From the NCBI RefSeq assembly GCF_014279595.1, contig NZ_CP047943.1, positions 682,001 through 746,000 on the forward strand: a stretch of DNA of 64,000 nucleotides, read 5' to 3'. Source of the DNA: Synechococcus sp. RS9909 (GTDB lineage: Bacteria; Cyanobacteriota; Cyanobacteriia; PCC-6307; Cyanobiaceae). The notes beneath the pieces were generated by a model that saw nothing but the letters and a program-made list of their open reading frames with translations, had not been told where the DNA came from and made no database searches. The position numbers were made by a program, and so were the translations under genes. This document shows positions 1-64,000 of this stretch, in pieces. Positions within the stretch are counted from its first letter, which is position 1. Every line of letters begins with the position of its first letter.

Positions 1-432
1 TTCCACCTCCCGCGCCTGCTTCGTATTTTCGAGCTTGAGAAAGCGAAAGTCAGGGTCGCGAGGATTCAATGCAGCATCCGCATTACAGGCGGGATCGTTG
101 TCCCCTTCGATGACGCACAGACGGCCATCACTACCATTGACGCGTGTGCCATCGGGTTTGGTGAATTCCACCAGCTGCCATGGCTCCAGAAAGCTGTCGC
201 GGGCCGGAGGGGTGGCGATGAAGCTGATTTTCTCTTTCCCGGCCTTGGCCTTGAGGTCAAACAGGCCGGCTTCCAGGTTTTCGGTGTAGCGATCCACCTG
301 CCCCTGCAGCAGCTGTCGCCGCCAGGCGGGCAGGGCCCAGGCGGTGGTGAGGCCGGCGATCACTAACATCACCAGCATCTCCACCAGGGTGAATCCCCGG
401 GACGGCCATCGATGCATGCAAGGCGTTCGCAT
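1..432 (-). CDS. Type IV pseudopilin (GspH/FimT-like), 3' end cut by window edge
   Basis: The reading frame is open to the left window edge, so the C-terminus is missing. The N-terminus is a class III prepilin signal: a short basic leader (MRTPCMHRWPSRG), then the cleavage context G/FTLVEML with Glu at mature position 5, then a hydrophobic helix. The ATG at 432 lies 5 bp after the stop of the gene before it, so the two are probably co-transcribed. A second ATG six codons in gives a more typical leader length. Two Cys residues in the visible C-terminal part could form the disulfide loop common in pilins. A role as a minor pilin of the type IV pilus is inferred from family and neighbours. Confidence 0.8.
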   Translation of the reverse strand, partial: MRTPCMHRWPSRGFTLVEMLVMLVIAGLTTAWALPAWRRQLLQGQVDRYTENLEAGLFDLKAKAGKEKISFIATPPARDSFLEPWQLVEFTKPDGTRVNGSDGRLCVIEGDNDPACNADAALNPRDPDFRFLKLENTKQAREVE

Positions 433-437
433 GGTCA

Positions 438-947
438 TCACGGGCAACGGGCCTGGAAGTTGGGATTCAGCTCCAGCACCCGGTACTCCCTGCCGATCGA
501 TCGTTCGGGTGCCTCAAACCCGTAGCTGATCACCAGGGTGTCGGCCGTGTCGGCGAAGCGCATGGTGCGGCTGACGTCCGGCAGGCGCAGTCTGAGGCTG
601 CGGGAGGGATCGGTGCTGGCTGACGAGCGGGTTTCGATGTAAGCCTTCAGCGCTGCTGAGGGATCAGAGCAGGCGGTGCTGCCGGGTTGATCGGCGGGTT
701 CGGGCGCATCGAAGCGAAATTCCGAGTCGGCCTTCTGGATCAGCTGGATGTTTTCGCTCACCGCCGCCTCGATGCGGGTGCGTTCTCCCTGCAGACGCCC
801 GGTGGCGAGGGCTGCCACCGTGAGCCTGCCCACCGCTGCCATCACGGCCGACAGCACCACAGCAGCAATCAGCACCTCCACCAAGGTGAAGCCGGACTGC
901 TTGCTGAGGCGCACAGTCCGCTGATGCCAGCGAGGGCGGCGGATCAT
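438..947 (-). CDS. Type IV prepilin-like protein (PilV-like minor pilin)
   Basis: A predicted protein of 169 residues with a basic leader, the cleavage motif SG/FTLVEVLIAA and one N-terminal hydrophobic helix. The rest is a hydrophilic pilin-like domain. The size fits PilV/GspI-type minor pilins that sit at the pilus tip and help assembly. I used the ATG at 947. An in-frame ATG at 1004 has a better GGAG-like ribosome site but would give an unusually long, Arg-rich leader. The pseudopilin downstream starts 5 bp after the stop. A conserved 11-bp-spaced direct repeat at 1053-1068 lies just upstream and probably belongs to the promoter. Confidence 0.75.
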   Translation of the reverse strand: MIRRPRWHQRTVRLSKQSGFTLVEVLIAAVVLSAVMAAVGRLTVAALATGRLQGERTRIEAAVSENIQLIQKADSEFRFDAPEPADQPGSTACSDPSAALKAYIETRSSASTDPSRSLRLRLPDVSRTMRFADTADTLVISYGFEAPERSIGREYRVLELNPNFQARCP

Positions 948-1052
948 GACGAAGCCAGGGACGCTTGAAGAAGAACGACGAGGACAACCTTTTCTTCTCT
1001 TCATGCTCCGTTGGTCATGCCCCTGTCTGGGTTGCAACTCAGCCAGAGTTCC

Positions 1053-1068
1053 CTGAGAACTTTCTGAG
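1053..1068 (-). promoter_or_regulatory. Direct-repeat element CTGAG-N6-CTGAG upstream of minor-pilin operon
   Basis: Read on the + strand, CTGAG at 1053 and CTGAG at 1064 are 11 bp apart, and the first is preceded by TTCC. Elements of the same design occur at 3449-3475 and 4574-4600 in front of the other pilin genes. An 11-bp period is typical of PhoB/OmpR-family operators. It lies 49-64 bp upstream of the chosen start at 947's alternative ATG (1004), about right for a promoter-proximal activator site. The regulator is inferred, possibly the OmpR-type protein at 5894-6598. Confidence 0.45.
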
Positions 1069-1093
1069 GGCCGAAGTCGAGTCGGGGTGAGCC

Positions 1094-2845
1094 TTAGAAC
1101 CGCTTGAAGATGTCGAGACCGGTGCCACGGATGCCGCGCAGCACCTGCCGGCCATAGCCATTCTCTGGCTCCCAGCCCCAGAACTCCTGGGCTGAAGCAA
1201 TCACTGGCGTGCCGCCCACGTCGGTATTGAGTAGGAGACCATGGCCGTTGGCACAGATGTCGTGGGCCCACACGATTCCTGCCATCTGGGCATCAGCCGA
1301 GAGCGAAAGACTGGCCTTGGGCAGGTGAATCAGGGCGGCGGGCAGGGCATCACCAGCGATCTGGAGCACATAGGGCTTGCTGGTGATGCTGTTGCACTGG
1401 GACGGTTGAGGCCCAGTGGATGAACTGATCACCAGCCGCTCCGGTTGGGAGGCATCACAGCTGCTGCCACCGGGGCTGGTGAGGCAGAGGCTGCTGTTGC
1501 CATCCAGCTGGATCCTGCCGCTGAGTCCGCTTGCGACTGCTGTGTTGTAGGGCAATTCCAGATGCAGCACCACCGCGTCGATGGCACTGCCGAGCGTGCG
1601 GAAGCGCAGGTTGGTGTTGTTGAGATTGATGTGCTCGACGAAGAGATGGCACACGGTGTTGCTGCTGTTTTTTGCCACGCAGATGTCATCTGCATCGATG
1701 GCCACGGTCCAGCGTCCGTTGCTGCTGGTTTGGCTGATTGAGGCTGGTTTGGAGGTGCTCAGTGAATCGTGGGCACGGGTGCACACCACCGAATTTCTGC
1801 AGCCGGAGGCACGGCCGCCACTGTCATCGAAACTCCAGATCCGCACCTTGCTGGTGCTGGCCGGCATCATGTCGATGGTTTTGCCCTTGTCGTAACTGGT
1901 GAGGGGGATGCTGCCCTGGAGCACCGGCCAGAGATCCCGGGCGATGGCGCTTTCGATGCTGGTGTTGGAGCCGCTGAAACTGAGGCCAGGAAGTGTTTTC
2001 AGATAGCTGGCATTGGCGCAGTTGCTGCTGGGGTTGCGAAAGTTGGCATCGCTGCTCACATTCCAAACGATTTTTCCCTTGGATTCAGTGGAAGCGCCGG
2101 CGATCGAAGAGCTGCCAAGATTGAGATAGTTGCCAGCAATCACGGCCCAATCCTCTGGGGTGAGCACCATCGCCGACACATTCAGGGTGCGTGTGAGCAG
2201 GGCGCGCGACAGCTCCTCCCCGTCGCCTGTGCCTTCGCGACGCACCAGGCCTTCCACTTCAAACACCCCTTCACCACTGGGTTTGGCGTAGCCTCGAAGT
2301 CGGTAATACGTCTTGATCGCATCGTCGCGGCCATCGTCACGCAAGGTGTCGGCATCCGAAGGCAAGGAGAGCGGGGTTTCCTCCAGCGGATCCCAGTTGA
2401 TCGCCCCATTGCTCAGCAGCGCTGAAGTGTTGGTGCAGAGCTGGGGCAGCACGGGTGGGGCGTCGGTGGCAAAGAGATTCCACTGATAGCCGGGTGCTGG
2501 GATGCCGGGCTCGCCTGCTTTCTCCCGGTTGTTCACCGCATAAAGAAACCCGAGGTAGTCGTCGGGGCTGTTGTTGTTGAGGCGGCCGAGGATGCGGTTG
2601 AAGCCATTCACTGCGGCGGTTTCGGCCAGCTGTTGGTAGCTCTCGCTGGCACCGAGTTTGCGGGCCATCAGCTGCCGGATGAGCAGGCCGGTGGCCGCGG
2701 CGATCAGCAGCATGCCGATGAGCAGGGCCAGCAACAGGGCAATACCGCGTTCTTCCCGTGAAGAGCCAGGCGCGCCCTGCCTGGCACTGTGGCGCAGAAG
2801 CCAGTGCAGGCTGGAGATCCGGTGGCGGCGCGGCTGCTGGGTCAT
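1094..2845 (-). CDS. PilX-like pilus assembly protein, N-terminal membrane anchor
   Basis: A 583-residue protein with a basic N-terminal stretch, then EERGIALLLALLIGMLL and a hydrophobic helix at about residues 34-60. This N-terminus resembles the PilX N-terminal (prepilin-like) class, in which a Glu or polar residue precedes a long hydrophobic helix. The large remainder is Ser/Asn-rich and contains several Cys residues that may form disulfides in an exported domain. It lies between the minor pilin genes and the second pilin gene, 9 bp downstream of the latter, all on the same strand. The role in pilus assembly is inferred from position and N-terminus. The large C-terminal domain is not one I recognise. 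Confidence 0.7.
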   Translation of the reverse strand: MTQQPRRHRISSLHWLLRHSARQGAPGSSREERGIALLLALLIGMLLIAAATGLLIRQLMARKLGASESYQQLAETAAVNGFNRILGRLNNNSPDDYLGFLYAVNNREKAGEPGIPAPGYQWNLFATDAPPVLPQLCTNTSALLSNGAINWDPLEETPLSLPSDADTLRDDGRDDAIKTYYRLRGYAKPSGEGVFEVEGLVRREGTGDGEELSRALLTRTLNVSAMVLTPEDWAVIAGNYLNLGSSSIAGASTESKGKIVWNVSSDANFRNPSSNCANASYLKTLPGLSFSGSNTSIESAIARDLWPVLQGSIPLTSYDKGKTIDMMPASTSKVRIWSFDDSGGRASGCRNSVVCTRAHDSLSTSKPASISQTSSNGRWTVAIDADDICVAKNSSNTVCHLFVEHINLNNTNLRFRTLGSAIDAVVLHLELPYNTAVASGLSGRIQLDGNSSLCLTSPGGSSCDASQPERLVISSSTGPQPSQCNSITSKPYVLQIAGDALPAALIHLPKASLSLSADAQMAGIVWAHDICANGHGLLLNTDVGGTPVIASAQEFWGWEPENGYGRQVLRGIRGTGLDIFKRF

Positions 2846-2854
2846 GGGTCTGTC

Positions 2855-3397
2855 CTAACGGCAGTCGAGATCGGAGGCTGTGATCGCGGCGCTGCTGCTG
2901 CCTTGTTCCAGATCACTGGCTCCGTTGCTCAGATCCACACAGGCCATCACGTTGAAGTTGGCAGCCGAGCTGTCGGCAGCCGTGAACTCGTAGTAATCGT
3001 CGTTGGAGCCGTTATCGGTGCGGGTGATGGTGTAGCGCCCGTTGGGCATGGTGATTGCGGTGTTCAGCGAGGTGCAGCCACTGGCCGGGCCGGAGTCGGT
3101 CATCACGGCAGCGATCCCGTTCAGGTCTCCCCAGGTGGGAGCACTGCCGTTGTTGCAGCCGCTGGCGGTGGTGTTGTTCTCGTCGACATAAGCCACCAGG
3201 GTGTTCTGGAGCTGGGCCAGGGCTGCTGCCGCTTCGCTCTGCCGGGTGCGTTGCACCTGATTGAAGTAGTTGGGCAGGGCGATGGCGCTGAGAATGCCCA
3301 CGATCACCACGGTGATCAGCACTTCGGTGAGGGTGAAAGCCTCGGCTCTGGCGTTTCTGGATCGGTCCGATGAAGGCGTTAAGAATCGCGTCACCAT
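2855..3397 (-). CDS. Type IV pilin
   Basis: A 180-residue pilin. The leader is followed by FTLTEVLITVVIVGILSAIA, the classic pilin N-terminal helix, with Glu at mature position 5. The residue just before the cleavage site is Ala rather than the usual Gly (RAEA/FTLTE), which some prepilin peptidases accept less efficiently. The C-terminal half carries the PNGRY and MACVDLS segments seen in cyanobacterial pilins, plus Cys residues near both ends of the variable region. The ATG at 3397 was chosen over an upstream GTG at 3415 because the GTG adds only a short non-basic extension. A repeat element at 3449-3475 lies upstream. Confidence 0.85.
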   Translation of the reverse strand: MVTRFLTPSSDRSRNARAEAFTLTEVLITVVIVGILSAIALPNYFNQVQRTRQSEAAAALAQLQNTLVAYVDENNTTASGCNNGSAPTWGDLNGIAAVMTDSGPASGCTSLNTAITMPNGRYTITRTDNGSNDDYYEFTAADSSAANFNVMACVDLSNGASDLEQGSSSAAITASDLDCR

Positions 3398-3448
3398 GGG
3401 CCGTGACCACTGCACATCATCATCATGTGCCTCGCAGGGCGGATTTGG

Positions 3449-3475
3449 CTGTGAACTCCCTGAGACCTTGCTTGG
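3449..3475 (-). promoter_or_regulatory. 11-bp-period repeat element upstream of pilin gene
   Basis: On the + strand CTGTG at 3449, CTGAG at 3460 and CTTGG at 3471 follow one another exactly every 11 bp, and a CCTGG at 3482 extends the series. The central unit has the same CCCTGAG form as the element at 1053. It lies about 52-78 bp upstream of the pilin start at 3397. It probably binds a regulator of the OmpR type. This is pattern evidence only. Confidence 0.4.
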
Positions 3476-3915
3476 AACTTCCCTGGTCTTGACCTGACAC
3501 CATGTCTGCTCACCGTGATCACGGGGGCGGGCTTTTCGCTCTCAGACGCGTGGGGCGTGAAGCGGAAATGGTTGCTGCAACTTCATGTAACCGACGCTGT
3601 TGGGGGGTGATGACCTTGGTGATCATTATTTCTGGACTTCAGCTCTACTGGGGAAGGAGCCGAGGCAGGCGGGGAGTGGTAGACTGAGATTGAACGCACA
3701 TATAATTGATATATTTTGGAAAAAAATTTGATTTTTCGATTCGAGTATTTTAGTAAAGGTTCATGGAGTTGATGTCAAGCTTTGGGGGTGTTAGTTGCTG
3801 TGCTTGGTAGCCCTTGGGCTTCACTGTTCAGCAAAATTGATACTGCTCTGGTAGTTAAATGGTTATCGGTTAATTGGTTTTGGTTTGATTGTAGGGAGGT
3901 ATTAGCGCTTTTGTG

Positions 3916-3948
3916 AAGCCGCAGAAATGAGCTGCGGCTTTTTCTTTT
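3916..3948 (+). terminator. Rho-independent terminator-like hairpin
   Basis: AAGCCGCAG (3916-3924) pairs perfectly with CTGCGGCTT (3932-3940) across a 7-nt loop and is followed by TTTCTTTT. The U-tract makes it a + strand terminator. On the minus strand, where pilA ends at 3995, the hairpin is followed by CACAAAAG and not by a U-tract. No + strand gene is visible upstream, so the transcript it ends may be a small RNA or an antisense RNA. Confidence 0.6.
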
Positions 3949-3994
3949 CCTGGCGCTTTCTTGGTAAGGTCTGGTGGTCGCTAAGTGTTTATTT

Positions 3995-4492
3995 TTACGA
4001 GCAGGTTGGAGCGGTGGCTCCAAGTGTATTGTTGATCTCTATTTTGCCTGTTGACAGGTTTACACATCCTGATAATACTTTACTGGCCAAATCTGCGCCT
4101 GCTCCTGATTTTCCGGTTGCAGTCATTGGTAAGACAGTGGCGTTAGCGGCTAGGGTTCCGGTTACAGCGTAGTCGAAATTGCCGGCCGCATCAGCTTTTG
4201 CTATAGAGCCTGTCGTGGGAGTCTCCAGGGTTGTTTGTACTTTGCTTGCGTCATTTGAGTATTGGTATTCTGCATGTCCTTCTTTGAGAAGGCCGGAAAG
4301 CTTTGTGGTCGCTTCCGAGACTTTCGCTTTTGTTGTTTGATTCAAGAAATTCGGCAGCGCCACCGCCGAGAGGATGCCGACGATCACGATCACGATCATC
4401 AGCTCCACCAAGGTGAAGCCTTTCTGGAGAGCGTTGCCGGAGCGCTTGCGCTTCAGCAGGGCCAGTTGGAGCCGGTTGTTGAGTGTGCTCAT
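3995..4492 (-). CDS. pilA: Major type IV pilin, PilA-like
   Basis: A 165-residue pilin with a long leader of about 25 residues ending in QKG, then FTLVELMIVIVIVGILSAVA and ALPNFLNQ, the highly conserved pilin helix. The C-terminal part contains SGCVNLSTGKIEINN and a Cys two residues from the end, forming the usual pair for the pilin disulfide. Length and motifs fit cyanobacterial PilA, the structural subunit used for motility, adhesion and DNA uptake (comEC is also present in this window). Codon use in the 3' two thirds is clearly more AT-rich than in neighbouring genes, suggesting a recombined variable region. It is divergent from the histidine kinase gene with about 120 bp between them. Confidence 0.88.
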   Translation of the reverse strand: MSTLNNRLQLALLKRKRSGNALQKGFTLVELMIVIVIVGILSAVALPNFLNQTTKAKVSEATTKLSGLLKEGHAEYQYSNDASKVQTTLETPTTGSIAKADAAGNFDYAVTGTLAANATVLPMTATGKSGAGADLASKVLSGCVNLSTGKIEINNTLGATAPTCS

Positions 4493-4573
4493 GGCAGGGA
4501 GAGCGATGGGTGCACCACAGGTGCGGTCCCTTTCATCATTCCCCGCCCGATTTGACTTGGGATGGAAGTTGGG

Positions 4574-4600
4574 CTGAGGTTTCCCTAAGAAGGCTCTTAG
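4574..4600 (-). promoter_or_regulatory. Triple 11-bp-period repeat between pilA and histidine kinase
   Basis: CTGAG at 4574, CTAAG at 4585 and CTTAG at 4596 (+ strand) are spaced exactly 11 bp apart. A further CTCAG begins at 4608, 12 bp on. The last two units also form an inverted repeat (CTAAGA/TCTTAG). The element lies about 80-110 bp upstream of pilA and directly before the kinase start. It therefore could control pilA by activation and the kinase by repression or autoregulation. It shares the CCCTRAG-N6-CT core with the elements at 1053 and 3460. Confidence 0.45.
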
Positions 4601-4614
4601 CTGATCTCTCAGAT

Positions 4615-5931
4615 GTGTCGATCCGGCCGCTGCCTTCCCTGCGCCTCTGGTTGCAGTCCACCACGTTGTTGGCCGTGATCGCTGGCTACAGCTTGCTGCT
4701 GGCGATGGATTCCGTGATCAGCGAGCGGGAGCGGCGCGCCCAGCATGAGCGCCTGGTGGAGGCCCTGATCTCTCTGGAACAGAGTCAGCGCTTGCCCCGC
4801 CTCAGTCCGGCGGAAGCCGATGGCGAGGCCCCGCTGCTCCGTTGGCGTGTGCTTCCCGGCCGGCAGCCCCAGCCGATCACCCGCACCGGCGGCACCGATG
4901 CTCCACAGGAGCTGGTGAGCCGTCGCCCCTTGCCCGGCGTCCGCGCCACGCCCCTCACCCTGGAGGTGCGCCAGAACATCACCGCCTCCCTGCAGCAACA
5001 ACGCAGCACCCAGTTGTTGTTGGTGGCGGCAGCAGGCGTGTCCGCCCTGTTCACATCGCTGTTGCTGCGGTTGGTGTTGCGCCGCGGTCTGGTGCAACCA
5101 CTGCAGGCCTTGGCCGCTGATGTGGCCTCCCTGGAGGCCGACCATCTCGGTGAGCATTGGCTGCCGGTTGCCCAGCAGTCGCAAGAGCTGCAGCCGATCG
5201 CCCAGGCGTTCAATGAGCTTCAACAGCGTCTGGCCCTGGCCTGGCAGCAGGAGCGCACCTTCATCGATGGAGTCGCTCACGAGCTGCGCACGCCGATCAC
5301 CGTGATCTCCGGCCATGCCCAGCGGCTGCAACGTCGCGGTCTGCCCACCGAGCTGCAGGAACCGCTGCGCCTGATCGCTGCGGAAGCCGCCCGCATGGCC
5401 ACCCAGCTGAGCATTCTCCGTGATCTGGCACGCAGCGATGCCGGACGCCTGCAGCCCCAGTGGCAATCGCTCGATCCCGATGAGCAGCTGCTGCTGGCCT
5501 TTGAGCGCTGGCAGGCCCGCTCGCCAGCACGGCTCACGCTTCCGGTGCCCGAGCCAACGCCACCCCAGCGGATTCAGGCCGATCCCGAGCTCCTGCAGCA
5601 GTGCCTGGATCTGTTGATCGACAATGCTCTGCGCTACAGCTCCGATTCGGTGGCGTTGCAGCGCAGTGTGGGCGCCACCGGGGAGACGATCCTGCATGTG
5701 CTCGACCGTGGCCCCGGCATCCCTGGGGCGGAGCGCGACCAGGTGGTGTGCCGGTTTGTGCGTGGCAGCAGCTCCAGCGGCACCCGCGGCATGGGCATCG
5801 GTCTGGCGTTGGCGTTGGCGCTCGCCACCGCCCTGCGGGCCCAGCTGCGGATCGCTGCTCGCACCGCTGGCGGTGCCGATCTGCAGGTGGTGTTCAGTGC
5901 GGCTCCTGCTGCGCCATCTCCCGCGCCATGA
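4615..5931 (+). CDS. Membrane sensor histidine kinase (two-component)
   Basis: About 438 residues from a GTG start. There are two transmembrane segments (about residues 13-31 and 133-155) around a periplasmic sensor of about 100 residues, then a HAMP-like linker. The HisKA H-box is VAHELRTPITV with the phospho-accepting His near residue 222. The ATPase domain shows DNALRYSS (N box), DRGPGIPG (G1) and GMGIGLALA (G2). The start is uncertain: GTG 4615 places a short basic stretch before the first membrane helix, whereas the frame is open upstream. It ends 38 bp inside the opposing response-regulator gene, its probable partner. The location next to pilA suggests control of pilus genes. Confidence 0.85.
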   Translation: MSIRPLPSLRLWLQSTTLLAVIAGYSLLLAMDSVISERERRAQHERLVEALISLEQSQRLPRLSPAEADGEAPLLRWRVLPGRQPQPITRTGGTDAPQELVSRRPLPGVRATPLTLEVRQNITASLQQQRSTQLLLVAAAGVSALFTSLLLRLVLRRGLVQPLQALAADVASLEADHLGEHWLPVAQQSQELQPIAQAFNELQQRLALAWQQERTFIDGVAHELRTPITVISGHAQRLQRRGLPTELQEPLRLIAAEAARMATQLSILRDLARSDAGRLQPQWQSLDPDEQLLLAFERWQARSPARLTLPVPEPTPPQRIQADPELLQQCLDLLIDNALRYSSDSVALQRSVGATGETILHVLDRGPGIPGAERDQVVCRFVRGSSSSGTRGMGIGLALALALATALRAQLRIAARTAGGADLQVVFSAAPAAPSPAP

Positions 5932-6598
5932 AGCCCACCCCGCGCACGGTGTGCAGCAGGCGCGGTTGGTCGCTGCTTTCCAGCTTGCGGCGCAGATACC
6001 CCACGTACACATCCAGGGTGTTGGGATCGCCCACGAACGGGCTGCCCCACACCCCATCGAGAATCTCCTGGCGTGGAATCACCTCTCCAGCACGGCGCAG
6101 CAGAAAGGCGAGCAGATCGAATTCCCGTTGCGAGAGATTGATCGTCCGCTCCCCCCGTCGCACCTGGCGCGTCAACAGCGCCATGGTGAGGTCGCCGAGC
6201 TGGAGGCAGTCTCCGTCGCTGCGGTGCTGTTGGTAGTGCCCTCGTCGCAGCAGGGCCCGCACCCGGGCATGCAGTTCGGCGATCTCAAACGGTTTGCTCA
6301 GGTGGTCATCGGCACCCATGTCGAGGGCCATCACCCGATCGCCCGTGTCGGCGCGTGCTGTGAGCATCAGCACCGGGGTCTGGTCGCCACTGCGGCGTAG
6401 CCGTTGGCAGATCTCCGTGCCGGCGAAGTCCGGGAGGCCCCAATCGAGCACCACCAGGTCGAATCGCTCCTGGCGCAACCGCATCAGGGCCTCCTGGCCA
6501 TTGAGCACGCCGGTGCAGCTCAAGCCTTCCGCCTGCAGATCGTCGAGCAGGAAGCGCAGCAGTTCCGGGTCATCGTCGACGACGAGGAGGTGATCCAC
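5894..6598 (-). CDS. OmpR/PhoB-family response regulator
   Basis: A 234-residue regulator. The receiver domain has the acidic pocket DDD at residues 8-10, the phospho-acceptor Asp52 in VVLDWGLPD, the Thr of MLTARA and the Lys of LSKPFE. The C-terminal winged helix contains the typical LSQREFDLLAFLLRRAGEV and TVRGVGF segments. It is encoded convergently with the kinase at 4615-5931 and overlaps its 3' end by 38 bp, an unusual arrangement for a pair normally in one operon. The 11-bp repeats upstream of the pilin genes fit the operator spacing of this family, so they are candidate targets. Confidence 0.92.
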   Translation of the reverse strand: MDHLLVVDDDPELLRFLLDDLQAEGLSCTGVLNGQEALMRLRQERFDLVVLDWGLPDFAGTEICQRLRRSGDQTPVLMLTARADTGDRVMALDMGADDHLSKPFEIAELHARVRALLRRGHYQQHRSDGDCLQLGDLTMALLTRQVRRGERTINLSQREFDLLAFLLRRAGEVIPRQEILDGVWGSPFVGDPNTLDVYVGYLRRKLESSDQPRLLHTVRGVGFMAREMAQQEPH

Positions 6599-6664
6599 CG
6601 CAGGAGGTCAGGTTTCTCCATCGTGCCGCTCGGGGGAATCCTTCACACAGTTGCCTTGGATTCG

Positions 6665-7117
6665 ATGCTCTTGCCCCTGGCCCTCTCCACCTCCGCGGTG
6701 CTGCTGCTCGGCAGCGCTTCCATCCACACCCTCAGCCTCCAGGGGCATCTCCGTCTGCAGGCCGCCGAGCGGCGCAGCGAAGCGGCCGATTGGTTGCGCT
6801 CGGCCGCGCAGGCGTTTGCCGCCGCCGCTAGCGGTGCGGAGGCCTGTCTGCTGCCCTGGCCGATGCAGGCCTGGGAGGGGGGCGTGGTGGGTTGCACGGC
6901 CGCCGATCCCGCTCGGTTGCGCAGTGGTGTGCTGGCGGAACGCCGTTGGACCCTGCGCGACTGGCAGCCCTCAGGGGATACGGGCCTGCTGCATCTGCAA
7001 CTCGATGACGGTCGCCGTGCCGTCTTTCGCCTCAGCCTCAACCCGGAAGGCCCGGTTGTGCTTGGCATCAGCGAGCCCCAACTGCAGGGACGTGCCACCG
7101 GGGAGGTGACGTCATGA
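6665..7117 (+). CDS. Pilus-assembly-like protein with N-terminal membrane helix
   Basis: About 150 residues starting with a hydrophobic helix (LLPLALSTSAVLLLGSASIH) followed by an amphipathic region rich in Arg, Glu and Ala and a compact beta-rich tail with a Cys pair. It has no clear prepilin cleavage motif. It is the first gene of a rightward block of pilin-like genes, with its stop overlapping the next ATG. By position and topology it resembles PilX/GspK-like minor components. ATG 6665 lacks a good ribosome site. An upstream GTG at 6623 lies 15 bp after AGGAGG and is an alternative start. Confidence 0.55.
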   Translation: MLLPLALSTSAVLLLGSASIHTLSLQGHLRLQAAERRSEAADWLRSAAQAFAAAASGAEACLLPWPMQAWEGGVVGCTAADPARLRSGVLAERRWTLRDWQPSGDTGLLHLQLDDGRRAVFRLSLNPEGPVVLGISEPQLQGRATGEVTS

Positions 7118-7506
7118 GCCTGGTGGAGGTGTTGGTGTCGTCGGTGCTGTTGGCCTCCAGCAGCAGTGCCGCCCTGGCCGTGTGGAGTCAGGCCGGGGTT
7201 GCGGTGCAACGCAGCAGCCAGCTGGAGGAGCGGGCGAACCAGCTGGAGCGCCAGCGCCTCGCCACCCACCGCTGGTTGGCGTCGCTGGACGATGGTGTGG
7301 CACTGCTGGACCCAGCCGCCGACTGCGCTTTTGCGGCAGGGGCCGTGGCGGCAGCGGCTGACCAGGCCCTGCCCCTGCCCGATGGCGCTGAGCGCCGCTG
7401 GGTTGCGGCGGCTGAGGGGGCCGGCCTCTGGTTGGAGCTTGAGCACGGGACGGCGCGGCGCCGCCAGCTGTTCAGTGCGGCGGCCTACGGATTGTGCCAG
7501 CCATGA
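7114..7506 (+). CDS. Minor pilin-like protein without a leader peptide
   Basis: A 130-residue protein beginning MSLVEVLVSSVLLASSSS, which looks like a mature pilin N-terminus (position-5 Glu within SLVEVL) but has no basic leader or preceding Gly in frame. The upstream gene's stop overlaps this ATG, leaving no room for a leader unless translation starts inside the previous gene. It is followed by the next gene in an ATGA overlap. It probably is a PilV-like minor pilin that is processed unusually or anchored uncleaved. Two Cys residues near residue 72 and the C-terminus may form the pilin disulfide. Confidence 0.6.
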   Translation: MSLVEVLVSSVLLASSSSAALAVWSQAGVAVQRSSQLEERANQLERQRLATHRWLASLDDGVALLDPAADCAFAAGAVAAAADQALPLPDGAERRWVAAAEGAGLWLELEHGTARRRQLFSAAAYGLCQP

Positions 7507-8042
7507 ACCAGGCCTCGAAGGGATTCAGCCTGGTGGAGCTGCTGGTGGCGATCGCCATCCTCGGCATCCTGGCGTCGCTGGGCCTGGTGCACGCCGGCAG
7601 CGATCGCGATCAGCTCCAGCTCGACACTGCGGCCCGGCGCTTGCAGCTCGGCTTGGAACGGGGGCGCAGCCTCGCCCGCCGCCAGCAGCGCGCCTGTGGC
7701 ATCAGCCTCGAAGCTGAGGGCTGGTTGCCGTCAGCCGAAGAGGCTCTACCCGGCGAGCTCGCCGCCTGCTCCGGCGCTGGCCTCGCCCTGCAGGAAGCCC
7801 TGGAGCAGGGGCCGATTCAGCTGCACACCAACCTGCCGCCGGTGCTGCGGATCGCCGCCAACGGGCTGCTGATCGATGGCGGCACCGTGGTGCTCAGCCA
7901 TAGTCGCCTGCAGCGCAGCCGCTGCCTGGTGGTGAGTCTGCCGCTGGGGATCAGCCGCCTGGGCCTCTACGACGGTGCCGCACCGGCTGGGGGAGAGGCG
8001 CCGAGCAGCAGCCGTTGCCGTCCTGATCCCGGGGAGGCCTGA
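7503..8042 (+). CDS. Type II/IV pseudopilin (GspH/FimT-like)
   Basis: A 179-residue protein with leader MNQASKG, cleavage before FSLVELLVAIAILGILASLG and Glu at mature position 5. The remaining domain carries RGRSLARRQQRA, in the position where GspH/FimT proteins have their conserved long helix, and three to four Cys residues. ATG 7503 overlaps the stop of the previous gene (ATGA), supporting translational coupling. Minor pseudopilins of this kind prime pilus assembly, and FimT-type members can bind DNA during natural transformation. Which applies here is not visible. Confidence 0.8.
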   Translation: MNQASKGFSLVELLVAIAILGILASLGLVHAGSDRDQLQLDTAARRLQLGLERGRSLARRQQRACGISLEAEGWLPSAEEALPGELAACSGAGLALQEALEQGPIQLHTNLPPVLRIAANGLLIDGGTVVLSHSRLQRSRCLVVSLPLGISRLGLYDGAAPAGGEAPSSSRCRPDPGEA

Positions 8043-8046
8043 CGCC

Positions 8047-8643
8047 ATGCGCTTCCACTCGTTCCGTTCCCGTTCCGCCGGCTTCACCCTCCTGGAACTG
8101 ATGCTCGCCCTCAGCCTCGGGGTGATGGTGTTCGGGGTGTTGCTCAACCTGATCGCCGGTGATCTGCGCCTGGGCGGTGCGATGGCCGCGCGGCTGCGGG
8201 AATCGGCCCGGCAGCGCCGCACCCTGGAGTTGATCCGCGATGAACTCGCCCTCGGCCAGGGCCGCATGCTGGAGCCGCCGGTGTCGGATCAGTGGCCCTG
8301 CGCCATGGCGGGTCGACGCCCCGTTCTCGCCATTGCCACCGAAGCCGGCGACCCCCAGGCGCGCCGCCGCGCGATTGTGTATTCGGTGGGCCGGGCACCG
8401 TCGGCGATCTGGCGCGGCCGGGTGTTGATGCGCTGTGGACCGGCCTACAACCTGGAGGGCCTTCCCAGCCTCGACGCTGCTTATCAGAATCGGGTGGTGC
8501 TGGATGCACTCCCTGATGATGCAGCCGCCGGTTTTGTGGTGTCGCCCGATCCGGAGCTTCCCGTGCTCCAGCTCGAGCTGGAGCAATCGCTGCCTGGCCG
8601 CGATGGTGCCGCCCGGCGGCTTCGCAACGCCATGGCGGCTTGA
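8047..8643 (+). CDS. Minor pilin, PilW/GspJ-like
   Basis: A 198-residue protein with a basic leader (MRFHSFRSRSAG) followed by FTLLELMLALSLGVMVFGVL, a prepilin cleavage site and helix with Glu at mature position 5. The downstream region includes the GDLRLGGAMAARLRESARQR helix, similar in placement to PilW/GspJ-type minor pilins. It begins 4 bp after the preceding gene and is followed 3 bp later by a kinase gene, so the four pilin-like genes and the kinase form one transcription unit. Two Cys residues in the C-terminal half are likely to be paired outside the cytoplasm. Confidence 0.78.
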   Translation: MRFHSFRSRSAGFTLLELMLALSLGVMVFGVLLNLIAGDLRLGGAMAARLRESARQRRTLELIRDELALGQGRMLEPPVSDQWPCAMAGRRPVLAIATEAGDPQARRRAIVYSVGRAPSAIWRGRVLMRCGPAYNLEGLPSLDAAYQNRVVLDALPDDAAAGFVVSPDPELPVLQLELEQSLPGRDGAARRLRNAMAA

Positions 8644-8646
8644 GGG

Positions 8647-10164
8647 GTGGCCGGGATGTTGACGCCATGGCGTCGCTGGCGGCAGGCCCCCAGCACGATT
8701 CAGTCGCGGCTGGAGCGCACCAGCCTGATTGCGGTGCTGCTCGGCTATGGCCTGCTGCTCGCCGTGGATCTGCAGCTGTTCAACGAACAGCGCCACCAGC
8801 GCCAGCTGCAGACGATGGAACGGGCCGAGTTGCTCTTGGCGGAGACTGCCGAGGCGATGGCCCGAACCTCCGCAGGCGGCCGACAGGGACGCTTCGATGC
8901 GAGCGGGCTGCAGCGCAGCCTCAGTGATTTCTCCTCCTACCGCCTGGCGCTTTGGATGCATCCCCAGGGCATTCCCGCCTCGCTGGTGGCGCCGAAACGC
9001 AGCAGCAATGCCCTGATCAGCACCGTGCCCGGTCTGCGCGAGCGGGCCGAAACCCTGGCCCATCGCAACAGCCTGCCCCAGCTGTTTGAACGGAAGGATC
9101 GCCACTATGTGGTCTCCAGCCGGGTGGTGGAGTTCGGCGGCGCCAGCTGGGACCTTTATCTGCTCGAGGATGTGAGCGATGAGGTGCGCTTCCAGCGCCT
9201 GCTCAACGGCCTGCTTCTGCTGGCGGCCGCCCTCGCCTCCCTGGTCACGATCCTGATCAATCGGCGCGGCATCGAGCGCAGCCTGCAGCCCCTGAAGCGC
9301 TTCAACCGAAGGATCGCAGCGGTGAGTTCCAGCTCACTGGAGAAGCAGCCGTTTCGTCCTGAGCAGGAACCGGAGGAGCTGCAACCCCTCGCCCAGGGGT
9401 TCAACGATCTGATGGCGCGCCTGGCGGAGGCCTTCACCCGGCAGCGCCAGTTCGCCAGCACCGTGAGCCATGAACTGCGCAATCCGATCACCCTGATCAG
9501 TGGCTACAGCGGTCGTTTGCTGCGACGGTCTGACAACCTCACACCGCAGCAGATCGAGCAGCTGGGAATCATCGAGGAGGAGGGGCGTCGCCTCACGCGG
9601 CTGATCAGCGACCTGCTGGCGATCACCCGCGCCGATAACGATCAGTTGGCGATCGAGCCGGTGCCGGTGGGGGTGTGTGATGCGGCGGAGCAGGCGCTGC
9701 GGCTGGCCCAGGGCTCAAGATCCCATCACCTGCGCCTGGTGCCGCCCGATCTGGGCGATCCCCACGCGCTTCAGGCCCTCGCTGATCGCGACCGTCTGGT
9801 GCAGTGCCTGGTGAATCTGCTGGAGAACGCCTGCAAATTCAGCCCGCCCCACACCACGGTGGAGCTGTCCTGCAGCTGCAGCGACGAGCGCGTGCTGTTG
9901 CGGGTGCAAGACCAGGGCCCGGGCGTGCCGGAGGCTGATCGCGACAGGATTTTCGAGCGCTTCGGGAGGGGGCGTCACGCCGCCGGGGTGCCCGGCAGCG
10001 GCATCGGCTTGTCGGTGGTGAAGACCCTGGTGGAGCAGATGGAGGGGTCGATCCATGTGGAAACGGCTGAGGGCGGCGGCGCTGCGTTTGTGCTCGGCCT
10101 GCGGCGATGGTTGGGCCCCCAGCGAGAATCGGCCCAACCCAACCACTCCCGCGGCGGCCTTTGA
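8647..10164 (+). CDS. Membrane sensor histidine kinase (second)
   Basis: 505 residues from GTG 8647 (ATG 8656 is an alternative). A transmembrane helix near residues 26-44 and another near 187-205 flank a periplasmic domain of about 140 residues, followed by a HAMP-like segment. The H-box is VSHELRNPITLISG with His275. ATPase motifs are LLENACKFSPP, DQGPGVPEADRDRIF and GSGIGLSVVKTL. It is the last gene of the pilin-like operon. It has no regulator gene beside it, so its partner is unknown and may be the OmpR-type protein at 5894. The permease that follows begins within its stop codon. Confidence 0.88.
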   Translation: MAGMLTPWRRWRQAPSTIQSRLERTSLIAVLLGYGLLLAVDLQLFNEQRHQRQLQTMERAELLLAETAEAMARTSAGGRQGRFDASGLQRSLSDFSSYRLALWMHPQGIPASLVAPKRSSNALISTVPGLRERAETLAHRNSLPQLFERKDRHYVVSSRVVEFGGASWDLYLLEDVSDEVRFQRLLNGLLLLAAALASLVTILINRRGIERSLQPLKRFNRRIAAVSSSSLEKQPFRPEQEPEELQPLAQGFNDLMARLAEAFTRQRQFASTVSHELRNPITLISGYSGRLLRRSDNLTPQQIEQLGIIEEEGRRLTRLISDLLAITRADNDQLAIEPVPVGVCDAAEQALRLAQGSRSHHLRLVPPDLGDPHALQALADRDRLVQCLVNLLENACKFSPPHTTVELSCSCSDERVLLRVQDQGPGVPEADRDRIFERFGRGRHAAGVPGSGIGLSVVKTLVEQMEGSIHVETAEGGGAAFVLGLRRWLGPQRESAQPNHSRGGL

Positions 10165-11033
10165 GCTTCGGTTTCTCTCCCTTAGGGCTTTCCCGCCCCA
10201 GCCTGTCGGCGCGCATGGCCCGCTGGGGGCTGGTGATCGTGGCGATCTACATCGCCGTGGCCCTGCTCACCCCCCTGCTGCTGACGGCCGGTCTGCTGCC
10301 GGATCCCAATGCCGGCCTCGACAACCCGATCTACGCCCCGCCCTCCTGGCAGCACTGGTGCGGCACCGATCGGCTCGGCCGCGATGTGTGCGTGCGCACC
10401 TTGCAGGGCAGCGGCGTCGCCCTCCAGGTGGTGCTGCTGGCGGTGGCCCTCGCCCTGGTGATCGGCGTGCCCCTGGGAATGGTGAGCGGCTATCTGGGGG
10501 GCGGCGTCGACCGGGTGTTGGTGTTGTTGATGGACACCCTCTACACCCTGCCGGTGCTGCTGCTCTCCGTGGTGCTCGCCTTCCTGCTCGGCCGGGGCAT
10601 TCCCAATGCGGCTGCGGCGTTGTGTGTGGTGTATGTGCCCCAGTATTTCCGGGTGGTGCGCAACCAGACCGCCCAGGTGAAGGCCGAGTTGTTTGTGGAG
10701 GCGGCCCAATCCCTCGGCGCCGGGCCGGTGTGGATCCTGCGCCGTTATCTGCTGCGCAATGTGATCACTTCGGTGCCAGTGCTGCTCACCCTCAATGCCG
10801 CCGATGCGGTGCTGGTGTTGGGGGGGCTCGGCTTTCTCGGCCTCGGTTTGCCGGAAACGGTGCCCGAGTGGGGCGGCGATCTCAACCTGGCCCTGGCGGC
10901 GGTGCCCACCGGCATCTGGTGGACGGCGCTCTATCCGGGGCTGGCGATGTTTGTGCTGGTGCTCGGGCTCTCCTTTCTTGGTGAAGGGCTGGAGGCCTGG
11001 GTGAGCAGCAGCGGTCGAGACGCGGCAGACTGA
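10161..11033 (+). CDS. ABC transporter permease, DppC/OppC-like
   Basis: A permease of the peptide/nickel transporter type with about six membrane segments. The N-terminal periplasmic region has GTDRLGRDVCVR, a hallmark of the DppC/OppC subgroup. The cytoplasmic EAA loop EAAQSLGAGPVWILRRYLLR contacts the ATPase subunit. The best start is uncertain: TTG 10161 overlaps the kinase stop, and ATG 10215 (MARWGLVIV) is also possible. No matching DppB, ATPase or binding protein lies nearby, so the rest of the transporter is encoded elsewhere. Substrate cannot be read from this subunit. Confidence 0.8.
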   Translation: MSFGFSPLGLSRPSLSARMARWGLVIVAIYIAVALLTPLLLTAGLLPDPNAGLDNPIYAPPSWQHWCGTDRLGRDVCVRTLQGSGVALQVVLLAVALALVIGVPLGMVSGYLGGGVDRVLVLLMDTLYTLPVLLLSVVLAFLLGRGIPNAAAALCVVYVPQYFRVVRNQTAQVKAELFVEAAQSLGAGPVWILRRYLLRNVITSVPVLLTLNAADAVLVLGGLGFLGLGLPETVPEWGGDLNLALAAVPTGIWWTALYPGLAMFVLVLGLSFLGEGLEAWVSSSGRDAAD

Positions 11034-11053
11034 AGGAATTCGCAGCTGCTGCC

Positions 11054-11314
11054 ATGCCCTGGTGGGCCACGCTGATCTTCCTGTCTTTGATGACCTATCT
11101 GTGGTTGTCGGGGCGATCCAATCCGGATGATGTGATCGGCCTGCTGGAGCAGATGTTGTCGATCGCCCTGGCCCTGGTGGTGCTGTTCATCGGCCGCAAC
11201 CTGCTGCTCGAAACCCTGGTGCTGCTGTTTGCCCTGCGTCTGCCGACTGCGCGGCGCGGCATGCCGGTGATCGATCGGCCTCAGGCCAGCAAGGACGTGC
11301 TGATGCCGTTCTGA
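11054..11314 (+). CDS. Small conserved membrane protein, unknown function
   Basis: An 86-residue protein with two hydrophobic segments (residues about 3-19 and 33-60) and a basic C-terminal tail. It starts 20 bp after the permease stop. I do not recognise a family with certainty. It looks like the short picocyanobacterial membrane proteins found beside transporters. Confidence 0.55.
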   Translation: MPWWATLIFLSLMTYLWLSGRSNPDDVIGLLEQMLSIALALVVLFIGRNLLLETLVLLFALRLPTARRGMPVIDRPQASKDVLMPF

Positions 11315-11345
11315 TCGGCAGCGGCCAGTCAGCGTCTGCTTTTGC

Positions 11346-12035
11346 TTAACAGCGCAATCGTGCGGTGCGTGGGAGGTCCTCGAGGATCTCGCCGTCTTCA
11401 CGCAAGGCCGGATAGGGCCGGCCCTGCTCGCGACACCAGCTGGCCACCTGGGGGTAGGCCCATTCAAACAGCAGGCTGTCGTAGTGATCGGGCGGAATCC
11501 CCTCCCCCTGGTGGGGAACCCGGCCCGCAGCCTGGCGTTGTCGCAGCGCCTCAAACAGCAGGGTGGCCGTGGCCACCGACACATTCAGCGACTGCACCAT
11601 GCCGCGCATCGGGATGAACACGGCCTGATCCATCAGGGCGGTGGCGGCATCGCTCAGGCCCCATTTCTCCGCCCCGAGCACGAAGGCGCAGGGGCCGGTG
11701 AAATCGCAGTCGCGATAGTCGCGCGCATCCACGCCCAGGTTGGTGCCATAGAGCTTGAAGCCCTGCGCCTTCAGGTGGTGCACGGCCGCGGTGATGTCGG
11801 GGTGATCGCGCAGCGGCACCCAGCGCTGGCTGCCCTGGGCCGTGCTGTTGAAGGTGCGCGGCCTGCCACTCAGGCTCACCGCATGGGCCTCCAACACTCC
11901 CACCGCATCGCAGCTGCGCAGAATGGCGGAGAGGTTATGGGGCTTCTCCACATGCTCCACCAGCACCGTGAGATCGGCCATGCGCCGGTTGAGCACCGAG
12001 CGCAGCCGTTCAAACCGGCGGGGGAGCAGGGGCAT
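11346..12035 (-). CDS. trmH: tRNA (guanosine-18-2'-O)-methyltransferase TrmH
   Basis: A 229-residue SPOUT methyltransferase. The family signature is visible as VEKPHNLSAILRSCDAVGV near the N-terminus, FVLGAEKWGLSD in the middle and MVQSLNVSVATATLLFEALR near the end, which form the trefoil knot that binds S-adenosylmethionine. The N-terminal RRFERLRSVLNRRMADLTVL matches TrmH rather than other SpoU proteins. The product methylates the ribose of G18 in the D-loop of tRNAs. The ATG at 12035 shares its bases with the ATG of the divergent gene (the sequence CATG at 12033-12036). Confidence 0.92.
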   Translation of the reverse strand: MPLLPRRFERLRSVLNRRMADLTVLVEHVEKPHNLSAILRSCDAVGVLEAHAVSLSGRPRTFNSTAQGSQRWVPLRDHPDITAAVHHLKAQGFKLYGTNLGVDARDYRDCDFTGPCAFVLGAEKWGLSDAATALMDQAVFIPMRGMVQSLNVSVATATLLFEALRQRQAAGRVPHQGEGIPPDHYDSLLFEWAYPQVASWCREQGRPYPALREDGEILEDLPRTARLRC

Positions 12036-12396
12036 GCCACAGGCTGGATCCTTTGATTCGAGGGTATGGGATGCCGTGGCCCGCATCCCCCAGGGCCGGC
12101 TCGCCACCTATGGCCAGGTGGCCGACTGGATCGGGGCCTATGGCTGTGCGCGTCAGGTGGGCTGGGCGCTGCGCCGCCTGCCCTTGCCTTCGCCGATCCC
12201 CTGGCACCGGGTGGTGAATGCCCAGGGGCGGGTGGCGATGAGCCTCAGCCGTGAGGGCTCCGACTGGATGCAGCGGCAGATGCTGATCGCCGAGGGGATT
12301 CCCGTCGACGACGAGGGGCGTCTGCCCCTGAAGCGCTTCCTCTGGACGCCGGAGCCGCAGGCGATCCGCGGAGCGCTAGGTCTGGAGCCTGACTGA
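12034..12396 (+). CDS. Alkyltransferase-like protein (ATL), Cys replaced by Trp
   Basis: About 120 residues of the O6-alkylguanine-DNA alkyltransferase fold. YGQVADWIGAYGCARQVGWA is the DNA-binding helix-turn-helix with the Arg finger. The active-site motif normally PCHRV is IPWHRVV, so the alkyl-accepting Cys is Trp. This is the defining feature of ATL proteins, which bind alkylated guanine without repairing it and hand the lesion to nucleotide excision repair. The ATG at 12034 overlaps the start codon of the divergent trmH gene, a very tight arrangement. An alternative start further in would remove residues not needed for the fold. Confidence 0.85.
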   Translation: MPQAGSFDSRVWDAVARIPQGRLATYGQVADWIGAYGCARQVGWALRRLPLPSPIPWHRVVNAQGRVAMSLSREGSDWMQRQMLIAEGIPVDDEGRLPLKRFLWTPEPQAIRGALGLEPD

Positions 12397-12422
12397 TCGC
12401 ATGGCTGACTCGCATGGCTGAT
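12397..12422 (+). repeat. 13-bp tandem duplication spanning the rsmB start codon
   Basis: The 13-bp unit TCGCATGGCTGAY occurs twice back to back (12397-12409 and 12410-12422). Each copy holds an ATG. The first ATG opens only a six-codon frame ending in TGA, and the second is the rsmB start. Confidence 0.75.
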
Positions 12423-13778
12423 TCCGCTGCCTCGCAGGGCGTGGCTGCCACCACCGGGCTGGGGCCGCGGCGCGTCGCCTGGGAGGTGCTGGAAGCGGTG
12501 GCGGCCGGTGCCTACGCCGATGTGGCGCTGGAGCGGGCCCTGCGTGGTGCCGGCCTCTCCGGCGCCGATCGCGGACTGGCCACGGAACTGGCCTACGGCG
12601 CCATTCGCCGCCGGCTGTGGCTTGATGCCTGGCTCGATCGGCTCGGTCGCGTACCCGCTCGCAAGCAGCCGCCCCGGTTGCGCTGGCTCCTGCATGTGGG
12701 GCTGTATCAGCTCTTCTGGATGGAGCGGATCCCGGCGGCGGCAGCGGTGAACACCACGGTGGAGCTGGCCAAGCACCATCGCCTGGCCCGGCTGGCGCCG
12801 GTGGTGAATGGGCTGTTGCGGGCTGCCCTGCGGGCCCGGCAGGCGGGCGACACCCTGGCAATGCCTGCCGATGCGGCGGAGCGCCTGTCGCTGGAGCAGT
12901 CGCTGCCGCTGTGGTTCTGCCGGGAGTTGCTGGCCTGGACCGGTGACGTGGGGTGCGCCGCCATACCCGCGGCGGAGCGCATCGCTGCCGCCTGCAATCA
13001 GGTGCCGCCGCTCGACCTGCGTGTCAACCGTCTGCGCAGCACGCCCGAGGCGGTGGCTGCCGCCTTTGCGGCGGCCGGCCTGGCGACCCGCCCGATCGAG
13101 GGGTGTGGCTCGGGCCTGCAGGTGCTCGGCGCTGCTGGTGATCTGCGCCAGTGGCCCGGCTATGCGGAGGGCCATTGGTGTGTGCAGGATCGGGCAGCTC
13201 AGTGGGTGGCGCCCTTGCTGGAGCCCCGGCCCGGCGAGCGGCTGCTCGATGCCTGTGCCGCGCCGGGCGGCAAGAGCACCCATCTGGCCGAGCTGATCGG
13301 CGATGCGGGAGAGGTGTGGGCGGTGGATCGTTCCGCCGGGCGTCTGCAGCGGCTGGCGGCCAATGCGGCCCGACTCGGTTGCGGCTGCGTGAACGCGCTT
13401 GCCGCCGATGCCTGCGAGCTGCTGCAGGAGCGGCCCCAGTGGCGCGGTGCGTTTCAGCGCGTCCTGCTGGATGCGCCCTGCTCCGGTCTTGGCACCCTGG
13501 CCCGCCATGCCGATGCCCGCTGGCGTGTCACGCCCGCCACGATCACGGAGCTGCTGCCGCTGCAGGCGCGATTGCTGGAGGCGATGCTGGCGCTGCTCGC
13601 CCCGGGAGGACGCCTGGTGTATGCCACCTGCACAATCCATCCGGCGGAGAACCAGAACCAAATCGCTACGTTTCTTGCGGCCCATCCCGAGCTGACGCTG
13701 CACTCGGAGCAGCAGCGCTGGCCCGATCCGGCCGGTGGCGATGGCTTCTATGCAGCCGTGATCACAACGCCATGCTGA
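12414..13778 (+). CDS. rsmB: 16S rRNA (cytosine-967-C5)-methyltransferase RsmB
   Basis: A 454-residue protein with an N-terminal NusB-like RNA-binding region (residues about 15-150, including GLATELAYGAIRRR) and a C-terminal Rossmann methyltransferase. The cofactor loop is LDACAAPGGKSTHLAEL. DAPCSGLGTLARH is motif IV and YATCTIHPAENQNQI is motif VI, supplying the two Cys residues of the m5C mechanism. It methylates C967 of 16S rRNA (E. coli numbering). It ends exactly next to the stop of the convergent PBP gene. The start region lies in a tandem duplication. Confidence 0.92.
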   Translation: MADSAASQGVAATTGLGPRRVAWEVLEAVAAGAYADVALERALRGAGLSGADRGLATELAYGAIRRRLWLDAWLDRLGRVPARKQPPRLRWLLHVGLYQLFWMERIPAAAAVNTTVELAKHHRLARLAPVVNGLLRAALRARQAGDTLAMPADAAERLSLEQSLPLWFCRELLAWTGDVGCAAIPAAERIAAACNQVPPLDLRVNRLRSTPEAVAAAFAAAGLATRPIEGCGSGLQVLGAAGDLRQWPGYAEGHWCVQDRAAQWVAPLLEPRPGERLLDACAAPGGKSTHLAELIGDAGEVWAVDRSAGRLQRLAANAARLGCGCVNALAADACELLQERPQWRGAFQRVLLDAPCSGLGTLARHADARWRVTPATITELLPLQARLLEAMLALLAPGGRLVYATCTIHPAENQNQIATFLAAHPELTLHSEQQRWPDPAGGDGFYAAVITTPC

Positions 13779-15803
13779 TCACTGCACCGGCAGGGGCCGG
13801 AAGTTTTCGTCCACCGGTGGGCCTCCGGGTGGGGCCACATAGCGGGGCGGCGGTGCCTGGGGGGCGGGAGCTGGCACCGGCTCTGGCGCCCAGATGCTGG
13901 GATCCGGGTCGTAGTCGTAGCCGCGATAGGGCGCTTCCTGGTTCTCCTCTGGTTTCTTGGCTTTGGCGCCGGGCTTTTTGAAGGTGCGTTTGAGCACGGG
14001 CTTGGGCGGGAAGGTCTGCACCGGAAACTGGTTCTTGATCTTGCTCATGAGTTGGTTCCAGGCCCAGGCGGCCTCCCCGCTGTTGCTGTTGGTTTCGCGG
14101 TTGTTGTCGTGGCCGAACCACACGGCCGTGGTGAGTTGGGGGATCGAGCCGATGAACCACAGGTCGCGGGCGCCTTCGGAGGTGCCGGTCTTGCCGGCCA
14201 CGGGCCGGTCGTTGAGCTTGGCGGCAGCTCCGGTGCCGCCCTCCACCACCCGCTGCAGCATCCAGTTCATGGCGTCGGCCACATCGCTGTCGACGGCCCG
14301 GCGTCCGCGATCCCCATCAACGCGGCGGCTCCAGATCACCTCGCCACCCGGCCCGCGGATCTCCTCAAAGGCGGCTGGTTTCACATACACGCCGCGATTG
14401 GCCACTGCCGCGTAGGCGGCCGCCATGTCGAGGATGGTCTGCTCGTAGGCGCCGATGGCCATCGGATAAAACTTGCCCAGGGGGCGCGTGGTGCCGATTC
14501 CCAGGTTGTTCGCCATGGCAATGATCGGGTCGAAGCCCACCTTGTCTTGCAGCTGCACCGCCACGGTGTTGAGCGAGTTCTTCAGGGCATCGGCGAGGGA
14601 GATCGGTCCGAAATACTTGTTGCCGAAGTTCTTCGGGCAATAGCCCCCCCAGCAGCGGGGCGAGTCGTTGAAGATGTCTTCCGGTTTCACGCCGGCATTG
14701 ATCGCTGCGGCGTAGGGAAACAACTTGAAGGTGGAGCCGGGAGAGCGCAGGGCCTGGGTGGCCCGGTTGAACTGGCTGGCGTTGAAGTCCTTGCCGCCCA
14801 CCATCACCCGCACCAGGCCCGTGCCCGGTTCGATCGACACGATCGCCCCCTCGGTGCCGCCGGGAGCGAACTCCTTCACCACCTGTTGCGCATCCTTCTG
14901 CCAGGCGAGGTTGAGGCTCGTGCGGATCTTGAGGCCGCCCACCTCCAGCTGATCGGGGGTGAGGATCGTGGGCAGCTGTTGAGCGACCCAGCTGGTGAAG
15001 TAAGGGGCGGCGCTGTTGAAATATTTCGGGGTGGCCGGTTTGAGGTCGAGCGGTGCGTTGCGCGCTTCCGCCGCTTCTCCGGCCGAGATGAAGCCGGCCT
15101 GTTGCATGCGATCGAGCACGATCGAGCGCCGCTCCAGCGCCAGGTCGGGGTTCACCAGCGGCGAATACACCGAAGGCGCTGGCGGCAGGCCGGCGATCAG
15201 GGCCGCCTCCGGCAGGGTGAGCTGATCCGGTTGCTTGGAGAAATACACCCAGGCGGCATCGGAAACGCCATAGGCGCTCGAGCCCAGATACACGAAATTG
15301 AGGTATTGCTCGAGGATCTGTTCCTTGCTGAGCTGACGCTCGAGTTTGTAGGCCAGAGCGGCTTCCTTCAGCTTGCGGGTGAGGGTGCGGTCCTGGCTGA
15401 GAAACACCGTGCGCGCCAGCTGCTGGGTGATCGTGCTGGCGCCTTCCCGCACGGCCCCCTGGCGCAGGTTGGTCACCAGGGCGCGACTGATGCCCCAGAG
15501 ATCCACGCCATCGTGGGCATAGAAGCGGCGGTCTTCCGCTGCCACGAAGGCCTGCTTCACCAGCTCCGGCATCTGGCCGGGTTGGATTTTTTCGCGAGTG
15601 GCGGGCCCGAGTTTCTGGATCACCTGGCCGTCGCTGGAGAGCAGGGTGATCGTTCCGGGACGGTTGAAGCGGGCGATGCCCCTGGCATCGGGCAGGGTGG
15701 CATCGAGAGCCTGGGTGAGCGCGGCCTGGCCCAGAGCCACACCCACACCAATCGTGCCAGCGGTGACGCCGAGGAGCACCCAGTGACGGCGGGTGCGTTT
15801 CAC
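13779..15803 (-). CDS. Class A penicillin-binding protein (bifunctional)
   Basis: A 674-residue peptidoglycan synthase with a membrane anchor at about residues 9-25. The glycosyltransferase domain shows AAEDRRFYAHDGVD (catalytic Glu), GASTITQQLAR and KEAALAYKLERQLSKEQILE. The transpeptidase domain has SPGSTFK with catalytic Ser357, SLN for the SxN motif and GKTGTSEGARDLWF for the KTG motif. The C-terminal tail is rich in Pro, Lys and Gln and probably disordered. The GTG start overlaps the chlG stop as GTGA, implying coupling to chlorophyll synthase. Convergent rsmB ends at the adjacent base. The specific PBP1 paralogue cannot be assigned. Confidence 0.93.
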   Translation of the reverse strand: MKRTRRHWVLLGVTAGTIGVGVALGQAALTQALDATLPDARGIARFNRPGTITLLSSDGQVIQKLGPATREKIQPGQMPELVKQAFVAAEDRRFYAHDGVDLWGISRALVTNLRQGAVREGASTITQQLARTVFLSQDRTLTRKLKEAALAYKLERQLSKEQILEQYLNFVYLGSSAYGVSDAAWVYFSKQPDQLTLPEAALIAGLPPAPSVYSPLVNPDLALERRSIVLDRMQQAGFISAGEAAEARNAPLDLKPATPKYFNSAAPYFTSWVAQQLPTILTPDQLEVGGLKIRTSLNLAWQKDAQQVVKEFAPGGTEGAIVSIEPGTGLVRVMVGGKDFNASQFNRATQALRSPGSTFKLFPYAAAINAGVKPEDIFNDSPRCWGGYCPKNFGNKYFGPISLADALKNSLNTVAVQLQDKVGFDPIIAMANNLGIGTTRPLGKFYPMAIGAYEQTILDMAAAYAAVANRGVYVKPAAFEEIRGPGGEVIWSRRVDGDRGRRAVDSDVADAMNWMLQRVVEGGTGAAAKLNDRPVAGKTGTSEGARDLWFIGSIPQLTTAVWFGHDNNRETNSNSGEAAWAWNQLMSKIKNQFPVQTFPPKPVLKRTFKKPGAKAKKPEENQEAPYRGYDYDPDPSIWAPEPVPAPAPQAPPPRYVAPPGGPPVDENFRPLPVQ

Positions 15804-16753
15804 ATCCCCTGGGTCAGGGGGCTGTGGCCAACGGCGAGAGCCGTCACGAGCATGCCGAGCACAAGAAAGGGCTGGGCGCTGGCCTGATATTTCACATCGA
15901 AGGCCACCGGGTCGCGCAGCAACCAGATGTCCTGGAAAGTGATCTGGGGCACGATCAGCAGCACGAGCAAAACGGCAGCGAAATGCTGTCCGATTCCGAT
16001 CAGAACGGCAACCATCAGCAACTGGAACACATCGATCATGCCGGCACTGATCCAGCTGGCCCGTTCGGTGCCGAACACCACCGGCAGCGATTGCAGGCCG
16101 AGCGCTTTGTCACCTTCGACGCTCTTGAAGTCGTTCACCACCGCGATGCCCAGCCCGGCGAGGCTGTAGGCAAGGGTGAGGATGGCCGTTGACCAGGTGA
16201 GCTGGCCGAACAGGGCCTGGCCTGCCCACCAGGGCAGGGCGATGTAGCTGGCTCCGAGGGCGTAATTGCCAAGCCAACCGTTCTGCTTGAGCTTCAGCGG
16301 TGGCGCGGAATAGATGAAACTCACGAAGGAGCCACCGAGGGCGAGCAGCAACACCACGGGCGTGGTGTGACCGGCCCAAGCATCGAGGCCCCAGGCCACG
16401 GCCAGTCCGGCCAGGAGCAGCACCCAGATCTGTAGCTTCACCTGCCCGAGTGGGATCGCGCCGGAGGGAATCGGCCGGTAGGGCTCGTTGATCGCGTCGA
16501 TTTCGCGGTCGTAGTAGTCGTTGATCGTTTGGGTGAAGCCCGCCAGCAACGGGCCGCTCATCACCATGCAGGCAAGGGCGGCGAGCAGGTGATCCCAGCG
16601 CCACACGTAATGGCCACTGGCGGCGGCACCGCAGACCACACCCCAGATCAGGGGGATCCAGGTGACCGGCTTCATCAGCTGCAAGCGCAGCTTCCAGATG
16701 TTGGTGGTGCCGCTGGCACCTTTCATGCCGAGCAGCTGACGGGCGTCGCTCAT
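15800..16753 (-). CDS. chlG: Chlorophyll synthase ChlG
   Basis: A 317-residue membrane prenyltransferase of the UbiA family with about eight to nine membrane helices. The two Asp-rich motifs are [20 protein letters not shown] and [20 protein letters not shown], which bind the prenyl diphosphate through Mg2+. The sequence matches ChlG rather than other UbiA enzymes. It esterifies chlorophyllide with phytyl or geranylgeranyl diphosphate in the thylakoid membrane, the last step of chlorophyll synthesis. ATG 16753 was chosen, giving [12 protein letters not shown], typical of cyanobacterial ChlG. A small DUF2862 gene sits 10 bp upstream in the same direction. Confidence 0.95.
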
Positions 16754-16763
16754 GGCCTGGACC

Positions 16764-16985
16764 TCAGGCGGGGGCGATTTCGTCGTCGAAGAACCAGCTG
16801 GTGGAACCGTCGCTGAGCTCAACCACCACGCCGATGCCCTGTCCATCAGTGGTGCGGAAGTCGGTGACGGTGCCGGAGGCGTCCTTCTTGAGCAATTCCA
16901 CCAGAGCGGCGGGAATGCGATCGCGCACCCGGGTGACCCGCACCTTGGAGCCGATGTCGATGGTGACTGCCGCCTGCTGTGACAT
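16764..16985 (-). CDS. Small DUF2862 protein
   Basis: 73 residues. The start at 16985 ([20 protein letters not shown]) fits. The pattern of a short beta-rich domain, [20 protein letters not shown] then an acidic tail, matches the DUF2862 family of cyanobacterial and plastid proteins as I know it. Function is unknown. It lies 10 bp upstream of chlG on the same strand and divergent from hisF, so it is probably co-transcribed with chlG and the PBP. Confidence 0.75.
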
Positions 16986-17052
16986 GGCCTGCAAGGCTTG
17001 GAAAGTGGGCGTCACCCTAACAGCTGCGCCTGAGCCTTCCGTAAGCCCGCCG

Positions 17053-17832
17053 ATGGTTGCCCTGCGCCTGATTCCCTGCCTGGATGTGGCCGATGGCCGC
17101 GTGGTGAAGGGGGTCAATTTCGTTGGCCTGCGCGATGCCGGCGATCCGGTGGAGCTGGCCTGTCGTTACAGCCAGGCCGGTGCCGATGAGCTGGTGTTTC
17201 TCGACATTGCGGCCAGTCACCAGGGGCGCGCCACCCTGGTGGATCTGGTGCGCCGCACCGCCGACGCGGTGACGATTCCCTTCACGGTGGGGGGCGGCAT
17301 CAGCACGCTCGAAGGCATCACCGAGCTGCTTCGGGCCGGGGCCGACAAGGTGAGTCTCAATTCCTCCGCCGTGCGTGAACCGGAGCTGGTGGCGCGGGGG
17401 GCGGAGCGCTTCGGTTGCCAGTGCATCGTTGTGGCGATCGATGCCCGTGCCAGATCCGGGGGGGGTTGGGATGTGTTTGTGAAGGGGGGGCGTGAGAACA
17501 CCGGCCTCGATGCTGTGGCCTGGTCCCGGCGGGTGGCGGAGCTGGGGGCGGGGGAGATCCTGCTCACCTCGATGGATGACGATGGCACCCAGGCCGGCTA
17601 TGACCTCGCCCTCACCCGAGCGGTGGCCCAGGCCGTGCCCGTGCCGGTGATCGCCTCGGGAGGCGCTGGCTGTCTGGATCACATCGCCGCAGCCCTGGAT
17701 CCAGGGCCGAAAGGGGGGCAGGCATCGGCGGCACTGCTCGCTTCCCTGCTTCACGATGGCGTGCTCACGGTGGAGGCGATCAAGGCCGATCTGCTCGGTC
17801 GGGGTCTGCCGATTCGGCCCCCGGAGGTCTGA
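17053..17832 (+). CDS. hisF: Imidazole glycerol phosphate synthase subunit HisF
   Basis: A 259-residue (beta/alpha)8 barrel. It starts with [20 protein letters not shown], whose Asp is one of the two catalytic acids. The second is in [16 protein letters not shown]. Phosphate-binding loops VGGGIST and SGGAG are present. HisF joins the HisH glutaminase to form imidazole glycerol phosphate and AICAR in histidine synthesis. The family usually has TSMDRDGT, and here the residue after MD is Asp, a conservative change outside the key acid. HisH is not in this window. Confidence 0.96.
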
Positions 17833-17870
17833 GCCGGTTTTCTAATGTTGATGAACTTCTGTGAAAGGCT

Positions 17871-18092
17871 GTGGCTTCGGGCCTTCCCTTGATTGCGCGT
17901 TCCTGGGTGATGCCGGTGGGTGTGCTCGGGGTGGTCCTGGTGATCGCTCTGGTGGCCTGGGCCTTGCAATTGATGCAGGCGGCGATAGATCAGCAGGAGT
18001 TTTCGCTGATGCTGGCGGGTTGCATGGTCTGTTCGGCGGCCGTGGGGCTGGCGACCGTCATGGTGATGACCCTCAACGGCCTGCCGTTGTGA
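17871..18092 (+). CDS. Small membrane protein upstream of menG
   Basis: 73 residues from a GTG start, with two hydrophobic segments (about residues 13-35 and 46-68). Its stop overlaps the GTG start of menG (GTGA), so the two are translationally coupled. I do not recognise a family. The coupling suggests a role tied to quinone synthesis or membrane placement, but that is inference. Confidence 0.55.
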   Translation: MASGLPLIARSWVMPVGVLGVVLVIALVAWALQLMQAAIDQQEFSLMLAGCMVCSAAVGLATVMVMTLNGLPL

Positions 18093-18790
18093 AGCCTGGT
18101 GATCCCGCTGCCGTCGAGCAGCTGTTCAACGCGGTGGCGCCCCGTTACGACCGCCTGAACGATCTGTTGAGCCTGGGTCTGCATCGTGTCTGGAAGCGTC
18201 AGCTGTTGGCCTGGCTGCGCCCCTGTGCTGGAGAACGCTGGCTGGATCTTTGTTGCGGTACGGGTGATCTGGCCCTTCTGTTGGCGTCTCGCTTGCGTCC
18301 GGGTGGAGAGGTGCTGGGGCTCGATGCGGCAGCTGCACCCCTGCAACGGGCCCAGCAGCGTTCGGCGCAGCAGCCCTGGCTGCCTGTGCGTTGGCAGCAG
18401 GGGGATGCGCTGAACACCGGCCTGGCGTCGGCCGGCTTCGATGGGGTGGTGATCGGTTACGGCCTGCGCAACCTCGCGGATCCTGCGGCGGGGCTGGCGG
18501 AGGTGCGCCGTCTGCTTCGGCCCGGGGGCCGCGCCGGCGTGCTCGATTTCAATCGGCAGAAGGCCGGTGGTGTGGGCGAGGCGTTTCAGCGCGCCTATCT
18601 GCGCCGACTGGTGGTGCCGACGGCGGCGCTGGTGGGCTTGAAGGAGCACTACGCCTATCTGGAGGCCAGCCTGCAGCGGTTCCCTGATGGTGCCGCCCAG
18701 GAACAGCTGGCCTTGGACGCAGGCTTTCGCGCTGCCCGCCACCGGGCTCTGGCCGGCGGTCAGATGGGCCTGCTGCTCCTGGAGGCCTGA
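18089..18790 (+). CDS. menG: Demethylphylloquinone methyltransferase (UbiE/MenG family)
   Basis: A 233-residue class I methyltransferase. FNAVAPRYDRLNDLLSLGLH is the UbiE family signature, LDLCCGTGDLALLLA is the SAM-binding loop and YGLRNLADPAAGL follows. In cyanobacteria this enzyme completes phylloquinone, the secondary acceptor of photosystem I. The start is GTG 18089, overlapping the stop of the small membrane protein by 4 bp. Confidence 0.93.
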   Translation: MKPGDPAAVEQLFNAVAPRYDRLNDLLSLGLHRVWKRQLLAWLRPCAGERWLDLCCGTGDLALLLASRLRPGGEVLGLDAAAAPLQRAQQRSAQQPWLPVRWQQGDALNTGLASAGFDGVVIGYGLRNLADPAAGLAEVRRLLRPGGRAGVLDFNRQKAGGVGEAFQRAYLRRLVVPTAALVGLKEHYAYLEASLQRFPDGAAQEQLALDAGFRAARHRALAGGQMGLLLLEA

Positions 18791-18870
18791 CCCATTAGCT
18801 CGTCTCATGGTGTGTCGCTTGCGACAAAGCGGCCATGCGGATTAGAAAGAAATGATTAAGACCTGGGTTG

Positions 18871-19227
18871 ATGGCTGTGGCCTTTCCCCTTCCTTCCTTG
18901 CTCGCCTCGATCGAAGATCTGCTCCTGGAGGTGCAGTGGCTCGATGGGATGGTCCTGGTGACCGACTCCCAGCGCGCCACCTTCGTGTCCTTTTCGCAGG
19001 TGGATCCGGTGCTGCGCCGCTTGCGGGCTCGCCCCAATGGCATGGACGTGGCGGAGAAGCTCTGTCTGTCGCTTCTCGAATCCCACGGCAAGGCGGCGGC
19101 CAAGCCCGTGCTCGTTTTTCAGGGTGACGGCAGCTTCTGGCTCGGCACCATGAGTCCCAGCCGCAGCAATCCCCACCGTCACCACGCCATCGCCCACCTG
19201 CACCGCTGTTTCGCCATCAGCGGCTGA
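18871..19227 (+). CDS. Conserved hypothetical protein
   Basis: 118 residues with no membrane segment or clear motif. It begins with a Leu-rich helix (PLPSLLASIEDLLLEVQWLD) and ends with a His-rich stretch (NPHRHHAIAHLHR) that could bind a metal. It sits between menG and glyQ. ATG 18871 and a TTG at 18868 are alternative starts. No function is assigned. Confidence 0.55.
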   Translation: MAVAFPLPSLLASIEDLLLEVQWLDGMVLVTDSQRATFVSFSQVDPVLRRLRARPNGMDVAEKLCLSLLESHGKAAAKPVLVFQGDGSFWLGTMSPSRSNPHRHHAIAHLHRCFAISG

Positions 19228-19282
19228 GCCGAACCCCTGGTGCGGCTGAATTGGAGAATGGCGTGCGATCGGCCCGCCGTGG

Positions 19283-20161
19283 ATGCACTTTCAAGACATC
19301 ATCAGCACGCTCAACCGCTTCTGGGCCGAGCAGGGGTGCCTGTTGCTGCAGCCCTACGACACCGAAAAGGGCGCCGGCACCATGAGCCCTCACACGGTGT
19401 TGCGGGCGATCGGTCCGGAGCCTTGGGCGGTCGCCTATCCCGAGCCCTGCCGGCGGCCCACCGACGGGCGCTATGGCGATAACCCCAACCGCGCCCAGCA
19501 CTATTTTCAGTATCAGGTGCTGATCAAGCCGTCGCCGGATGGCATTCAGGAGACCTATCTGGCCTCTCTGGACGCCTTGGGGATCCAGGCCAAGGAGCAC
19601 GACATCCGCTTTGTTGAAGACAACTGGGAGTCCCCCACCCTCGGCGCCTGGGGGGTGGGCTGGGAGGTGTGGCTCGATGGCATGGAGGTGACCCAGTTCA
19701 CCTATTTCCAGCAGTGTGGCGGCATCGATTGCCGGCCGGTGTCGATCGAGATCACCTACGGCCTCGAGCGTCTCGCCATGTATCTCCAGGATGTGGAAAG
19801 CATCTGGGATCTGAGCTGGAACGCGGAGCGCAGCTATGGCGACATCTGGCTGCCCTTTGAAAGGGGGCAGTGTCAGTTCAATTTCGAAGCGTCCGATCCG
19901 GAGCGGCTCAAACAGCTCTTCGCGATCTATGAGGCGGAGGCGTCGGATCTGATCAGCCAGCAGCTGCCGGCCCCGGCGCTTGATTTCGTGCTCAAGTGCA
20001 GCCACACCTTCAACCTCCTCGAAGCCCGTGGTGTGATTTCGGTGACCGAGCGCACGGCCACGATCGCCCGCATCCGCACCCTGGCGCGCAAGGTGGCCGA
20101 AACCTGGTTGGCGGAGCGTGAAGCTCTCGGTTTCCCATTGCTTGCCGAAGCGCTCGTGTAA
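19283..20161 (+). CDS. glyQ: Glycyl-tRNA synthetase alpha subunit
   Basis: A 292-residue class II aminoacyl-tRNA synthetase alpha chain. [19 protein letters not shown], the [16 protein letters not shown] loop, [17 protein letters not shown] and [14 protein letters not shown] (motif 3 region) are all typical of GlyQ of the alpha2beta2 bacterial enzyme. It charges tRNA-Gly together with the beta subunit GlyS, which is not in this window. The start fits the family start exactly. Confidence 0.97.
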
Positions 20162-20213
20162 CGCCTCCTGTCGGCGAGGGGAATCCTCTGGGTAAGGCCT
20201 CCGCGCTGCCGCC

Positions 20214-22154
20214 ATGCCCCGCTCCGAATTCACCCTGGCCGCCACCGCTCTCGCCCTGGCGGCTCTGTTGGCCGGAGCCCTGGCCGTTACGCCTGGGCAC
20301 TGGCTGCTGGTGTTGCTGGCGCTGGCCTGCGGGCTCGCCTGGCTCTGCCGCTGCCGATCCCTCGCCTGGCGCCACGGTGGTGCTCTGTTGCTGCTGCTGC
20401 TCGCCCTGGCGGCGGGGTCGAGCTGGCGCAGCCAGGCGAGCCCGCCGCAACGGGATCCGCTCCTGGCCGTGCTGAACGATGCGTCGATGGAGGCTCCCCA
20501 ACAGATCGAGGCGGTGCTGCTGGCCGACAGCCGGACGCTGGGCGAGCGGTGTCAGGCGCTGCTGGCGGTGGAGCGTGTGAACGGGCGGCCGTTGCGCGGA
20601 CGCACGGAACTGCAGATCCAGCCCTGCGAACGGGGGCTGGAGCAGGGTTGGCGCATCGCTGCGGAGGGCCGGCTGCGCCAACCGGCGCCTGCTGCCCATC
20701 CCCTGGTGCCTGGCGCGGCGGAGCGCCTCGCGGCCCAGGGGGTGCACACCCAGTTCCGGGCTGAGGCGTTCAGGCTGCTGTCGCAGCAGTGGACGCCGTT
20801 GGCCGATGCCCGGCGCCGGATCGCCGCCCAGCTGCAGCGATGGGCGGGGCCCAGGGAGGGATCGCTGTTGGCGGCGTTGGTGCTGGGGAGTGCCCAGGTG
20901 TCGGTGCCGTCGGAGCTGCGGGATGCCTTCCGGGTGGCGGGGCTCTCCCACGCCCTGGCCGCCAGCGGCTTTCACCTGTCGGTGCTGCTCGGCACCACCC
21001 TGGCCCTGGTGCGCTCCTTGCCCGTGGCGTTGCGGCTCGGTGGCGGCGGGCTGGCGATGGCCAGTTTTCTGGCGCTGGCGGGCGGTCAGCCCTCGGTGGT
21101 GCGCGCCGTGCTGATGGGGGCAGCGGCCCTGCTGATCCGCGAAGGCGGTGGCCGCAGCCGTCCGCTGGGGGTGCTGCTGATCACGTTGGTGCTGATGCTG
21201 CTGATCCATCCGGCCTGGGCGCACTCCATCGGCTTTCAGCTCAGTGCTGCCGCCACTGCTGGGCTGGTGATCAGTGCCGGCCCGATCGAGGCCTGGTTGG
21301 CGGAGCGAGTGCCGCGGGGCTGCCTGGGGTGGTTGCCGGCAGCCCTCTCGGTGCCGCTGGCGGCCCTGCTCTGGACCCTGCCCCTGCAGCTGCTGCACTT
21401 CGGCTCGACGCCCCTCTATGCGTTGGTGGCCAATCTGCTGGCGGCGCCGCTGCTGGCGCCCCTCACCCTGGCGGCGATGGCGCTGGCCCTGTCGCTGCTG
21501 ATCCTGCCGGCGGGGCTGGCGGCGCTGTTGCTGCCCTGGCTGATCTGGCCTGTGGCCAAGCTGGCGGGTCTGCTGATTGCGTTGGTGCTCTGGATCAGCA
21601 CCTGGCCCTATGCCCAGCTGCTCACCGGCCGGCCCCAGCCCTGGGTGGTGCTGCTGTTGCTGCTCGGCTTGCTGCCCTGGTGCCTGCCCGCCCTCGCCCG
21701 CCTGCGCTGGCGGGCGCTTCCCCTGGTGCTGCTGGCGGTGATCGTCCAGGCCAGCGTGCAGCTGAAGGACGGGCTGGTGGTGGTGGGGCAGTGGGGGCGC
21801 CATTGGCTGCTGGCGCGCCATCAGGGGCGGGCGGCCCTGGTGAGCAGCCATGGCGATGGTCTCAGTTGCGCCCTCGCCCGTCGCCTCAGTGAGGCCCATG
21901 GTCATCGCCGGCTCGACTGGGTGGCCGTGCTCGATCCGGTGGCGTCATCGCAGCAGCGCTGTTGGCGGTCGCTGGCGCGCACGGTGCTGGCCGAGCACCA
22001 AGGTCAGAGCTCTTTGCAACCCGGCCAGCGCCTGGCGAGTGCGGGACTGGAACTGGGCGCGGAGGTGGATGCGGTGGCGACGCGATCCCTGTGGCTGCGG
22101 GCCGGTGCCCAGCGGTTGCGCTTGCAGCGGGCCACGGGCCGACCCTTACAGTGA
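20214..22154 (+). CDS. comEC: ComEC/Rec2 DNA-uptake channel
   Basis: 646 residues with about ten membrane helices. An OB-fold-like DUF4131 region occupies roughly residues 80-160. The competence core follows, with SHALAASGFHLSVLLG, PSVVRAVLMG and IHPAWAHSIGFQLSAAATAG. The C-terminal metallo-beta-lactamase-like part is reduced and ends in a short soluble tail, as in other picocyanobacteria. ComEC forms the inner-membrane channel that imports single-stranded DNA after type IV pili capture it, fitting the pilus genes at 1-8.6 kb. Confidence 0.9.
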   Translation: MPRSEFTLAATALALAALLAGALAVTPGHWLLVLLALACGLAWLCRCRSLAWRHGGALLLLLLALAAGSSWRSQASPPQRDPLLAVLNDASMEAPQQIEAVLLADSRTLGERCQALLAVERVNGRPLRGRTELQIQPCERGLEQGWRIAAEGRLRQPAPAAHPLVPGAAERLAAQGVHTQFRAEAFRLLSQQWTPLADARRRIAAQLQRWAGPREGSLLAALVLGSAQVSVPSELRDAFRVAGLSHALAASGFHLSVLLGTTLALVRSLPVALRLGGGGLAMASFLALAGGQPSVVRAVLMGAAALLIREGGGRSRPLGVLLITLVLMLLIHPAWAHSIGFQLSAAATAGLVISAGPIEAWLAERVPRGCLGWLPAALSVPLAALLWTLPLQLLHFGSTPLYALVANLLAAPLLAPLTLAAMALALSLLILPAGLAALLLPWLIWPVAKLAGLLIALVLWISTWPYAQLLTGRPQPWVVLLLLLGLLPWCLPALARLRWRALPLVLLAVIVQASVQLKDGLVVVGQWGRHWLLARHQGRAALVSSHGDGLSCALARRLSEAHGHRRLDWVAVLDPVASSQQRCWRSLARTVLAEHQGQSSLQPGQRLASAGLELGAEVDAVATRSLWLRAGAQRLRLQRATGRPLQ

Positions 22155-22175
22155 GGTGTGCCCATCGGGCGCGCT

Positions 22176-22262
22176 GGAGAGGTGGCAGAGTCCGGTTGAT
22201 TGCGCACGACTCGAAATCGTGTAGGGGTCACACCCTCGTGGGTTCGAATCCCACCCTCTCCG
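22176..22262 (+). tRNA. tRNA-Ser(CGA)
   Basis: Acceptor stem GGAGAGG pairs with CCTCTCC, followed by discriminator G. The anticodon loop CTCGAAA between CACGA and TCGTG gives anticodon CGA. The long variable arm (TAGGGGTCACACCCTC) and the TTCGAATC loop fit a class II tRNA-Ser. CCA is not encoded. Confidence 0.95.
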
Positions 22263-22292
22263 TTTCCAGCACCGCATCGTTGATCGCAAAAA

Positions 22293-22309
22293 CATGCGGA
22301 TCTCGCATG
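22293..22309. promoter_or_regulatory. 17-bp dyad upstream of LysR-type gene
   Basis: CATGCG-N5-CGCATG lies 57 bp before the GTG of the LysR-type regulator. LysR proteins commonly bind such dyads to control themselves or a neighbour. Between the tRNA-Ser and this gene no other signal is clear. The binding is inferred. Confidence 0.35.
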
Positions 22310-22365
22310 GAATGTGGACGGGGGTGCGGATGATTCTGTAGAAGGCAATTTCCTTCAGAAGGGTT

Positions 22366-23283
22366 GTGCTGAAGCTTGATGAGCTGGCGCTCTTCGATGG
22401 TCTGATCTGGTTGCGAACCGGAGAGTCGGTGGCGCGTCGTTTCAGCTGTGCCCAGTCCACCGTCAGTCGCAACACCGCCAAGGTGCTCGAGCTGTTCGGG
22501 CTGGAGCTGGTGCGCGATGACTTCGGCGAATGGCAGTTGCTCGGCGATCTTTCCCTGCTCAATGCCGAACGGCAGGTGCATCAGAAGGCCCGCTGGGCCG
22601 CGTGGGCGCCGTTGCGCCTGGAAGCCACCTACTGGACCGCGCTCTCCTACTGCGCCGCTGAACTCGGCCCCTGGATGCTCGGCAATTCCGACATCATGTC
22701 GATCCGTCATCGCCATCTGCTGCTCGACCACCGGATCGTGGACTGCCAGATCACCACGCTGCCCGATCTGCTTGGACCCGTCGATCCGCATTACCGCTAC
22801 CTCCAGCTCACGGCGATGCAACCGTTCTTCGTGTGTGCACCGGATCATCCACTCACGAAAGTCAAAAATCCCAGCTTCGATGAGCTCGCTGCCTATCCCT
22901 CCCTCGCCCTGCCACCGCAGACCTTCCCGAAGGTGGAGGCTGCCCTCAAGCAGCTCGGCCTCTGGAATACACCGGTGCGCATGTGTCGCTACCGCTACGA
23001 GAAATGGGAAGGCAAATGCGAGTCGGAACTGCTCATCTCCTACGGCAACCCGCTCACCCAGCACACCGCCCCCAGCTCCCTGCATCGCCTTCCCCTGGCG
23101 TTGCCGTTTGCCTCCGGTGATGTGCTGGTGTACCGCCAAGACTTTGAGGGGCATCCCCTGCTCCTCGCGTTGATCGAGCGTCTGTCGCTTGCCGTGGATG
23201 CGGTGCGTGAGATCGTGCCCGACATCACCAAAGTGTTTGCCCCACTGGATGCTGCAGCGCTCGAGGTGCCTGTGCGTCGCTGA
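22366..23283 (+). CDS. LysR-type transcriptional regulator
   Basis: 305 residues from GTG 22366 (preceded by AGAAGGG). The N-terminal winged helix-turn-helix is seen in ESVARRFSCAQSTVSRNTAK, then a substrate-binding-like domain that is atypical: Trp-, Cys- and Arg-rich, with KYEK-like basic segments (MCRYRYEKWEGKCESELL). The effector is unknown. It is the last gene before the pseudo-ATPase cluster and reads in the same direction as the first of those genes (start 64 bp after its stop), so it could control that cluster. Confidence 0.75.
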   Translation: MLKLDELALFDGLIWLRTGESVARRFSCAQSTVSRNTAKVLELFGLELVRDDFGEWQLLGDLSLLNAERQVHQKARWAAWAPLRLEATYWTALSYCAAELGPWMLGNSDIMSIRHRHLLLDHRIVDCQITTLPDLLGPVDPHYRYLQLTAMQPFFVCAPDHPLTKVKNPSFDELAAYPSLALPPQTFPKVEAALKQLGLWNTPVRMCRYRYEKWEGKCESELLISYGNPLTQHTAPSSLHRLPLALPFASGDVLVYRQDFEGHPLLLALIERLSLAVDAVREIVPDITKVFAPLDAAALEVPVRR

Positions 23284-23346
23284 TTGCCTCTGGCCATCGT
23301 CGCTTGGAACACCTGATCGCCATCCTGGATCCAGCAGCCTGGGGGC

Positions 23347-25473
23347 ATGAGCCAGCTTCGCGTCGGTCAGGTTCTGGAGTGCAGCGCCAATGGCAGCCGC
23401 TGGCGTGTGATGCACCAGCTTCCCGGCCGGGTGCGACTGCAGCTGCTGCACACCGGTCTTGATGCTGAGCTGGCCCAGGCTCTAGCCCACCAGAGCCTGC
23501 AGCGGCATTGGCTGAAGCGGTTTCGGCTCAATGCCCTGGCGGGAAGCCTGGTGCTCGAGGGCCGGCCGGAACGGTTGCGGCGCCGGCGAGCCATTGTGCA
23601 GTTGCTGCAGCAGGCCGCCCAGCAGGAGGCTGGCCTGCCCCTGGAGATCACCCCTCGGCTTGAGACCCGCTCCCTGCGCCGACTCGGCCTGGTGGTTGGT
23701 CTGTTCAGCCTCAACGCCCTGCTCGAGCTGCCCCTGATCCTGCTGCTGCTGCCGGTCACCCCGCTGCTGTTTGTGCCCCTGTTCCGCTCGATCTGGGCGG
23801 AGCGCCGTGCCGGGCGTCTGCCGGCCAAGACCCTGGATCTGCTCTGGTATGGCTCGCTGGTGCTGCGCGGCCACAGCCAGGCCCTGCTGCTCGAGTGGGG
23901 CATCGAGGTGGGTAACCATTCCCTCCAGGGCTGGACCCCCAACCACGGCCAACACGAGCGGCTCGCCGATCGGCTCGAAGCGTTTCGCCTGAGCACGGTG
24001 GTGACCCGGCTCGAGCGCGATGGTCGTCTTTCGACGCCCACACTGGCGGAGCTCCAACCCGGAGATCGGCTGCGCCTCATCGCCGGAGACCGGGTTCCCT
24101 GTCATGGCCTGGTCATGGATGGGGAGGCCGTGATCACCTCGTTATGGGCCGATGGCCGCACCGTGCAGATCGCCGTGCGGCCGTTTCAGCAGTTGCCCGC
24201 CGGGGTGCAGCTCGTCAGCGGTGCGCTGACGCTCCGGGTGATCCAATGCGCCGATCCGGTGGAGCGTCGGCTGGAGAACATCCCCGTGCGTGAGCCGGAG
24301 GCCCATGTCCCCGCCCTTGTGGAACGGGCCCGCTGGCTGCACACCCGGTCCGTTCCCCTGATCCTGTTGGCGGGGGGTGGTCTGCTGGCCGCCGGTAACT
24401 CCGGTGGGGCGGCAGGCCTGTTGCAATTCGATCCCGCCAGCGACTGGCAGTTGAGCTGTTCGCTGCTCTACGGCGCCGTGCAGCGGGATGCCCTCAACCT
24501 CGGCGTGGTGCTCAAACGCCCGGAGGCGAGCGATGGCATCGCCCAAAGCCGTCAGCTGCTGATCACCGAAGCGGTGCTGGAGCGGCTGGGCCAGCGCTCC
24601 CTTGCCGGCATTCACCCGCTCGACGACACCACGGTGGAGGAGTTGGCCCAGATCGTGGCCGGCTTCCGTTGCCGCCAGCGCCCATTCGGGCTCACGGCAT
24701 TCCTGCCCCTGTTGCATGCGCTGGATCTGGACCCGTACATCGTTGATGACCTGGAGCCGATGCATCCCTTCGGCTGGCGGGGCATCATTCGCGGTGAACG
24801 GGTGGAATTGGGCGGTCCCCGGCTGCTGCAGTCCCGGCATCTCCGCCACGATCCCTCCTTCGGGCGCCATGCCGACCAGACCTGGATCTATGTGCTGCGC
24901 AGCGGCCGCCTGATCGGTGCGATCGATCTCCGGGTGCACCTCTCCAGGCGCCTGATTCGTTCTCTCAAGCGGATTCAGCGGATGGGGATCGGGATTCGCT
25001 TGCTGATGGCGTCAGATCTGCAGCTGGCCGATCTGCTCTGTCAGCGCCTCGATCTGCCCGCTGAGGCCGTGGTGGTGGCACCGCAACCGGAGCGTCAGCT
25101 TGCCCAGGTGAACCGCTGCCGCAAGGCCGGGCCGGTGATGCTGCTCGGTGGCGCCGATGCTGATACGCCCCTGATCGCTGCCGCCGATGTGGGCATCACG
25201 ATGGTGGAGTCGCAGCCTCAGCTGAGCCAGTCGGTCGCCGATGTGATGATCGCCGCCCGTTGCATCGATCGCCTACCGGCCGCGATAGCGCTCTGTCGCC
25301 GCTCCCATGGCGACCAGGCCGGCCAGGCGGCCCTGGTGCTCTTACCCCACCTGCTGGTGGTGCTGGTGAATCTGGTGCTGCCGATTCACCCCCTGCTTGC
25401 GGTATTCCTCGTCGACATGCCAATCCTCACCAGCGAGCTGCTGCTGGTGAGGGCCGGACGTCAGCGGCGCTGA
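23347..25473 (+). CDS. P-type ATPase-like pseudoenzyme with N-terminal basic HMA-like domain
   Basis: 708 residues. Residues about 20-95 form an HMA-like domain with MHQLPGRVRLQL and RFRLNALAGSLVLEG, the basic pattern of CoBaHMA domains. A membrane pair follows (about 112-150), then an A-domain-like stretch (LAELQPGDRLRLIAGDRVPC). The TGES loop is degraded (ITSLWADGRT). Where P-type ATPases have DKTGT this protein has ITEAVL, so the phosphorylated Asp is Thr407. The GDGxND motif reads GGADADT. Two to three C-terminal membrane segments remain. It therefore should bind membranes and perhaps nucleotide but not form a phosphoenzyme. It is intact in frame and not a decayed fragment. A second protein of the same design is at 27085-29247. 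Confidence 0.8.
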   Translation: MSQLRVGQVLECSANGSRWRVMHQLPGRVRLQLLHTGLDAELAQALAHQSLQRHWLKRFRLNALAGSLVLEGRPERLRRRRAIVQLLQQAAQQEAGLPLEITPRLETRSLRRLGLVVGLFSLNALLELPLILLLLPVTPLLFVPLFRSIWAERRAGRLPAKTLDLLWYGSLVLRGHSQALLLEWGIEVGNHSLQGWTPNHGQHERLADRLEAFRLSTVVTRLERDGRLSTPTLAELQPGDRLRLIAGDRVPCHGLVMDGEAVITSLWADGRTVQIAVRPFQQLPAGVQLVSGALTLRVIQCADPVERRLENIPVREPEAHVPALVERARWLHTRSVPLILLAGGGLLAAGNSGGAAGLLQFDPASDWQLSCSLLYGAVQRDALNLGVVLKRPEASDGIAQSRQLLITEAVLERLGQRSLAGIHPLDDTTVEELAQIVAGFRCRQRPFGLTAFLPLLHALDLDPYIVDDLEPMHPFGWRGIIRGERVELGGPRLLQSRHLRHDPSFGRHADQTWIYVLRSGRLIGAIDLRVHLSRRLIRSLKRIQRMGIGIRLLMASDLQLADLLCQRLDLPAEAVVVAPQPERQLAQVNRCRKAGPVMLLGGADADTPLIAAADVGITMVESQPQLSQSVADVMIAARCIDRLPAAIALCRRSHGDQAGQAALVLLPHLLVVLVNLVLPIHPLLAVFLVDMPILTSELLLVRAGRQRR

Positions 25474-25474
25474 G

Positions 25475-25789
25475 TCAGGAGCGGCTGCTGCTGATCGAGG
25501 TGGTGCGCTTGGCCTTGTTCTGCTCCAGGTCGGCCTTGGCTTCCGCCAGCAGATCGGTGAAGCTCTCACCCACTTCCGAGAAGCCCTGGCCGATGCCCCG
25601 CAGCAGGCCGCCGGTGCTGTCGGCGAGGCGGATGCCCAGCTTGAGCCCCTGCTTGGTGATGGCGCGGCCCGTGTCGCCGATGGAGCGGCTGACGCGGTTT
25701 TCGCCGCCACCCACAGCCTTCACGGCGGGAGCGATGGCCACCAGGGCAGCACCGAGGCCCATGGCGATCAACAGTTCGAGTTCAAACAT
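25475..25789 (-). CDS. Small hydrophobic-hairpin protein (DUF5132-like), paralogue of 32355-32693
   Basis: 104 residues: an N-terminal hydrophobic helix (MFELELLIAMGLGAALVAIA) then a Gly-rich amphipathic region (DSTGGLLRGIGQGFSEVGES) and a charged Lys/Arg/Ser tail. It shares the first residues MFELE, the overall layout and the TGRAITKQGLKLG segment with TGRSMAKSGIKLG in the other copy, so the two are paralogues. It is convergent with the pseudo-ATPase and ends 1 bp from its stop. DUF5132 proteins often sit beside P-type ATPases. Function is unknown, probably membrane-associated. Confidence 0.72.
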   Translation of the reverse strand: MFELELLIAMGLGAALVAIAPAVKAVGGGENRVSRSIGDTGRAITKQGLKLGIRLADSTGGLLRGIGQGFSEVGESFTDLLAEAKADLEQNKAKRTTSISSSRS

Positions 25790-25902
25790 CGCGGGTTAGA
25801 AAACAACCATCACACCCTGATTGCAGCATGAAAGGGCGACGCCGTCGCGTGTTCCAGTCGTAGCCGCAGTTGTTTGTCAGCTGGTGCTGACCGATCGGTG
25901 AA

Positions 25903-26496
25903 TCAGCTGGCGCTGACCGGGCCAAGCCACTCAATGTCGCCTTTTTGCAGGGTGTAGCAGGCGGCTTCGATCCGCAGGGTTCCCTCCGCCACCCTGGAGC
26001 GCATCAGCTCACTGCCCTGGAGCAGACGCCGGGCCGCCACCCGGCTGTTGGCCCGGAAGGCCCGATCCAGCTCCGAGCCCACACCTTCCTCATCGAGGCC
26101 GCTGCGGATGTTGAGCACCAGGTCCTGCAAGGCCGGGGTCAGTGCTTCCTGGGGGGTGCAGGCCGCGGTCACCGCACCACAGCCCTCATGGCCCATCACC
26201 ACGATGAGTTGCAGGTTCAGCCCCAACACGCCGTAATCCAGGGAGCCGATCGTGTCGGTGAAGCTCGTGTTTCCGGCCGTGCGCACCACATAGAGGTCGC
26301 CGAAGCCGGCGTCGAAGAGCAGCTCCACCGGCACGCGCGAATCGGAACAGCTCACCACCGCCGCCAGCGGATGCTGGCCCTCAACCAGCTGGCGCAGCCG
26401 ATAGGAGGAAGAATGGGGATGACGGGATTCCCCCGCCATGAAGCGGGCATGGCCCTCCTGCAGCGTCTCCAGGAGCTTTTGCGGGTCATGGTTCAT
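25903..26496 (-). CDS. Beta-class carbonic anhydrase
   Basis: 197 residues with the zinc ligands of the beta class: Cys in VVSCSDSRVPVE and His/Cys in VMGHEGCGAV, plus the Asp-Arg dyad in CSDSR. ATG 26496 (MNHDPQKLLETLQEGHARFM) gives the usual N-terminal helix. It has no signal peptide, so it is predicted cytosolic. It interconverts CO2 and bicarbonate. It is divergent from the protein at 26621, inside the ATPase/pseudo-ATPase cluster, and is not the carboxysomal enzyme by context (no carboxysome genes nearby). Confidence 0.9.
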   Translation of the reverse strand: MNHDPQKLLETLQEGHARFMAGESRHPHSSSYRLRQLVEGQHPLAAVVSCSDSRVPVELLFDAGFGDLYVVRTAGNTSFTDTIGSLDYGVLGLNLQLIVVMGHEGCGAVTAACTPQEALTPALQDLVLNIRSGLDEEGVGSELDRAFRANSRVAARRLLQGSELMRSRVAEGTLRIEAACYTLQKGDIEWLGPVSAS

Positions 26497-26620
26497 CGCT
26501 GGCTGAAGGGGAATCGCTCGCGGTGGCCGCAGGGTGGCACAACAGGCCCGTTTCTGTTGTTGTCTGTTTCGGCCATTGGCTCGATCATGACGGCCATAGA
26601 CCTGCCGGCCGGTGTCCCCC

Positions 26621-27142
26621 ATGAGCGAAGAACTGGTGCCTCTCGCCAAACTGGAGACCGATCTGGGCCTGTCGCGGGCCGATGTGCTGCTCCTGCTGCA
26701 TCGCCTCAAGCTCGAGCCGGTGCGTCGTGGCCTGCGCACCTATGTGCAGGCCGCCGATGTGGCCCAGCTGCTGGCCGCTGTGGAGGCTGGTGATGCCGAA
26801 CCGGTGGCGGCCGAGCTGGTGCTCGACCCCGTCGGTGTGGAAGCATCCTTGCCTGTGCCAACCGGAGATCGCGACTGGAGAAAGGCGGAGCTCTACGCCG
26901 ATCTGAGGCTCTTCCGTGAACGGCTCGACATCCTCGAGCAGCTGGTGCGCACCGGCATTGAGGTGGAGAGTGGTGAACTCGCCGACCTGTTGCAGCTCAA
27001 GCGGCTGCCCTCGGTGGAGTCCCTGCCGGAGGGACCTGGCTTCATCCGCCGTGGTCTGCGCTGTCAGCGGATGCAGCGTCCCGGTCAGCGGGCGTCCTGG
27101 CGCTTGTTTCGTGATGGCACCGGTTGGCCGGATGCGGCATAA
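26621..27142 (+). CDS. Hypothetical protein with N-terminal helix-turn-helix-like region
   Basis: 173 residues. VPLAKLETDLGLSRADVLLLLHRLKLEPVRRGLRTYV resembles an excisionase/MerR-type winged helix-turn-helix, followed by an Ala/Val/Glu-rich coiled-coil-like region. I do not recognise the family. It ends convergently 58 bp inside the pseudo-ATPase gene at 27085. A regulatory role for the cluster is possible but unproven. Confidence 0.6.
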   Translation: MSEELVPLAKLETDLGLSRADVLLLLHRLKLEPVRRGLRTYVQAADVAQLLAAVEAGDAEPVAAELVLDPVGVEASLPVPTGDRDWRKAELYADLRLFRERLDILEQLVRTGIEVESGELADLLQLKRLPSVESLPEGPGFIRRGLRCQRMQRPGQRASWRLFRDGTGWPDAA

Positions 27143-29247
27143 CCCGCCGTCTGCACGCTCAGAATGTTGTTGAGCTCCGCCAGCAACATCGGCAGGTCGT
27201 AGAAGAGGATCGCTTGCATCGGCGCGATCCAGCCGCTGGCGGTGACCAAGGCGGTGGCGATCTGGGTGCCGGTGATCAGGCTGAAGTTGCCGGTTTCCGC
27301 CTGTTGCAGGCGCCGGCTCATGGTCACCAGGCGCGGCAGCCAGGAGGCATTGGTGGGGATCATCAGATCGCAGAGCCGCGCCACCATCAGGCTGTCGTCG
27401 GGGGTGGTCATGCCCATCGACACGTCGGCCTGCTCCAAAGCGGCCAGATCCTGGAGCAGGTAGCCCATGTAGGCAACCCCGTTGCTGCCGTTGCCCTGAA
27501 GACGACGGATCAGGGCGAGGCGTGCTTCGGCATCACAAGCACCATGCCGCTGGTCATCGGGGAGCTGCAGCGCTTCGGTGCAGGTTTCCAGCTGGTCGTC
27601 GGGAAGCGACGACACCACATGCAAGCGGATGCCGAGCTGATGGAGCATGTCGGCAGCCTCCAGCCAGTGCTCATCCGGCAGGAATTGCAGCACAATCCGC
27701 CCGATGCAGGCACCGTTACGGCTCAGTCGCAGGGGTGTCAGCAGATCGTCGGGCCGTTCCGCTTCGATCACCACATTGTCGCCAGCTCGGGTGCGCACGC
27801 TGTAACGACGCCCGTCCGCCTCGATCGCCACGGAGGTGATCGCCGTTGGCGTTTCGATCTCCTGCAGCTGCCGGGTCCAGATCGCCATGCCATCGATGCC
27901 GCTCAACCAGCTCTGAATGCCGGCGAGCAGGCGGAGCAGCTCCCCGTTGTTCGGATCGGCACCCGGGGCCGTTTCTTCCTTCAGTCGCATGCCGCCGGCC
28001 TGATTCAGGCAGCTCTGGGTCACCACCAGGTGGCGGATGCGTCCCAGGCTGCTGAGCACATTCGGGTTGCGGATCCGCACCTTGTGCAGGGCCAGGTCGG
28101 CCACGGCGGTGAGCCTGGAGGCGGTGACGCTGTCGCTCCAGTTGTGCAGCGGACTGAAACGGAGTGCCGCCAGGGCAATCTCCTTCGACCCCCGCGCCAG
28201 CATCACGCCGCCACCGGCCAGCAGCAGCGGACTCATCCAGTCGGAGAGTCGCTGCAGGCGCCGATCGAGCACCCCGGTTTCGATCCGGCTGCGGTCGTGC
28301 TGCTCATGCAGCAGGGCGTAGGTGGGATCGCTGATCAGCGCCTCGCTCAGTTCGAGGGTCCCCTGGCCGCGGATCACCAGAGACCCGGTGGGAATCACCT
28401 CGCCTCGCTTCAGCCAGCGCGGATGCCAGTGGCCGTTGATGTGGCGATTGCTCACCAGCAAACGGCCCGATACCAGCGTCGAGCGCAGGGGGCAGAGCTG
28501 CTGGCCATGAATCAGGTAGCGCTGGCCCGGTTTGGCCTGGGCCAGGGGGATCGGATCGGCCGCACTGTCTGGCGGTTGCAGTTGCACCACCCGGCCGAGA
28601 CGCGCCAGTAGGCGGTCGCCATCCACAACGTCTTCCTCCGGTTGCATCACCCCCTGCACGGCACCGGTGGCATCGTGAATGCCGAGATCGGTGAGGGTTT
28701 CGCGGGGCAGACCCTCCAGGAGCATGGCGGTGGAAAAGCCCAGCTCCAGGGTCTCCACATCGAGCCGGCCCTGCCGGAGTTGCCTCAGGGCGGCATGGAT
28801 CCGGGGCCAGAGCAGCAGGGAGGAGAGACCCAGCAGCAGGGTGAGCGGCAGGGGGGTGATGGCATCGATCAGGAGGATCGAGGCGCAGGAGAGACCATGG
28901 CGGATCAGGGGCCGTCCGGGTGCGAACAGGGACTGTTCCGGATCAGCGAGGTCGAGGCCGCTTCCCGGGAGCGGGGGCGTCAGTGCCCGCTCCAGCAGCG
29001 TTTTCAGGTCGCGCCGATGCTGCGGCGGGTAGTGGAGACAGATGCTTCCCGCCAGCGGATTGATCCGGAAGCCGCGCAACCAGTGACAGCTGCTCAGGGT
29101 GAGCCGGCAGTGGTGCAGCAGGGTGGAATCGAGCCGGTTGCTCACCGGTTCCCCGGCGGGGTTCAGGCCATGGCAACGCACCCGCAGCCGTCCGGGCAGG
29201 TCGCTGACCTGGGTCCAGTGCCGGGAGTGGGCAAGGTCGGCAACCAC
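27085..29247 (-). CDS. Second P-type ATPase-like pseudoenzyme with basic HMA-like domain
   Basis: 720 residues from a GTG start. The N-terminal domain has VSDLPGRLRVRCHGL and FRINPLAGSICLHY, the same pattern as the other CoBaHMA-like domains. Membrane helices lie around residues 118-152 and 345-375, with C-terminal membrane segments. At the phosphorylation site the sequence is VVTQSCLNQ (Thr410 for Asp), and the GDGxND position reads GYLLQD, so ATP-driven phosphoenzyme formation is not expected. It is the last gene of a leftward unit with the intact ATPase and the small HMA protein. It is unlike the pseudo-ATPase at 23347 in sequence detail but identical in architecture. A role as a partner or regulatory subunit is inferred. 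Confidence 0.8.
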   Translation of the reverse strand: MVADLAHSRHWTQVSDLPGRLRVRCHGLNPAGEPVSNRLDSTLLHHCRLTLSSCHWLRGFRINPLAGSICLHYPPQHRRDLKTLLERALTPPLPGSGLDLADPEQSLFAPGRPLIRHGLSCASILLIDAITPLPLTLLLGLSSLLLWPRIHAALRQLRQGRLDVETLELGFSTAMLLEGLPRETLTDLGIHDATGAVQGVMQPEEDVVDGDRLLARLGRVVQLQPPDSAADPIPLAQAKPGQRYLIHGQQLCPLRSTLVSGRLLVSNRHINGHWHPRWLKRGEVIPTGSLVIRGQGTLELSEALISDPTYALLHEQHDRSRIETGVLDRRLQRLSDWMSPLLLAGGGVMLARGSKEIALAALRFSPLHNWSDSVTASRLTAVADLALHKVRIRNPNVLSSLGRIRHLVVTQSCLNQAGGMRLKEETAPGADPNNGELLRLLAGIQSWLSGIDGMAIWTRQLQEIETPTAITSVAIEADGRRYSVRTRAGDNVVIEAERPDDLLTPLRLSRNGACIGRIVLQFLPDEHWLEAADMLHQLGIRLHVVSSLPDDQLETCTEALQLPDDQRHGACDAEARLALIRRLQGNGSNGVAYMGYLLQDLAALEQADVSMGMTTPDDSLMVARLCDLMIPTNASWLPRLVTMSRRLQQAETGNFSLITGTQIATALVTASGWIAPMQAILFYDLPMLLAELNNILSVQTAGYAASGQPVPSRNKRQDAR

Positions 29248-29290
29248 AGCAGAAGAGCGTGCACGTCGGGGGCGCTTCAGTGCGCTGAAT

Positions 29291-29839
29291 TCAGTGCGCT
29301 GAAGCGATGAAGGGGCGCCGCAACAGAAAGGCCAGTTCGATCAACCAGGCCGCGAGCAGCAGCAGCAGGGTGCCTGGAGAGAGGGGGAGCAGGAGGCCGG
29401 GCAGCCCGATCAGGATCAGGCTGAAGGCTGTGAGGGTGAGAAGCAAACTGAGGGAGACGGTCATCAGGTTGGTCAGGCCACCCAGCAAGGCCACCAGCCA
29501 TCGCCAGCGCCGCTCAGGCCTCTGATGCAGCGGCGTGGCGATGTTGCGCAGGGGAATCGTGATCAGCTCCGGTGCCGGAGCTGCAGCGCCGATCTCCTCC
29601 AGTGCGGCCACCAGAGCCATGGCCGCCGGTTGCCAGGCTTGGTCGTTGCCGGCAGTGATCCCGGAGATCACCACCGACTGGGCGATTGGATTGAGCCGAA
29701 ACCGGAACGGTGTTCCCGTGAGCCTGACCCGCAGGGTGTCAGCGAGGGCCGACCAGTCGATCGGCTCCTCAAACCGAAGGGAGTAGCGCCGACGCCCCCG
29801 GCCGCGATGACGAAGCCTGAGGCAGTCGACAGCACTCAT
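29291..29839 (-). CDS. Small basic HMA-like domain protein with C-terminal membrane helices
   Basis: 182 residues. The first 95 residues form an HMA-like domain with RLRHRGRGRRRYSLRF and FRFRLNPIAQSVVISG, which match the basic edge and the Asn-Pro strand of CoBaHMA. Two hydrophobic segments follow (about 114-142 and 150-170). Its ATG overlaps the stop of the intact ATPase (ATGA), so the two are translationally coupled, and the pseudo-ATPase follows 43 bp downstream. It may be an accessory subunit that recruits anionic membrane lipid or ligand. This is inferred from domain family. Confidence 0.7.
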   Translation of the reverse strand: MSAVDCLRLRHRGRGRRRYSLRFEEPIDWSALADTLRVRLTGTPFRFRLNPIAQSVVISGITAGNDQAWQPAAMALVAALEEIGAAAPAPELITIPLRNIATPLHQRPERRWRWLVALLGGLTNLMTVSLSLLLTLTAFSLILIGLPGLLLPLSPGTLLLLLAAWLIELAFLLRRPFIASAH

Positions 29840-32346
29840 GCGGCAGCGAGCGCTTCGGGCACATACACCTTGCGGCGATCGCAGTAGCTCCAGCTGTGGC
29901 CATCGGGATCGTTCTCCCGGCTCCAGCGGTGCAGTTCACCCTTGCGACGCAATGAGCTCAGTTGCTGGTGGCTGGTGCCGAGCCGTTGGGCCAGTTCCCT
30001 GGCGCGCAGGGGCTGGATCGCCGTTTCGGTGACGGCGACGTCCGTTGCGGTGCTGGCGTCGCTGCGGCCGGGGCGTGCCTGCCGCACGCTGCCGTCCTCC
30101 AGTTCGGGCAGGGGTTCCGGGCGGAACTGCAGCGTGCGCATGGCATTGCCCGCTGCCACCAGGGAGGAGCCGTTGTTGATCAGAACGGCGGCCACCGGGC
30201 CGAGCGGGAAGAAGGTGCCGATCACCAGGGCGGTGAGGTTGGGCACTCCCACGATGCCGATGTTCTGGTTGATCAGCTTGAAAGTGCGACGCGAGAGGTC
30301 CTGCGCCACGATCAAGCCCGACACCTTGTCGTTGGTGAGCACGATGTCGGCGGTTTCACGGGCCAGATCGCTGCCGGAGGCAAACGACACCGACACATCG
30401 GCATAGGCCAGGGCGGCGGAATCGTTGATGCCGTCACCGACAAACACCACCCGACGCCCCTGCTCCTTGAAGCTCTTCACCAGCTCGGCCTTCTGGTCTG
30501 GCAGGGCCTCGGCGTGCACCTCTTCGGGATAAAGACCGAGGCGTTCGGCCACCGCATGGGCCACGGTTGCCACGTCGCCCGTGAGCATGTGGGCTTCGAT
30601 GCCGCGACGATGCAGCTCCTGCACCAGGGCCTTGCTGTCGGGCCGCAGCTCATCAGCGGCGTGGAAGACGGCCGCCATGGCGCCATCGACAGCCAGATAC
30701 ACGGGGGTGGAGGCATTCAGCTCGGAGCGCTCCGGCAGCTTCGGCTCGCTCAGGCCTTCCTCATGCAGCAGGCGCGCGTTGCCGATCAGCACCTGGTGTC
30801 CGTCGATCACGGCGGCCACACCCCGGCCGATGCGGTAATCCCATGCGTCCGGTTTGACACCAGCCACGCCTTCGGCGGCGGCGAACTGGATGATCGATTC
30901 GGCGATCGGGTGGTTCAGACCCTGTTCGGCGCTGGCAGCCAGGCGAATCAGTTGTTCGCGGGTGTAGGCATCGTTGAGCACATCCAGGTGCACCACCGAG
31001 GGGTGGCCCTGGGTGAGGGTGCCGGTCTTGTCGAAAACCACCACATCCACATCGTTGAGCAGCTCGAGGGCGCGGCCGCTGCGGATCAACAGGCCCTGGC
31101 TGCCGGCGCGGGTGAGGGCCGCCATGATCGCGGTGGGCACCGACACCCGCAGACCGGTGCCGAGGTCGAACATCAGCAAGGATGCCGCCGCCGCCAGATT
31201 GCCGGCACTGAGCAGGAGCGAAACCCCGGCAAGGGCGAGTGTCGGCAACACGAAGCGGTTGGCAATCCGCGCTGCCACGTTGCCCACACGGGTGTCGAAC
31301 ACCGGGGCCGAATCGATCATCGCCGTGATCTGGCCGATCCGGGTCTGTTCGCCCACGGCGGTGGCCCGCATGATCAGGGTGCCTTCGAGAAGAATGAATC
31401 CAGCCAGCACCTCATCGCCGGCTTCGGCATGGCGTGGCACGGATTCACCGGTGAGCTTCACCACATCGAAGCTCACTTCTCCCTTCTCCACCTCACCATC
31501 CACGGGGATGCTGTCGCCGGGATAGAAGATCAGGCGATCACCGAGTTCCACCTCAGAACTGGGGATGACCGTTTCTTGGCCCGCGTCATCGAGCCGGCGC
31601 ACGTCGGCCTGGAGGCTGGCGAGCAGATCGGTGCTGGCGGAATGGGCAATGCGCTGAGTCGCATCGCGAACGGCTTCGCCGCCCTCGATCATGCTGATCA
31701 TCAGCGCTGGGCCCGTCAGGAAACCCTCCAGGCTGTGGATTGTCACCGCCAGGGCATCGAGAGCGTCCACATTGATGCGGCGCTCCTGACGCAGGCCGTC
31801 CCAGGCTCGCTTGAAGCTGAGGCGCGCGGCCACCAGGATGAAGGCGGCCACCGCCAGGGGAGGCAGCGACAGCGGACCCGCCAACAGGGCCAAGGCCAGT
31901 GAGCTCACCGGCAGCACAATCCGGGAGGGAACAAAGGGTTCCTCTTCGTCTGCCTCAGCGGCTTGGTCCGCCGCTCCGGCCGGCGTGGCGTCAATCGCCA
32001 CCTCGTCGAGACGATGATCGCCGCTGCGGGGCAGCTGCTCGAGCCAGGCTTGAAGCTGCTGCTCATTCCAACTCTGGGCGGTTGGAGCCAGTTGCAGCAC
32101 AAGGCAAGCACCGATGCGGTTGTGGCGCACGCTGCTGATCTCTGCCTGAGTCTCGATCCATCGGGCCAGTCGTTGGCTCTCGGGATCGGTGCTGGGCAGG
32201 CGCAGACGCAGGCGCGGGCCGCAGCGGTGGACGATCTGGATGTCGTTGGCATGCCAGGGGGGTAAGGCCCTGGCAGTGGGAACGGCCTTCAGGCCGGAAC
32301 GACGCCCGTCTGGTGACGGGCTATCGACTGCGATGGAAACTGCCAC
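29836..32346 (-). CDS. P-type ATPase with basic HMA-like N-domain, no CPx motif, C-terminal HTH-like tail
   Basis: 836 residues from a GTG start. N-domain (about 36-112): VHRCGPRLRLRL and VRHNRIGACLVLQL. Catalytic motifs are intact: KLTGESVP (Glu301), FDKTGTLTQG (Asp439), LNHPIAES, MLTGD and VGDGINDSAALAYADV. In the sixth-helix position where P1B metal ATPases have CPx, this protein reads MFDLGTGLRVSVPTAIM: CPC is replaced by LGT (about 395-397), so classical Cu/Zn coordination is unlikely. The last 60 residues resemble a helix-turn-helix (RARELAQRLGTSHQQLSSLR) with a Trp-rich tail. First gene after the DUF5132-like gene (9 bp away) in a leftward unit. Substrate unknown. Confidence 0.88.
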   Translation of the reverse strand: MAVSIAVDSPSPDGRRSGLKAVPTARALPPWHANDIQIVHRCGPRLRLRLPSTDPESQRLARWIETQAEISSVRHNRIGACLVLQLAPTAQSWNEQQLQAWLEQLPRSGDHRLDEVAIDATPAGAADQAAEADEEEPFVPSRIVLPVSSLALALLAGPLSLPPLAVAAFILVAARLSFKRAWDGLRQERRINVDALDALAVTIHSLEGFLTGPALMISMIEGGEAVRDATQRIAHSASTDLLASLQADVRRLDDAGQETVIPSSEVELGDRLIFYPGDSIPVDGEVEKGEVSFDVVKLTGESVPRHAEAGDEVLAGFILLEGTLIMRATAVGEQTRIGQITAMIDSAPVFDTRVGNVAARIANRFVLPTLALAGVSLLLSAGNLAAAASLLMFDLGTGLRVSVPTAIMAALTRAGSQGLLIRSGRALELLNDVDVVVFDKTGTLTQGHPSVVHLDVLNDAYTREQLIRLAASAEQGLNHPIAESIIQFAAAEGVAGVKPDAWDYRIGRGVAAVIDGHQVLIGNARLLHEEGLSEPKLPERSELNASTPVYLAVDGAMAAVFHAADELRPDSKALVQELHRRGIEAHMLTGDVATVAHAVAERLGLYPEEVHAEALPDQKAELVKSFKEQGRRVVFVGDGINDSAALAYADVSVSFASGSDLARETADIVLTNDKVSGLIVAQDLSRRTFKLINQNIGIVGVPNLTALVIGTFFPLGPVAAVLINNGSSLVAAGNAMRTLQFRPEPLPELEDGSVRQARPGRSDASTATDVAVTETAIQPLRARELAQRLGTSHQQLSSLRRKGELHRWSRENDPDGHSWSYCDRRKVYVPEALAAA

Positions 32347-32354
32347 TGATGCCG

Positions 32355-32693
32355 TTACTCCACCGTCACTTCGGTGGTCGCAGTCGAGGCTTTGCTGGCC
32401 TTGGCCGGTGTGGCGGCACTGTCGTCGCTGCCCTGCATTTCGTGGCGGGCTTCCGCCACCAGGTCGCCGATCGATTCGGCCGCTTCAGCGGCCCCCTTGG
32501 CCACGCCTCGGGCTGCTGCTCCAGCCGCACCGGCCACGGTGACGCCCAGTTTGATGCCGCTCTTGGCCATGGAGCGACCGGTGTTGTTCATGGAATCTCC
32601 GAGCTGGGGATTACCAAAGCGTCTGACCATCGGCGCCAGGGCCACCAACCCGGCACCCACGCCAAACGCCAGAACTGTTTCCAGCTCAAACAT
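32355..32693 (-). CDS. Small hydrophobic-hairpin protein (DUF5132-like), second copy
   Basis: 112 residues. MFELETVLAFGVGAGLVALA opens the first helix, then TGRSMAKSGIKLGVTVAG and AARGVAKGAAEAAESIGDLV form a Gly/Ala-rich helix of glycine-zipper character, followed by an acidic, Ser/Thr/Lys-rich tail. It is a paralogue of 25475-25789. It stands 9 bp upstream of the intact ATPase on the same strand, so it is the likely first gene of the ATPase operon. ATG 32693 was chosen because MFELE matches the start of the paralogue. Confidence 0.75.
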   Translation of the reverse strand: MFELETVLAFGVGAGLVALAPMVRRFGNPQLGDSMNNTGRSMAKSGIKLGVTVAGAAGAAARGVAKGAAEAAESIGDLVAEARHEMQGSDDSAATPAKASKASTATTEVTVE

Positions 32694-32811
32694 GAATCCA
32701 GAGGCCATTGACGAAGCCGAGCTTACGCTGATCTGCTGAAATGTGGTGATTCTGCGCAACCCACTCAGGGAGTTGGTATTGGGCCACACATCCAACCGTG
32801 ATCCGGGCGCG

Positions 32812-33861
32812 ATGGCTGTGGTGTTGCTGGTGGCAGATCAGCCCCAACAGGCTCTGGACCTCGTGATGGCCCAGCAGCGGCTTGCCGCTTCGGGGCTGGT
32901 GGTGCTCGATCTCAATGGCGAGACCAGTCACCTGCTTGAGGGGCGTGATCTCCAGGGCGGCAGCCTGCGCTGGGAGGCCTTTGTGGCCCAGGAGCATGCG
33001 GCGGCCCTCTGGCCCGACCTGGAGGGGCCCTTGCGGCCCTGGGCGGCGATGCTCGGGCTGTCGATCGACTCGCCGACACCTCCCTGGCTGGTTCCCGGTC
33101 TGGAGGATCTCCAGCGCGTGCTCTGGCTGGCGGACCGTCTGGCGGTGTCGATGGCGGATCCCGAGGTTCAGACGGTCACGCTGGTGCTGCCGCCCCTGGC
33201 CCAGGCCTTGCCGCTTCTGCGGCTGGCCCAACGGGCGCCGGAGCTGATCCTCAGCCTCTGGGATCCCCTGCTGAATTGGTGGAGCGACACCCGTCAGCGC
33301 CTGTCCCACCTCGAGTTGGTGCTGCGTTTGCAGTTACCCAGCGCCGAATCCCTGCGTCCTCCCACGCCATGGCTGGAGCGGTGCCGGTTGTTGGCCGCCC
33401 TTCTGAACAACGAACAACGTCTTGATGTGGTGTTGGCCCTCAGCGGCGATGCCGACTCCTGGCCGCTGCAGCGTCGCCGCCTGGCGGCGTTGCCCTTGAG
33501 CGGCTACCCCCTGCATCGCCTCTGGATCCAGGGACAGGGCTGGTCGACGCCGCTGTTGGAGGGCTGGTCGCCGCCGATGCTGCTGGGCGGCACCTCGCCC
33601 GCGAATCAAGAGGATCCACTGGTGACCCTGTTGGCGCAGGAGGCACCACGGATCAACCTCACCGATTGGGAGGACCAGCTCTGCCGCGTGTTCGCCCCTG
33701 GCGTTGGCCGAGGGGACCTGCGTGTGCAGCAGCAGGAGGACGCTCTGGTGATCTCCGCTTTGGGGCAGCGGCGGATCATTGCCCTGCCGGAGGCCTGCCG
33801 TCAGCGCGAACCCGCTTCCGCCAGGGTCTGTGCACCCTTCGTGGAGGTGGTGTTTCGCTGA
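32812..33861 (+). CDS. Degenerate ArsA-like protein (C-terminal HSP20-like domain, no P-loop)
   Basis: About 349 residues. The C-terminal segment (LRVQQQEDALVISALGQRRI and ALPEACRQREP) resembles the HSP20-like domain that closes ArsA-type anion-transport ATPases. The N-terminal part has the Leu/Val-rich strands of such a protein but I find no GKGGVGKT-type P-loop, so ATP hydrolysis is not expected. It is divergent from the DUF5132-like gene and convergent with the small HMA protein at 33801, overlapping it by 61 bp. The ArsA link is from recognition of the end domain only and needs a profile search. The GTG at 32743 would lengthen it. Confidence 0.5.
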   Translation: MAVVLLVADQPQQALDLVMAQQRLAASGLVVLDLNGETSHLLEGRDLQGGSLRWEAFVAQEHAAALWPDLEGPLRPWAAMLGLSIDSPTPPWLVPGLEDLQRVLWLADRLAVSMADPEVQTVTLVLPPLAQALPLLRLAQRAPELILSLWDPLLNWWSDTRQRLSHLELVLRLQLPSAESLRPPTPWLERCRLLAALLNNEQRLDVVLALSGDADSWPLQRRRLAALPLSGYPLHRLWIQGQGWSTPLLEGWSPPMLLGGTSPANQEDPLVTLLAQEAPRINLTDWEDQLCRVFAPGVGRGDLRVQQQEDALVISALGQRRIIALPEACRQREPASARVCAPFVEVVFR

Positions 33862-34298
33862 GAGGGTTGGGGCGGTCGCCAGCCCAGCCACCAGGCCATC
33901 AAAAAGAAGGGGGTACCGGGTAGCACCGGTAGGGCCCAGCCCGCCACCGCCAGAGCCATCAGCATCTTGATGCTGCCGAGCCGTGAGCGTTGCAGCACTC
34001 CCGGTAGGCCCCGTTCCGGAGGGGCGGCGAGGTGGGCAGGCGGCAGTTGGATGGTCTGCTCCAGCAGCTGCAGGCCCTGGTGGATCGACTGATCGGGATC
34101 GAGGCTCCAGAGCACGAGCCCGCGGCCGGAGGAGGCCGGGCGCAGAGCGAAGCCGGCCTGTTGCTGTTCCATCAGCCAGAGCAGGCTGCGCATGCGGTGC
34201 GAACAGAGGGGCTGCCGGAAGCGGAGACGGACGCGGTGATGGAGACGGTGCTCCACCACATAGGCCAGGTTGGCGGCGGGCGCTTCAGGGCAATGCAT
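33801..34298 (-). CDS. Small basic HMA-like domain protein with membrane helix
   Basis: 165 residues. Residues about 12-75 carry YVVEHRLHHRVRLRFRQPL, a basic strand like those at the start of the ATPase-type proteins, then RPASSGRGLVLWS, where CoBaHMA proteins have their second strand. The C-terminal half has a hydrophobic segment containing LPVLPGTPFFLMAWWLGWRP, similar to the PGTP/PGLP motif of DUF454-type membrane proteins. It is convergent with the ArsA-like gene (61 bp overlap). It is the fifth basic HMA-like domain in this cluster. Confidence 0.6.
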   Translation of the reverse strand: MHCPEAPAANLAYVVEHRLHHRVRLRFRQPLCSHRMRSLLWLMEQQQAGFALRPASSGRGLVLWSLDPDQSIHQGLQLLEQTIQLPPAHLAAPPERGLPGVLQRSRLGSIKMLMALAVAGWALPVLPGTPFFLMAWWLGWRPPQPSQRNTTSTKGAQTLAEAGSR

Positions 34299-34408
34299 GG
34301 GGTGGCCCTGGTCGGCGTTCACTGAACAATCATCCATCAGCCTATGTCGCCTCACGCAGCTGTTGCTTGACTGCGTTCCGTTCCTCCGGCTTGGTCGACT
34401 CGCAGCCC

Positions 34409-35098
34409 GTGAATTTCTCAGAAACCACGTTCCGAAATTTCCATGATCTGGCTCGGGCGCGGCGGGCGTTGCCGATCGGCATCGTGGTGACCCTGGTGGC
34501 CCTGTTCTGGATGGGCGGTCGGCCCGGTCGCCTCGACGAGGCCTTTTCCGTGGGCTTCCTGATCGCCATGTTGGTGGATCTCTGGCATTTCAATCGGGAG
34601 GCCTTCCTCCTTGGCTCGGAGGAGACACGCGCGCTGTTCGGTCATGAGCGTGCCCGCCGGCAGCGGCTGATCGCGCGCACGGTGGTGTTCACCTTCATGA
34701 GCATCGGCCTTTTGAGCCTGAGCATTCAGGACATGCACCATGCCAAGGGGGCTTTGCCGGAATGGTTGCGGATCCTGGTGTATTTCGCAGCAATGTTCGC
34801 TACTTGGATGCAGCTGCACAACGGCTTTGGCATCCATTACGCCAAGGCCTACTTTCAGCTCAATCCCAGGGGCCGACAGGAGGGCTCGGACCCTCAGGGC
34901 TTCATCTTCGAGGGAGATGAGCCAATGTTTACCGACTTTCTCTACGTTGCTTTCGCCGTAGGGCTCACCTACGCCATGAGTGACGTCAACTTGGAGGATG
35001 GTCGGATTCGGCGCACGGTGTGGTTCCACTCCCTGATGAGCTTCCTGTTTTATTCCACGGTGATCTCGGCCGTTCTCAATCTGTTTACCAGTGCCTGA
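34409..35098 (+). CDS. DUF1345 membrane protein
   Basis: 229 residues from GTG 34409, with about five membrane segments (residues about 18-36, 43-60, 90-110, 120-140, 180-200). The pattern FNREAFLLGSEETRALFGHERARR, then IHYAKAYFQL and FIFEGDEPMFTDFLYVAFAVG, is that of DUF1345. Function is unknown. It lies to the right of the HMA cluster in its own orientation. The start is not certain, since no good ribosome site stands before it. Confidence 0.75.
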   Translation: MNFSETTFRNFHDLARARRALPIGIVVTLVALFWMGGRPGRLDEAFSVGFLIAMLVDLWHFNREAFLLGSEETRALFGHERARRQRLIARTVVFTFMSIGLLSLSIQDMHHAKGALPEWLRILVYFAAMFATWMQLHNGFGIHYAKAYFQLNPRGRQEGSDPQGFIFEGDEPMFTDFLYVAFAVGLTYAMSDVNLEDGRIRRTVWFHSLMSFLFYSTVISAVLNLFTSA

Positions 35099-35356
35099 TC
35101 AGGAATGAAACAGCAGCACCAGGCCGTGGCTCACCTGGTGAAACTCCCTTTCTTCGCGGCTGAGATCCAGGCCAACTTGCAAGCCTTCTTTGAGAGCATC
35201 CTCGAATGGAGGGGTGAGCGGTGACGGGCTTTTGTTCCAGAGAGCGGCAATGCCGACGGGGGTGGCATGCCAACGGAAACACGTGGTCTCGCCGATGGAA
35301 GGTTCGTTGAGGGATTCTTCCAGGAGGGCGTTGATCGCCATGGTCGTGGTGGACAT
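35099..35356 (-). CDS. Small hypothetical protein
   Basis: 85 residues with no membrane helix or familiar motif. It begins MSTTTMAINALLEESLN and contains FRWHATPVGIAALWN. It is packed directly against the convergent DUF1345 gene (stop at 35099, next base to the other gene's stop), which supports it being real. Function unknown. Confidence 0.5.
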   Translation of the reverse strand: MSTTTMAINALLEESLNEPSIGETTCFRWHATPVGIAALWNKSPSPLTPPFEDALKEGLQVGLDLSREEREFHQVSHGLVLLFHS

Positions 35357-35430
35357 ACCTCCAGCTTCGGGAGCGCGCTCAAGGGCGGCAACCGGCTGAG
35401 AGACTTCGTGATGTAACTGTTCATCGCCTC

Positions 35431-36669
35431 ATGTCTGGTCAGGCCAGGGCTGACCTGCCCAGCACGATCGCCCTGGTGCACGAGTGGTTCACACCCCGTT
35501 CCGTTGGTGGTGCCGAGCAGGTGGTGGCGGCCATCGACGCTTGTCTGGCGCAACGGGGCCACCAGATCGATCTGGTGGCTCTGGTGGATGGGGAGAGTGG
35601 TCGTTTCGGCAGCCCCTGGCAGGGGCGGCGCATCCTCACAAGCCCGATTCAGCAGCTGCCCTGGGGGATCAGCCATGTGCAGCAGTATCTGCCGCTGCTG
35701 CCGCTGGCGATTGAGCAGATCGACCTGGGTGCCTACCCCCTGGTGATCAGCAGCAGCCATCTGGTGGCCAAGGGGGTGCTGACGTCCCCCGAACAGCTGC
35801 ATGTGAGCTATGTGCACACCCCCGTGCGTTACGCCTGGGATCAGATGCATGCCTATCTGCGTCGCTCGGCGCTGGCCCGACGCGGCTTCGGGCCCCTGAT
35901 CCGCTGGCAGCTGCATGCCTTGCGCCAGTGGGATCAGCTCAGCGCCGCCCGTGTGGATCACCTGCTGGCTAATTCCCGCTTCACGGCCCGGCGGATTCAA
36001 CGCTTCTGGGGGCGGGAGGCCCAGGTGCTGCATCCGCCGGTGCAGGTGGAGCGGTTCCGCTGGGATCAACCCCGCGATGCGGCCTATCTGTGCGTTTGCC
36101 GCCTGGTGCCCTACAAGCGCGTCGATGTGGTGGTGGAGGCGTTCAATCGTCTCGGCCTGCCCCTGCTGGTGGTGGGCGATGGGCCGGAGCGTCGCTCCCT
36201 TGAACGGCTGGCCGGTCCCACGGTGCAGATTCTTGGTCGCTTGCCCTCGGCGCGGGTGGAGGCCCTGATGGCCCGCTGTCGCGCTTTTGTGTATGCGGGG
36301 CTGGAGGATTTCGGCATCGCGCCGGTGGAGGCGATGGCGGCCGGCGCTCCCGTGATCGGCCTGGGTCGTGGCGGTCTGCTCGACAGCGTGCGCTGCGCCT
36401 CCACCGGCGTCAGCACCCCCACCGGGGTGCTGTTTCCCGAGCAGACGGCCGCCTCGGTGGCCGCCGCCGTCAGCTGGTTTGAGGAGCGTCGCCTCTGGCG
36501 TGAGCTGGCGCCGGAGCAGATGCGCGCCTGGGCCGAGCGCTTCAGCCCTGAGCGGTTCGCGTCCCGTTTTGAGACAGTGCTGGAACGGCTCTGGTCTGGG
36601 CACCAGCAGGCCTGTGCCGCAGCAGGGAGTGACCCCGGCCAGCTGCCAGGTCTCGCTGCCTGCGATTGA
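35431..36669 (+). CDS. Glycosyltransferase, GT4 type
   Basis: 412 residues of the two-Rossmann-domain GT-B fold. The N-domain begins TIALVHEWFTPRSVGGAEQV and includes LHVSYVHTPVRYAWDQMHAY, a pattern of mannosyltransferases of polysaccharide clusters. The C-domain shows VCRLVPYKRVDVVVEAFN, LLVVGDGPER and the sugar-nucleotide site EDFGIAPVEAMAAGAPVIGL. It transfers a sugar from a nucleotide-sugar donor, probably in the cytoplasm during assembly of a lipid-linked surface polysaccharide. It is paired with the sugar-phosphate transferase 6 bp downstream. Confidence 0.85.
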   Translation: MSGQARADLPSTIALVHEWFTPRSVGGAEQVVAAIDACLAQRGHQIDLVALVDGESGRFGSPWQGRRILTSPIQQLPWGISHVQQYLPLLPLAIEQIDLGAYPLVISSSHLVAKGVLTSPEQLHVSYVHTPVRYAWDQMHAYLRRSALARRGFGPLIRWQLHALRQWDQLSAARVDHLLANSRFTARRIQRFWGREAQVLHPPVQVERFRWDQPRDAAYLCVCRLVPYKRVDVVVEAFNRLGLPLLVVGDGPERRSLERLAGPTVQILGRLPSARVEALMARCRAFVYAGLEDFGIAPVEAMAAGAPVIGLGRGGLLDSVRCASTGVSTPTGVLFPEQTAASVAAAVSWFEERRLWRELAPEQMRAWAERFSPERFASRFETVLERLWSGHQQACAAAGSDPGQLPGLAACD

Positions 36670-36674
36670 GTGGC

Positions 36675-37454
36675 ATGAGACGCGTGGGAAACAGGATGGT
36701 GAGCTCCTCGCGTCGTCTGCGTTTGAACACTGCTCCAGCCGCGCTGCGTCGCAAAGCCAGTCGTCGCCATCTTGAGCTTCTGGCGGCACCGCCCTCGGAG
36801 CTGCCGGTCAAGGTGTTGGTGCGTCAGCAGAGCACCCTGGGCCGCAGCCTCAAGCGCACGGGTGATGTGGTGTTTGCCCTGGCCGTGCTCGGCCTCGGTT
36901 CGCCGCTGTTGGTGGTTCTGGCGCTGTTGGTGAAGATCAGTTCACCCGGTCCTGTGTTCTATGTGCAGCGCCGTGTGGGGCGGGGCTATCGCCGCTTCGG
37001 CTGCATCAAATTCCGCACGATGCGTGCCGATGCCGATCAGGTGCTGAGCCGTGTGCTGGCGGAATCACCCGCCATGCGCGCCGAATTCGAGCGTGATTTC
37101 AAGCTGCGCCAGGATCCCCGCATCACGCCGATTGGTCGTTTTCTGCGCCGTTCCAGCCTCGATGAACTGCCGCAGTTCCTCAACGTGCTGCGCGGCGAAA
37201 TGAGTGTGGTGGGTCCACGCCCGATTGTGGACAAGGAGATTCAGCGTTACGGCCCTTACATGGATGAGGTGCTCGCGGTGCGTCCCGGTCTCACGGGGCT
37301 CTGGCAGGTGAGTGGGCGCAACAACCTCAGCTATGCCAAGCGGGTGCGCCTCGATCTTGCCTACGCCCGGGGCCGTTCATTCCGGCTCGATCTGGCCATC
37401 ATCCTGCGCACCTTCGGTGTGTTGCTGCTGCCCATGGATCGTGGTGCTTATTGA
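36675..37454 (+). CDS. Undecaprenyl-phosphate sugar phosphotransferase
   Basis: 259 residues (ATG 36675; a TTG at 36666 is possible). A membrane helix near residues 55-80 precedes the bacterial sugar-transferase domain: YVQRRVGRGYRRFGCIKFRT, FLRRSSLDELPQFLNVLRGE, SVVGPRPIVDKEIQRY and VRPGLTGLWQVSGRN. Members load the first sugar onto undecaprenyl phosphate for O-antigen, capsule or exopolysaccharide. It has only one membrane helix, like the short WcaJ/RfbP C-terminal forms. Likely partner is the glycosyltransferase just upstream. Confidence 0.9.
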   Translation: MRRVGNRMVSSSRRLRLNTAPAALRRKASRRHLELLAAPPSELPVKVLVRQQSTLGRSLKRTGDVVFALAVLGLGSPLLVVLALLVKISSPGPVFYVQRRVGRGYRRFGCIKFRTMRADADQVLSRVLAESPAMRAEFERDFKLRQDPRITPIGRFLRRSSLDELPQFLNVLRGEMSVVGPRPIVDKEIQRYGPYMDEVLAVRPGLTGLWQVSGRNNLSYAKRVRLDLAYARGRSFRLDLAIILRTFGVLLLPMDRGAY

Positions 37455-37469
37455 GGCCTTGGCACGCCC

Positions 37470-38204
37470 ATGAGCCGCTACACGCGCGATCAGATCCATC
37501 GCCTGCGCAAGCGCCATCGCGGCTACATCGTGATGTTGATCTGCGAGTTGGCCTTTCTGGTTCTGCTCCCCCTGTGTGATATCTGGCCGCCGCTGCTGTC
37601 GGTGCTGTTGATCAGTCTCACGGTGGTGCTGGTTCGTCTGATCGGCCGTTATTCGCTCCTTCCCCGCCACCAGGCACTCGTGGCCAAGCTGGGACTGCTG
37701 GCGATTGCCCTGGAGGTGATCTGGCAATTGTCGCTGCGTTGGTTGTATCTGCTCGGGCATTGGCTCACGTTGCCCCATGTGCTGATCTGGCTGCTCTTCT
37801 TCTTTCTCACCACCCTGCGGATGATTCAGTCGTTGATCCGCGAACCGTTTGTGACCCTGGCGGTGGTGATGGGGGCGGCCCAGGGCTATTTACTGATCGG
37901 AGTGGCCGGAGGGGTGCTGCTCACGGCCACCTACGAGTTGCATCCTCTGGCCTTTGATCCCGCCGTGTTGGATGCCTCGCTGCACAGCAACCTCACCGAT
38001 CAGTGGGGGGATGCCGGATCGGTGTTGCGATTCGCGCCGGTGTTGATGGCGGCATCGTTCAACCTGCTCACCACGGTGGGATCCGGGGTGATGAACTCAG
38101 GTGATGTCACCTCTCAGGTGGTGGTGACGGCCATCACGGTGAGTGGCCAGCTGTATGTGGCCATCCTGATTGCCCTGATTCTTGGCCGCTTTCATCAGCG
38201 CTAG
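37470..38204 (+). CDS. Membrane protein with ion-channel-like C-terminus
   Basis: 244 residues with about six hydrophobic segments. The C-terminal part has LLTTVGSGVMNSGDVTSQV followed by GQLYVAILIALILGRF, reminiscent of the pore loop and inner helix of two-helix K+ channels, where the filter is TVGYGD. Here it reads TVGSGVMNSGD, so the Tyr of the filter is Ser with an insertion. It may be a non-selective or non-K+ channel. This is a resemblance, not an assignment. It is convergent with cbiB, with 4 bp overlap. Confidence 0.5.
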   Translation: MSRYTRDQIHRLRKRHRGYIVMLICELAFLVLLPLCDIWPPLLSVLLISLTVVLVRLIGRYSLLPRHQALVAKLGLLAIALEVIWQLSLRWLYLLGHWLTLPHVLIWLLFFFLTTLRMIQSLIREPFVTLAVVMGAAQGYLLIGVAGGVLLTATYELHPLAFDPAVLDASLHSNLTDQWGDAGSVLRFAPVLMAASFNLLTTVGSGVMNSGDVTSQVVVTAITVSGQLYVAILIALILGRFHQR

Positions 38205-39184
38205 CGCAGCAATGGTTGACTGCTGGCGCCGAGGGCGAGCAGCAGCCAGAGCAGTTCCAGCCTGGCGCTGAGGTTGAGAATCCGGCGCACGGCTGTTGCG
38301 TCGACAGGCGGTTGGCCAGCCGCCAGCAACGGTTTCTCCACCCAGCGCTCGCCGTAGCGGTTGGCACCACCGAGCCGAACACCGGCGCAGTGGGCATAGA
38401 TCGCCTGGGAGCGGCCCGCATTCGGTGAGGGGTCGGGGCGGCCATCCCGTTCGGCGGCATGCACCAGCCGGAGCCAGGCGCTCCAGGGGCGACTGACCAG
38501 GGGCAGGGTTAACAGCACCAGGCGGCAGGGCAGCCAGGTGAGCGCATCATCGAGTCGGGCGCCGGCGGTGCCAAGCCACTGCAGGCGGCCGCGGCGATAC
38601 CCGAGCATGGAGTCGAGTGTGCTACTGGCTTTGAAGGCCCAGGCCAGGGCCAGCGGTCCCGGCCCCGCCGTGCAACCCAGTTGCCAGAGCGCTGCTCCCA
38701 CCAGCATCCAGAACAGGGGCGCGAACAGACCATCCACGGCGTTTTCGCTGGCGGTTTCGGCGGCGGCCCTAAGAATTTCGTCCTGATCGAGCGCCTCGGT
38801 GTCGCGCCCGACGATCCAGGCCAAAGAACGCCTGGCCGCGACCAGATCGGGGAGGGCGTCCACGACGGCGAGCACGCTGTCGCGCAGGCTGCGCGCCGCC
38901 AGGGAGCTGGCCAGGCCCACCACCAGCACGGCGGCAGCCCAGGGCGATGGCAGGGGCGAGCCAGGCAACACCAACCGTTCCAAGGCCCAGCCGCAGGTGC
39001 CACTGCCCAGCACCAGCACCAGCGTGATCAGCCCACCGCCGGCGCGAAGGCCCAGGCGGTTGTCCCCTGCGAGCCGTTCAACGCATCGGCGCACGATGGT
39101 GATGCAGCGCCCCATCCACACCACGGGATGGGGGCACCAGCGGGGATCACCCAGCAGCAGGTCGAGGCCTGCTGCGGCGATCAC
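38201..39184 (-). CDS. cbiB: Adenosylcobinamide-phosphate synthase CbiB/CobD
   Basis: 327 residues from a GTG start, with about four membrane helices. LDLLLGDPRWCPHPVVWMGR is the family signature, along with AAAETASENAVDGLFAPLFW and the PSPNAGRSQAIYAHCAGVRLGG end region. It attaches the aminopropanol arm to adenosylcobyric acid in cobamide synthesis. It is probably co-transcribed with ilvC (17 bp upstream) on the minus strand. The family usually is 310-330 residues, so it is full length. Confidence 0.92.
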   Translation of the reverse strand: MIAAAGLDLLLGDPRWCPHPVVWMGRCITIVRRCVERLAGDNRLGLRAGGGLITLVLVLGSGTCGWALERLVLPGSPLPSPWAAAVLVVGLASSLAARSLRDSVLAVVDALPDLVAARRSLAWIVGRDTEALDQDEILRAAAETASENAVDGLFAPLFWMLVGAALWQLGCTAGPGPLALAWAFKASSTLDSMLGYRRGRLQWLGTAGARLDDALTWLPCRLVLLTLPLVSRPWSAWLRLVHAAERDGRPDPSPNAGRSQAIYAHCAGVRLGGANRYGERWVEKPLLAAGQPPVDATAVRRILNLSARLELLWLLLALGASSQPLLR

Positions 39185-39201
39185 GTAGAGGAAGGTCTGA
39201 C

Positions 39202-40853
<1,652 letters not shown>

Positions 40854-40913
40854 GGGTCCGGGCTGAGAAGGGAACGGGGAAAGGGACGGGAGCGCTTCGG
40901 GCGCCTGACGGGT

Positions 40914-41588
40914 TTAGACCGCTGCTGGTGCAGCGGTCGGCAGCTCCTTGCGACTGCCCAACACCCGATCGATCAGGCCATACTCCACAGCCTGCTCTGG
41001 TGTGAGATAGCTCATCCTGTCGGAATCCTTGGCGAGCTGCTCAACGCTGCGACCGGTGTTCTCAGAAAGGATCTCGAGCATCGCCCGTTTGTTGTGCAGC
41101 ACTTCCTTGGCCCGGATCTGAATGTCCGTGGCCTGGCCCCGGGCGCCGCTGCGGGGCTGGTGCAGCACGATCGACGCGTGGGGCAGAGCGGCCCGCTGCC
41201 CCTTGGTGCCGGCGGAGAGGATCACCGCCGCCGTTCCCATGGCCTGACCGATGCAGATGGTGTGCACAGGGGGCTTCACGTAGCGGAGGGTGTCGCAGAT
41301 GGCGAAAGCCTCCGTTTCAAAGCCGATCGCATCGCCGGTATACCAGCTGGTGCCTGTGGAATTGATATAGAAGTAAATCGGCTTGTCGGGATTGTCGAAC
41401 TCCAGATACAGCAGCTGGGCAATGATCAACTCGGTGACGTCGAGCCCGAGCTGTCGCTTGGTGTCGTCATCGGAGAACAGCGGCAGCCCCAGATACACGA
41501 TCCGCTCCTTGAGCATCAGAGAGGGCAGATCCGGCGGTGGTGTGCGCAACACCGTGGACTCCCCGTAATAGGGCGCAGACGTGGTCAT
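40914..41588 (-). CDS. clpR: Inactive Clp protease subunit ClpR
   Basis: 224 residues of the ClpP fold. The Ser nucleophile position (CIGQAMGTAAVIL, where ClpP has Ser in GLAASMGA) is Gly, which defines ClpR. It retains the handle and axial regions and the N-terminal loop YYGESTVLRTPPPDLPSLML. It forms the mixed ClpP3/R protease ring with the neighbour gene. ATG 41588 was chosen (MTTSAPYYG). Confidence 0.95.
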   Translation of the reverse strand: MTTSAPYYGESTVLRTPPPDLPSLMLKERIVYLGLPLFSDDDTKRQLGLDVTELIIAQLLYLEFDNPDKPIYFYINSTGTSWYTGDAIGFETEAFAICDTLRYVKPPVHTICIGQAMGTAAVILSAGTKGQRAALPHASIVLHQPRSGARGQATDIQIRAKEVLHNKRAMLEILSENTGRSVEQLAKDSDRMSYLTPEQAVEYGLIDRVLGSRKELPTAAPAAV

Positions 41589-41646
41589 CCTCAGCACATC
41601 CCCTGGCGTTTCGGGAGCCTAGCGGGGGCTGGCTGGTCAGGTGTGC

Positions 41647-42774
41647 TCATGGGCCTGGCTTGGCAGGGCGGGAGGGCCGATTCGGTTTGGCGGGCTTTCC
41701 GGCGGCAGCTTCCTTCTCCAGACGGGCAAACACCATCCGACCGGAGGAACTCTGCAGCGCGCCGGTCACCACCACAGGACGGCGCTCGCCGATCGCCGTT
41801 CGCGCCCCTTCCACCACCACCATCGTGCCGTCCTCGAGGTAGCCCACCCCCTGGTTGTCCTCCTTGCCCTCCCGCACGATTTTCAGCAGCAGCTCATCGC
41901 CGGGTTGCACCTCGGGGCGCAGGGCGATCACGAGGTCGCTCAGGTTCATCACTTTGAGCTCCTGCACCTGGGCCACCTGGGCGAGGTTGTAATCGGCCGT
42001 CACCAGCGTGCCGCCGGTGTCGGCGCTCAGCTTGAGCAGGCGGTCGTCGGTGCCGTCACCCTCGTAGCGGGTGGTGTTGATCACAAGGCGACGGCCATGG
42101 GTCTCCCGCAGTTCCGTGAGCAGTTTGAGGCCGCGGCGGCCGCGGGCGCGCTTTTCCGGATTGCTGGAATCGGCGAGTTGCTGCATCTCGTCGATCACCG
42201 TCTGGGCAACGATCACCTGGCCCTCGAGCAGGCCGCAGGCCAGAAGGCCGCGGACGCGGCCATCGATGATCACGCTGGTGTCGAGAATCTTGGCGCTGGC
42301 TGGGGTGAGCACCCCATCGGCCACCAGCAGGGCTTCCGCCGTTGAGGGATTGAACAGCCTGAGCAGGGTGCGGCCATGCACTTCGGCGAGGTTGTAGCCC
42401 AGCACTCCGAAGAACACATTGCTCAGCACCGCCGCCAGCGGTTTCAGCAGCGCAATCGCCCCCCCCAGGGGCAGCAGCAGGATGGGGGCCAGCAGCAGAT
42501 TGGCCACCAGCAGCCCCAGGATCAGGCCCACGGCCCGGCTCACCAGCAGATCGGTGGGCATGCTGCGCACCTGCCGCATCAACTGCTGGCGCAGGCGCTG
42601 AAACACCAGGCCGGCAATCAGGCCGAAGAAAGCGCCGAAGCCCGTGAGCACCCAGCGCACACCAGCCACGTTGGTGCTCTCGTCGAGCAGCTCCTGGGGC
42701 AGCAGATGCACGCCCATCCATCCGGCCGAGGCGCCGGAGAGCAGGAACACAAGCAGGATGAGCGGTTCCACCAT
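41647..42774 (-). CDS. PIN/TRAM domain membrane protein
   Basis: 375 residues with about four N-terminal membrane helices (residues 3-140). The PIN domain begins at AKILDTSVIIDGRVRGLL, whose Asp residues (with DEMQQLADSS and VTADYNL) form the nuclease acid cluster. A TRAM domain follows (LRPEVQPGDELLLKIVRE, GVGYLEDGTMVVVEGA). The end is Lys/Pro-rich. This is the YacL-like architecture found in cyanobacteria and Gram-positives. It may be a ribonuclease at the membrane, but its substrate is unknown. It is divergent from hemW. Confidence 0.88.
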   Translation of the reverse strand: MVEPLILLVFLLSGASAGWMGVHLLPQELLDESTNVAGVRWVLTGFGAFFGLIAGLVFQRLRQQLMRQVRSMPTDLLVSRAVGLILGLLVANLLLAPILLLPLGGAIALLKPLAAVLSNVFFGVLGYNLAEVHGRTLLRLFNPSTAEALLVADGVLTPASAKILDTSVIIDGRVRGLLACGLLEGQVIVAQTVIDEMQQLADSSNPEKRARGRRGLKLLTELRETHGRRLVINTTRYEGDGTDDRLLKLSADTGGTLVTADYNLAQVAQVQELKVMNLSDLVIALRPEVQPGDELLLKIVREGKEDNQGVGYLEDGTMVVVEGARTAIGERRPVVVTGALQSSSGRMVFARLEKEAAAGKPAKPNRPSRPAKPGP

Positions 42775-42845
42775 GGGTTCAGGTCGTGGCTGCTCGATCC
42801 GATTGCAGGCAGCATGCACCATCTTCCGTCGCTTGGCCCGGGCTG

Positions 42846-44135
42846 ATGTCCGCACCCCGTAGCGCCTATGTGCACATCCCCTTTTGCCATCGGCGTTGCT
42901 TCTACTGCGACTTCGCCGTCGTGCCCCTGGGAGACAGGGCGGATGCGGCGGCGGGGCCCGGACGGGCCTCGATCCAGGCCTATCTCGCCCTGCTGCATGA
43001 GGAGATCGGCCTCTCCCCTGCAGGGCCGCCCCTGGCCACGGTGTATGTGGGCGGCGGCACACCCTCCCTGCTCACCCCCAGCCAGATCGCCGATCTGCTG
43101 CAGCGGCTGACGCAGCGTTTCGGTCTGCAGGACGGGGCGGAGATCACCCTGGAGATGGATCCGGCCAGTTTTGATCTGCAGCACCTGGAGGCCGTCCTCG
43201 ACGCCGGCGTGACCCGGGTGAGCCTGGGCGGACAGAGTTTTGATGATGGGGTGCTGGCCAGCCTCGGACGGCGCCATCGCCGGGCCGATCTGCAGGCCGC
43301 CTGCACCTGGCTGCAACGGGCTTTGCTGCAGGGACGGCTGACGAGCTGGAGCCTCGACCTGATCCGCAATCTGCCGGGGCAGACCGAGGCGCAATGGCAG
43401 CAGCAGCTGGAGTTGGCCCTGGCCGCTGGCGTGCCCCATCTCTCCGTCTACGACCTGTCGGTGGAGCCCGGCACCGTCTTCGCCTGGCGGCAGCAAAGGG
43501 GCGAGCTGGTGCTCCCCGATGACGGGGAAGCGGTGGAGCGGATTCGACAGACCGGCGAGCGCCTGCGACAGGCGGGGTTCTGCCGCTATGAGGTGTCGAA
43601 TTACGCCCGGCCTGGGCATGCCTCGCGCCACAACCGTGTGTATTGGAGCGGTGCCGGCTGGTGGGGCTTCGGGCTTGGGGCCACCAGTGCCCCCTGGGGC
43701 CGGCGCCTGGCGCGGCCGCGCATCCGTGAGGCCTACGCCCGCTGGTTGATGACGCAACGGCAGCAGCCCGACTGTTCGCTTCTGGCGTCAGCAGCGGTGC
43801 CGCTGCCCCTCGATGACCTGCTCTTGGTGGGGCTGAGGCGACGCGAGGGCGTCGATCTGTGGCGTCTGGCTGCTGCCAGCGGCTGGGATGCGGCCACATG
43901 CGAGCGTCATCTGCCCGATCTTGAGCGCCGCTGGTTGGAGCCGGAAGCCCAGGGCCTGATTGAGTCGTGCGGACGCCGCTGGCGCCTGCGAGATCCCGAG
44001 GGTCTGGCCCTCAGCAATCAGGTGCTGGTGGAGGTGGTGCGCTGGTGGGAGACCCTGCCGGCTGCCGTTGTGCAGTCACCCAGCCCTGAAGCGCCTCCAC
44101 CAGCAGTTGCCGCCCCGGGATCAGGGCGGGGCTGA
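42846..44135 (+). CDS. hemW: HemW-type radical SAM protein
   Basis: 429 residues. [20 protein letters not shown] holds the CxxxCxxC cluster motif that binds [4Fe-4S]. The partial barrel shows [42 protein letters not shown] and [17 protein letters not shown]. HemW is a heme chaperone related to coproporphyrinogen dehydrogenase HemN; the HNxxYW signature fits HemW. Its last 125 bp overlap the convergent panB gene, an unusually long overlap for this genome. Confidence 0.9.
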
Positions 44136-44829
44136 AGGGCGGTTGCAGGGGGGTGAGCCCGAGCAGATCGGCGCTCACCCGCACCTGACCGTCGCAGTCG
44201 TCTCCGGCACCGATGCCGATCACAGGAATGCGCAGCGCCTGGCGCACCCGGCTGGCCAACTGGGCGGGCACATGTTCCAGCACCAGGGCGAAACAGCCGT
44301 TGGCTTCCAGCGTTTCCGCCTGGCGCAGCAGGGTGTCCTGGCTGCGGGGATCTTCCGCCTGCCGCCGGTAGCCGAGGCGATGCACCGCCTGCGGCGTGAG
44401 CCCCAGATGGCCCATCACCGGGATCCCCATCCGCACCAGCCGGTCGATCACCTGCACGATCTCCGGTTCAGCTCCCTCCAGCTTCACAGCGGCGGCGCCG
44501 GAGTTCTTCAGCAGGGTTCCGGCGGCTGCCACGGCCCGCTCCTCGCCGCATTGGTAACTGAGAAAGGGCAGGTCGCACACCACCAGGGGCTGGCGCTCCA
44601 GCGGTCCATTGAGGCCACGACAGACCGCCTGCGTGTGTTGCAGCATCTGCTCCAGCGTCACCGGCAGGGTGGTGGCATGGCCCAGCACCACCATGGCGAG
44701 TGAATCACCCACCAGCACCAGATCGGCACCGGCTGCCTGCACCAGGGCCGCCGAGAGGGCGTCCCAGGCGGTGAGCATGGTGATCGCTTGCCCCGACTGC
44801 TTGAACCGGATCAGGTCGGCAGGTCGCAT
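44011..44829 (-). CDS. panB: 3-methyl-2-oxobutanoate hydroxymethyltransferase PanB
   Basis: 272 residues. [39 protein letters not shown] (Mg-binding Asp), VKLEGAE and [16 protein letters not shown] are all PanB signatures, with IGIGAG near the end. It makes ketopantoate for coenzyme A synthesis. Its C-terminal tail is extended and Pro/Ala-rich, running into the overlap with hemW. It is followed upstream by the SRP RNA on the opposite strand. Confidence 0.93.
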
Positions 44830-44860
44830 CCGCCTCTCCAGGCCAACGGGGGTCCATTGC

Positions 44861-44866
44861 TAGCAT
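44861..44866 (+). promoter_or_regulatory. Probable -10 box of ffs
   Basis: TAGCAT at 44861-44866 lies about 11 bp before the 5' end of the SRP RNA, where a -10 hexamer (TANNNT) is expected. No clear -35 hexamer is visible. Confidence 0.4.
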
Positions 44867-44876
44867 CACAACGACT

Positions 44877-44968
44877 CGGACCCATGCGGTTCAGACGCCT
44901 AAACCTGGTCAGAACCGGAAGGGAGCAGCCACACGGGATGCTCTGAGCAGGCGTGGACTCCGGGTCAC
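44877..44968 (+). ncRNA. ffs: Signal recognition particle RNA (small bacterial type)
   Basis: The conserved tip GGTCAGAACCGGAAGGGAGCAGCC-like core is at about 44917-44940 with the symmetric loop GGAAGG and AGCAGCC that bind Ffh. The ends CGGACCC (about 44877) and GGGTCA (about 44962) pair to close the helical hairpin. About 92 nt, the usual small bacterial size. It lies between panB and ftsZ. Ends are estimated to a few bases. Confidence 0.9.
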
Positions 44969-44995
44969 CCCATCCGCCGAGCCACAGCTCAGGCT

Positions 44996-46153
44996 TCAGT
45001 CGTTGGTTGACTCGCGACGAAGCTGACGCTGGCGCAGAAATTGAGGAATGTTCGCGCCGGAATCCTGGCTTGAAGACGGCGTGTAGGGCGTGGATTCAGA
45101 TCGTGCCGTGGCGCGTTCGCTGCGATAAGGCTGGCCGTTCTCAAAACCGGTGGCGATCACCGTCACGTGGATTTCACCCTCCAGTCGCTCATCGACGACG
45201 GCGCCCACGATGATGTTGGCTTCCGGATCCACCACGTCGTAGATCACTTCGGAGGCGGTGGTCATGTCTTCGAGGGTCATGTCGCGACCGCCGCTGATGT
45301 TGATCACACACCCCTTGGCGCCATCGATGCGGGCCGCCTCCAGCAGTGGGCTGTTGATCGCCGTCTGGGCGGCTTCCACGGCACGGGAGCGGCCGGAGCC
45401 GACGCCGATCCCCAGCAGGGCGGTGCCGGCCTCGGTCATCACCGAGCGCACATCGGCGAAATCCACATTCACCAGGCCTGGGCAGGTGATGATGTCGCTG
45501 ATGCCCTTCACGCCCATGCGCAGCACGTCGTCAGCGCTGCGGAACGCTTCCTGCAAAGGGGCTCCGGCAATCGCATCGCGCAGACGATCATTGGGGATCA
45601 CGATCAGGGTGTCGACATGCTCGGCGAGGCGGGCGATGCCTTCATCGGCCTGACGCATGCGGCGGCGACCTTCGAAGCTGAAGGGTTTCGTGACGATGCC
45701 CACGGTGAGGGCACCGCTTTCTTTGGCCACTTCGGCCACCACAGGAGCGGCACCCGTGCCCGTGCCACCCCCCATGCCGGCGGCGATGAAGACAAGATCA
45801 GCCCCCTGCAGTGCCTGTTGCAAATCGGCGCGGGATTCTTCGGCTGCTTTCTGGCCGATGCTGGGATTGCCGCCCGCTCCTAAGCCGCGGGTGAGGGTCT
45901 GGCCCAGTTGCACACGATGATCTGCCGCCGACTGGAGCAGGGCCTGGGCATCGGTGTTGAGCACCCGGTAGGCCACACCCTCCAGATCGCTCTGGATCAT
46001 GCGGTTCACGGCATTGCTGCCGCCCCCACCCACACCGATCACCTCAATCCGCGCAGACTGGCTGGGGAGGATGCCAGTGGAATCGGCATGGGGGGACTGA
46101 TGTGCTCCCATCATCTCCATCGTTGCGGCCGAACCATTGAGCTGTGGGTGCAT
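44996..46153 (-). CDS. ftsZ: Cell division GTPase FtsZ
   Basis: 385 residues. [14 protein letters not shown] and the tubulin signature [15 protein letters not shown] bind [15 protein letters not shown] is the T7 loop that completes the GTPase site of the next subunit. The C-terminal peptide IPQFLRQRQ is the conserved membrane-tether binding tail. The N-terminus of about 34 residues is variable and Met-rich, typical of cyanobacteria. It polymerises into the division ring. ftsQ lies 74 bp upstream in the same direction. Confidence 0.97.
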
Positions 46154-46227
46154 TATGTCCTTGCGGGTTGCATCCGCCGCTGATTCTGATCAGCCTTGTC
46201 GCCCGAACCCCGATCTGCAACGAAGCG

Positions 46228-47046
46228 TCAGGATTCGCTGGCGGGAGTCTTGCCAGCACGGAGCTGAAGTTCCGGTTTGGCGGGATCACTGAGATCGATG
46301 CTTGTGCCCGCTTTCTGGCGCAAGTGGCTGGGGAGGCTGCGGCTGAGTTGGGCCATGCTCACCACCTGTTGATCCAACAGGTTCGGGTCCGCGCCCAGGT
46401 CCACCCTGCCCAGAGCGGCTGTCTGAATGCTGATGGCCCCATCCGGAGCGATGCTGATGCGCTGCAAGGGGCTCCCCAGGGCATCGCGTCGCTCGAACAG
46501 TCGGGCGATCATGGGCCGCTGGCGAGCCGTCCAGCCCGTCACCAGGATCGAGGTTTCCGGCTGATCGCCCCGCGAGGCCACGGTCTGGGGCATCCATTGG
46601 CCGTTGCGATCGACCATGCCCTTCTCCATGCCCCCGGGGCTGACCCGACTGGCGGCCGCCATGGGGCGACGGTCCTCCAGGTCCACATCCAGGGCGGGCG
46701 GCAGGAGACGGCGATGCACAGCAGCTGATTGCACCGGCAGTTCCCGCAGCAGGGTGCGTTCCAGCGCCCTGGGGTCAAGGCTGAGCAGGGGCAGGGGGAA
46801 ACGGAGACCCGCCGCCTGGGTCACGGCCTCGCTGCTGATCCGTTCGCTGCCGTTCACCCGCAGTTGCTCCGGGCTGTGCAGGGTCCAGCCCATGCTCAAC
46901 AGAAGCCAGGCAAGAGCCGTGGCGCTGCCGCTGAACAGCAGCAGGCGCCACAGTTGAATCAGCCGGTCGCGGCGTCGTTCCTGGCGTAGGCGGCGGCGGC
47001 GTTCAACGCCGGGGGGGAGTGGGCGGGTAGATCGCTGGCGGCTCAC
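46228..47046 (-). CDS. ftsQ: Cell division protein FtsQ
   Basis: About 272 residues from GTG 47046, which overlaps the stop of the preceding gene as GTGA. A very Arg-rich cytoplasmic tail (ERRRRLRQERRRDR) precedes one membrane helix (about 36-53), then a POTRA-like domain (PEQLRVNGSERISSEAV) and a beta-rich domain. This is the FtsQ layout, linking the early and late division proteins in the periplasm. Position in a ddl-ftsQ-ftsZ block supports it. Confidence 0.85.
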   Translation of the reverse strand: MSRQRSTRPLPPGVERRRRLRQERRRDRLIQLWRLLLFSGSATALAWLLLSMGWTLHSPEQLRVNGSERISSEAVTQAAGLRFPLPLLSLDPRALERTLLRELPVQSAAVHRRLLPPALDVDLEDRRPMAAASRVSPGGMEKGMVDRNGQWMPQTVASRGDQPETSILVTGWTARQRPMIARLFERRDALGSPLQRISIAPDGAISIQTAALGRVDLGADPNLLDQQVVSMAQLSRSLPSHLRQKAGTSIDLSDPAKPELQLRAGKTPASES

Positions 47047-47453
47047 AGGTCGCAACGCGCCTTGGACATCAATTGGTTCATCCAGCTGCGCGCCCGTTGC
47101 GCATCGGAGAAGGGCACATCCATCTGTTGGCCATCGCCGATCAGGCGCAGGCGGCAGCGACCCTCCGATTCATGGGCCAGGGGAGCTTCTCCGGAGGCCA
47201 AGGCCATCAGCTCCACCAGTTCGAGGGAGTTGATCGTGAATCGTCCCTGTTCTTCGAAGCGACCGGCAGAAAAGCTGCACCATTGCAGTTCCCCATCCAA
47301 GACCCTGGCGGCCCCGCAGCCATCCAGCTTGGAGAGTTCGGCCCCTTCAGCCCAGCGCCGAAACAGGGTCTGGCGTCGACGCTCGAGCCAGCCGAGGGCG
47401 GCGAGGAGCACAAAGGCCAGGAGCAGGGGAAACCAGAGCAGACCGTGAATCAT
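47043..47453 (-). CDS. Conserved hypothetical protein between ddl and ftsQ
   Basis: 136 residues with one N-terminal membrane helix (residues about 4-22) and a soluble domain with four Cys residues (DGCGAARV, LQWCSF, EGRCRLRL, KARCDL). Its stop overlaps the ftsQ start, so the genes are coupled. It lies 32 bp after ddl. The cysteines may bind a metal or form disulfides. No family recognised. Confidence 0.7.
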   Translation of the reverse strand: MIHGLLWFPLLLAFVLLAALGWLERRRQTLFRRWAEGAELSKLDGCGAARVLDGELQWCSFSAGRFEEQGRFTINSLELVELMALASGEAPLAHESEGRCRLRLIGDGQQMDVPFSDAQRARSWMNQLMSKARCDL

Positions 47454-47485
47454 CGCTGGATCAGGGGAGCGCTGCTGGAAAGTGC

Positions 47486-48547
47486 TTATTCTCGCGCGCT
47501 CTCCACGAGCTGCGCCACCAGATCCTCGAGGGGCAAGCCGCTGGCCTCCCAGAGCATGGGATACATGCTCTGGGAGGTGAAGCCCGGCAGGGTGTTCACC
47601 TCATTGATCCAGAGGCGCTCCTGGGTTGCGTCGTAGAAAAAATCCACCCGGGCCTGGCCCACCACCCCGAGCACCCGACAGGCCTCCAGAGCCATCGCCT
47701 GCACGTCAGCCTGCCTCGCTGCGGAGATCGGGGCGGGAATCAGGGTGTGGCTCAAGCCATCGCTGTATTTCGTTTTGTAGTCGTACCAATCCGCATCGAA
47801 GCGGATCTCCCCCACCACGGAGGCCTTGAGCTGACGGACCCCGAGCACGGCACACTCCAGTTCCCGGGCTTGCACGCCCTGCTCCACCACCAGGCGGTGA
47901 TCCAGCTCCGCGGCCACCGCCAGGCCGCGCTCCAGTTCCGCCCGGTTCCGGACCTTGCTGATCCCCACCGACGAGCCAAGATTCGCCGGTTTCACGAAAC
48001 AGGGATAGCCCAGCTCCGTTTCGATCCGCTCGAGCAGGGTCGCGCGAGTGGCGGCATTGTTGAGGCTTGAGGCGTCCAGACCCACGTAGGCGACCTGGGC
48101 AAGGCCGGCGGCGGCAAAAGCCGCTTTCATCGCCAGTTTGTCCATGCCCATGGCCGACCCGAGCACTCCCGCTCCCACAAACGGTTTGGCCATCAGGGTG
48201 AACAGACCCTGCACGGTGCCGTCTTCGCCATTGGGGCCATGCAGCACCGGATACCAGATCTCCACGGTTTCGGATCCCGCCGGCAGCTGGGAGAAGCCAG
48301 GTGCGGGCAGGGGTTGGGGCAGATCAGCCTCCTCCGCTGCCACGCCGTTCTGCAGCACGCTCTCGGCCACCACCGCCGGCCACCAGCGCCCGGCGCGATC
48401 GATGTAAAACGGCACCACGTCGAAGCGCTCCCGGTTGCGTCCGCTGCGCAGGGCCTGAATCACCGTGGTGGCCGAGCGGATGGCGATGGTGTGTTCCCCG
48501 GATGCACCGCCAAACACCACGCCGACGCGAACAGGGGAAGAGGGCAT
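47486..48547 (-). CDS. ddl: D-alanine--D-alanine ligase
   Basis: 353 residues, full length for the family. [19 protein letters not shown] is the N-terminal signature, [16 protein letters not shown] binds the first alanine, then the ATP-grasp motifs [38 protein letters not shown] and GFTSQSMYP. It joins two D-Ala for peptidoglycan precursors in the cytoplasm. First gene of the ddl-ftsQ-ftsZ run on the minus strand. Confidence 0.96.
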
Positions 48548-48589
48548 GGAGAGAGGCCGGCACTGGCAGGAGCGCCAAACGTATCAGCC

Positions 48590-49987
48590 TCAGATGGGGG
48601 TGCCACTGAGGGAGAAGGACCGCACGGCCTCGATTCGAACCTCCACGAGATCACCCGGCTGCCATCGGCTGCCATCCGTGCGTGCGGCGGGGAAGAAGGT
48701 GAGCCGATTGGTGCGGGTGCGGCCCATCACCTGCTCGGGATCCTTGGGGTTGATGCCCTCCACCAGCACCTGCTCAGTGCGGCCGGCATAACGGGCGCTG
48801 CGGGCCCTGGCCACGCGCTCCACCAGGGCATTGATCTCCCGCAGGCGCTCCACCTTCACCGCTTCCGGTAGCTGATCGGGCCAGTCGGCAGCGGGGGTGT
48901 TGGGGCGGGGGGAGTAGGCGGCGGTGTTCACCTGATCGAAGCCGATCGCCTCGATCAGATCCAGGGTGCGCCGGTATTGGGCGGCGGTTTCTCCCGGGAA
49001 GGCCACAATCACATCGGCGCTGATCGCCGCATCGGGCATGCGCTCGCGGATGCGATCGATGATGCGGCGGTAGCGATCCACCGTGTAGCCGCGGGCCATC
49101 GCTTTGAGCACGGCGTCGTCGCCACTTTGGAAGGGGATGTGGAAGTGTTCGCACACCTTGGGCAGCTCGGCGCAGGCATCGATCAGGCGTTCGGTGAAAT
49201 AGCGCGGGTGGCTGGTGGCGAAGCGGATGCGCTCGAGGCCTTCCACGTCGTGCACGAACTGCAGCAGATCGGTGAGGGTGTGCTGGCGGCGTCCCTCCGG
49301 GGTGATGCCGGGGAGATCGCGGCCGTAGGCATCGATGTTCTGCCCCAGCAGGGTGATCTCCTTGAACCCCTGGGCAGCCAGTCCCTCCATCTCCAGCCGG
49401 ATCGCTGCCGGCAGCCGTGATTGCTCCTTGCCGCGCACGGAGGGCACCACGCAGTAGGTGCAGCGTTCGTTGCAGCCGTAGATCACGTTCACCCAGCCGC
49501 AGATGGCGCTGTCGCGGCGGGCGGTGGTGATGTCTTCAAGGATGTGGTGCTCTTCGGTGGCCACCACCTGCTGGCCCTGCTCCACCTGGGCCAGCAGCAC
49601 ATCAAGGCGGTTGGCGTGCTGGGGGCCCATCACCAGATCCAGCTCGGGCACGCGCCGCAGCAGCGATTCGCCCTCCTGCTGGGCGACGCAGCCGGCCACC
49701 ACCAGGGTGAGATTGGGATTGGTGCGTTTGCGCTGCGCCTGGCGCCCCAGATAGCTGTAAACCTTCTGCTCGGCGTTGTCGCGGATCGTGCAGGTGTTGT
49801 AAAGCACCAGATCGGCCTCCAGCTCGGCGCTCGCTTCGCGATAGCCCATGGATTCCAGGATTCCGGCCATACGCTCGGAATCGGCCTTGTTCATCTGGCA
49901 ACCGAACGTGGTGACCCAGTAGCTGCCGCGGCTCGAAGCGCGCTCAAGGCTGAGGGGTTGGCTGCTGGAGGAGGCGGAGACGGTCAA
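48590..49987 (-). CDS. miaB: tRNA-2-methylthio-N6-dimethylallyladenosine synthase MiaB
   Basis: 465 residues from a TTG start. [38 protein letters not shown] and VVAGCVAQQ carry the three Cys of the auxiliary [4Fe-4S] cluster. [20 protein letters not shown] is the radical SAM CxxxCxxC site. A TRAM domain ends it ([20 protein letters not shown]). It adds a methylthio group to A37 of tRNAs decoding U-starting codons. No better start is in frame before 49987. Confidence 0.94.
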
Positions 49988-50083
49988 GGGGAACGGCGTT
50001 TCGGAGAACCGCGGAGCGGACGGCTTGAATCAGTGTCGGTCACGGCGGTGCTGTGCCAGTTTGAAGATCGGTGCAATCAAGGG

Positions 50084-51169
50084 ATGGGCTGGTGCCTGCG
50101 GCGGTTTCCACTCACCAAGGCGGTGCCCCTGGCCATCAGTCGCGGCACCACCGCAGCGGTCGAGCACCTCATGCTGCGCTGTGAGGCCGAGGGGGTGGTC
50201 GGCCTCGGTGAGGCCGGTGGTCTCGACACGGGGCACCGCGCCTACGACACGGTGGCCATCGCCGCTGAATTAGAGGCGATGCTGCCCGCACTGGATGGGC
50301 TCGATCCGAGCCAGCGGCACACCTTCGCTCCGCTGTTGGCGCTCCTGTCACCGCCAGCTCGCTGCGCGGTGGATCTGGCGCTCTGGGACTGGTGGGGACA
50401 CCGCCTCGGCCAGCCGCTCTGGCGGCTGTTCGGGCTCGATGGCGATTGTGCCGTGGCCACCAGCGTCACCCTCGGACTCGGCCCTGTGGAGCAGGTGCTG
50501 CAGCGGCTCGAGCGTTGGTGGCAGCAGCGACCGGCCACCCGGATCAAACTCAAGCTGGGCAGCCCTGAAGGGCTCGATCACGACCGGCAGCTGCTGGACG
50601 CCGTCGCTGCCGCGTTGCAGCAGGAACAGCAGCGGCGCCAGCAGCCCCTGGAACTCCAGGTGGATGCCAACGGTGGTTGGTCGTTCGATCAGGCGCGACG
50701 GTTCATGCCCCAGCTCCAGGCCCATGGGGTGGTGTTGCTGGAACAACCGCTGGCTGCCAGTGCGGATCCGGAGCTCGATCGCACCGCCTTCGCCAGGCTC
50801 AAGCCCGACTGCCCGCTCCCCCTGGTGGCCGATGAGAGTTGCTGGGATCTGGAGGACCTGTTGCGCCTCGCTCCCCATGTGGATGGCATCAATCTGAAGC
50901 TGCTCAAAACCGGTGGCCTCAGCGAGGCCTTGCTCATGGCTCGGGTGGGTCAGCGACTCGGGCTCGATCTGATGGTGGGCTGCTACTCCGACAGCAGCCT
51001 GCTGAATGGGGCAGCCGCCCAGTTGCTGTCCTTGATCCGCTGGCCGGATCTCGACAGTCACCTCAATCTCCTGGATGACCCGTATCAGGGTCTGCCGATC
51101 GAAGACGACCGCTTGCGCCCGCCCCAGGCGGTGGGGCTCGGCATGGCTTCGGTGGCGGAGGTGGGCTGA
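50084..51169 (+). CDS. Enolase-superfamily epimerase (dipeptide epimerase-like)
   Basis: 361 residues. A capping domain starts MGWCLRRFPLTKAVPLAISR and the barrel carries catalytic Lys in IKLKLGSP (KxK), metal acids in LQVDANGGWS, LLEQPLAAS and VADESCWD, and Lys in NLKLLKTGG. This order is that of muconate lactonising/dipeptide epimerases such as L-Ala-D/L-Glu epimerase. It overlaps by one base the DUF1611 gene, its usual companion. It probably racemises a cell-wall-derived dipeptide, but substrate is unproven. Confidence 0.85.
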   Translation: MGWCLRRFPLTKAVPLAISRGTTAAVEHLMLRCEAEGVVGLGEAGGLDTGHRAYDTVAIAAELEAMLPALDGLDPSQRHTFAPLLALLSPPARCAVDLALWDWWGHRLGQPLWRLFGLDGDCAVATSVTLGLGPVEQVLQRLERWWQQRPATRIKLKLGSPEGLDHDRQLLDAVAAALQQEQQRRQQPLELQVDANGGWSFDQARRFMPQLQAHGVVLLEQPLAASADPELDRTAFARLKPDCPLPLVADESCWDLEDLLRLAPHVDGINLKLLKTGGLSEALLMARVGQRLGLDLMVGCYSDSSLLNGAAAQLLSLIRWPDLDSHLNLLDDPYQGLPIEDDRLRPPQAVGLGMASVAEVG

Positions 51170-52233
51170 TGCTGGGGGCGGATCAGGCGGTGGTGTTGCT
51201 CCAGCACGGGGGCCTGGACAGCCTCACTGGCAAAACCGGACTGGCGATGCTGCGCCATCGCCGTGGGCCGGTGGTGGCGGTGATCGATCCCTCCCATGCC
51301 GGGGCGTCCCTTGAGGCGGTGACAGGGATTCACCGGTCGGTGCCGGTGGTGGGTGATCTGCAGGAAGCCCTGGCCTTCGGTCCCGAGGTGGCCGTGGTGG
51401 GGTTGGCGCCGTCCGGAGGCCGGCTGCCGGATCCGGTGCGCGCCGATGCGTTGGCGGCTCTGCGAGCCGGGCTCTCCCTGGCCAGTGGGCTGCACACCCG
51501 GCTGGGGGATGATCCGGAGTTGCGGGCCGCCTGTCAGCCCGGGCAATGGATCTGGGATCTCCGTTGCGAGCCTGCAGGGCTGCAGGTCGCCCAGGCCAGA
51601 GCCGCCGCTTTGCCCCAGCGCCGGGTGTTGGCGCTGGGCACGGACATGGCCGTGGGCAAGATGAGCGCCTGTCTGGCGCTGCAGGCTGCTGCTGAGGCAC
51701 GGGGTCTGGCGTCGGGCTTCGTCGGCACCGGGCAGGCGGGCATCCTGATCAGTGGCGCCGGTGTGGCGCTCGATGCGGTGCGGGTCGACTACGCCGCCGG
51801 TGCGGTGGAAGCGGCCGTGCTCCGCTGCGCCGAGCGCTTGCCTGCCGATGGTCTGGTGCTGGTGGAAGGCCAGGGTTCGCTCTGTCACCCGGGGTCGTCC
51901 GCCTCCCTGCCCTTGCTGCGGGGCAGCCAAGCCACGGCATTGCTGCTGGTGCATCGGGCCGGCCAGGCGACGATCGACCGTCTGCCCCAGGTGCCGCTGC
52001 CGCCCTTGGTCGAGCTGGTGCAGCTCAGTGAGGCACTTGCCGCCATCGCGCGACCCGCGGGTGCGGGGCCGGCCCCCCGGGTGCGGGCCCTGGCGCTCAA
52101 CACGGCGCGCCTGGCTGCTCCTGAGGCACAGCGGGCGATCGCAGAAGCCGAGCAGACGCTTCAGCTGGTGTGTGCCGACCCTCTGCGAGGCGGCGCCGAT
52201 GTCCTGCTTCAGGCCCTGGTGGAGGTGAGTTGA
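51169..52233 (+). CDS. DUF1611 P-loop protein
   Basis: 354 residues with an N-terminal Rossmann-like domain and a Walker A-like loop LGTDMAVGKMSACLAL, the DUF1611 signature, followed by GLASGFVGTGQAGILISG. It is translationally joined to the epimerase (ATG overlaps TGA). Family members are predicted ATP-dependent enzymes acting on amino-acid conjugates; some are N-acyltransferases or ligases. Linked function with the epimerase is supported by gene pairing. Confidence 0.85.
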   Translation: MLGADQAVVLLQHGGLDSLTGKTGLAMLRHRRGPVVAVIDPSHAGASLEAVTGIHRSVPVVGDLQEALAFGPEVAVVGLAPSGGRLPDPVRADALAALRAGLSLASGLHTRLGDDPELRAACQPGQWIWDLRCEPAGLQVAQARAAALPQRRVLALGTDMAVGKMSACLALQAAAEARGLASGFVGTGQAGILISGAGVALDAVRVDYAAGAVEAAVLRCAERLPADGLVLVEGQGSLCHPGSSASLPLLRGSQATALLLVHRAGQATIDRLPQVPLPPLVELVQLSEALAAIARPAGAGPAPRVRALALNTARLAAPEAQRAIAEAEQTLQLVCADPLRGGADVLLQALVEVS

Positions 52234-52234
52234 G

Positions 52235-52308
52235 GGCGAGCGAGGGGATTCGAACCCCCGAATAGCGGCGCCACAAGCCGCTGCCTTAACCACTTGGCGA
52301 CGCCCGCC
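52235..52308 (-). tRNA. tRNA-His(GTG)
   Basis: The acceptor arm GCGGGCG pairs with CGCTCGC, with an extra 5' G (at 52308) opposite discriminator C, the hallmark of tRNA-His. The anticodon stem GCGGC/GCCGC encloses TTGTGGC, so the anticodon is GTG. TTCGAATC is in the T-loop. No CCA is encoded. Confidence 0.94.
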
Positions 52309-52407
52309 GCGTCGGTAAGAATCTAACAATTCGCCTTCAGCGCCCTGCAGCCCGCCACTTCCACGCGACGCGGGCCCAGCGCTGCCCACCTGGCACTGGC
52401 CATCGCC

Positions 52408-52779
52408 GTGGTCGGTGCTGGGGCCGCCCTGGTGGTCACCAATCCCTCCATGGCCGACTATCAGCAGCATGCCGGTGCCCAGCTGGTGCAGCTCGCCACC
52501 GAGGAGCTCTGTGATCGCCAGGCTCTGCCGATGGTCCTTCGCCTCTGGATTCGCGACTGTCCGCGGCTGATCGCCGATCAGCGCGGCGCACTCACGGCCC
52601 TGGCCGGCCAGGTCACCCGTCGCCGTTCCTTCGGGCTGTTCAGCGTCTTCACCACCCAGCTGGGGGGGAAGGATCTGCTGCCATCGCTGCGGCTGCCGGG
52701 TTACACCGTGACCACGATCGGCATTGCCGGCCAGTTCCTCACGGTGCAGACCAAGGCCGACGGGGGCAAGCTCGAGTGA
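52408..52779 (+). CDS. DUF4359 protein
   Basis: 123 residues from a GTG. It begins with a short hydrophobic helix (VGAGAALVVTNPSMADYQQH), then a small beta domain with two Cys residues (EELCDRQ and RDCPRL). NPSMADYQQ and LFSVFTTQLGG match the DUF4359 family. Upstream of this GTG the frame is open to a stop at 52324 but has no normal start, although it reads as a further hydrophobic stretch, so the true start may be noncanonical. The protein is probably exported or membrane-anchored. Confidence 0.7.
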   Translation: MVGAGAALVVTNPSMADYQQHAGAQLVQLATEELCDRQALPMVLRLWIRDCPRLIADQRGALTALAGQVTRRRSFGLFSVFTTQLGGKDLLPSLRLPGYTVTTIGIAGQFLTVQTKADGGKLE

Positions 52780-54062
52780 GTGCGATGGCTGGTGGTCCAG
52801 CGGCCGCTGGAACGCTTCACGCCTGGTGTCCCGCCAGCCTGCTCGATCAGGCCGGGCTGGGTGACGCCCGCAGGGATGGTTTGGTGGCGATCGAGATCGC
52901 CTGGCGGCACGGGGTGATCAGCGCCCTGCGTGCGCTCCCCCCCGGAGCGGCTCCCCCCACCGAGCTGCTGCTGCCCCGGTTGGTGGAGCCCCACGCCCAT
53001 CTCGACAAAGCCTTCACCTGGGCGGACCATCCCAATCACGAGGGCACCTACGCCGGGGCAATGGCGGCCAATCGGCAGGACCACGCCACGCGCAGCCTGG
53101 AGCGGGTGGTGGCCCGCGCCGAGCGGGGCCTGCAGCTGGCCTGGCGCCATGGGCTGCGGGGCATGCGGAGCCATGTCGACAGCCTTGGGCCTGGGGCTGC
53201 GTGCAGTTGGGAGGCGCTGCAGGACCGCCGCCAGCTCTGGCGTGAGCGGATTGAGCTTCAGCTGGTGGCCCTGGTGCCGATCAGCCACTGGAGCACTCCA
53301 GAAGCGGGCGAACTCGCCCGCCAGGTGGTTGCGGCGGGGGGGCTGCTGGGGGGCGTGCTGGTGCCCCCTTGCCGCGACGCCCAGACCCGCCGCGGCTTGG
53401 AGGATCTGCTCGCCCTGGCGGATCGCCTCGGGTGCGGCATCGACCTGCACATTGATGAAGCGGATCAGGATCCCGCCGCAGGCCTGCGGCTGCTGGTGCA
53501 TTGCCTGGATCGGCGCCCGGTGTCGGTGCCGATCACCTGCAGTCATGCCAGCAGCCTCGCGTTGCTTTCGGCTCGCGCCCTCGCCCAACTGGCGGATCGG
53601 ATGGCGGCCCATCGACTCGGCGTGGTGGCCCTGCCGCTCACCAATGGCTGGTTGCTGGGGCGCCGGCCGCAGCAGACCCCCCTGCAGCGGCCGCTGGCGC
53701 CGCTGCTGCAGTTGCAGCGGGCCGGCGTGGTGGTGGCTGTCGGAGGCGACAACGTGCAGGATCCCTGGTTCCCCGGTGGCAATTTCGATCCGATCGCCCT
53801 GATGGCGGCCGCCCTGCCCCTGGCCCAGCTGGCACCCTGGCAGCGCCACGGTCTGATGCCGTTCACCACGGAGGCCGCCCGCTTGTTGGGGCTGGCCTGG
53901 GACGGTCGCCTGCAGGTGGGCGCTCCAGCCGATCTGATCCTGCTGGAGGCCACGCACTGGGGAGAGGTGCTGGCCTCCCCCCCCCGGCGGCGTGTGCTGG
54001 CGGCAGGACGTTGGCTGGCGGAGACTGGTGCCGATCACAACACGGCGGCCAGCGGCTCATGA
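52776..54062 (+). CDS. Amidohydrolase (cytosine deaminase-like)
   Basis: 428 residues. The metal-binding HxH is PHAHLDKAFTWADH, and further ligands are likely in RSHVDSLG, DLHIDEADQD (His), ITCSHASSLA and VGGDNVQDPWFPGGN. This is the cytosine deaminase/adenosine deaminase-like branch of amidohydrolases; GTG 52776 overlaps the previous stop. The neighbours (epimerase, DUF1611, FAD oxidase) make amino-acid or amide catabolism as likely as pyrimidine salvage, so substrate is not assigned. Confidence 0.8.
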   Translation: MSAMAGGPAAAGTLHAWCPASLLDQAGLGDARRDGLVAIEIAWRHGVISALRALPPGAAPPTELLLPRLVEPHAHLDKAFTWADHPNHEGTYAGAMAANRQDHATRSLERVVARAERGLQLAWRHGLRGMRSHVDSLGPGAACSWEALQDRRQLWRERIELQLVALVPISHWSTPEAGELARQVVAAGGLLGGVLVPPCRDAQTRRGLEDLLALADRLGCGIDLHIDEADQDPAAGLRLLVHCLDRRPVSVPITCSHASSLALLSARALAQLADRMAAHRLGVVALPLTNGWLLGRRPQQTPLQRPLAPLLQLQRAGVVVAVGGDNVQDPWFPGGNFDPIALMAAALPLAQLAPWQRHGLMPFTTEAARLLGLAWDGRLQVGAPADLILLEATHWGEVLASPPRRRVLAAGRWLAETGADHNTAASGS

Positions 54063-55405
54063 CCCAGGGATCGGCAGGCCTTCAAGCGCTCCAGGCGGAG
54101 TTGGCACCGCTCCCGCAGCTCAGCCTGTTGCAGGGTGAGGCCGATCTGCTGCGCTTTTCCCGGGATGCCTACGACTATTCACCCGTGCTGCGGGAGCGGT
54201 TGTCGCACTGTCGAGCCGGCCTGGTCGTGCGCCCCGAGAGCGTGGCTGCCGTGCGTGCTGTGGCCGCCGCCTGTGCCCGTCACGGCGTGCCCCTCACCCT
54301 GCGCGGTGCGGGCACGGGCAACTACGGCCAGTGCGTGCCACTGCAGGGTGGTGTGGTGATGCTGATGGGTGCCCTTTCTGCGGTGCGTGCGATCGATCCG
54401 CACTCCGGGGTGGTGGAGGTGGAGAGTGGCTGCCTGCTGCGGGATCTCGATCAGGCGGTGGCGGGCCACCATCGCCAGCTGCGGCTGCTGCCCAGCACCT
54501 GGCGCACAGCCACGATCGGTGGCTTCATCGCCGGGGGCTCGGGGGGCATCGGCTCGGTGCGCTGGGGGTTCCTGCGCGATCCCGGACACCTGCTCGGGCT
54601 GGAGGTGGTGACGCTGGAAGCGGAGCCCCGCCTGCTGCAGCTCGATGCGGCGGATGCCGAAGCCCTCAACCATGCCTACGGCACCAACGGCATCATCACA
54701 GCACTGCGTCTCTCGACGGCCCCGCGGCAGGCCTGGCATGAGCTGAGCATTGACTGCGCCGACTGGGAGGTGGCGGTGGATCTGGCGCAACGTTGCCAGC
54801 AGGCAGCACTGGAGCTGCATCTCTGCACGGTGCTGGAGCGTTCGATCGTCGATCAACTGCCGAACTGGAGCGGTGCTCCAGCCGGCTGCCACCGGCTGCT
54901 GTTGCTCGTGGCTGCCGATGGCGTCTCCACGGTGGAGCGGTTGGCAGCGGCGGTGGGGGCTGTCTGCCGCCACCTCGGCCCGGAGGCGGACCATCACGGC
55001 AACGGCCTGCGGGAGCTCAGCTGGAACCACACCACCCTGCATTGCCGCAGCCTGGATCCGAGCTGGACCTATCTGCAGATGCTGCTTCCCCAGCCCGAGC
55101 TGCCCCTGCTCAACCAGTTGCGCGCCGACTGGGGGGACGACCTGTTGTGGCACCTCGAGGGGGTTCGTCAGGGCGGTACTGCCCGTCTGGCTGCCCTGCC
55201 TCTGGTGCGCTGGCAGGGGGGTGATGCTCTTGAGCGCCTGATCGCTCAGTGCCGCGATCTGGGTGCCGTGATCTTCAATCCCCATGTGATCACAGTGGAG
55301 GATGGCGGCCTGGGGGTGATCGACGGTGAGCAGGTGGCGGCCAAGCGGCACCATGACCCCATGGGTCTGCTCAACCCCGGCAAACTCAGGGGCTGGTCAG
55401 CCTGA
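54059..55405 (+). CDS. FAD-linked oxidase (GlcD/VAO family)
   Basis: 448 residues. The FAD-binding domain reads PESVAAVRAVAAACARHGV, LRGAGTGNYGQCVPLQGG and SGCLLRDLDQAV, with TIGGFIAGGSGGIGS holding the cofactor. The C-terminal half is the substrate-cap region. It is the last gene of the rightward module and overlaps the amidohydrolase stop by 4 bp. Family members oxidise hydroxy acids or lactones, but substrate here is unknown. Confidence 0.85.
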   Translation: MTQGSAGLQALQAELAPLPQLSLLQGEADLLRFSRDAYDYSPVLRERLSHCRAGLVVRPESVAAVRAVAAACARHGVPLTLRGAGTGNYGQCVPLQGGVVMLMGALSAVRAIDPHSGVVEVESGCLLRDLDQAVAGHHRQLRLLPSTWRTATIGGFIAGGSGGIGSVRWGFLRDPGHLLGLEVVTLEAEPRLLQLDAADAEALNHAYGTNGIITALRLSTAPRQAWHELSIDCADWEVAVDLAQRCQQAALELHLCTVLERSIVDQLPNWSGAPAGCHRLLLLVAADGVSTVERLAAAVGAVCRHLGPEADHHGNGLRELSWNHTTLHCRSLDPSWTYLQMLLPQPELPLLNQLRADWGDDLLWHLEGVRQGGTARLAALPLVRWQGGDALERLIAQCRDLGAVIFNPHVITVEDGGLGVIDGEQVAAKRHHDPMGLLNPGKLRGWSA

Positions 55406-55425
55406 GCCGGCCGCCCCTTTCTGGA

Positions 55426-55968
55426 TCAGCACCCCAGGCTCTCGCGGGTGGAGACCCCCGTGTGCGGATGACTCCCTTCCGCATCGCGACACAGACGCCG
55501 CACGTCATCGCGATCGAGCAGGGCATCGCTGAAGTCGGCCCCTTCGATCTGCGCGCCGGCAAAACTGCTGCCTGAGGCGATCACGCCGCTCAGCAGCGTG
55601 CCGCGGAGGTCGGTTCCGCTGAAGTCGGCGCGATCCATCAGGGCATCGGAGAGATCAGCGCCGTGGAAATCGGCGTTGGCAAAAGCACCCTGGGTGAAGA
55701 TCGCACCATGCAGGTTGGCGTCACTGAAGTCGGCGCCGCGACCCACCGCCCCGGCAAAGGAGGTGTTGCGCAGATCCTGACCGTGAAAGTCGTGGCCGCT
55801 CTGGTTGGTGAGGGTGTAATCGACCCGTTCCTGAAACAGAGCCCGATCCTGCAATCCCGTTCCTGTGCTCGTGTCGAGTGCCTGGGCGGGGCCGCTGGTC
55901 AGCGCCATGAGGGCGAGGAGCAGTCCGGCGAGCATCCAGCGTCTGGGCTGGAGGAGACGGGAGGCCAT
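55426..55968 (-). CDS. Exported pentapeptide-repeat protein
   Basis: 180 residues. A signal peptide with basic start, hydrophobic core and a cleavage site near QALDTS (about residue 31) is seen. The rest is A(D/N)LXX-type pentapeptide repeats: DFHGQDLRNTSFAGA, ADFSDANLHGAIF, ADFHGADLSDALM, ADFSGTDLRGTLL. These form a right-handed beta-helix. Two Cys residues stand near the end. It is probably in the thylakoid lumen or periplasm. It is convergent with the FAD oxidase. Confidence 0.88.
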   Translation of the reverse strand: MASRLLQPRRWMLAGLLLALMALTSGPAQALDTSTGTGLQDRALFQERVDYTLTNQSGHDFHGQDLRNTSFAGAVGRGADFSDANLHGAIFTQGAFANADFHGADLSDALMDRADFSGTDLRGTLLSGVIASGSSFAGAQIEGADFSDALLDRDDVRRLCRDAEGSHPHTGVSTRESLGC

Positions 55969-55990
55969 GGCGGTAGCAAGCGGCTGAACC

Positions 55991-57211
55991 TCACTCTGCA
56001 TGCAGCAGGTCGCGTCGCAGCAGGTCGCCGAGCAGATATAGCGACCCGGCAATCACGGGCGGGACCTGCGGCCAACCCCTGCACTCCAGCCTGTCCAGCA
56101 CGCCCAGCACAGGATCGGGCCCGCCCGTTTCGAGCAGTTGGTGGGCCAGATCTGGGCAGAGGCGCCGCAGCGCCTCGGCGCTCCAGCTGCGGTGGTCAGG
56201 CACCGGCACGATCCAGGCCCGATCCGACGGTTGCAACAAGCTGTGCAACATCGGTTCGGCTTGCTTGTGGGACTGGATCCCGAGGATCCAGTCGATGCCC
56301 TCACGCTCCCCAGGCCAGTGCCGCCGTTCTGCCGCGAGGCGAGCCGCCGCCGCTGGGTTGTGGGCCCCATCCAGTAGCAGGGGATGCCCTCGCCAGCGCA
56401 TCGGCTGCATCCGTCCGGGCCAGCGGGCGGCGGCGAAGCCGCTGCGGATGCTGCTGGCGGAGATCGGCCAGCCCATGGCGCCGATCCGCTCCAGCACGGC
56501 CAGAGCCACGGCGCCGTTCTCCCGTTGCCAGGTGCCCTGCAGGCCAAGCTGCCAGTCGTCCGGCAGCGGTGGCACCCAGTGCAGTGCAGCGCCCACATCC
56601 TGCACGCGTTGCTCCAGCACCGCCTCCACCTCCTGGGCCTGTCGGGCGCTGATCACCGTGGTTCCGGCCTCGATCACGGCCGCTTTCTCTGTGGCCACGG
56701 CGGCGAGCGTGTCGCCCAGGTGCTCGCAGTGATCCAGTCCGATCGAGGCTACGGCCACCAGCGGCCGGTGCGGGTGCGCGGTGGTGGCATCGAGGCGACC
56801 GCCGAGGCCCGCCTCGAGCACCATCCAGTCGACGGCTTCCGCTTTGAAGTGCATGAGCGCTGCGCTGATCACTAGCTCAAACGGCGTCAGCCGTTCCCGC
56901 TTCGCCAGCGGTTGCAGTGCGATCAGGTGGTTCTCCAACTCCTGGGAGCTGATCATCCGACCCTCCACACGGATGCGCTCACACCAATCGATCAGGTGCG
57001 GAGAGGTGGTGAGGCCGGAGCGGATGCCGGCGGCCCTGAGGCCACTGTCGATCAGGGTGGCGACCGACCCTTTGCCGTTGGTGCCCACCACCTGAACGGC
57101 TGGAATGCCCTGGCTGGGTGATCCCAGGGCCGCAAGAGCGCGTTGGATTCTGATCAGCGACAGATCCATGCCGCGCTGCTCAAAGGGGGGCAGCAGCTCC
57201 TGCAGCGTCAC
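55991..57211 (-). CDS. folC: Folylpolyglutamate/dihydrofolate synthase FolC
   Basis: 406 residues from GTG 57211. VQVVGTNGKGSVATLIDSGL is the P-loop, GLTTSPHLIDWCERIRVEG and VLEAGLGGRLDATTA follow, with GLDHCEHLGDTLAAVATEKA and LLDGAHNPAAA. It adds glutamate to dihydropteroate or folate. The GTG start overlaps the argD stop by 4 bp (GTGA), so the two genes are coupled. Confidence 0.93.
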   Translation of the reverse strand: MTLQELLPPFEQRGMDLSLIRIQRALAALGSPSQGIPAVQVVGTNGKGSVATLIDSGLRAAGIRSGLTTSPHLIDWCERIRVEGRMISSQELENHLIALQPLAKRERLTPFELVISAALMHFKAEAVDWMVLEAGLGGRLDATTAHPHRPLVAVASIGLDHCEHLGDTLAAVATEKAAVIEAGTTVISARQAQEVEAVLEQRVQDVGAALHWVPPLPDDWQLGLQGTWQRENGAVALAVLERIGAMGWPISASSIRSGFAAARWPGRMQPMRWRGHPLLLDGAHNPAAAARLAAERRHWPGEREGIDWILGIQSHKQAEPMLHSLLQPSDRAWIVPVPDHRSWSAEALRRLCPDLAHQLLETGGPDPVLGVLDRLECRGWPQVPPVIAGSLYLLGDLLRRDLLHAE

Positions 57212-58407
57212 GCCTGGGTGGCGCGGGCAGGCAGGGAGGCGAGGCTGGCGTCGAGCCGCTGAAGCAAGAGCGTCACCTCGCGCCGACTGATCACCAGGGG
57301 CGGCACCATGCGCACCACCCGGGCACCGGCCGCCACCAGCAGCAGCCCCTGGTCCAGGGCCGCGCGGACCACATCCACGGCACTCACGTCCCAGTCGTCG
57401 CGTAACACCAGGCCCTGCAGCAGGCCCCAGCCCCGCACCGCCTCGAGGCGATCCGGGTGGCGCTGGATCAGGGATTCGAGGCCTTGGCGCAGCTGCTCGG
57501 CGCGGGCGTTCACATGGCGGAGAAGGCGTCGGCGCTGCAGTTCCCGCGCCACGGTGAGTCCGGCTCGGCAGGCGAAGGGGTTGCCACCGAAGGTGCTGGC
57601 GTGGTCGCCGGGCGCGAAGTGATCGGCATGGCTCTGCACCAGCAGGGCACCGATGGCATGACCACCACCCAGCCCCTTGGCGAGGGTGAAAGCATCCGGT
57701 TCGATGCCGAGATGCTCATAGCCCCAGAGCTGGCCCGTCCGACCCATTCCCGTCTGCACCTCGTCGAGGATCAGCAGGATGCCGCGTTGGCTGCAGTGCT
57801 GTCGCACGGCCTGGAAAAAAGCGCGATCGCCTGGGTTGACGCCCCCCTCACCCTGCAGGGGTTCGATCAGCACAGCCGCCACCCTGGGGCCCTCGGCCTC
57901 CCAGCGCTTCAGGGTGGTTTCGAAGCCATCCAGGTCGTTGTAGGGGAAGGTGTCAAAGCCGGCCACCATCGGCTCAAATCCCTGGTGGTATTTCGGCTGA
58001 CCCGTGGCACTCACAGCGGCAAGCGTGCGGCCATGAAAGCTGGCCTTCGCCGTGAGGATCACCGGCGCTTCGATCCCCCGCACCGTGTGGCCGTGTTTGC
58101 GGGCTAGCTTGATCGCCGCCTCATTGGCCTCGGCGCCGGAATTACAGAAGAACACGCTGTCGGCGCAGCTGTGGTCCACGAGCCAATGCGCCAGATCTTC
58201 CTGTTCCTGGATCCGGTACAGATTGGACACGTGCTGCAACTTGCGCAGCTGATCAGCGAGGGCCCGACGCAGCGCCGGATCGCTGTGGCCCAGGGTGCAG
58301 GTGGCAATGCCGGCGACGGCGTCGAGGTAGCGACGTCCGCGCTCGTCACGCACCCAGCAGCCCTTGCCCCGCACCAAGGTGAGCGGAAAACGGCCGTAGG
58401 TCGCCAT
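57208..58407 (-). CDS. argD: Acetylornithine aminotransferase ArgD
   Basis: 399 residues of fold-type I PLP enzyme. MATYGRFPLTLVRGKGCWVR starts it; FFCNSGAEANEAAIKLAR, ILDEVQTGMGRTGQLWGYE, and the PLP Lys in FTLAKGLGGGHAIGALL follow, then HASTFGGNPFACRAGL. It makes N-acetylornithine for arginine synthesis. ATG 58407 was chosen. A longer frame runs back through the adjacent tRNA-Leu gene and is not protein. Confidence 0.95.
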   Translation of the reverse strand: MATYGRFPLTLVRGKGCWVRDERGRRYLDAVAGIATCTLGHSDPALRRALADQLRKLQHVSNLYRIQEQEDLAHWLVDHSCADSVFFCNSGAEANEAAIKLARKHGHTVRGIEAPVILTAKASFHGRTLAAVSATGQPKYHQGFEPMVAGFDTFPYNDLDGFETTLKRWEAEGPRVAAVLIEPLQGEGGVNPGDRAFFQAVRQHCSQRGILLILDEVQTGMGRTGQLWGYEHLGIEPDAFTLAKGLGGGHAIGALLVQSHADHFAPGDHASTFGGNPFACRAGLTVARELQRRRLLRHVNARAEQLRQGLESLIQRHPDRLEAVRGWGLLQGLVLRDDWDVSAVDVVRAALDQGLLLVAAGARVVRMVPPLVISRREVTLLLQRLDASLASLPARATQA

Positions 58408-58415
58408 CACTGCAG

Positions 58416-58497
58416 TGGGAGCGGTGGGACTTGAACCCACATGCCCGAGGGCGCTCGATTTTGAGTCGAGTCCGTCTACCAATTCCGGCACGCTCCC
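58416..58497 (-). tRNA. tRNA-Leu(CAA)
   Basis: Acceptor GGGAGCG pairs with CGCTCCC, discriminator A. The anticodon stem CTCGA/TCGAG encloses CTCAAAA, anticodon CAA. A long variable arm (GCCCTCGGGC) marks class II. No CCA encoded. It ends 9 bp before the argD start codon on the same strand. Confidence 0.95.
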
Positions 58498-58540
58498 ATA
58501 AGACTGATGCTATGCGACGAGCAGCCGCGGCACCGCCGAA

Positions 58541-59839
58541 TCAGCCAGCCTGCCGTTGCAATCGGGCACCGCTGGCACCCAGTTTGGCTTCGATCGCGTC
58601 ATAACCCCGATCGAGATGATTCAAGCCCGAGACCTGGCTTTTACCGCGGGCGGCCAGTGCGGCCAGCACCATGGCGGCTGCGGCACGTAGATCGCTGCCG
58701 GTCACCGGGGCGCCGCTCAGTTGGGGCACCCCTTCCACCACGGCCGTGTTGCCCTGCAGGCGGATGGAGGCTCCCATCCGTTGCAGCTCGGCCACGTGCT
58801 GCATGCGGTTTTCGTAGATCTTTTCGGTGATCACGCTGGTGCCGCGGGCTGTGGCCAGAAGGGCCATGAAGGGAGCCTGCAGATCGGTTGGGAAGCCAGG
58901 AAAGGGCTGGGTGGTGAGATCAACCCCCTGGATGTCGCCCGGCGTGATGGTGATGCCTTCGTCGTCGATCTCGAGATCGCAGCCGCAGTCGCGCAGTTTC
59001 TGGAGCACAGCGCTGAGATGTTCTGGCACCACCGGCGCCACCCTCAGTCTGGAGCGGGTGATGGCTGCTGCGAGCAGAAACGTTCCCGCTTCGATGCGAT
59101 CTGGAATCACGGCGTAGCTGCAGCCATGGAGGGCTTCGACGCCTTCCACGGTGATGGTGGGTCCGCCGGCGCCCGTGATCCGTGCTCCCATGATGTTGAG
59201 CAGGTTGGCCAGATCCTGCACCTCAGGTTCCTGTGCAGCGTTTTCGATCACGCTGGTGCCATTGGCGAGAACGGCCGCCATCAGGATCGTTTCCGTCGCG
59301 CCCACGCTCGGGCAATCCAGAACGATCGAGGCACCCCGCAGCCGCTTGCCGCGGCCTGGGACGGCAGCCGACACCACCCCATGCTCGACGTTGACCACAG
59401 CGCCGAGGGCCTTGAGTCCGCGGATGTGTTCCACCACGGGCCGGGCACCGATGCGACACCCGCCCGGTAGTGGCACCTTGGCACTGCCCAGTCGTCCCAG
59501 CAGCGGGCCGATGGCGAAAAAACTGGCCCGGAGGCCGTTCACCAGGTCATAGGGAGGTTCGCCGTGCTGCAGCTGGCCGGCGTGGATCTCCACCGTGGAT
59601 CCGTTGCGCTGCACGTGCACACCCAGGGCACGCAGGATCTCCGACATGCCGTCGATATCGGTGAGTTCCGGCACATTGCTGAGACGGAGCGGCTCGTTGC
59701 AGAGAAGCGCCGCCGTCATCAGCACCAGGGCTGAATTTTTGGCGCCGCTCACCTTCAGCTCCCCGCTCAGGCGATGCCCGCCTTCAATCTCCAGCAGCGG
59801 CTTGAGAATCTCCTGAGACACGGGCGCCGCAGCCGGCAT
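58541..59839 (-). CDS. murA: UDP-N-acetylglucosamine 1-carboxyvinyltransferase MurA
   Basis: 432 residues with two inside-out alpha/beta domains. [16 protein letters not shown] carries the UDP-GlcNAc Lys-Asn pair, [20 protein letters not shown] has the active-site Cys, and [16 protein letters not shown] holds the Asp of the catalytic loop. It starts peptidoglycan synthesis by adding enolpyruvate to UDP-GlcNAc, and is the fosfomycin target class with intact Cys. The start has a 15-residue leader that is not part of the core. A dyad lies just upstream. Confidence 0.95.
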
Positions 59840-59854
59840 AGCTGGAAATCCTTG

Positions 59855-59871
59855 AGATGTTGGTCACATCT
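59855..59871. promoter_or_regulatory. 17-bp dyad upstream of murA
   Basis: AGATGT-N5-ACATCT is a perfect dyad 16-32 bp before the murA ATG, near the -10/+1 region. A second palindrome, CCGTCTAGACGG (59890-59901), stands further upstream. Either could be an operator or an RNA hairpin. No terminator U-tract follows on either strand. Confidence 0.3.
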
Positions 59872-59995
59872 TGACAACGACGTCTGAGACCGTCTAGACG
59901 GCCGGCCCTCAAACTGGTTCTCGCTGGCTGGCGGCAGCCGGTGGGGCCGCAGGTCGATGCCGTATGTTCGTCAACGTCGCCTGTGCGACACGCCA

Positions 59996-60079
59996 GCGGA
60001 TGTGGCGGAATTGGTAGACGCGCTAGTTTCAGGTACTAGTGGCAGCAATGTCGTGGGAGTTCAAGTCTCCCCATCCGCA
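59996..60079 (+). tRNA. tRNA-Leu(CAG)
   Basis: Acceptor GCGGATG pairs with CATCCGC, discriminator A. Anticodon stem CTAGT/ACTAG encloses TTCAGGT, giving anticodon CAG. Long variable arm marks class II. T-loop TTCAAGTC. CCA not encoded. Coding for the small protein follows within about 35 bp. Confidence 0.94.
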
Positions 60080-60112
60080 TTATTTTGTAGGGGAGCCAAC
60101 GCCGTCCCGCCC

Positions 60113-60361
60113 ATGATTGTCCTCAAGATCTCCAATTCCTCCGAGGTCGTCGCCTCCAAAGTGGGCAAATTCCTTGAATTTCTCACCCCCGACGAGGTCG
60201 ACCAGAGTGCCGTTGAGGACCAGGTGATCAAGAAGTTGATTGAGAATCTGGCGGCGGAGGGCATCAAAGGTGAGATCGCGGCTGTGCGCGGTCTTGATCT
60301 GGAGGGCCAGGAGCTCAGTCTTCACGACGGCATGAAGGTGCGGAAGCACGAGGCGTTCTGA
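60113..60361 (+). CDS. Small conserved hypothetical protein
   Basis: 82 residues, mostly charged with heptad-like Leu/Ile spacing (FLTPDEVDQSAVEDQVIKKL) and EIAAVRGLDLEGQEL. No membrane segment or motif. It is transcribed together with the SpoU-type methyltransferase 17 bp downstream and follows the tRNA-Leu. It resembles short picocyanobacterial proteins of unknown role. Confidence 0.65.
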   Translation: MIVLKISNSSEVVASKVGKFLEFLTPDEVDQSAVEDQVIKKLIENLAAEGIKGEIAAVRGLDLEGQELSLHDGMKVRKHEAF

Positions 60362-60378
60362 CACAGCGTTCTGACGCT

Positions 60379-61212
60379 TTGATCACCAGCCGACGCAACC
60401 CACTGGTGCGGAGGTTGCGGTCCTTGGCTCAGCGGTCCGGACGGGAACAGGAGGGTCTGCTCCTCTTGGAAGGGGCCCATCTGCTTCAGGAGGTGCTGCG
60501 CAGCCAGTCGCCCCAGACCGGCCTGGAGGTGATCGTGACGCCCGCCTGGCTCGAGGCCCATCCCAATGCCCTGAGCGCGTGGGAGGGGTCAGTGCGCTGG
60601 CATCACGTCTCCGATGAGGTGCTGCAGGCGGCGTTGTCGACCCTGCACCCTGATGGTGTGGCTTGCCTGCTGCCCCTCGAGGCCCTGCCGGAGCCTCCCG
60701 GGCACACCAGTTTTGTGCTCGCGCTCGATCGTGTGCAGGATCCAGGCAATCTCGGCACCTTGCTGCGCACGGCTCTGGCGGCCGATGTGGAGCTGGTCCT
60801 GCTGGCCTCCGGCGCCGATCCCCTCAGTCCGAAGGTGGTGCGCAGCTCCTCCGGTGCGGTGCTCACGCTGGCTCAGGAGCGCCTGGGGCCCGAGGAGCGG
60901 CAGGGGGTGAGGGCTCTGGCGGAGCGTCTCCAGGATCTGCGCTGCGATGGCCTGCAGGTGGTGGCCACGCTGGTGCCGGATGCCTCCGCTCCTGTGGAGG
61001 TGCTGCCCTACTGGGAACTCGACTGGACCCGACCGACGGCCCTGGTGCTTGGCAACGAGGGATCAGGGCTGCATCCGGAGTTGCTTGCCTGCTGCAGCCA
61101 TGGCGTCACCCTCCCCCACAGCCCGCGGGTGGAATCCCTGAATGTGGCCGCGGCTGCGGTGCCGCTCCTGTTGGAACGCCGACGGGCGACAATGACCGCT
61201 CCACGCAGCTGA
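60379..61212 (+). CDS. SpoU-family RNA methyltransferase
   Basis: 277 residues from a TTG start. The N-terminal substrate-binding part begins SRRNPLVRRLRSLAQRSGRE with EGLLLLEGAHLLQEVL. The SPOUT knot shows LALDRVQDPGNLGTLLRTAL, VLGNEGSGLHPELL and HSPRVESLNVAAAAVPLLLE, the 2'-O-methyltransferase signature. Substrate may be 23S rRNA or tRNA and is not clear. It lies between the small protein and lpdA. Confidence 0.88.
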   Translation: MITSRRNPLVRRLRSLAQRSGREQEGLLLLEGAHLLQEVLRSQSPQTGLEVIVTPAWLEAHPNALSAWEGSVRWHHVSDEVLQAALSTLHPDGVACLLPLEALPEPPGHTSFVLALDRVQDPGNLGTLLRTALAADVELVLLASGADPLSPKVVRSSSGAVLTLAQERLGPEERQGVRALAERLQDLRCDGLQVVATLVPDASAPVEVLPYWELDWTRPTALVLGNEGSGLHPELLACCSHGVTLPHSPRVESLNVAAAAVPLLLERRRATMTAPRS

Positions 61213-61216
61213 CCGG

Positions 61217-62659
61217 GTGAGCGACGCCACTTTCGACTTCGATGTGATCGTGATCGGTGCGGGTTACGGCGGTTTTGATGCCGCCAAGCACGCTGCCGAG
61301 CACGGCCTGAAGGTGGCGATCATCGAAACCCGCGACATGGGCGGTACCTGCGTCAATCGCGGTTGCGTGCCCTCCAAGGCCCTGCTGGCGGCCAGTGGTC
61401 GGGTGCGGGAGCTGGCGGATGCCGACCATCTCGCCGGCTTTGGCATTCATGCGGCACCGGTGCGCTTCGAGCGCCAGAAGATCGCCGACCATGCCAATGC
61501 TCTGGTTGCCACGATCAGAGCCAATCTCACCAAGACCCTGGAGCGGGCCGGCGTCACGATCATCCGCGGCAAGGGCCGCCTGGAGGGAAGCCAGCGTGTG
61601 GGGGTGCGGGAGGTCAGCGGTGTGGATCGGGTGCTGACGGCCCGCGATGTGATCCTGGCCACCGGGTCCGATCCATTCGTGCCACCGGGGATCGACACCG
61701 ATGGGCGCAGTGTCTTCACTAGCGATGAGGCTGTGAATCTGGAATGGCTGCCCCGCTGGATCGCGATCATCGGCAGCGGCTACATCGGCCTGGAGTTCGC
61801 CGATGTGTACACCGCTCTTGGCTGTGAGGTCACGATGATCGAGGCGTTGGATCGGGTGATGCCGACGTTTGACCCCGACATCGCCAAAATCGCAGCCCGC
61901 AAACTGATCGATGGCCGCGATATCGAGGCCCGCTCGGGGGTGCTGGCCAAAGCGATCCGCCCCGGTTCTCCCGTTCAGATCGAGTTGGTCGACATGGACA
62001 CCCGCGAGCCGGTGGAGACGCTGGAGGTGGATGCGGTGCTGGTGGCCACCGGGCGTGTGCCCAGCAGCAAGGATCTCAATCTTGAATCGGTCGGGGTCGA
62101 GACCCAGCGAGGCTTCGTACCGATCGACGACAGCATGCATGTTCTGGTGCATGGCCAGCCCTTGCCGCACCTCTGGGCTGTGGGTGATGTGACCGGCAAG
62201 TTGATGCTGGCTCACACGGCGGCCGCCCAGGGCACCGTGGCCGTCGACAACATTCTTGGCCATGGCCGCACCATTGATTACCGCAGCATCCCGGCGGCCA
62301 CCTTCACCCACCCTGAGATCAGTTCCGTGGGGCTGAGCGAAGCCGACGCGAAGCAGCTGGCTGCCGATCAGGGCTTTGAACTCGGCGTGGTGCGCTCCTA
62401 TTTCAAAGCCAACACCAAGGCCCTGGCGGAATTGGAAAGTGATGGTCTGATGAAGCTTCTTTTCAACAAGACGAGCGGAGAGGTGCTGGGTGCCCACCTC
62501 TATGGCCTGCATGCCGCCGATCTGATTCAGGAGATCGCCAATGCGGTGGCCAGGCGCCAGAGCGTGACGCAGCTGGCCCAGGAGGTGCACACCCATCCCA
62601 CCCTGAGTGAACTGGTGGAAGTGGCCTACAAGCAGGCTGCAACAGCGCTGGGGGCCTGA
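61217..62659 (+). CDS. lpdA: Dihydrolipoamide dehydrogenase
   Basis: 480 residues from GTG 61217. VIVIGAGYGGFDAAKHAAEH binds FAD, GGTCVNRGCVPSKALL has the redox disulfide, and IIGSGYIGLEFADVYTALG binds NAD. The C-terminal dimer domain ends with the His-Glu pair in VHTHPTLSELVE. It is the E3 subunit of pyruvate dehydrogenase and glycine cleavage. Four bp separate it from the SpoU gene; trpC follows 3 bp after. Confidence 0.95.
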   Translation: MSDATFDFDVIVIGAGYGGFDAAKHAAEHGLKVAIIETRDMGGTCVNRGCVPSKALLAASGRVRELADADHLAGFGIHAAPVRFERQKIADHANALVATIRANLTKTLERAGVTIIRGKGRLEGSQRVGVREVSGVDRVLTARDVILATGSDPFVPPGIDTDGRSVFTSDEAVNLEWLPRWIAIIGSGYIGLEFADVYTALGCEVTMIEALDRVMPTFDPDIAKIAARKLIDGRDIEARSGVLAKAIRPGSPVQIELVDMDTREPVETLEVDAVLVATGRVPSSKDLNLESVGVETQRGFVPIDDSMHVLVHGQPLPHLWAVGDVTGKLMLAHTAAAQGTVAVDNILGHGRTIDYRSIPAATFTHPEISSVGLSEADAKQLAADQGFELGVVRSYFKANTKALAELESDGLMKLLFNKTSGEVLGAHLYGLHAADLIQEIANAVARRQSVTQLAQEVHTHPTLSELVEVAYKQAATALGA

Positions 62660-62662
62660 GTC

Positions 62663-63547
62663 ATGGAGATCCGTCGCCGTCCTCCCAATCCCCGCATTCA
62701 GGTGGCCCACCTGGAATACGCCATTCCCCATGAGGAGAGTGAGCCCCGTCACATTCTTGAGAAGATCGTTTGGGAGAAAGATCGAGAGATCGCCACAGCC
62801 AGGGAGCGCATGCCTCTGGAGCAGCTCAAGAGCAAGGTCGCCCAGCTGCCTCCAGCCAAGGATTTCCTTGCTGCCCTGCGCTCAGCACCTGTGGCACCGG
62901 CGGTGATCGCCGAGGTCAAAAAAGCCAGCCCCAGCAAAGGGGTGATTCGAGACGATTTCGATCCCGTGGCCATCGCCCGTGCCTATGCCGCCGGCGGGGC
63001 CAGCTGTCTATCGGTGCTCACCGACAAAACCTTCTTTCAGGGTGGCTTCGACGTGTTGGTGGAGGTGCGCGACAGCGTTGATCTTCCCCTTCTCTGCAAG
63101 GATTTCATCCTCAGCCCCTATCAGCTGTATCAGGCCAGGGCCGCTGGAGCCGATGCTGCCTTATTGATCGCGGCCATCCTCAATGACCAGGATCTTCGTT
63201 ATCTCCGCAAGGTGGCCGCAGCTCTGGGGCTGACGGTGCTGGTGGAAGTTCACGACGCCAAGGAAATGGAGCGAGTGCTTCAGCTCGGTGGATTTCCCTT
63301 GATCGGCATCAACAATCGCGACCTCACCACGTTTGAGACCAACCTGGCCACAACGGAACGGTTGACGACAGAGTTTGGCGATCGCCTCAAGGAGCAGGGT
63401 GTGCTCCTGGTGAGTGAATCAGGGTTGTTTGAGCGCTCCGATCTGGATCGGGTCCAGAGTGCAGGAGCGGCTGCTGTGTTGGTGGGAGAGGCGTTGATGC
63501 GACAGGCCGACGTCGAAGCCGGCCTGCGCACGCTGCTTCAGGGCTGA
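62663..63547 (+). CDS. trpC: Indole-3-glycerol phosphate synthase TrpC
   Basis: 294 residues. The barrel shows [20 protein letters not shown] (catalytic Lys), [52 protein letters not shown] and LVSESGLF. The first 65 residues are an N-terminal extension typical of cyanobacterial TrpC. It forms the indole ring in tryptophan synthesis. It lies 3 bp after lpdA in the same unit. Confidence 0.95.
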
Positions 63548-63554
63548 GACAAGC

Positions 63555-64000
63555 TCAGCTCTTCTGCCAGCACTGTTGGGGGTTGCTGGTGGTCAGCAGC
63601 ATTCCCTGAATCGGAGTGGTCGTGGTGTGCAGGGTGTAGCTGAATTCGCTCGGCCGCACACCGCTCGGCCGTGCACACACGAAGGTGGCACCGCTGGTGT
63701 TGGTGGTGGGCACCGTGCTGATGTTGTACAGCTTCAGCAGATTGACCATGGCGGCGTCGTAATTGACCTCCGCCTGGTTGTTGCCCAGGAACAACTGGGA
63801 ACGGCTGGCACCACAGCGGGTTTTGGAGGTGGTGACCTGGGGATAGAGGGCCTTGGAGGTGTAAGTCACATCGCAGAGCATCCCCTTGGAGGTGTTGCTC
63901 GGTCCGCTGATCGCCAGGATCGCCACCGACTGGGGCGTGGCTTCACGCACAAACACGGACTTGGGAATCAACCCCTTCAGGTCGATCGCCTTGGCAGCAG
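63555..64000 (-). CDS. Truncated hypothetical exported protein (5' end off window)
   Basis: The frame is open to the right window edge, so the N-terminus is missing. About 148 residues remain: a Ser/Thr/Asn-rich domain with Cys in MLCDVTYTS, SKTRCGAS, FVCARPSG and PQQCWQKS. Such composition is common in exported or surface proteins and in pilus-associated adhesins, but no family is recognised. It is convergent with trpC. Confidence 0.5.
   Translation of the reverse strand, partial: AAKAIDLKGLIPKSVFVREATPQSVAILAISGPSNTSKGMLCDVTYTSKALYPQVTTSKTRCGASRSQLFLGNNQAEVNYDAAMVNLLKLYNISTVPTTNTSGATFVCARPSGVRPSEFSYTLHTTTTPIQGMLLTTSNPQQCWQKS

Follow-up and report, generated by a model that had tools for sequence, protein, structure and literature searches.

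In a window of 64,000 nucleotides from Synechococcus sp. RS9909 (NZ_CP047943.1, positions 682,001 to 746,000; all coordinates below are counted within this window), a P-type cation pump is encoded together with two catalytically dead paralogues, termed pA and pB. In some small cyanobacteria, such a pump occurs with one or two dead copies of itself, often near carbonate and calcium genes, which suggests that the pump is controlled by inactive partners. The cluster would encode a membrane transport unit in which one cation pump is bound or tuned by its dead paralogues and which has a role in calcium and inorganic carbon; we put the probability of this reading at about one half.

Five proteins, namely pA, pB, hma1, the pump, and hma2, were confirmed as translations of the window. 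The pseudo-P-type ATPase pA (23347..25473, plus strand; 708 amino acids) is composed of an HMA_2/CoBaHMA-like N-domain, an A domain, and a degenerate P domain. The minus strand next encodes dufA (25475..25789), a small hairpin-like protein resembling DUF5132 (E 0.014, below cut-off) with homologues at other cluster loci, and a beta-carbonic anhydrase (25903..26496, start proposed; PF00484, 2.8e-30). A 176-amino acid protein on the plus strand (26612..27142), for which nothing was obtained at E<=1 in the Pfam search, is conserved at other cluster loci and has homologues near the cluster. On the minus strand follow the second pseudo-P-type ATPase, pB (27085..29247; 720 amino acids), the small membrane protein hma1 (29291..29839), with an HMA-like domain and a helical region in its predicted model, the active P1B-like pump (29836..32346; 836 amino acids), and dufB (32355..32693, start proposed), which ends 8 nt ahead of the pump gene and resembles dufA (DUF5132 merely at E 0.48); the sequence-only reading had already placed such hairpin proteins in the cluster, and dufA and dufB agree with it. 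The conserved protein X (32743..33861, plus strand) has an ArsA_HSP20-like C-terminus (PF17886, 4.9e-8, above cut-off) and homologues at other cluster loci; its gene is arranged tail-to-tail with that of hma2 (33801..34355, minus strand), a small membrane protein with an HMA-like domain recognized by hhalign and a DUF454-like region. DUF454 is matched at E<=0.05 in 16 of 16 hma2 rows, with the hma2 of the window below the Pfam cut-off; the NCBIfam search returned DUF454 alone for hma2 (E 0.006, below cut-off) and no match for hma1. Conservation of the cluster in other genera argues against chance.

The proposal that a single P-type ATPase is active and two others are inactive is borne out by the motif table. 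DKTGT, TGES, GDGxND, and HP are present in 18/18 pump rows, while DKTGT is found in 0/10 pA rows and 0/22 pB rows, so that the phosphorylatable Asp is gone; TGES and GDGxND are whole in the pump rows only. Motifs for phosphorylation, for dephosphorylation, and for the nucleotide are lost from both copies. Judged from these motifs, pA and pB should no longer be phosphorylated. The predicted model of pB (mean pLDDT 75.8) matches P1B ATPases and superimposes on the Zn pump 4umw with E 1.3e-25, Z 23.6, and an rmsd of 5.7 over 559 residues, according to which the P-type fold would be kept, with the A, P, and membrane domains in P-type arrangement. PF00122 is matched by pA above cut-off (6.8e-8) and is found in 10/10 pA rows. 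The dead copies share motifs in M4 and M6 that are absent from the pump. In a tree calculated by a quick method, pA groups with pB (SH-aLRT 100), but their branch is 2.58 changes per column long; since the tree program warns of long branches meeting there, a single loss event for both copies is not claimed.

Partnership of pump and dead copies is favoured by their co-inheritance and gene order. In a sample of 201 genomes of the family, the pump was found in 20, and 20/20 of these contain pB or pA; in the 181 family genomes lacking a pump, the search met no full-length match to either copy, few candidates having been scored per genome in this search as in that of the phylum. The pump profile reaches distant pumps outside the family, and a lone pump in the family sample should therefore have appeared. 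In 18/18 loci, genes for a small N-domain protein and for a dead copy lie downstream of the pump on the same strand, and hma1 is located between pump and pB in all 16 loci having these two together. For reading these counts, it matters that both genome sets are samples of larger groups, that Fisher values for co-occurrence ignore the relatedness of genomes, that pB was first detected from a single-sequence query, and that alignments A1 (22 rows), A2 (10), A3 (18), A6 (14), and part of A7 (8) were drawn from genomes later counted for co-occurrence. The arrangement with two dead copies, as in the window, is not general, and the sequence-only reading needs correction here: among the 20 pump genomes, 18 have pB, 10 have pA, and only eight have both, the pA profile, run within the family only, matching at >=970 bits in 10/201 genomes. 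Outside the family, a related pump is present in 44 of 386 phylum genomes, with a full-length pB match in 0/44, which was counted against the preferred explanation; a hairpin gene adjoins the related pump in 15 of the 23 outside-family loci examined. The expectation that relatives would carry the pseudo-ATPases along with the pump held in the sampled family genomes but, as far as full-length pB matches go, not in those sampled outside the family.

Dead copies would bind the pump through their membrane helices and basic N-domains and would gate or tune it in the manner of a non-catalytic subunit. A possible, though less probable, alternative is that they act apart from the pump as scaffolds, channels, or lipid or anion sensors, with other partners such as an exchanger, and are merely co-expressed with it. 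Extra pB copies occur at three loci with no pump adjoining, and in 3/3 a Ca2+/H+-exchanger-type gene lies directly upstream (gaps of -1, 1, and 24 nt; PF01699 was scanned for one of the three genes, the other two being its BLAST relatives). In 4/10 pA genomes, pA is away from the pump, either distant (G044, G104) or on a separate contig (G031, G166), a finding also counted against our preferred reading, and both copies have their own conserved acidic and aromatic residues in M4 and M6. What speaks against independent action is that the 181 pumpless genomes yielded no full-length dead copy and that the gene order is kept throughout the 18 loci. Because the extra copies follow exchanger genes, pB may likewise gate or tune the Ca2+/H+ exchanger. 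Exchanger relatives were not found at 14-44 kb of the window, again to the debit of the preferred explanation. The exchanger link and the carbonic anhydrase in the cluster were absent from the sequence-only reading.

The proposed pump-partner unit would carry a hard divalent cation, with Ca2+ as the likeliest candidate through guilt by association. In 16/20 pump genomes, a gene for a beta-carbonic anhydrase lies no more than 5 kb from the pump, with CxDxR and HxxC invariant in 14/14 rows. Two genomes (G057, G080) possess pump and pA with no anhydrase nearby, and in four (G014, G047, G071, G195) an orthologous anhydrase occurs without a pump match; both were entered against the explanation. Calcyanin consists of a variable or CoBaHMA-type N-domain and three glycine-zipper blocks; the proteins of family A7 are candidate relatives and are here called calcyanin-like. 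Such proteins occur in 12/201 genomes, that is, in 11/20 with the pump versus 1/181 others, and in nine of the 11 genomes with both, the gene lies within 3 kb of the pump. A glycine-rich end of the same kind is found in proteins of 10 genomes (E 6.6e-27 to 5.7e-16); their starts are HMA-like in five and of other types in two and three, respectively. In hhalign, the A7 N-domain scored only 44.3 against these HMA-like starts, and the N-domains of hma1 and hma2 matched calcyanin-like starts poorly (18.8 and 3.3), a point also counted against the explanation. The suggested link to calcyanin-type proteins gains from related genera, where calcyanin-like genes lie within the same cluster; the window's genome has its own such gene about 390 kb away, which was likewise weighed against the explanation. 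A GDT1-type gene is found near the pump cluster at 4/4 g5 loci from pump genomes and also at L071 and L061 (Pfam scanned for L057). From this setting, the unit would serve calcium and inorganic carbon balance alongside the neighbouring anhydrase, joined in some genera by a calcyanin-like protein.

The basic strands GRVRLQL, GRLRVRC, PRLRLRL, GRRRYSLRF, and HRVRLRF are all present in the five translations. A second strand, formerly ascribed to four proteins, stands for pA (LNALAGS), pB (INPLAGS), and hma1 (LNPIAQS); its counterpart in the pump, HNRIGAC, is a loose match only, and none was seen in the hma2 translation. That the basic N-domains are related is upheld by hhalign, in which each of the five is connected with N-domains taken from 12 related pumps at probabilities of 86.8-97.6; weak pairs are pB-hma2 (31.8), pump-hma2 (62.0), and hma1-hma2 (70.9). 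Pfam gave less: in the window, only pA matches HMA_2 (E 0.018, 15.4 bits against a cut-off of 30), with no match listed for pB, pump, hma1, or hma2, while rows at E<=0.05 number 9/10 for pA, 11/22 for pB, 1/18 for the pump, and 0/16 each for hma1 and hma2, and relatives L082, L105, L133, and L138 exceed the cut-off. A loose basic-strand pattern is present in 22/22 pB, 8/10 pA, 17/18 pump, 16/16 hma1, and 16/16 hma2 rows. Classical metal-binding N-domains of the HMA/CxxC type are unsupported: hhalign shows no link to the Cu-pump HMA domain (0.3), and CxxC is absent from the first 150 amino acids save in 1/10 pA rows. Predicted models of hma1 and pB display a strand-strand-helix-strand-strand-helix order, followed in hma1 by long helices. 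The search with hma1 against the PDB returned nothing significant (best E 0.11; best Z 7.6, an unrelated protein), and for this reason no fold is claimed for it; solved HMA structures were not among the 50 matches listed in the fold searches.

It is improbable, though not to the point of neglect, that the cluster serves heavy-metal export, the pump expelling Zn, Cd, Mn, or similar and the small proteins acting as chaperones or platform, as PacL1 does with CtpC. The best scores of the pump are indeed to P1B models (TIGR01525, 473.7 bits, cut-off 346.25) and to Cu and Zn pump structures, and the small proteins adjoining it recall PacL1 as presented in the available text of PMC9374683. Its M4 motif, MFDLGTGLRVSVPT in the window and DLGTGLRVSVPT in 18/18 rows, is devoid of CPx, so that it is P1B-like by model score and not a CPx pump; M6 starts with NNG, the near absence of CxxC is at odds with metal export, and the neighbours are carbonic anhydrase and cation/proton antiporters. 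The pump also carries a conserved C-terminal extension. That pA and pB are decaying pump duplicates, as lost catalytic motifs and long branches might indicate, is rejected as most improbable, given full open frames in all 22 pB rows (683-796 amino acids) and 10 pA rows (708-753), 39 invariant columns in the pB alignment including the start, and purifying selection on the dead copies at dN/dS 0.05-0.24 (pA 0.052, 0.244, 0.169; pB 0.167, 0.134, 0.124, 0.179). The values for the pump are 0.093, 0.129, 0.064, and 0.098.

Summarizing, new here are the carbonic anhydrase near the pump, the co-occurrence with calcyanin-like proteins, and the extra pB copies behind exchanger-type genes. We would only tentatively go so far as to regard the unit as an obligate heteromeric P-type pump, in which one catalytic and one or two dead paralogues form a single transporter of Ca2+ or another hard cation linked to carbonic anhydrase and to calcyanin-like proteins; the dead subunit would then be a transferable regulator that also acts on a Ca2+/H+ exchanger. 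For a Ca2+-ATPase suggested for the inclusions of Achromatium, a 2025 paper (PMC11773610) reports that Cyanobacteriota yielded no functional equivalent. The cluster offers transport candidates for the open question of Ca2+ handling in calcyanin-bearing cyanobacteria; this question and that of a pseudoenzyme partner could both be addressed by removing genes from a cultured strain.

Among known systems, P1B-type ATPases such as the Zn pump 4umw and the Cu pump 3rfu are resembled by the pump in model fit and HP motif and by pB in its model, whereas CPx is missing from the cluster pump and DKTGT, TGES, and GDGxND are missing from pA and pB. With CoBaHMA/HMA_2 proteins and calcyanin, the cluster shares a basic RxR strand without CxxC, and HMA_2 is above cut-off in relatives; the window's N-domains, however, are below that cut-off or unmatched. 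In mycobacteria, the small membrane protein PacL1 is required with the P1B pump CtpC, a pairing comparable to the one seen here, but the available text of that report names no dead pump copy (PMC9374683). The working principle proposed here, in which non-catalytic subunits partner a pump, is that of KdpFABC and Na,K-ATPase. The partner subunits of those two are not known to be paralogues of a P-type ATPase. Searches of an open-licence library returned no case in which a functional P-type pump and dead paralogues of it are paired by descent; if the proposal is true, P-type ATPases would gain a pseudoenzyme partner.

An active pump is co-inherited and co-arranged with dead paralogues, amid carbonate and cation genes. 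The genome of Synechococcus sp. RS9909 (one contig, 2.60 Mb) contains six PF00122 matches, three of them in the cluster. There, a gene whose product has a LysR substrate-binding domain (22366-23283, + strand) is followed by pA, the first of two full-length pseudo-P-type ATPases (23347-25473, +), by dufA, which is hairpin-like (25475-25789, -), by the gene of a beta-carbonic anhydrase (25903-26496, -), by that of a protein of 176 aa (26612-27142, +) and by the second pseudo-ATPase, pB (27085-29247, -). Next are hma1, a small membrane protein with an HMA-like N-domain (29291-29839, -), the P1B-like pump (29836-32346, -), the hairpin-like dufB (32355-32693, -), the conserved protein X (32743-33861, +) and hma2, of the same kind as hma1 (33801-34355, -). 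X has an ArsA_HSP20-like C-terminus and is perhaps a degenerate ArsA/Get3-like protein; it overlaps the end of hma2 tail to tail, here and in related loci. The gene after hma2 (33983-35098, the true start being later) resembles the DUF1345 membrane protein at L037:17952-18752, and its relatives recur around the cluster, twice per locus in several loci of genus g9.

The sequence-only reading had claimed one active and two inactive ATPases, which is borne out by the joint alignment: DKTGT, TGES, GDGxND, TGD and HP are kept in 18 of 18 pump rows, while DKTGT is found in none of the 10 pA and 22 pB rows. Where the pump has the phosphorylated Asp, each of the 10 pA rows has Ser or Thr, as do 21 of the 22 pB rows (the 21 tabulated); TGES and GDGxND are also broken in both proteins, the final Asp of the latter remaining. 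The M4 motif of the pump is M[FL]DLGTGLRVSVPT in 18/18 rows, without CPx, and is of the same type in related pumps outside the family Cyanobiaceae. Instead of it, pA and pB have in common a QF[DN]PxxDW-like M4 and a DxPxLxAEL-like M6, from which some pB rows deviate. The last ~60 aa of the pump align as a conserved helix-turn-helix-like extension, unexpected in a P-type ATPase, with an HTH_17 match at E 0.16 only.

Synteny, proposed earlier as a check, holds within the family. In each of the 18 loci whose assembly continues downstream of the pump, the next genes on that strand encode a small N-domain protein plus a dead copy (gaps -62 to 44 nt), namely hma1 and pB in 16 and an hma2-type protein and pA in two (G057, G080). 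The contigs of the other two pump genomes (G031, G059) end inside hma1; L053 has a frame break close to the pump end. In a family sample of 201 genomes, each at least 80% complete, a profile search (E<=1e-150) detects the pump in 20, which come from six genera; the window's genus has it in 4 of its 16 sampled genomes, RS9909 counted. With orthologues defined by at least 176 bits with the window sequence (pB) or at least 970 bits with the pA profile, 18 of the 20 have pB, 10 have pA and all have one or the other (Fisher p 5.6e-28, uncorrected for relatedness). The claim of two dead copies to one pump applies to the eight genomes with both; the rest have one type only. In the other 181 genomes no full-length pB or pA match was found, pB matches being short (E 7.7e-6 or weaker). 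A phylum sample of 386 genomes yielded pump matches (E<=1e-120) in 51, seven within the family and 44 outside. Full-length pB (at least 790 bits) was confined to the seven; it was not found in the 44, where the best match reached 90.5 bits over residues 501-706. On this distribution, pB appears to have joined an older pump at the level of the family. Twelve loci came from a partial scan of named genomes, nine of them named Cyanobium, Synechococcus or Vulcanococcus and one an unspecified cyanobacterium; the pB relatives of L070 and L074 are on contigs named Deltaproteobacteria and Rhodopirellula, which may be misbinned.

The genes around the pump suggest a link with calcium and carbonate. A carbonic anhydrase orthologous to that of the window (at least 282 bits) occurs in 21 of the 201 genomes, 17 with the pump and four without a pump match; in 16/20 pump genomes its gene is no more than 5 kb from the pump. 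None was counted within that distance in G092 and G120, where the pump sits at a truncated contig end or on a contig of 6 kb, and none was found near the pump in G057 and G080. A relative of the L057 GDT1 cation/proton antiporter gene is near the cluster in four g5 loci, L071 and L061. In three loci of three pump genomes (L044:6478-12234, L047:8529-12072, L051:8965-12408), an extra pB copy comes immediately after an exchanger gene (gaps -1, 1 and 24 nt), assigned by a PF01699 scan in L044 and by BLAST grouping with that gene in the other two; a gene related to the LysR gene of the window lies ~5.5 kb away.

The dead copies would act as partner subunits or regulators, and the cargo would be a hard cation, most likely Ca2+. 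The rival view, in which they work independently of the pump, carries weight, since some pB copies are linked to an exchanger gene. The cluster is less likely to handle heavy metals, since both CPx and CxxC are absent. Searches of open-licence papers, among which the key domain paper was not found, yielded no description of dead paralogues of P-type pumps.

That pA and pB are gene wrecks is made very unlikely by dN/dS among close relatives (pA 0.05-0.24, three pairs; pB 0.12-0.18, four pairs; pump, for comparison, 0.06-0.13, four pairs) and by the fold of pB, the dead copy that was modelled. Its AlphaFold2 model (mean pLDDT 75.8) resembles the structure of the zinc pump 4umw: Foldseek gives E 1.3e-25 and TM 0.60/0.70, and VIA gives Z 23.6 for 559 residues at an rmsd of 5.7.

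HMM support for the HMA-like domains was partial: Pfam HMA_2, which we take to be the domain named CoBaHMA in the literature, matches 9/10 pA and 11/22 pB rows at E<=0.05, but 1/18 pump and 0/16 each of hma1 and hma2 rows. Profile-profile comparison with the N-domains of 12 related pumps supports related domains in all five proteins (probabilities: pA 97.6, pump 97.4, pB 96.7, hma1 90.8, hma2 86.8; own Cu pump HMA, 0.3). A strand-strand-helix-strand-strand-helix N-domain is seen in the predicted models of hma1 and pB. In L133, L134 and L135, outside the family, a related pump lies amid further HMA-like-domain proteins and a hairpin gene.

A link to calcyanin-type proteins is supported by A7, a protein whose HMA-like start precedes three glycine-rich blocks. 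In genera g9, g29 and g31 the sampled genomes with the pump carry A7 inside the cluster. It occurs in 12 of the 201 family genomes; 11 of them belong to the 20 with the pump, and in nine of these 11 the distance to the pump is at most 3 kb. Its profile matches 17 of the 44 outside pump genomes (E<=0.001): ten (E 6.6e-27 to 5.7e-16) have the same glycine-rich end with three kinds of N-terminus, and seven are partial. The PsaA of one of the ten, G286, agrees in all of 755 residues with a sequence of PDB entry 1jb0, an entry from Thermosynechococcus. In G505, the A7-type gene and a PF01699 exchanger gene overlap on one strand; an HMA_2/DUF454 protein and a DUF5132 hairpin gene are close to the A7-type gene. 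RS9909 has an intact calcyanin-like gene of its own (303 aa; C1, about 311061-311970, L128:5062-5973, - strand), ~390 kb from the cluster and outside the window. Compared with the HMA-like N-terminal part that five calcyanin-like proteins have, the pump, pA and pB score 95.7, 94.4 and 88.5, hma1 and hma2 weakly (18.8 and 3.3). A7 is a candidate calcyanin-like protein, its make-up, an HMA-like start with glycine-rich blocks, being presumably that of calcyanin.
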